A stretch of DNA of 19,821 nucleotides from Verrucomicrobiales bacterium (GTDB taxonomy: Bacteria; Verrucomicrobiota; Verrucomicrobiia; Verrucomicrobiales; DEV007), in the NCBI GenBank assembly GCA_023253615.1, contig JALRFZ010000095.1, forward strand, positions 1 to 19,821, written 5' to 3'. This document shows positions 1 through 19,821 of the stretch, one piece after another (positions within the stretch are counted from its first letter, which is position 1; the number at the start of each line of letters is the position of its first letter). A program made the translations under genes and the position numbers. Below the pieces are notes generated by a model that did no database searches, was not told the DNA's origin, and saw only the letters and a list, made by a program, of their open reading frames with translations.

Positions 1-1
1 C

Positions 2-1955
2 GCTTCGCGCACCCTGTGGTGGGGCGAGGGAGTGATTTCCGGCGGGGCCCTGCTGCCCGCACCTGCTGGCGCCAGTGATCTGTGGAGTACGTACACAGCC
101 GCGTGGCACAACATAGGCCCGGGCTCTGTTACTCCCGCTCCTGGCTATCTGATCGTGCTGGCATCCGCCGCCACGCTCCTGCTAGGCAAGGTGCCCTGGG
201 TTATCGCACTGCTCGTGATGTTGGCGGTACCCGCAGCTGGGCTTTCGGCCTACCTCGCATCCCGTGGCCTGGTTGCCGGGCGCGCAACCCGCGTGTGGAT
301 GGCGGCGGCGTACGCGCTCCTGCCCGCGATGACGGGCGCAGTGGCCAGTGGGCGCATTGGCACCACGATGGCGGCAATCGCACTGCCCTTTGCGTTGCGT
401 TCCCTGTGGCGACTCACCACGCCACGCAGCACCACGCGCCGAGCCGCGGGAACTGCGTTGCTGATGTCGGTTATTTTTGTGGCGGTTCCCGGCCTGTGGT
501 TGATCATTGTGATCTCCGTGGGCCTCGTGATCCTGGGTTTGCGCTCGCGGTTAACGCGGGCTTTCGAATCGGTACCTTCCTTGCAGCGTGTGCACGTGGT
601 TCGGCTCCTTCTCGCGCTCATCGCACCCTTGGTGGTGGCGTTGCCGTGGAGTTTGTATGTGCTCGCGCACCCGGTGCTCTTCCTCACCGAGCCCGGGCTC
701 GCCACTCCGGCATTGGTGGATCCGCAACTGCGCATCCTCGATGTGGTGCTCCTACACCCGGGCGGACCAGGTATGACCCCGCTGTGGGTAAGCGTGGGCA
801 TCGTGCTCGCCGCCATCGTTGCCTGGGCGCGCCGGGATCGTCGTGGCATCGTGGCGATGTGGTGGCTCGTGGGAATAGTGGCGCTGCTCTTCGCCGTGGT
901 GCAGGTGCTCATCGCCGTCACTCCGCCGGGTTATGCGGCACCTATTGAGCCTTGGCCTGGCCCTGCCACGCTGATGTGGGGAATGGCCGCGATTGCCGCA
1001 GCCGGAATTGCCTCACAGGGGGCGCGCAAGGACTTCATCGGAATCAACTTCACCCTCTGGCAGCCCATCGCTGGAGCGGTGACGATCCTCGCACTCCTCG
1101 CACCGATTGCTAGTGCAGTCTGGTGGGTGCCGGGGAACTCCTCCGTGCTGCAGCGTGCGCCGGCAACCTCGCTACCTGCATTCGTGGAGGCAGAAACCAC
1201 CGGACCGCAAGCTCCGCGTTCACTGCTCTTGGCTAGCGATAGGGCCGGTGCGGTGAGTTATTCCCTCATTAATGGGGGCGGGATGAGTCTCGGCGATGCA
1301 GACATGCTTCCTGATTCCGGCGTGTGGAATGAACTCGATCCGCTGGTTGCGGCGATGGTTTCTGGCCGTGGTGGTCCCGAGATTGCGGCTCTGGCCGGCT
1401 ATGGCGTGCGCTACGTCATCCTTGATTCGCCCGATCGTCCCGATTTGGTGGCAACCTTGGATTCCGAGCCGGGGCTGCGCCGCCTCTCTAGCGCTGATGG
1501 TGTGGTGCTGTGGCGAGTTTCGGGTGTGACATCCCGCGCCCGCATCATCGGTGCGCAGGCGCCGTTGCCATTGGGCTTGGCCCAGCCGGCAACGGTGGGC
1601 CTTGACCCCTATATCGATCAGATCGCGCCGGAGGGCACGGGTGAACGTGCGGTGATCGTTGGTGCGAGCGCGGCACCCGGCTGGGTGGCCACTGCCGATG
1701 GAGCAGAACTTGGTCCGGTCGTGGCACCGGATCCCTATGCCTGGTCGGCCGCGTTCTTGGTGCCCGAGGGCACACCACAGATCGTGGTCGAGTTCGACGG
1801 TACGCAACGCTCGTTGTGGATGTGGTTCCAGCTCATCGTGATCGCGGCGCTGGTGATCCTGTCCCTGCCGTCACGTTCCACATTCGATCCCGATCCTGAT
1901 GCCGAACTCGATGCTGAAATAGACGCGCAACGAGATCCGCACGAGCCGCTGGAGG
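2..1955 (+). CDS. C-terminal membrane half of actinobacterial giant GT2-family glycosyltransferase, partial at both ends
   Basis: The frame is open from base 2, so the start lies outside the window. The visible part has about ten hydrophobic segments up to roughly base 1170, then a soluble extracytoplasmic region, then one last membrane helix around bases 1815-1865 and an acidic tail (DPDPDAELDAEID). This layout is that of the C-terminal half of the very long GT2-type glycosyltransferases of Actinobacteria, whose N-terminal catalytic domain would lie upstream. Those proteins are thought to act in cell-envelope polysaccharide assembly; the family assignment is from memory of such proteins, not a search. 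The frame reads on to base 2125, but from about 1955 it runs out of frame through the next gene, so the true C-terminus is missing. GC content is visibly lower than in the next segment, which supports a junction here. Confidence 0.6.
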
Positions 1956-1961
1956 CAGCGC

Positions 1962-2639
1962 GTGGAAGATCACACCGTCATCGTCGGCTTCGGCGTCAAG
2001 GGCCGCTCCGCCGCCCGCATGCTGCTCGAGAGCGGGATCTCCCCCCTCTCGATCGTCGTGGTGAGCATGGACAAGTCCGCGGTGCAGGATGCCAACCGCA
2101 TGGGCCTGGCCGGCGTGCTCGGTGATGCACGCCGCGAGGATGTGCTGCGCGATGCCGCCACCGAGCGTGCGTCCAAGATCATCGTGGCGACCGACGAGGA
2201 CGACACGTCGGTCCTCGTCACCCTCACCGCGCGGCGCCTCGCACCCAAGGCCGAGATCGTCGCCGCCGCCCGCGAGGCGGCCACCGCCCAGATCCTGCGC
2301 CAGTCGGGCGCGAGCAGCGTCATCCCCACGGCGGAGTCGGCGGGTCACCTCATGGCGCTGTCGCTCATCTCCCCGGTGGCCGGCACCCTCATGGAGGACC
2401 TGCTCGACTCGGGCCGCGGGCTGGAGGTGATGCAGCGGCCCATCACCAAGGAGGAGCTCGGCATCTCCCCGACCGAGGTCGATAAGACGGGGGAGATCGT
2501 GCTGGCGGTTATTCGCGACGACGTCGTACACCGATTCGACACCAGCGATATCCGCATCCTGCAGAAGGGCGACCAGCTCGTCGTCATCCGCCACTCGGAG
2601 GGCAACGGCTACGGCGTCGCGCCGCCCCCGGAGTCCTGA
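1962..2639 (+). CDS. Potassium-channel regulatory subunit / ion channel RCK (TrkA-N and TrkA-C) domain, N-terminally truncated
   Basis: The product binds a nucleotide and gates a K+ channel or transporter. The peptide opens at once with a Rossmann strand and loop (TVIVGFGVKGRS, the GxGxxG motif of RCK/TrkA-N). It continues through the acidic strand end (IVVVSMD) and the GDARREDVLRDA segment typical of TrkA-N (to about residue 125). The last 75 residues, ending in a strand with KGDQLVVI, are the TrkA-C/RCK-C domain. In Actinobacteria this pair usually sits behind a two-helix pore of about 100 residues. No pore is present here: the upstream frame is open only back to a stop at 1920 and reads unrelated sequence. 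The GTG at 1962 is therefore a convenience start, and the gene is probably cut at the junction near 1955. The next gene begins one base after the stop, so the two are probably cotranscribed. Confidence 0.72.
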   Translation: MEDHTVIVGFGVKGRSAARMLLESGISPLSIVVVSMDKSAVQDANRMGLAGVLGDARREDVLRDAATERASKIIVATDEDDTSVLVTLTARRLAPKAEIVAAAREAATAQILRQSGASSVIPTAESAGHLMALSLISPVAGTLMEDLLDSGRGLEVMQRPITKEELGISPTEVDKTGEIVLAVIRDDVVHRFDTSDIRILQKGDQLVVIRHSEGNGYGVAPPPES

Positions 2640-2640
2640 C

Positions 2641-3618
2641 ATGCACGCCATCGTGGCCACCGTGCCCGGCGATGCCGACGTGTTGGCCTGGCAGGAAGTG
2701 CCCGATCCCGCCGCCGGGCCGGGAGAGGTCGTCGTCGAGGTGGCGGCGGCCGCGGTCAATCGAGCCGATGTGCTCCAGCGGCAGGGGCTGTATCCCCCGC
2801 CCCCGGGTGCCCCGGAGTGGCTCGGACTCGAGTGCTCAGGCACGGTCACCGAGATCGGCCCGGGAGTGACGTCGCTGTCGATGGGCGAGGAGGTGTGCTG
2901 CCTGCTGTCCGGGGGCGGGTACGCCGAGAGGGTGGCCGTGCCCGCGGGGCAGGCCATGTCGATCCCCCCCGGCATCGACCTCGTCACCGCCGCCGGACTG
3001 CCCGAGGTCGCGTGCACGGTGTGGTCCAACCTCGTGATGACAGCCCACCTCCAGCGCGGCGAGTGGCTGCTCGTGCACGGAGGCGGCAGCGGCATCGGCA
3101 CGATGGCCATCCAGGTCGCGCGCGCACTCGGTGCTCGCGTGGCGGTGACAGCCGGGTCCGCCGCCAAACTCGCCGCGTGCGAGGCACTCGGTGCCGAGGT
3201 CCTGATCAACTACCGCGACGAGGATTTCGTCGAGGTGATGGCGAGGGAGACCGGTGGCCGTGGTGTCGACGTGATCCTCGACAACATGGCGGCGAAGTAC
3301 CTCGAGCGCAACATCACCTCGCTCGCCCCGGGTGGCCGTCTCGTCGTCATCGGCATGCAGGGCGGTGTGAAGGCCGAGATCGACCTGGCCTCACTCCTGC
3401 GACGCAATGGCACCCTGCACGCGACCACCCTGCGCGGGCGCACGCCGGAGCAGAAGGCGGAGATCTGCGCTGAGGTGGAGCGTCACGTGTGGCCATGGAT
3501 CGCCGCGGGCATCGTCAAGCCCGTCATCGGCCGTGTCATGCCGCTCACGGATGCGGCCGACGCCCACCGTGCGCTGGAAGCCGGCGAGGTCACCGGCAAG
3601 ATCGTCCTCAGGCGCTGA
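2641..3618 (+). CDS. NAD(P)H quinone oxidoreductase, zinc-independent MDR family (PIG3/QOR type)
   Basis: The 325-residue length is normal for this family, which reduces quinones with NADPH in the cytoplasm. The N-terminal GroES-like domain shows NRADVLQRQGLYPPP and GLECSGTV. The cofactor domain has the Rossmann motif VHGGGSGIGTMAIQ (about residues 145-158), then the ALGA and INYRDEDF segments and LAPGGRLVVIG. The structural-zinc cysteines of alcohol dehydrogenases are not seen, as expected for the PIG3 branch. The start ATG lies one base after the stop of the channel gene, with GGAG about seven bases upstream, so this actinobacterial segment uses a normal ribosome-binding site, unlike the genes to the right. 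The 3' end overlaps the convergent HAD gene by 11 bases. The exact substrate cannot be told from sequence. Confidence 0.88.
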   Translation: MHAIVATVPGDADVLAWQEVPDPAAGPGEVVVEVAAAAVNRADVLQRQGLYPPPPGAPEWLGLECSGTVTEIGPGVTSLSMGEEVCCLLSGGGYAERVAVPAGQAMSIPPGIDLVTAAGLPEVACTVWSNLVMTAHLQRGEWLLVHGGGSGIGTMAIQVARALGARVAVTAGSAAKLAACEALGAEVLINYRDEDFVEVMARETGGRGVDVILDNMAAKYLERNITSLAPGGRLVVIGMQGGVKAEIDLASLLRRNGTLHATTLRGRTPEQKAEICAEVERHVWPWIAAGIVKPVIGRVMPLTDAADAHRALEAGEVTGKIVLRR

Positions 3619-3910
3619 AGCCGCGCGCCTGATCGTCGAGCACCGCGTCGATCAGATCGGCGACACCCTCGTCGTCATTGCTGGGCAGCACGTGCGTCGC
3701 GATGTCGAGCACCTCGGGGTGCCCATTGGCCATGGCGTAGGACGTCCCCGCCCACGCGAGCATCGGCAGGTCGTTGGGGCCGTCCCCCGCGGCCACGACA
3801 TGCAGTGGTCCGTGCCCCTCCCCGGCGGCCACGCGGGCCAGGGTGGTGGCCTTCGTCACTCCCGCGGCACTGAGCTCGATGAGTGAGTCGCCGTACCCGG
3901 AGTGCGTGAC
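3608..3910 (-). CDS. Cof-type HAD-superfamily phosphatase, C-terminal fragment
   Basis: About 100 residues of the C-terminus of a HAD hydrolase are present. Motif IV is intact (VVAAGDGPNDLPMLAWAG), preceded by a conserved LIELSAAGVTKATTLA stretch that contains the catalytic lysine of motif III. It is followed by the AMANGHPEVLDIA and ADLIDAVL segments typical of Cof/sugar-phosphate phosphatases. The nucleophile motif DxD and the cap domain are missing. The minus-strand frame stays open to base 4840, but beyond about 3913 it is antisense to glucose-6-phosphate dehydrogenase, so that extension is not protein. The gene is cut where the dehydrogenase is cut. It converges on and slightly overlaps the quinone oxidoreductase gene. 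The substrate is unknown. Confidence 0.75.
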   Translation of the reverse strand, partial: VTHSGYGDSLIELSAAGVTKATTLARVAAGEGHGPLHVVAAGDGPNDLPMLAWAGTSYAMANGHPEVLDIATHVLPSNDDEGVADLIDAVLDDQARGFSA

Positions 3911-4858
3911 CTCGGCAAGGAGACGGCGCAGAACATCATGGTGCTGCGTTTCGCCAACCAGCTCTTCGAGGTCCTGTGGAACAACCGCTTCATCGACCAC
4001 GTCCAGATCACCTGCGCCGAGCACCTTGGCATGGAAGGCGGACGCGGCGGCTATTACGACAAGTCCGGTGCCCTGCGCGACATGGTGCAGAATCACCTCC
4101 TCCAGCTCCTCAGTCTCGTCGCGATGGAGCCGCCCGCCGATCTCTCGGCCGACGGGGTGCGCGATGAAAAGGTGAAGGTGCTGAAATCGCTCCGCCCTTT
4201 CCGCAGTGTCGAGGAAGTCGCCGCCAACGTGGTGCGCGCCCAATACACCGCCGGCACCGTCAACGGCACCGAAGTGCCCGGCTACCGCCGCGAGGATCGC
4301 GTCAATCCCGGATCGATGACGGAGAGTTATGTGGCGCTGAAGATCATGATCGATACCTGGCGCTGGGCGGGTGTGCCTTTCTACGTCCGCATGGGCAAGC
4401 GACTCCCACGCAAGGGCACGGAGATCTCGATCCATTTCAAGGACGCGCCGAAGGTGCTCTTCAACGCCGCACCCGGTTCCGAGGCGATGCCGGGGAACGT
4501 GCTCGTCATCCGCATCCAGCCGAACGAAGGCATCTCCCTCGGGATCCGCTCGAAGCGCCCCGGACCCGCCGCGACCCTGCAGGCGGTGAAGATGGATTTC
4601 CTCTACCAGACGAGCTTCGGGAAAGGCAGCCCCGAGGCCTACGAGCGCCTCCTCCTCGATGCGATGGCCGGCGACGCGACGCTCTTCGCCCGAAAGGATG
4701 AAGTCGAGACCGCTTGGCGCTACGTCGATCAGATCGAGAATGCCTGGCACCAGTCGCCGAATCCCCCGAAGATGGCCGAATACCCCGCCGGCTCGTGGGG
4801 GCCGAAGGAAGCAGACGAACTCCTGGAACAAAGCGGCCACGAATGGCGGCGTCTTTGA
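3911..4858 (+). CDS. zwf: Glucose-6-phosphate 1-dehydrogenase, N-terminally truncated
   Basis: This enzyme oxidises glucose-6-phosphate to 6-phosphogluconolactone, the first step of the oxidative pentose phosphate pathway. The peptide begins at the LGKET of the family signature RIDHYLGKE, so the catalytic-site Arg-Ile-Asp-His half and the whole NADP Rossmann domain are lost. It then keeps the expected order: NIMVLRFAN, LWNNRFIDHVQI, GRGGYYDKSGALRDMVQNHLLQ, KVKVLKSLRP, and the substrate/NADP region GKRLPRKGTEISIHF. About 315 of the usual 480-510 residues remain. The GTG at 3902 is not a real start because its first codons belong to the adjoining HAD gene. As it stands the gene cannot encode an active enzyme. 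Its stop overlaps the start of the next gene. Confidence 0.88.
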   Translation, partial: LGKETAQNIMVLRFANQLFEVLWNNRFIDHVQITCAEHLGMEGGRGGYYDKSGALRDMVQNHLLQLLSLVAMEPPADLSADGVRDEKVKVLKSLRPFRSVEEVAANVVRAQYTAGTVNGTEVPGYRREDRVNPGSMTESYVALKIMIDTWRWAGVPFYVRMGKRLPRKGTEISIHFKDAPKVLFNAAPGSEAMPGNVLVIRIQPNEGISLGIRSKRPGPAATLQAVKMDFLYQTSFGKGSPEAYERLLLDAMAGDATLFARKDEVETAWRYVDQIENAWHQSPNPPKMAEYPAGSWGPKEADELLEQSGHEWRRL

Positions 4859-5637
4859 AAATTCCGGGCGTGAAAGGTGGCCTGCTCGGCGCCTTGGTTC
4901 TGGGTGCTCTCGTCGTTCGCGGCGAGGAGACGCCGCCCACGCCCGTCCCCGCGCCGGCTCCGCTGATCTTGAAAAAGTTCGCGGGTGACGTCTTCAATCT
5001 CGATCAGTTCACCCTGCAGATTCCGATCGACGACGATGGCGACGGGATTTCCGATGTCGTCGCGATGCCGCTGCTGCGGAATTTCGAGGATCCCGCTTTT
5101 TTCCAGATCGACAAGTTGGGCGAGGCCATCGTCTTCCGCACCCGAAGGGGCGACGCCCGCATGGAGGGCGCGACCCATCCGCGTTGCGAGATGCGCGAGT
5201 TGAAAAAGGGCACCGGGGAACCCGCCTCGTGGAGCACGACCGATGGAAAGATCCACCACTTCTTGACCACCCTCGCCTTCACCCGCGTGCCGGAGGACGG
5301 CACTCCGGTCGTCGGCGTTTCGATCTGGGGAGAGCAAGGCGAGGCCCTCGCCGTGCGCCACGAAAAAGGCCGGGTGGTGATGGCGCGGGCGGGGCTGGAG
5401 CCATTTGTGCTGGAGGACTCCTACGTCATCGGGACTCCGTTCGAGTTCATGATCCTGCTCGACAAGGGAAGGGTCCGGCTCCTGCGCGACAACCAACAAA
5501 TCGCCGAGTGGCCGCTCGAGGCGGAGGGCTTGCAATTCCGCTTCGGTGTCGTGATGGAGGCAGAGGCTCCGGAGAGCGGCGATCCCAGGGCGGCGGCGGA
5601 GGTCACTTTCTGGAAGCTTTACCTGACGCGCCGATAA
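4843..5637 (+). CDS. Secreted alginate-lyase-like (PL7 fold) protein lacking the usual catalytic residues
   Basis: Counting from the ATG at 4843 the product has 264 residues. That ATG overlaps the 3' end of zwf by 16 bases; a GTG at 4870 is an alternative. Residues 5-27 look like a signal peptide. The body matches the beta-jelly-roll pattern of alginate_lyase2/PL7: a first strand region FNLDQFTLQIPID (51-63), the arginine strand HPRCEMREL (112-120, equivalent to R-x-E-x-R-E), and a final TFWKLYLTRR strand. Where PL7 enzymes carry Q-I/V-H, this protein has SIW (160-162). Where they carry the YFKAGxY tyrosine it has RFGVVME (233-239). It may bind rather than cleave a polysaccharide. The family call rests on remembered motifs and is moderate. 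Confidence 0.55.
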   Translation: MAASLKIPGVKGGLLGALVLGALVVRGEETPPTPVPAPAPLILKKFAGDVFNLDQFTLQIPIDDDGDGISDVVAMPLLRNFEDPAFFQIDKLGEAIVFRTRRGDARMEGATHPRCEMRELKKGTGEPASWSTTDGKIHHFLTTLAFTRVPEDGTPVVGVSIWGEQGEALAVRHEKGRVVMARAGLEPFVLEDSYVIGTPFEFMILLDKGRVRLLRDNQQIAEWPLEAEGLQFRFGVVMEAEAPESGDPRAAAEVTFWKLYLTRR

Positions 5638-5655
5638 ACGGGACTGCCGACTTTT

Positions 5656-6495
5656 TCACACGCCGTCGAGGATCGCCTCGGTCATGCGGAGAGCCTCGAG
5701 ATTCGGTTTCACCTCGTGGACCCGGTGCAGACGCACGCCTTGCTCGCGGGCGTGGGAGGTGATCGCCACGGTGCCCCAGGCACGATCCTCGGGACGGTCG
5801 GATCCCGTCACCTTCGCGAGGAAGGATTTGCGCGAGACCCCGAGGAGGATGGGCCGTCCGTTCACGGTGTAGCGGTCGAGTTCGCGCAGGATCGCGAGAT
5901 TGTGATCGAGCGTCTTGCCGAACCCTATGCCGGGATCGAAGACAACCGATTCCTCCGCGACGCCCGCCGCGAGGAGGGCCTCCAGCCGCTCGCGGAAAAA
6001 GGCGGTGATTTCCCCGTGAAGATCGGTGTAAACGGGATCGACCTGCATCGTGCGCGGCGTGCCCCGCATGTGCATGACCACGAGGCCCGCTCCGCTCGCC
6101 GCGGCGACCTCGACCAACTCCGCGTCACGGAAACCGCGGACATCGTTGATCACCTTCGCGCCCGCGGCCACGGCGGCGGCGGCGACCCCGGCTTTGCAGG
6201 TGTCGATCGAGAGGATCGTGTCGGGACATTCCGCGGAGAGCCGCGTGATCACCGGGAGGACGCGGCGCAGCTCCGCCGCCTCATCGACTTCCGCGGCACC
6301 CGGACGCGTCGATTCACCGCCGATGTCGATGAGGGCGGCGCCTTCGGTGATGAGGCGCTTCGCCTGTTCCACCGCCGCATCGACCGTGGCGAAGAGACCG
6401 CCATCGGAAAACGAATCGGGGGTCACGTTGACGATGCCCATGATCCCGCCGCGACGGGAGAGATCGAGGGTGCGGTCGAGGCAACGCCACTTCAT
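5656..6495 (-). CDS. folP: Dihydropteroate synthase
   Basis: This enzyme condenses p-aminobenzoate with 6-hydroxymethyl-dihydropterin diphosphate to 7,8-dihydropteroate in folate synthesis, in the cytoplasm. It is 279 residues long, a normal length. All family blocks are visible in order: GIVNVTPDSFSDGG (residues 20-33), LIDIGGESTRPGA, SIDTCKAGVA, VINDVRGF, VVMHMRGTP, the pterin/Mg loop DPGIGFGKTLDHN, and LLGVSRKSF near the C-terminus. The start ATG is fixed by the short leader before the first strand; no Shine-Dalgarno sequence is visible. It converges on the PL7-like gene with 18 bases between the stops. It lies downstream of bioB on the same strand (86-base gap), so the two may share a transcript, but no other folate gene is nearby. 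Confidence 0.96.
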   Translation of the reverse strand: MKWRCLDRTLDLSRRGGIMGIVNVTPDSFSDGGLFATVDAAVEQAKRLITEGAALIDIGGESTRPGAAEVDEAAELRRVLPVITRLSAECPDTILSIDTCKAGVAAAAVAAGAKVINDVRGFRDAELVEVAAASGAGLVVMHMRGTPRTMQVDPVYTDLHGEITAFFRERLEALLAAGVAEESVVFDPGIGFGKTLDHNLAILRELDRYTVNGRPILLGVSRKSFLAKVTGSDRPEDRAWGTVAITSHAREQGVRLHRVHEVKPNLEALRMTEAILDGV

Positions 6496-6581
6496 GATCG
6501 TAGGGTGGGGTCGGACTCATCGGGCGACAGGAATGTCGCCCCTCCTTGGCAGCTTGCGCGTGCTGGAGCGGAGAGTGGAAA

Positions 6582-7577
6582 TCAAGCCAGCGCCGGCGCG
6601 AGGGGACGGCACGACTCGGCTTCGGGAGCGGTGAGGTCGCGATTCGGCTTTTGGGGCTGGAGGCCGAGTTTGCGGAGGAGATTGAGGTCGGCCTCCGACT
6701 GGGGATTGCCGGTGGTGAGCAGCTTTTCGCCGTAAAAGATCGAATTCGCCCCGGCGAAGAAACAGAGCGCCTGGAGTTCCTCGCTCATCTGCTTGCGTCC
6801 GGCGGAAAGTCGGACCTTGGCCTTGGGGATGGCGATGCGGGCGAGGGCGATCATGCGCACGACCTCGAAGGAGTCGACCCCCTGCGATTCCGCGAGCGGC
6901 GTGCCCGGGATGGGCACGAGCGAGTTGATCGGCACGCTCTCGGGCTGGGGATTGAAATTGCTGAGAATCTCGAGCATGCGGAGACGGTCCTCCGTCGATT
7001 CGCCGAGACCGAGGATGCCGCCCGAGCAGACCGACATCCCCGCGTCCTGCACGTGGCGCAGGGTGTTGAGGCGGTCCTGGTAGGTGTGGGTCGAGACGAT
7101 GTTCGTGTAATGCTCGGGCGAGGTGTCGATGTTGTGATTGTAGGCGGTCACCCCGGCCTCTTTCAGCTTCGCGGCCTCGACCGCGCCGAGTTCGCCGAGG
7201 GTGGTGCAGACCTCCATGCCGAGTTCGCTCACGCTCGAGACGATGTCGAGGACCTGGTCGAAACGCTTCGTGCCATCCTTCACGCCCTTCCAGGCCGCGC
7301 CCATGCAGAAGCGCGTCGAGCCCTGCTCGCGGGCGAGGCGGGCCCGCTCGAGGATTTCATCCTTCTCCATGAGACGCTCCGCGGCGACACCGGTCGAATA
7401 GCGGGCCGACTGGGCGCAGTAGGAGCAATCCTCGGAGCAGCCGCCCGTCTTGATGCTGAGGAGGGTGCAGAGCTGCACCTCGTTTTCGGGCCAGTTCGCC
7501 TCGTGGACCCGGCGCGAACGCTGGATCAGGTCGAAAAAGGGAAGGGCGTGGAGCTGGGAAAGTTCGTCGAACTGCAT
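6582..7577 (-). CDS. bioB: Biotin synthase (radical SAM)
   Basis: BioB inserts sulfur into dethiobiotin to make biotin. The radical SAM motif CSEDCSYC is at residues 47-54 (C47, C51, C54). The cysteines of the auxiliary 2Fe-2S cluster follow in FCMGAAWKG, VCTTLGEL and VCSGGILGLGES, and the arginine ligand is in KVRLSAGRKQ. NHNIDTS, contacting SAM and substrate, is present. I chose the ATG at 7577 (331 residues), which gives a normal N-terminus. The frame stays open for 640 bases further upstream, but that stretch is antisense to a secreted-protein gene. No Shine-Dalgarno sequence is seen. No other bio genes are in the window, so the pathway is split in this genome or completed by uptake of precursors. 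Confidence 0.96.
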   Translation of the reverse strand: MQFDELSQLHALPFFDLIQRSRRVHEANWPENEVQLCTLLSIKTGGCSEDCSYCAQSARYSTGVAAERLMEKDEILERARLAREQGSTRFCMGAAWKGVKDGTKRFDQVLDIVSSVSELGMEVCTTLGELGAVEAAKLKEAGVTAYNHNIDTSPEHYTNIVSTHTYQDRLNTLRHVQDAGMSVCSGGILGLGESTEDRLRMLEILSNFNPQPESVPINSLVPIPGTPLAESQGVDSFEVVRMIALARIAIPKAKVRLSAGRKQMSEELQALCFFAGANSIFYGEKLLTTGNPQSEADLNLLRKLGLQPQKPNRDLTAPEAESCRPLAPALA

Positions 7578-7660
7578 CGGGGAAAGGGCGTCTGGAGGAT
7601 TCCGTGGGACCGTAAGAAGACCACGAAATCGCCGGATTTCACCTGATTGTTGCGGAAAAA

Positions 7661-8386
7661 TCAGCTCGTCCAGCGTCCGCCCGGGGAGACGAAGGGCAGG
7701 GTGCCCTCGTAGGTCTTGGAGTAATCCGTCTTGCCGATCGCTCCGATCATCTTGACCCCGGTGACGCGTTTCCACTCGGCGGTGAAGGATTCGCCGCTGT
7801 GGCAGCCCCAGCTCTTGCAGTAGGCGCCGCGGGCGAAGGCCTTGCGGTTGATCCGCTTCAGGTCGCTCTGGTGGAGGAAGGACCGCGACGCTCCGAGGAT
7901 GTGGTTGCTGTAATCGAAGACGAAGCAGTACTTGTTCGAATGGCCGAAGAACTCGAAGCCCGAGACTTTCACCGAGCTGCGGTTCTGGCCCGAGTTGATG
8001 TAGTTGACGACCTCGTCGGATTCGCTGAACCAGACGAGGCGGATCTTGTATTTGTCGCGCACGCTCTCGATGTTGGAGATGAGGGGCTGGCCGTCTTCGG
8101 CCTGGCGGTTCTCGTAGCCCGGCCGGTAGACCAGCCAGGTGATGTTCGCCGCGCCGTTGCTTGCCTTTTGCAGTTGCTCGATGCGGAAGCGCGCGGTGCG
8201 GATGAAATTCCCCCACCAGCGGTCGTGCCGGTGGGCTTCGCGGCGGTAGGCTTCGAGCGAGACGAGGGAGGGGCCGCCCGAGACGAGGATGTACTCGTCG
8301 TTCGGATTGAGGGCGGCCGAGGCGTCCCGTGGTGCCGCCGCGAAGGCGGAGACGGCGAGGGTGGCGATGAGGAGTCTTCGCGTCAT
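7661..8386 (-). CDS. Secreted protein of unknown function with a caspase-like His/Cys pair
   Basis: It is 241 residues from the ATG at 8386, chosen because a clean signal peptide follows (twin Arg, hydrophobic core, cleavage after ASA at about residue 24). I do not recognise a named family. The mature part alternates predicted strands and helices. Two strand-end motifs stand out: FEFFGHS (His149) and SWGCHSGES (Cys195), about 45 residues apart. Each follows a hydrophobic strand, which is how the catalytic dyad is laid out in clan CD (caspase/gingipain/CHAT) proteases. Other features are NITWLVYRPG, KIRLVWFSES, and a C-terminal GAIGKTDYSKTYEG segment that could close the active site. The protein sits between an amidase lipoprotein and bioB. 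Protease activity is inference only. Confidence 0.6.
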   Translation of the reverse strand: MTRRLLIATLAVSAFAAAPRDASAALNPNDEYILVSGGPSLVSLEAYRREAHRHDRWWGNFIRTARFRIEQLQKASNGAANITWLVYRPGYENRQAEDGQPLISNIESVRDKYKIRLVWFSESDEVVNYINSGQNRSSVKVSGFEFFGHSNKYCFVFDYSNHILGASRSFLHQSDLKRINRKAFARGAYCKSWGCHSGESFTAEWKRVTGVKMIGAIGKTDYSKTYEGTLPFVSPGGRWTS

Positions 8387-8474
8387 GATGGGCCGGCGGG
8401 CGGTAGGTCTGGTCGTGTCGGGTAGGTTACGCAAGGTGGCGCGAAACGCAAACGGAGGCGGCTGGCGCGATCTT

Positions 8475-9290
8475 TCAACCGAGACCGACAAAATCCGTCA
8501 CCACGTGCCAGATCCGCTGCACCATCTGCTTGCGGCGCTTCGTCTCTTCCTCCCTCATGCGCTGTTCGCGGGCGGCCTCGTCGTGGGCGAGGAGCCGCTG
8601 GTGGTGGCGCTGGATCCGCCCCACGAACCAACGCCAGGTCGTGCCGGGCTGGCCGTTTTCGAGGAGGAAATGGGGACAGTTCTTGTTCGCGGGGTTGTAG
8701 CCTTCGCGCGGCCAGTGGTAGTGGGCGCGGATGTTCTCGATCGGGATCTTGTGATGGTACATCAGCGAGGCGGCGAGCTTGGCGGTGCGCTCCATCGTCG
8801 CGAGCTGGTTGTTGCCCTGGTGCTCGCACATCTCGATGCCGATGGAGTAGCGGTTCCCCGGGCCGTCGAAGTCGGCGTGCTCGCCGCGCTCGCTCGTGGG
8901 GATGTGCTGGATGATGGTGTCGTCCTGCACGGTGAAGTGCCAGCAGAGGTAGCCGCAGACTCCGCCGCGGAGCGCGCCCCGGTTCAGCGCCTTGGCATGG
9001 GCGTAGGCGTCGCCGGTCGGATTCTGCGTGCTGTGGATCGTGATGTACTGGGGCGTCATCTCGCGGAAAAGACGACGGCCGTACTTGCCCTCGGGAATGA
9101 GGTCGACTTTCAGGTTCAGCTCTTTCTGGGCTTCACCCGGATGGAGCGGGGTGTTTTGCACCGCCCCGAGTTCACGCTCCCAGAGCTGCCCCTTGGTCGA
9201 GGCGCCGGTCTGGTTCGAGTTGCACGCGGAGAGGAGGAGCAGGGCGGCGCCAAGCACCACCGGAGGGAGGAAGGGAAGGACACGTTTCAT
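8475..9290 (-). CDS. Lipoprotein N-acetylmuramoyl-L-alanine amidase (Amidase_2)
   Basis: This zinc amidase cuts between muramic acid and the peptide of peptidoglycan. From the ATG at 9290 it has 271 residues. The first 23 form a lipoprotein signal ending in the lipobox LLSAC (Cys23), so it should be anchored to a membrane facing the periplasm. The Amidase_2 core spans about residues 75-215: first zinc ligand in ITIHSTQNP (His86), GALRGGVCGYLCWHFTV, the strand SIGIEMCEHQG, second ligand in RAHYHWPRE (His190), and third in KNCPHF (Cys205). This arrangement resembles XlyA/CwlA-type amidases. A charged Arg/Glu/Lys-rich C-terminal tail follows. A TTG at 9314 in frame would add eight residues before the signal and is less likely. 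A promoter candidate lies just upstream. Confidence 0.88.
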   Translation of the reverse strand: MKRVLPFLPPVVLGAALLLLSACNSNQTGASTKGQLWERELGAVQNTPLHPGEAQKELNLKVDLIPEGKYGRRLFREMTPQYITIHSTQNPTGDAYAHAKALNRGALRGGVCGYLCWHFTVQDDTIIQHIPTSERGEHADFDGPGNRYSIGIEMCEHQGNNQLATMERTAKLAASLMYHHKIPIENIRAHYHWPREGYNPANKNCPHFLLENGQPGTTWRWFVGRIQRHHQRLLAHDEAAREQRMREEETKRRKQMVQRIWHVVTDFVGLG

Positions 9291-9323
9291 GGAACCAAGG
9301 AATGGATTCGACAAATGCCCGAC

Positions 9324-9352
9324 AATTTAAGGGTCCGGAGAAGGATTCGCAA
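9324..9352 (-). promoter_or_regulatory. Candidate sigma70-type promoter for the amidase gene
   Basis: On the minus strand TTGCGA (9347-9352) and TAAATT (9324-9329) are separated by exactly 17 bases. The -10 ends 33 bases before the amidase ATG. Immediately upstream (9353-9385) is a strongly A+T-rich patch, exceptional in this GC-rich segment and reminiscent of an UP element. The call rests on pattern only. Confidence 0.4.
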
Positions 9353-9439
9353 ATTTATTAAAGAAAATTTAAAAACTTCTTAAATCTGAGAATCAAGGAA
9401 GGTGAAAAATCTGGCTCAATCGCTTCCCCGGATGGTTTG

Positions 9440-9820
9440 TCATCGTTCCAGGATCTCCACTTCGTAGCCATCGGGATCGGTGACAAAGGCCATCTTGATC
9501 TTTTTGCCGGAAGGAAACGCCTCGCGCCAGTCGGAGGGCCAGATGTCGATCCCGGCTTTTTCGACACGATCGCAGTAGCTCATGATGTCCTCCACGCCGA
9601 GGGCGGTGTGCATGAGGTCCTCGGGGAATTTCACCTCGAAATCGGGAGAATAGCAGAGCTCGAGAAAGTGATCGTTCCCGTCGAGTTCGAGGAAGGCGAG
9701 CTGGTTCCCGGCCGGCGACTTGTCGGTGCGGCGGGTGAGTTGGAAACCGAGGGTCTCGTAGAAGGCGATCGTCCGATCGAGATCGCTGACGCGGATGCGG
9801 GTGTGGAGGAATTTGATCAT
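9440..9820 (-). CDS. gloA: Lactoylglutathione lyase (glyoxalase I)
   Basis: The 126-residue product has the double beta-alpha-beta-beta-beta module of glyoxalase I. This enzyme isomerises the methylglyoxal-glutathione hemithioacetal to S-lactoylglutathione in the cytoplasm. The four metal ligands are visible: His6 (FLHTRIRV), the Glu of HFLELCYS, the His of LMHTALGV, and the Glu of GYEVEILE at the C-terminus. Family marks DLDRTIAFYETLGF and FVTDPDGYEVE are present. The ATG at 9820 gives the canonical N-terminus; an in-frame extension to 9919 has no family resemblance. No Shine-Dalgarno sequence is visible. It lies downstream of a secreted-protein gene on the same strand with a 95-base gap. 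Other vicinal-oxygen-chelate enzymes share the fold, so substrate specificity is likely rather than certain. Confidence 0.87.
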   Translation of the reverse strand: MIKFLHTRIRVSDLDRTIAFYETLGFQLTRRTDKSPAGNQLAFLELDGNDHFLELCYSPDFEVKFPEDLMHTALGVEDIMSYCDRVEKAGIDIWPSDWREAFPSGKKIKMAFVTDPDGYEVEILER

Positions 9821-9915
9821 CGCAGAGAGTTGCCCTGTTTTCGCGGAGCGCGCAAGTGCCGGTTGGCGACCTTGCCGCCACGCCGCGGAGCTGCCCGGGA
9901 TTCGACTCCCCCGGA

Positions 9916-10797
9916 TCAATTTTGTTCAGCCAGGGAAGCGGCGAGCGATTTCGCGCCCGCCTCCCAGCCCGCGGCGTCGGCGGTGCCGAAAGCGGTCACC
10001 ATTTTCCAAGTGCCGGTGAAGCCCGCCGGCACGGTGTCGTTGTCGAAGCATTTCAGGTAATACTTCCGGTAGGTGCCCGGCACGTTCCAGATCATGGAGA
10101 CATTTAGGGCGTTCTCCGGAGCTTCGAGCAGGCGCGAGACCGCGTATTGCCCGCTGCCCGGCTCGCGCACGGCCACCCAGTCGACCTTTTGTCGCACGTG
10201 AAATTTCCGCGCCTCCTCCTCGCTATCGAGGAAGGGACCCGCGATCCGCTCCTCCGGTTTCGCATCCGATCCCGCGAGAAACGCGTCCACCGTCGGCGTC
10301 CAGGCGTGCATGAAGTGGTAGACGAGTTTCAAGGGCACGGCCTTTTCCGTGCGCACCGTGGTCGTTTCGATAAGACGGCCGTCCCGGATCTCGATTTCGC
10401 ATTGCAGCTCGAAATCGCGGATCGCCGATCGCCGCACGAAGCGGAAGTGATCGCCGGACAGCTCCGCGGCCGGTTCGGCGAGCTCCCTGCCATCGAGGAA
10501 AAACGAGAGCGAGGTGAGCGGCTCGGGTTCATTCTCGAGGTGTTGCGTGCCGATGAAGCCGATCCCGGGAAAGGAGAAGACCGTGCCATAGGCGCTTTTC
10601 TCCGTCGTCATCGGCGTGCCGCGGTAGTCGATGCGGCCGGGCGTCCATTGCGAGGACTGCCGCAGCATCAGGGTCACCTCGCCAACGCGCACCGTGATCG
10701 ACGGCAGATCAGGACCGAGGTTCGGTCGGAAGGGCTCTTTGGCCGCCAGAAACGGCGCGAGGAAAACGAGACTCTGGCAGAGGGCGGCGGCTTTCAT
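9916..10797 (-). CDS. Secreted protein of unknown function, beta-rich
   Basis: I do not recognise this 293-residue protein. The ATG at 10797 is chosen because a signal peptide follows directly (LCQSLVFLAPFLAA, cleavage near residue 19). In-frame codons further upstream overlap the ATPase 3' end and show no signal. The mature part is rich in predicted beta strands with acidic loops: VRVGEVTLMLRQSSQW, GTVFSFPGIGFIGTQHLENEPEPL, FELQCEIEIRDGRLIETTTVRTEKAVPL, VYHFMHAWTP. The pattern of long strands around a His-containing YHFMHAW segment is reminiscent of galactose-mutarotase-like or carbohydrate-binding beta-sandwiches, but this is only a fold guess. It lies 85 bases downstream of the ATPase fragment and 95 bases upstream of gloA, all on the minus strand. 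Confidence 0.6.
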   Translation of the reverse strand: MKAAALCQSLVFLAPFLAAKEPFRPNLGPDLPSITVRVGEVTLMLRQSSQWTPGRIDYRGTPMTTEKSAYGTVFSFPGIGFIGTQHLENEPEPLTSLSFFLDGRELAEPAAELSGDHFRFVRRSAIRDFELQCEIEIRDGRLIETTTVRTEKAVPLKLVYHFMHAWTPTVDAFLAGSDAKPEERIAGPFLDSEEEARKFHVRQKVDWVAVREPGSGQYAVSRLLEAPENALNVSMIWNVPGTYRKYYLKCFDNDTVPAGFTGTWKMVTAFGTADAAGWEAGAKSLAASLAEQN

Positions 10798-10882
10798 GGG
10801 AGAACGTGGGGTTTCCCCCCACCATAGGGCCGGTGTCGTGTCCGGCGCATCGTGCGGCATCGCGCCGGGAACAGGCGCCGGC

Positions 10883-11540
10883 TCAGTCGTCGTCGTCGAA
10901 GATCCACACGCGCTTCGCGCCGTCCTGCCCCTCAAGACGGGTTTCCCCGTGATAGCTGATGAGACGGCGGACGACACGGTCGCACCGCACCGGGATGGCC
11001 TCGGCGAGGCGGTCGGAGTGGGTCACCACGAGGATCTGCGTCTCCGGGGACACCGCCGCCACGAGATCGGCGAGAGGGGTGAGCAGTCCGGGATGCAGGC
11101 TCGTCTCCGGTTCGTTGAGCACGAGAAAGGCCGGAGGCCGCGGCGTGAGCAGGGCGGTGACGAGCGCGAGGTAGCGCAAGGTGCCGTCGGAGAGCTCCGC
11201 CGCCGTCATCCAGCGGTTCATCCCGGGGCGCAGCAATTGCATCTGGAAGGTGCCCGTATCATCCAACGCGCGGCAGCGGCAGCCCGAAAAAGCCGCCTCG
11301 ACCGCTTCGTCGAGCGATTCCCGGCGTCCCGATTCCGCGATGCTTTGCCAGGCCGCCGCGAGATTGCCCGCATCGTGATGCAGCACGGGCGACCACGATC
11401 CGATGCGGGGGCGTCGCGCCGGTGAATCGGCGTCGGTGCGGACCTGGTGGTAAAATCGCCATTCCAACAGGATCCCGCGCGCCGCGACGACTCCGGGATG
11501 ACGCTCGCCATCGCGCACTTCGCTGAGCATCAGTTTCAAC
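10883..11540 (-). pseudogene. AAA (RecF/OLD-like, COG4637-type) ATPase, N-terminal half including Walker A missing
   Basis: About 215 residues of the C-terminal part of an SMC/RecF-like predicted ATPase remain. Visible are the WRFYHQVRTDADSPARRP segment that these proteins carry between the two ATPase halves, the ABC-type signature ELSDGTLRYLALVTALL, the Walker B strand AFLVLNEPETSLHP with its D-loop, and the switch histidine in LVVTHSDRLAEA. Full-length relatives have about 360-400 residues and begin with a glycine-rich P-loop. No P-loop occurs in any frame upstream, and recognisable similarity stops at LSEVRDGERHP, near base 11535. The frame continues to 11650 through unrelated codons that are antisense to a channel-like fragment. 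The gene is therefore decapitated, either by a contig junction or by a genomic deletion. Confidence 0.72.
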
Positions 11541-11543
11541 CTC

Positions 11544-11705
11544 ATGAGCGCGACGGCCGGGATCAATCTGCTGGTCTGTCTCTGCGACCGCCGCGGGCAG
11601 TTCGAAAAAGGCGACCTCATCGACCGGCGCTGCCGCTGGATCTTTCCCATCGCCCGTTTTGTCTGCGTTCTGACGGCGTTTCTGGTGCTCTTTTTCTGCT
11701 ATTGA
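11544..11705 (+). pseudogene. Fragment resembling the C-terminal M4 helix region of a prokaryotic pentameric ligand-gated channel
   Basis: This 53-codon frame ends in TGA at 11703-11705. It reads as a hydrophobic segment (GINLLVCLCD), a short polar link (RRGQFEKGDLID), then RRCRWIFPIARF leading into a membrane helix (VCVLTAFLVLFFCY) and an immediate stop. That order (end of M3, basic cytoplasmic loop, R-x-FP at the start of M4, stop right after the helix) is the C-terminal signature of pLGIC subunits. Relatives have about 300 or more residues, so everything before M3 is missing. The truncation coincides with the truncated 5' end of the opposite-strand ATPase. The alternative is an unrelated small membrane protein starting at 11544. 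The family call is from pattern memory and moderate to weak. Confidence 0.38.
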
Positions 11706-11802
11706 AAAAGCGTCGATCCCTTCGCGAATTGGATAGCAAAACACCCCGCCGTGTGATCTCTTTGCGCTCGACAGCCGTCGCCAATCCACCCGGCCCCGTA
11801 CC

Positions 11803-13080
11803 ATGCCGCTCCCATCCATGATCCTTCGTCCCGCATCCCCTGTCACGGCGTTGCTTTCCACCGGTCTCTCCGCCGTCGCTCTCCTCGCGCCGGGCCTGGA
11901 TGCCGGCGATGCCAAAGCCCCCCTCGACAAGGATCCCGCCACCTATGCCGAAACGGGATGGGACTTCACCATGGTGATGCCGGGCTGGTTCGCCGGGATC
12001 GAGGGCACCGTCGGCGTCAAGGGGGTCGATGGATATGTCGATGATGGATTCGATGACATCATCGACAGCCTCGGCTTCCTCGCCGCCGCTTCGGTCGAGG
12101 GGCGCAATGGCAAGTTCGGTTTCATCCTCGAGGGGATCTACACCCGCACCATTCTCGGGGGACCGACGCCCGGTCCGATTCTTTCGACCGTCGACGTGTC
12201 CATGGAGCAGGTCGTCGCCGAGGGGACCCTGACCTATCGTTTTCTCGAGACCGACCGTGCCTGGGTCGAGTTCCTCGCCGGAGCGCGCTACACCTATCTT
12301 GGGGCCGATCTTTCCCTCGTCGCAGATCCCGTCGGCATTGGGAATTTCAGTGAAGCCTTGAGTGAGGAACTCGTCGGCCGTGCTGCCGCGGCGGTGCGAG
12401 CCGAGGTCGATCGCCTCCTCCCCGCGATCATCGCGGGCTTGCCCGTGCCCACCGGAGACGTGGCCCGGAGCGAGCTCCAGGCCATCGAGGAGCGCGTCCT
12501 CGCCGCCGCCCGTGGCTTCCGCGATCCGATCCGCGACGGGGTGGACCGCGGCGTCGGCTCGGGCCGTTCCGGAGTGGGTGCCCTCGTCGAGGACAACCGG
12601 CTGCTTCGCCGCGCCGTCGGGGCCTATGTGGCTGCCCAGGTCGAGGCCCGCGTCGAGGCGGAACGTGCCGCGGGCTCCGCCCTCGTCGCGGCCGCCCGGG
12701 CCAATGCCCTTGCCGCCGCCGAGCGGCGTCTCGCCAAGGCCGAAGCCGCCCTCGCCAAGGCGATCGAGCGCCGTCTCAACGACGCGATCCCCGATACCGA
12801 ACTGAGTGCGTCGAAAGCCTGGGTCGATCCCTTCGTCGGATTTCGCGGTCGCTACGATCTCAACGACCAGCTCTACCTCACCGGACGCGGCGACATCGGC
12901 GGATTCGGGATCAGCTCCGACAGCGCCTGGAATGTCTACGGCGCCCTCGGGATCGATCTTTCGCCCCGCACCTGCGTGGAGCTGGGCTACCGCTATTATC
13001 AGGTCGATTTCGAGCGCGGCGCGCTGAACTACGACGTCGCCACGAAAGGCCCCTTCCTCGGGGTGCGGATCGATTTTTGA
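11803..13080 (+). CDS. Outer-membrane beta-barrel protein with a long alanine-rich helical insert
   Basis: It is 425 residues from the ATG at 11803; a second in-frame ATG at 11818 is equally plausible. A signal peptide covers residues 7-35. Residues 52-180 form paired amphipathic strands (FTMVMPGWFAGIEGTVGVKG, FGFILEGIYTRT, VVAEGTLTYRFLE, WVEFLAGARYTYLGADLSL). Residues about 183-333 are instead an Ala/Arg/Glu-rich predicted helix (for example ANALAAAERRLAKAEAALAK), with a Gly-rich break around 245-260. Strands resume at WVDPFVGFRGRYDLNDQLYLTG, then YGALGIDLS, LGYRYYQVDF and a final strand ending in Phe (FLGVRIDF), the classical outer-membrane terminal residue. The second half resembles the common 8-strand porin-like outer-membrane family. 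No Shine-Dalgarno sequence is visible. The insert is not expected in that family. Confidence 0.75.
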   Translation: MPLPSMILRPASPVTALLSTGLSAVALLAPGLDAGDAKAPLDKDPATYAETGWDFTMVMPGWFAGIEGTVGVKGVDGYVDDGFDDIIDSLGFLAAASVEGRNGKFGFILEGIYTRTILGGPTPGPILSTVDVSMEQVVAEGTLTYRFLETDRAWVEFLAGARYTYLGADLSLVADPVGIGNFSEALSEELVGRAAAAVRAEVDRLLPAIIAGLPVPTGDVARSELQAIEERVLAAARGFRDPIRDGVDRGVGSGRSGVGALVEDNRLLRRAVGAYVAAQVEARVEAERAAGSALVAAARANALAAAERRLAKAEAALAKAIERRLNDAIPDTELSASKAWVDPFVGFRGRYDLNDQLYLTGRGDIGGFGISSDSAWNVYGALGIDLSPRTCVELGYRYYQVDFERGALNYDVATKGPFLGVRIDF

Positions 13081-13092
13081 GCCACACCGCTC

Positions 13093-13962
13093 TCAAGGGC
13101 GCAGTTCCACGACTCCGCCCTCGAGTCCGTGCAGCACCTTCACCTCCTGATCGGTGAGGACGCGGTCGAAGACGGCGAGATCATCGATCTCTCCGACGTA
13201 GGCCGCGCCGAGCACGAGCATCACCGCCTTCGGATCCCAGCCGAAGGTGAGGTCGAATCCCCGGATCTCCCCCTGCTTCTTCCCGTCGAGATAGAGCGTG
13301 CCGCCGTTCACCTCCTTGCCCGCGTTGATGCGGTCGAGCGTGAAGACGGCGTGCGTCCAGCGATCGCGGGAGAAAGGGGCGGACTTGAGCTGCACCATCG
13401 GCCGCTTTGCTTCGGGCACGACCTCCCAGCCGAGGCCCTCGGGATCCCAGAGTTCGATCAGCGGACGGATCGCGTAGCGGAAATAGCGCGGGCTGTGATC
13501 CTTCGACCACTCGAGGAAGATGAAGCCCTTCTTCGTGTCGTCGCCGACGATCTGGATGGGGTCGCAGTAGCCCGGCTCGAGGTCCTCGTCGGGGGTGATC
13601 TTCAACCAGAGCGAGACGGTCGAGCTCCAGCTTTCGGCGTTGTAGCCCAGCACGCCTTCACCCAGGTAGCCGGGGCGGGTAGCGCCCTTTTTCGGAAACC
13701 GGATCGCACCCCCGTGGAGGCCTCCCTCCGGCAGCAGCTTCGCCTCCTCGTTCCCCGCGAAGGGCGCGAGCCCGGCCGAAGACTTCAGGTAACAGGCCTT
13801 GTCGCCGCGCGAATAGTCGGCGTCGAAACCCTTGTCAAAGGAAGCGTGTAGGGCGAGGGAGGCGCGGAGGCGGTCTTCGGGCCGGGGCGGCACGACGTCG
13901 GCATGCGACACGGGGGCGAGACCGGAGGCGATCAACAGGCTGGAAAGGAGCGTCTTTTTCAT
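13093..13962 (-). CDS. Secreted LamG-like (concanavalin A fold) domain protein
   Basis: The product has 289 residues from the ATG at 13962, with a signal peptide MKKTLLSSLLIASGLAPVSHA. The mature part reads as one laminin-G/ConA-like jelly roll. It opens with ASLALHASFDKGFDADYS, has a mid strand SWSSTVSLWLKITPDED, RDRWTHAVFTLDRI, then GGTLYLDGKKQGEIRG, and closes with VGEIDDLAVFDRVLTDQEVKVLH. This last is the typical IDDLRVYNRALS-like ending of LamG_3 domains found in large numbers in Planctomycetes and Verrucomicrobia. The role is probably glycan or protein binding on the cell surface. Start chosen for the signal peptide; no Shine-Dalgarno sequence. It converges on the beta-barrel gene with 12 bases between stops, and is divergent from the nucleoside hydrolase. 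Confidence 0.78.
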   Translation of the reverse strand: MKKTLLSSLLIASGLAPVSHADVVPPRPEDRLRASLALHASFDKGFDADYSRGDKACYLKSSAGLAPFAGNEEAKLLPEGGLHGGAIRFPKKGATRPGYLGEGVLGYNAESWSSTVSLWLKITPDEDLEPGYCDPIQIVGDDTKKGFIFLEWSKDHSPRYFRYAIRPLIELWDPEGLGWEVVPEAKRPMVQLKSAPFSRDRWTHAVFTLDRINAGKEVNGGTLYLDGKKQGEIRGFDLTFGWDPKAVMLVLGAAYVGEIDDLAVFDRVLTDQEVKVLHGLEGGVVELRP

Positions 13963-14093
13963 GGGCGATGCGCTACTTTGCCCGAGGATCGGACTCCGGA
14001 GCAAGCGCATTCGCCGCCGGCGCCTCCACGCCATCGCGCCTTGTCGCGAAGACGGCCTTGCCAAGGCCGGCCGCTTTGGCGCATCGTGGCGCG

Positions 14094-15104
14094 ATGATGA
14101 GAATCCCCTCCGTGCTCGCGGTGCTGTTCGCCGCCTCCCTCTCCGCCGCCGAGCCGGTGCGGCTGATCTTCGACACCGACATCACCGGCGATGTCGACGA
14201 CGTCCTCGCCCTCGCGATGTGCCACACCCTCGCCGACCGCGGAGCCTGCGAGCTGATCGGCGTCACGATTTCAAAGGACAACCCGCGCACCGCCTCCTTC
14301 GTCGATGCCCAGAACACCTGGTATGGACGTCCCGACCTGCCCGTCGGCGTCACGCGCGATCCGCAGGCCCAGCAGCGCGAGAGCAAATATCTCGGCCTCG
14401 CCGATTCACCCGATTACCCCCACGACCTGCGCGACAATGCCTCGGCCCGCGAAGCCGTCGATCTCCTCCGCGAACTCCTCGCCACTTCGCCCGACGGCAG
14501 CGTCACGATCGTCTCCGTGGGCATCGCCTCGAATCTCGCGAATCTCCTCAAGTCCGCGGGCGACGCCCGTTCCCCGCTCGATGGGCCCGCCCTGATCCGG
14601 CAAAAGGTGAAGCGCCTCTCGATCATGGCCGGGGCTTTCACTTTTGCCAACGGCACGAACTACCACCTCGAGGCGAATGTCATCAACGGCATCGGCTACA
14701 TGCAGACCGTCGCGGAGCAATGGCCCGAGGAAGTGCCCGTGATCTGGAGCGGCTACGAGATCGGCGAAAACCTGCCCTTTCCCCGCAAGAGCGTGGCCGA
14801 GGACTTCGGCTACCGCGAAAAGCACCTTGTGCGCGAGGCCTACCTCCTCCACAGCGGTCCCGGGCACGACCGCCCCTGCTGGGATCAGAGCAGCGTGCTC
14901 GAGGCGGTCTACCCCGATCGCGGATACTTCGGTCTCTCCGCTCCCGGCCGCGTCTCGGTGGGCGATGACGGCTTCACCCGTTTCCATCCGACCGGTAGGG
15001 ATGGCAAGGCGGGCAAGCGCGATCGTTTCCTGAAGATGACTCCCGTGCAGCAGGCCCGCGCCCTCGAGGCGATCGTCCAACTCACCGTGCAGCCCCCGCG
15101 ATGA
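14094..15104 (+). CDS. Secreted inosine-uridine-preferring nucleoside hydrolase
   Basis: The enzyme family splits the N-glycosidic bond of nucleosides to free base and ribose. Two ATG codons (14094 and 14097) start a signal peptide (IPSVLAVLFAASLSAAE), giving 336 residues that should act outside the cytoplasm. The calcium-binding signature is seen as DTDITGDVDDVLAL (residues 27-40), slightly longer than the usual DTDxGxDD. NGTNYHLEANVINGIG is the substrate-loop region, and the late Asp lies in HDRPCWDQSSVLEAVYPDRGYF. Codons upstream of 14094 are open but lack any signal or similarity. The stop overlaps the start of the peptidase gene in ATGA, so the two are translationally coupled. The family is sure; the preferred nucleoside is not. 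Confidence 0.88.
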   Translation: MMRIPSVLAVLFAASLSAAEPVRLIFDTDITGDVDDVLALAMCHTLADRGACELIGVTISKDNPRTASFVDAQNTWYGRPDLPVGVTRDPQAQQRESKYLGLADSPDYPHDLRDNASAREAVDLLRELLATSPDGSVTIVSVGIASNLANLLKSAGDARSPLDGPALIRQKVKRLSIMAGAFTFANGTNYHLEANVINGIGYMQTVAEQWPEEVPVIWSGYEIGENLPFPRKSVAEDFGYREKHLVREAYLLHSGPGHDRPCWDQSSVLEAVYPDRGYFGLSAPGRVSVGDDGFTRFHPTGRDGKAGKRDRFLKMTPVQQARALEAIVQLTVQPPR

Positions 15105-16336
15105 AAGCGATCCTGCTCCTCTGCCTCGCTCTGCTGAGCCCGATCACCGCCGCCGAGCTGCGTGTCTCGACCGGTTTCGACGGCGGCTCGGCGACGATCG
15201 AGGCGATCGACTCCGCGAAGCGCGAGATCCGGATCCGGCCCGGCGGAGACCCCGCCCGGGGATGGGCTTGTTGGTGGTTTGTCAGGATTGAAGGACTTGG
15301 TGCCGGCGAGCAGGCGACCCTCGTCCTGCACGGCAGTGAGCGCACCACGCGCAACAACGGCCAGGATACCGGCAAACCCCTCTCGCAGGACTGGGCCATG
15401 CCCATCGCAGCGGCCGTCTCGGACGATGGAAAGACCTGGCGGCAAACCGGGCTCGGCACGCGCGGGACCGATCGCATCTCCTACCCGCTCGAAGGCACCG
15501 GAGGTCCGCTCTGGGTCGCGTGGGGACCACCCTTCACCCCGCGCGAGACCGATGCCCTCATCGCGGAGGCGACACAAGCGCGGCCGGACCTCGTCCATCC
15601 CTTCACCCTTGCCGAGACCCGCGAAGGCCGGTCCGTGCGGGCCTTGCGGATCGCCGCCGCGGGCGATGCGAAGACCAAACCCGCCGTCTGGATCCACGCC
15701 CGCCAGCACGCCTGGGAGAGCGGCTCTTCGTGGGTGGCGCGCGGATTCGTGGATTGGCTCTTCTCCGATGCCGCGGAGGCAAAAGGACTCCGCGAACAGG
15801 CCGAGATCGTGATCGTGCCCATCATGGACGTCGATCGCGTCGTCACCGGCGACGGCGGGAAAGAGGCGGCTCCCCACGATCACAATCGCGATTGGTCGGA
15901 TACGCCGCATTATCCCGAAGTGGCCGGGGCCCAGCAGCGCATGAAGGCCTACGCCGCCGAAGGCCGCCTCGCTGTTTTCCTCGATCTGCACAACCCCGCT
16001 TCGCGCGATCTGCGCCCCTTCTTTTTCGTGGGGCCGCCCGAGCTGCTCTCCGATACGGCCCGGGCGAACCGGGAACGCTTTTTGAGTCTCGCCGCCGGGC
16101 ACCTCACCGGACCTTTGGCCCTCGATCCGAAACCCCGCGTCACCGGAGCGAACTACCATCCGCTCTGGCGTCGCATCAGCGGACAGTGGGTGAACGATCA
16201 CGGAAACGAGCACACCCTCGCGGCCTGTCTCGAGACTTCGTGGAACACCCGGCACAGCACCACCGATGGCTACCGCACCGTCGGACGCCAGCTCGGCGAA
16301 GCGCTCGCGGCCTACCTCGCGCCACCGGCCCCTTGA
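15101..16336 (+). CDS. Secreted M14-family zinc carboxypeptidase (cytosolic-carboxypeptidase-like architecture)
   Basis: It is 411 residues with an N-terminal signal peptide (KAILLLCLALLSPITAA). Residues 20-145 form a beta-sandwich of the M14_N kind that precedes the catalytic domain in AGTPBP/CCP-like enzymes (RGWACWWFVRIEGL, VSDDGKTWRQ). The catalytic domain shows the zinc motif HAWE (His203, Glu206), the substrate-binding pair Asn-Arg (HNRDW, 262-263), the third zinc ligand in FLDLHNPA (His297), and the general base Glu378 in AACLETSWN. All residues needed for metallocarboxypeptidase activity are therefore present. The ATGA overlap with the nucleoside hydrolase gene predicts coupled translation. 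Many bacterial relatives are periplasmic and trim peptidoglycan peptides or peptide tails; the substrate here is unknown. Confidence 0.88.
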   Translation: MKAILLLCLALLSPITAAELRVSTGFDGGSATIEAIDSAKREIRIRPGGDPARGWACWWFVRIEGLGAGEQATLVLHGSERTTRNNGQDTGKPLSQDWAMPIAAAVSDDGKTWRQTGLGTRGTDRISYPLEGTGGPLWVAWGPPFTPRETDALIAEATQARPDLVHPFTLAETREGRSVRALRIAAAGDAKTKPAVWIHARQHAWESGSSWVARGFVDWLFSDAAEAKGLREQAEIVIVPIMDVDRVVTGDGGKEAAPHDHNRDWSDTPHYPEVAGAQQRMKAYAAEGRLAVFLDLHNPASRDLRPFFFVGPPELLSDTARANRERFLSLAAGHLTGPLALDPKPRVTGANYHPLWRRISGQWVNDHGNEHTLAACLETSWNTRHSTTDGYRTVGRQLGEALAAYLAPPAP

Positions 16337-16381
16337 TTTCCCCTTGCCGGAAAGTCGCGTCCCGCGTTTGCTGGGGGCGTC

Positions 16382-17002
16382 ATGGCTCTTCACCTCGTCG
16401 ATCACCCCGTCATCCGTGAACGTCTCACCCGGATCCGCTCGATCACCTCGGGGACGTCGGAATTCCGCGAGGCCCTCCACGACGTCTCGCGTCTGCTCTG
16501 CTACGAGGTGACGCGTGATCTCGAGACCACGACCATCCCGGTGACGACACCTCTTTGCGAGACCACCGGTCATCGGCTCGCCCGTCCCGTCGTGCTCGTG
16601 CCCATCCTGCGGGCCGGGATGGGATTGCTCCAGGGTTTCACCGACATCCTCGGCGAGGCCTCCGTCGGCACGATCGGCCTCGCCCGCGATGAAAAAACCC
16701 TCGCGCCGCACCGCTACCATTTCCGCATGCCTCCCGCCCTGGATGAGGCCGAGGTGATCCTCATCGATCCCATGCTCGCGACCGGTGGCAGCGCCGGCGA
16801 TGCCATCGATGAGTTGAAGCGCGAAGGCGCCACGCGGCTCCGTTTCGCCTGTCTCATCGCCGCGCCCGAAGGTGTCGCCGCATTCACGACACGGCATCCC
16901 GACGTGCCCGTCTACGCCGCCGCCCTCGACCAATGCCTCGACGAACGTGCCTACATCGTTCCCGGTCTGGGCGATGCGGGAGATCGATACTTCGGGACGT
17001 GA
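16382..17002 (+). CDS. upp: Uracil phosphoribosyltransferase
   Basis: UPRT makes UMP from uracil and PRPP, the salvage step for free uracil in the cytoplasm. The 206-residue length is normal. The marks are the N-terminal [13 protein letters not shown], the [17 protein letters not shown] helix region (residues 69-85), the PRPP loop [15 protein letters not shown] (127-141), and the uracil-binding tail [16 protein letters not shown] at the C-terminus. The ATG at 16382 is the natural start; GGGGG about five bases before it is the only weak ribosome-binding signal among the neighbouring genes. It follows the secreted hydrolase and peptidase genes by 45 bases on the same strand, which fits a salvage role for bases released outside the cell. 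No uraA-type permease is visible. Confidence 0.96.
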
Positions 17003-17015
17003 CGTAACCGGTCGT

Positions 17016-17159
17016 GTGAAATTGAAACGCGACTTCCCCGTCAAAATCTGTCCCGTCTGCCAGCGGCCCTTCGCCTGGCGGAGGAAGTGGGCGCGCTGTT
17101 GGGAGGAAGTGCGCTACTGCTCCGAAAAATGCCGCCGCCACCGTGGGTCGGTGTCGTAA
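17016..17159 (+). CDS. DUF2256 zinc-ribbon mini-protein
   Basis: This is a 47-residue protein starting with GTG at 17016, 13 bases after upp. It matches the DUF2256 pattern: a CPVCxRPFxWRxKWxxxWExVxYCSxKCRR core. Here CPVC lies at residues 12-15 and YCSEKC near residues 35-40, giving four cysteines for one zinc ion. Family members are usually 40-60 residues. DUF2256 genes recur next to, or fused to, photolyase/cryptochrome-like genes, and here the very next gene, nine bases downstream, is such a flavoprotein. The GTG start is chosen because family members begin a few basic residues before the first CxxC. Function is unknown; a role in DNA contact or as a partner of the flavoprotein is inference. 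Confidence 0.85.
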
Positions 17160-17167
17160 CAGGGCTC

Positions 17168-18352
17168 GTGTCCGCGTTTCTCCCCAACACCCGGTCCGAA
17201 GCCCTCGCCCGCCTCGAGGCCTTCCTTCCCATCGCGTCCGACTACGGCGCGAGTCGGAACCACGTCGTGCCCGGACACCCAAACGTCTCGCGCCTCTCTC
17301 CCGCCACCCGCACCCGCGGAATCCTCGAGAGCGAGATCCTCGCCGCCGCCCGCATGCAGTACGCGCCTGAGGTGATCGAAAAATTCGAGCAGGAAGTCTG
17401 GTGGCGGCTCTACTGGAAAGGCTGGCTCGAACAGCGGCCCGAGATCTGGACAGGGTATCGCGAGGCACTGAACCCTCTTCGGTGGAGCGACCGTGCCCGC
17501 GCGGTGACCGCAGGGGAAAGCGGCATCGCCATCCTCGATCATTTCACCCGCGAACTCATCGCCACCGGCTACCTCCACAACCACGCCCGGATGTGGTGGG
17601 CCTCCTGGTGGATCCACGGCGAAGGGCTCCCCTGGGAGCTCGGGGCGCATTTCTTCCTGCAACACCTCCGCGACGGCGATGCCGCCTCCAACACCCTCTC
17701 CTGGCGCTGGGTCGCGGGACTTCACACCAAGGGCAAAGCCTACCTCGTGCGCCGGTCGAATCTCGAGCGGTATGTCGCGGCCGATCTGCTCGCGGAGCAT
17801 GGAGACGGATTGGAAAGGCTCGAATCGGTCGAGGTCCGGTCTTTGCCGTGGCAGGACCCTTCACCGCCTCTCCGGGTCTGCGCCGCCGACCCCGAACCCG
17901 GCACGCGCAGCGGGATCTGGATTCACGACGAGGATCTCTCCGTGGAGCGATCGCCCCTGTCCGGGCTTTCTCCCGCCGCGATCCTTGCCACCGCTCCGGC
18001 CGGGCTGTGGGAGCGAGAGGCCTATTCGCCTGACAAACGCACCTTTCTCCACACCGCCCTCGCCGATGGGGCCGAGCGGGCCGCGGCTCATTTCCGCGTC
18101 CCGGGTGAGACCCTGGACGCCCGCGATCTCGCGGATGCCCTCGTGGCATGGGCCGGACGGGAGCGGCTCGATACCGTCGTTGCCCTCGCACCCTTCACCG
18201 GTCCGCTCGCCGATGAAGTCCCCGGCCTCGCCGCCGCCCTCGGCCACCGCGGCGTCCGGCTGAATCTCGTGCGCCGGCCCGAGGATGTGATCGTGATGAA
18301 TCGTGCGACGGGCGGGTTTTTCGGGTTTTGGGAGAGGGTGCGGGGGAGGTGA
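17168..18352 (+). CDS. Photolyase/cryptochrome-like FAD-binding protein with reversed domain order
   Basis: Counting from GTG 17168 it has 394 residues; ATG 17129 is an alternative that would overlap the DUF2256 gene. Residues about 25-205 are the photolyase FAD-binding domain: SRLSPATRTRGILESEIL, VWWRLYWKGW (R-x-x-YW), ATGYLHNHARMWWASWW (the TGxxHNRxRM motif) and DGDAASNTLSWRWVAG (the DxDxxxN motif). Normal photolyases carry an alpha/beta antenna domain before this. Here none precedes it. Instead residues about 240-394 form an alpha/beta-like C-terminal part (RAAAHFRV, LDTVVALAPFTGPLADEVPGLAAALGHRGV) ending in GFFGFWERV. Repair activity is not established for this branch. It forms an operon with the DUF2256 gene. 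The start is uncertain. Confidence 0.83.
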   Translation: MSAFLPNTRSEALARLEAFLPIASDYGASRNHVVPGHPNVSRLSPATRTRGILESEILAAARMQYAPEVIEKFEQEVWWRLYWKGWLEQRPEIWTGYREALNPLRWSDRARAVTAGESGIAILDHFTRELIATGYLHNHARMWWASWWIHGEGLPWELGAHFFLQHLRDGDAASNTLSWRWVAGLHTKGKAYLVRRSNLERYVAADLLAEHGDGLERLESVEVRSLPWQDPSPPLRVCAADPEPGTRSGIWIHDEDLSVERSPLSGLSPAAILATAPAGLWEREAYSPDKRTFLHTALADGAERAAAHFRVPGETLDARDLADALVAWAGRERLDTVVALAPFTGPLADEVPGLAAALGHRGVRLNLVRRPEDVIVMNRATGGFFGFWERVRGR

Positions 18353-18484
18353 GGTGGGGAATTGAGGGGTGGCGCGAGTGCCGCATGAACCAATCCGCGA
18401 ACGCAAGGGATTCCAGCTGAAAAACGGAAACTCGAAAGAAACGAATGACGATGCACTTCAGTCATGACCAAGCGCTTCGTCGAT

Positions 18485-18691
18485 TCAGAGCTCGTCTTCG
18501 GAGATAGGGATCAACTTCATCAGGCTCCGCTGGAGACCGACCTTGAGCGTCTTGTTGCCGTGAATGGGAATCACCACCCGCTCAATCCTTCCATCCATCG
18601 TGTAGACGTGGTGACTCCCGTTGATCCTCGCGAGCGTCCATCCCTTTGACTCCGCGAGCCTGGCCATCCGACGGCCTGTCACGGCCTTCAT
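18485..18691 (-). CDS. hicA: HicA-family mRNA interferase toxin
   Basis: This is a 68-residue protein of the HicA dsRBD-like fold, normally a translation-independent mRNA endonuclease. The signature elements are MARLAESKGWTL (first helix and strand), GSHHVYT (residues 25-31, containing the catalytic histidine), and VVIPIHGNKTLKVGLQRSLMKLI (second strand and helix). It follows the antitoxin gene with a 4-base ATGA overlap (18688-18691), so the toxin is made only by readthrough from the antitoxin. All key features of a working toxin are present. Antitoxin first, toxin second is the order of part of the family; in many other loci it is reversed. Confidence 0.88.
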   Translation of the reverse strand: MKAVTGRRMARLAESKGWTLARINGSHHVYTMDGRIERVVIPIHGNKTLKVGLQRSLMKLIPISEDEL

Positions 18692-18888
18692 ACCGCCAAC
18701 TCAAGGATCTCGTCAGGAGCGGATACGATTTCAGCCTCGCCTGCGGACAGCCACCCCACGATCGCCTCTTGAAGGTTCGCCTCCAGTTCCTCCCGCGTGT
18801 CACCCTGAGTGACGCATCCCGGGAGGGCAGGAACCTCTGCCCAGAATCCGCCCTCTTCGGCGACGTGAATGATCGCTTTCAGCTTCAT
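18688..18888 (-). CDS. hicB: HicB-family antitoxin
   Basis: The 66-residue product has the HicB RNase-H-like core: KLKAIIHVAEEGGFWAEVPALPGCVTQGDTREELEANL in outline (strand, GGF-x-A-x-VP-x-LPGC, then G-T/D-T-x-E-E helix). It ends soon after the helix, so there is no C-terminal DNA-binding domain. Longer HicB proteins carry a ribbon-helix-helix or HTH domain for autorepression. Here repression, if any, would need another route. The ATG at 18888 is chosen because it starts the family pattern; codons upstream are open but show no similarity. No Shine-Dalgarno sequence is visible. It sits upstream of hicA with an overlap. Confidence 0.87.
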   Translation of the reverse strand: MKLKAIIHVAEEGGFWAEVPALPGCVTQGDTREELEANLQEAIVGWLSAGEAEIVSAPDEILELAV

Positions 18889-18948
18889 GCAGGGAAGAAT
18901 AGCCGAGACTCCCTGCGGGCGAAAGTCTGAGTTTTCAGGCGAACTTGG

Positions 18949-18966
18949 TGCAGCTTGGGGGCTGCA
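18949..18966 (+). other. Small hairpin, 6-bp stem
   Basis: TGCAGC (18949-18954) pairs with GCTGCA (18961-18966) around the loop TTGGGG. It lies 61 bases upstream of hicB's start and 23 bases before the putative intron start. It could be a terminator remnant (no U-run follows) or part of the intron target site. No function is supported beyond the pairing. Confidence 0.35.
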
Positions 18967-18988
18967 AGCGCATCCACGCGTGCCTTGT

Positions 18989-19205
18989 GTGTGCCCAGCA
19001 TGGGCAAATTGTAAATGGGGTTCGAGTCCCCTGTGGGAATACCGGAAATCGTCGGAGTGAAACGAAACCACTATCTGAGGCCAACTCGGGAAAGGTAACC
19101 AACCTGGGAAGGAAGGTTTCCCAGCCAGGGGCACCGGGCGACGCGCAGCCGCAAAGGCTATTGGCGGATGGGTCAGAATTCTTGTGGACGAATCGGAGTC
19201 CAAAT
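18989..19205 (+). mobile_element. Probable 5' fragment of a group II intron (domain I), without reverse transcriptase or domain V
   Basis: The stretch starts GTGTGCCCAGCATGGGC, which fits the GUGYG 5' splice-site consensus and the first stem of many bacterial group II introns. Stems visible: TGCCCA/TGGGCA (18992-18997 with 19001-19006), GGGG/CCCC around TTCGAGT (19017-19031), and CTGGGAA/TTCCCAG (19104-19110 with 19118-19124). GGCCAAC, GGAAAGG and AACC-type runs are typical of domain I. No intron-encoded protein and no catalytic domain V hairpin (GAGCCGU...) is seen before trxB. The 3' limit is approximate. It is therefore a dead remnant or a cut copy. A tRNA was considered because of the TTCGAGT loop and rejected. 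Confidence 0.5.
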
Positions 19206-19413
19206 GTTCAAACACCGTACTTCAAGTCCCTTTCTCACCAACGTCCCCAACCGTCCAAAATCCCCCGCCCGGAGTCAAGCCCGTCTGCCCTCGATTCGCC
19301 CGTTCCTCCATCCGCAAGCTTTCCGGCGCCGTAACGTCCGATCCCTTGGCCCTCCGCCATTCCGCCAGATTTGCGATTGATTCGCCCGCCATCCTTCTCC
19401 ACATTGCCCGCCC
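19206..19413 (+). other. Gene-free stretch before trxB
   Basis: No coding frame with family resemblance, no RNA gene and no clear promoter is visible. Pyrimidine-rich runs dominate. The last 30 bases before the trxB ATG lack a Shine-Dalgarno sequence. Confidence 0.5.
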
Positions 19414-19821
19414 ATGGAAAACGTCATCATCATCGGAACCGGCTGCGCCGGTTGGACCGCCGCGATCTACACGGCCCGCGCCAACCTGCGGCCTCTCGTC
19501 ATTTCCGGTGAACAGCCCGGCGGCCAGCTCACGACGACGACGGAAGTGGAAAATTTCCCCGGTTTCCCCGAAGGCGTCATGGGCCCGGACCTGATGATGC
19601 GGATGCAGCAGCAGGCGGAGAAATTCGGCACCCGCGTCGAATACGACCGCGTCGAGAGCATCGCGAAGCAGGAGGACGGCAGCATCCTCCTCAAGACCTC
19701 GGGCGGCACCGAATACCGCGCCCACACCGTGATCGTCGCCACCGGCGCGAGCCCGCGCCACCTCGGCCTGCCGAACGAGAAGGAACTCGTCGGACGCGGA
19801 CTCACCTCCTGCGCCACCTGC
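19414..19821 (+). CDS. trxB: Thioredoxin reductase, N-terminal part, runs off the window
   Basis: TrxB passes electrons from NADPH through FAD to thioredoxin in the cytoplasm. The 136 visible residues start at ATG 19414 with the FAD-binding fold ENVIIIGTGCAGWTAAIYTARA. GTGCAG stands where Escherichia coli has GSGPAG, still a GxGxxG/A dinucleotide-binding loop. Next come the flavin contacts PGGQLTTTTEVENFPGFPEG and the second FAD motif VIVATGASPRHLGLP. The window ends exactly on the redox-active CATC, the canonical CxxC of the family, so both cysteines are present but the NADPH domain continues outside. No stop is reached. Start chosen from the family N-terminus; no Shine-Dalgarno sequence upstream. 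Confidence 0.94.
   Translation, partial: MENVIIIGTGCAGWTAAIYTARANLRPLVISGEQPGGQLTTTTEVENFPGFPEGVMGPDLMMRMQQQAEKFGTRVEYDRVESIAKQEDGSILLKTSGGTEYRAHTVIVATGASPRHLGLPNEKELVGRGLTSCATC

Follow-up and report, generated by a model that had tools for sequence, protein, structure and literature searches.

Genomic context links the small, probably zinc-binding protein DUF2256 to the bacterial photolyases as a whole, and in the 19,821-nucleotide stretch of DNA analysed here (the window) its gene directly precedes that of a flavoprotein of the NewPHL, or short photolyase-like (SPL), class. The preferred reading, on balance probable as a whole but much less sure for the role of DUF2256, is that of a NewPHL photolyase with a helper shared by several photolyases. 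A shared helper is preferred over a dedicated subunit because DUF2256 is found beside several photolyase classes and 16 of 50 NewPHL genomes searched whole do without it. Photolyases are textbook single-protein enzymes. The point of interest is the zinc ribbon that accompanies several photolyase classes, the flavoprotein being a further member of a published class, and the photolyase link offers a testable function for DUF2256 as a frequent small-protein family.

Genes of the window

The genes and domains under discussion are as follows.

16382..17002, + strand, uracil phosphoribosyltransferase (upp), 13 bases 5' of the DUF2256 gene
17016..17159, + strand, DUF2256 (PF10013) mini zinc-ribbon, 47 aa, GTG start
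17168..18352, + strand, NewPHL/SPL-type flavoprotein, 394 aa, GTG start at 17168
17168..17857, + strand, helical FAD-binding catalytic domain (flavoprotein residues 1-230)
17909..18349, + strand, C-terminal alpha/beta domain (flavoprotein residues 248-394), five strands by the secondary structure of the model
18485-18888, - strand, HicA toxin / HicB-like antitoxin pair (PF07927, 53.2 bits; PF15919, 31.2 bits)
19414..19821, + strand, first part of a thioredoxin-reductase-like gene (PF07992) that runs past the window end

Both genes, for the 47-aa DUF2256 and the 394-aa flavoprotein, are confirmed as genuine, and the four-Cys protein that the preliminary description had placed 8 bases ahead of the flavoprotein is found as claimed. 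The 8-base gap holds given the GTG start at 17168; an alternative in-frame ATG at 17129, which is the annotated start in several close flavoprotein homologues among the matches listed, would result in a 31-base overlap with the DUF2256 gene. The two genes are probably co-transcribed. The RNA gene search reported no RNA genes within the window.

The flavoprotein as a member of the NewPHL/SPL class

In the Pfam profile search the sole match of the window flavoprotein is the photolyase FAD domain PF03441 (68.6 bits, residues 74-192); the antenna domain PF00875 is absent, and PF04244, the family of the prokaryotic 6-4 photolyases (FeS-BCP), gave no match. The AlphaFold2 model (pLDDT 96.8) predicts the photolyase FAD catalytic fold first and the alpha/beta domain last, with C-terminal strands at residues 248-253, 271-276, 313-317, 336-340 and 364-368, so that the reversed domain order originally proposed is borne out. 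In comparison to class I CPD photolyases (A. nidulans 1owl, E. coli 1dnp), the protein has no PF00875 in front and its catalytic domain corresponds to the latter half of class I chains only. Photolyases of solved structure, searched by sequence, align with the catalytic half alone, and the VIA list for the flavoprotein covers residues 1-230. Full-length relatives of the same family are found in Tabrizicola, in Asticcacaulis and, at 36% identity over 98% cover, in Ruegeria sp. TM1040.

Mapping onto 1owl assigned the CPD contacts (E76=E283, W79=W286, N138=N349, M142=M353, W181=W392), the FAD residues (D169=D380, D171=D382, N175=N386) and the electron-relay Trp next to FAD (W179=W390). All of the mapped residues are invariant in an alignment of 93 sequences; the FAD contacts, on the loss or retention of which the preliminary description had staked its reading, are therefore retained.

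NewPHL and SPL proteins are reportedly those of Emmerich et al. 2020 and Xu et al. 2021, and characterised members of the class include those of D. shibae and M. mesophilicum. The window protein is like them in its N-terminal FAD catalytic domain, C-terminal alpha/beta domain, lack of an N-terminal antenna domain and conserved mapped CPD contacts, and no distinguishing feature was found in a comparison with the class description. Judged from its sequence, the flavoprotein appears to be an ordinary, intact-looking member of the class in a Verrucomicrobiota-like genome. As the class is already in print in the accessible text of three papers (PMC13274461, PMC9178010, PMC9498864), an undescribed domain-swapped family was rejected.

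The DUF2256 protein

The 47-aa protein belongs to DUF2256 (75.4 bits against a Pfam cut-off of 25) and is strongly basic (pI 10.3). Over 53 aligned sequences of the family P8, K10, C12, C15, W21, R22, W25, W29, V32, C35, S36 and C39 are invariant, all four Cys being among these positions. Its layout, CX2C followed by a YCSx2C-like pair, is like that of the TRASH-clan zinc ribbons (DUF329/YacG, FCS and MYND fingers), from which it differs by its own invariant W21-R22, W25, W29 motif. Solved structures searched by sequence gave nothing significant for DUF2256, and the moderately confident model (pLDDT 80, pTM 0.49) has as its best fold matches YacG (4tma_J; a gyrase inhibitor, presumably the same as DUF329), the FCS finger (2w0t) and L24e-type proteins, all weak and with E > 1. 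These matches agree with, and do not prove, the placement of DUF2256 in the TRASH clan beside MYND, FCS fingers and DUF329 that is given in the accessible part of PMC4047054.

In the open-access literature searched COG4338, presumably the COG of DUF2256, is nowhere mentioned, and searches for a photolyase operon, for a 6-4 enzyme with a zinc-finger neighbour, for a photolyase accessory or zinc-ribbon protein or for NewPHL together with DUF2256 found nothing relevant. Two papers name DUF2256 (PMC11796252, PMC4047054), and neither links it to photolyases in the text available from them; the former, in that text, lists it among domains frequent in bacterial proteins up to 50 aa.

DUF2256 beside photolyases of several classes

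Neighbourhoods were collected from the side of DUF2256 in three samples centred on it (phylum, Alphaproteobacteria and Gammaproteobacteria), none selected for NewPHL except in the centre genomes; 3 of the 64 DUF2256 genes, the window's and those of two centre genomes, are thus non-random. A photolyase lies within 400 bp of 36 of the 64; both gene orders occur, and 33 of the 36 pairs share a strand. Per sample the counts are 8/17 in the phylum, 18/30 in Alphaproteobacteria, where a locus was available for 30 of the 35 matches, and 10/17 in Gammaproteobacteria; among the five alphaproteobacterial matches outside the 30, four (G251, G313, G347, G370) lie near a photolyase by coordinates. The chance rate of such adjacency would be well under 1%, there being few photolyase genes among thousands. 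The partners fall into at least four classes when called with profiles made for this analysis from 1 to 8 sequences each: PF04244-type (FeS-BCP/6-4), an unassigned two-domain photolyase (PF00875 + PF03441; three scanned examples fall below every NCBIfam cut-off), class I and NewPHL. This variety of partners is at odds with the preliminary description's dedicated subunit, as is the finding that NewPHL is the partner in 1 of the 36 photolyase-adjacent cases, the window's own.

The remaining 28 of the 64 have no photolyase within 400 bp, and a reading that would account for many non-photolyase neighbours is co-regulation only, in which a light or UV stress regulon would contain both DUF2256 and photolyases, DUF2256 making no contact with them and being perhaps a regulator, a metal-handling or an RNA-acting protein. 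This reading is a serious contender, if somewhat short of an even chance. It is consistent with TIGR01777-type oxidoreductases beside DUF2256 in 5 of 17 phylum loci, with an SOS-response-associated peptidase gene after DUF2256 on a Thioclava plasmid, and with a Cupriavidus plasmid on which the order is DUF2256, PF04244-type photolyase, excinuclease Cho and TIGR01777. The LitR light regulon of P. putida and P. mendocina also fits, as it is said in the accessible text of PMC9758184 to hold PhrB, CryB and several uncharacterised genes. However, close photolyase adjacency that is mostly same-strand, occurs in both orders and extends over three clades is tighter than a broad regulon needs. Between a shared helper with contact and co-regulation without contact, the two are about equally likely.

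As a separate observation, in the five phylum loci with the TIGR01777-type / DUF1731 oxidoreductase (L029, L030, L034, L036, L038) its gene is directly 3' of DUF2256, and three of the five have a PF04244-type and a class I photolyase upstream.

DUF2256 is also carried on plasmids: of 72,556 records in the plasmid collection 134 have a match, with Pantoea (57) and Acinetobacter (13) leading, whereas the phage collection gave none. In 12 plasmid regions picked from the 134 records it lies beside a photolyase in 5 and not in 7; on plasmids of Acinetobacter piscicola and Rhizobium tumorigenes the order is photolyase then DUF2256, with DUF2256 in the former standing between the photolyase and TIGR03643.

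Pairing around NewPHL genes

A scan of GTDB species genomes yielded at least 597 stretches, 588 of these 597 encoding a relative, and the best 80 were taken as named loci. The recurrent pairing claimed at the outset is real: 13 of these 80 have a DUF2256 gene no more than 250 bp from NewPHL and on its strand, seven times upstream (L045-L049, L054, L092) and six times downstream (L069, L071-L073, L079, L107). Three further loci (L060, L090, L091) have DUF2256 1.6 to 3.1 kb away, and the other 64 have none in the available flank, which is short in some. A thioredoxin-reductase-like gene lies directly 3' of NewPHL in the six closest paired loci among the 80. In a quick tree of 86 NewPHLs, with the short L113 left out, the window falls in an eight-member clade (SH-aLRT 99) in which DUF2256 is directly upstream in seven, the window included. 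Adjacency changes at least seven times over this tree, so the pair has been repeatedly formed or broken.

Such same-strand pairing in both orders would suit a subunit dedicated to NewPHL, as first proposed, yet this is now very improbable and, as an exclusive role, largely refuted. When 50 of the 64 flank-negative loci were searched through their whole genomes (among the 14 omitted, L100 shares its genome with L097), 34 genomes carry DUF2256 elsewhere and 16 are without it. Two of the 16 come from isolates (Curtobacterium luteum NS184, Asticcacaulis sp. AC402); the remaining 14 are labelled as metagenome bins, where absence counts for little. Plasmid NewPHL regions of Ruegeria sp. TM1040 and Asticcacaulis excentricus likewise have no DUF2256 (0/2). 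Among 30 DUF2256 loci from NewPHL-bearing genomes in which the two are not directly paired, nine adjoin another photolyase class.

The DUF2256 sequences that adjoin NewPHL are in addition hardly distinct, with a mean identity of 0.68 among themselves versus 0.64 to others. Within the verrucomicrobial set the closest DUF2256 relative has the same partner class in 10 of 21 cases against a shuffle mean of 4.0 (p 0.01), which would speak for dedication, though relatedness alone could produce it. The same test, which ignores kinship, gave p 0.26 in Alphaproteobacteria and p 0.026 in Gammaproteobacteria; given this mixed outcome, with two of three sets somewhat above the shuffles, partner-specific DUF2256 subfamilies were not adopted.

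An unassigned two-domain photolyase was also seen near NewPHL in ten loci (L057, L069, L071, L072, L082, L091, L092, L113, L119, L121), with DUF2256 between or beside them in some.

Co-occurrence across genomes

Genomes were counted in the phylum (194), in Alphaproteobacteria, the class of Tabrizicola (142), and in Gammaproteobacteria, the class of a Lysobacteraceae bin (143). DUF2256 was counted above the cut-off, sub-cut-off matches being dropped beforehand (two in G175, one in G420). In the phylum NewPHL was defined by E 1e-30 to the window protein, and the 13 alphaproteobacterial NewPHL were chosen by the shape of the PF03441 match and then profile-confirmed. All Fisher tests and phi values take no account of relatedness. 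The phylum totals are 17 genomes for DUF2256, 60 for PF03441, 30 for PF04244 and 9 for NewPHL, the last three overlapping DUF2256 in 17, 15 and 8 (phi 0.46, 0.62 and 0.63, kinship ignored). Alphaproteobacteria gave 35, 87, 37 and 13, with overlaps of 34, 32 and 13 (phi 0.42, 0.85 and 0.56, kinship again ignored), and Gammaproteobacteria gave 17 for DUF2256, 25 for PF04244 and 13 for both (phi 0.57).

The check on co-occurrence suggested in the preliminary description thus came out in its favour, as DUF2256 is present in 8 of 9 phylum NewPHL genomes (window included) and in all 13 alphaproteobacterial ones (centre genome included), which also accords with a dedicated subunit. In the other direction, NewPHL was not detected in 22 of the 35 alphaproteobacterial DUF2256 genomes, and an exclusive subunit, which should keep to genomes with NewPHL, was rejected. 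What stands of the first interpretation is therefore the domain order, the residues, the pairing and the co-occurrence, while "undescribed" and "dedicated subunit" do not. Each of the 35 alphaproteobacterial carriers has one DUF2256 match; so has the window's genome, which holds PF04244 on two other contigs and further PF03441 on two.

These counts raise another reading, in which the prokaryotic 6-4 photolyases (PF04244, FeS-BCP) are the primary partners of DUF2256, which stands next to NewPHL only secondarily; this is possible, though on balance doubtful. PF04244 has the tightest co-occurrence, shared by 32 of 35 DUF2256 and 32 of 37 PF04244 genomes in Alphaproteobacteria, is present in 15 of 17 phylum and 13 of 17 gammaproteobacterial DUF2256 genomes, and supplies the neighbour in all 10 photolyase-adjacent gammaproteobacterial loci. 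In 14 control genomes DUF2256 was found in two (Caulobacter vibrioides, Synechococcus elongatus), both with PF04244, which occurs in three. According to PMC9178010, Synechococcus elongatus PCC 7942 carries class I, 6-4 and SPL photolyase genes. Against this reading, DUF2256 is missing from 15 of 30 phylum and 12 of 25 gammaproteobacterial PF04244 genomes, nine DUF2256 genomes over the three samples are without PF04244, and in the phylum the phi values for PF04244 and NewPHL are near equal.

Habitat was controlled for in Alphaproteobacteria by rhodopsin (PF01036), which was present in 10 genomes, nine with DUF2256 (phi 0.42) and seven with NewPHL (phi 0.58). Sunlit habitat is on this account a real confounder, and the nine of ten carriers also favour co-regulation. 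Outside the rhodopsin genomes the phi of DUF2256 with PF04244 is 0.84, and that with NewPHL drops to 0.44.

Fusion searches

The search for fusions, also suggested at the outset, produced no genuine DUF2256-photolyase fusion within its narrow limits, which rare fusions could escape. PF10013 was found in none of the 120 flavoprotein homologues listed of 7055, and a search for DUF2256 among proteins about 300-950 aa long had three candidates, none of which matched. Proteins of about 160-520 aa gave four matches: two DUF2256-DUF6134 proteins, one without a second domain, and P0124, which combines PF10013 with PF03441. The last was rejected as a fusion: it appears to join a two-domain photolyase whose reading frame is broken to a DUF2256 that comes after it, and it does not really resemble the flavoprotein of the window. 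Apart from photolyases, DUF2256 and DUF6134 share a reading frame in one alphaproteobacterial genome (L178, 763-1650, - strand), and the same architecture occurs in Tistrella mobilis.

Proposed mechanism and significance

Under the preferred reading of a NewPHL photolyase with a shared helper, the flavoprotein would use blue light to transfer an electron from FADH- onto the cyclobutane dimer, which would thereby be split; the substrate would be single-stranded DNA, as reported for the NewPHL class, and the C-terminal alpha/beta domain may close over the FAD. Much less surely, DUF2256 may be a small basic treble-clef protein of the TRASH clan with one Zn held on its four Cys. It could serve several photolyases in one cell, most likely via DNA or photolyase-surface binding through WRKKWxRxW.

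A more far-reaching proposal, unlikely but worth stating, is that DUF2256 assists bacterial photolyases in general: a zinc ribbon of 45 residues that would serve chiefly the prokaryotic 6-4 (PF04244) enzymes, and with them NewPHL and the unassigned two-domain class, it would aid in finding or holding the lesion (or in maintaining the reduced flavin) and be required for full photoreactivation. If true, a small conserved protein tracking several photolyase classes in three clades would be the first general helper of light repair.

Other features of the window

Uracil phosphoribosyltransferase, encoded just upstream of the pair, gave no tblastn match (E 1e-8) across the best 80 named NewPHL loci. 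On the other side, the HicA/HicB pair separates the NewPHL gene from the thioredoxin-reductase-like gene and resembles an insertion into a conserved neighbourhood. A possible chimeric join is seen at about 3600-3910 of the window, where the C-terminal part of a minus-strand HAD-hydrolase abuts a glucose-6-phosphate dehydrogenase frame comprising the C-terminal domain alone (PF02781 1-296). The third-position GC of the genes at 1962-3615 is 0.88-0.92, versus 0.78-0.81 for upp, DUF2256 and NewPHL.
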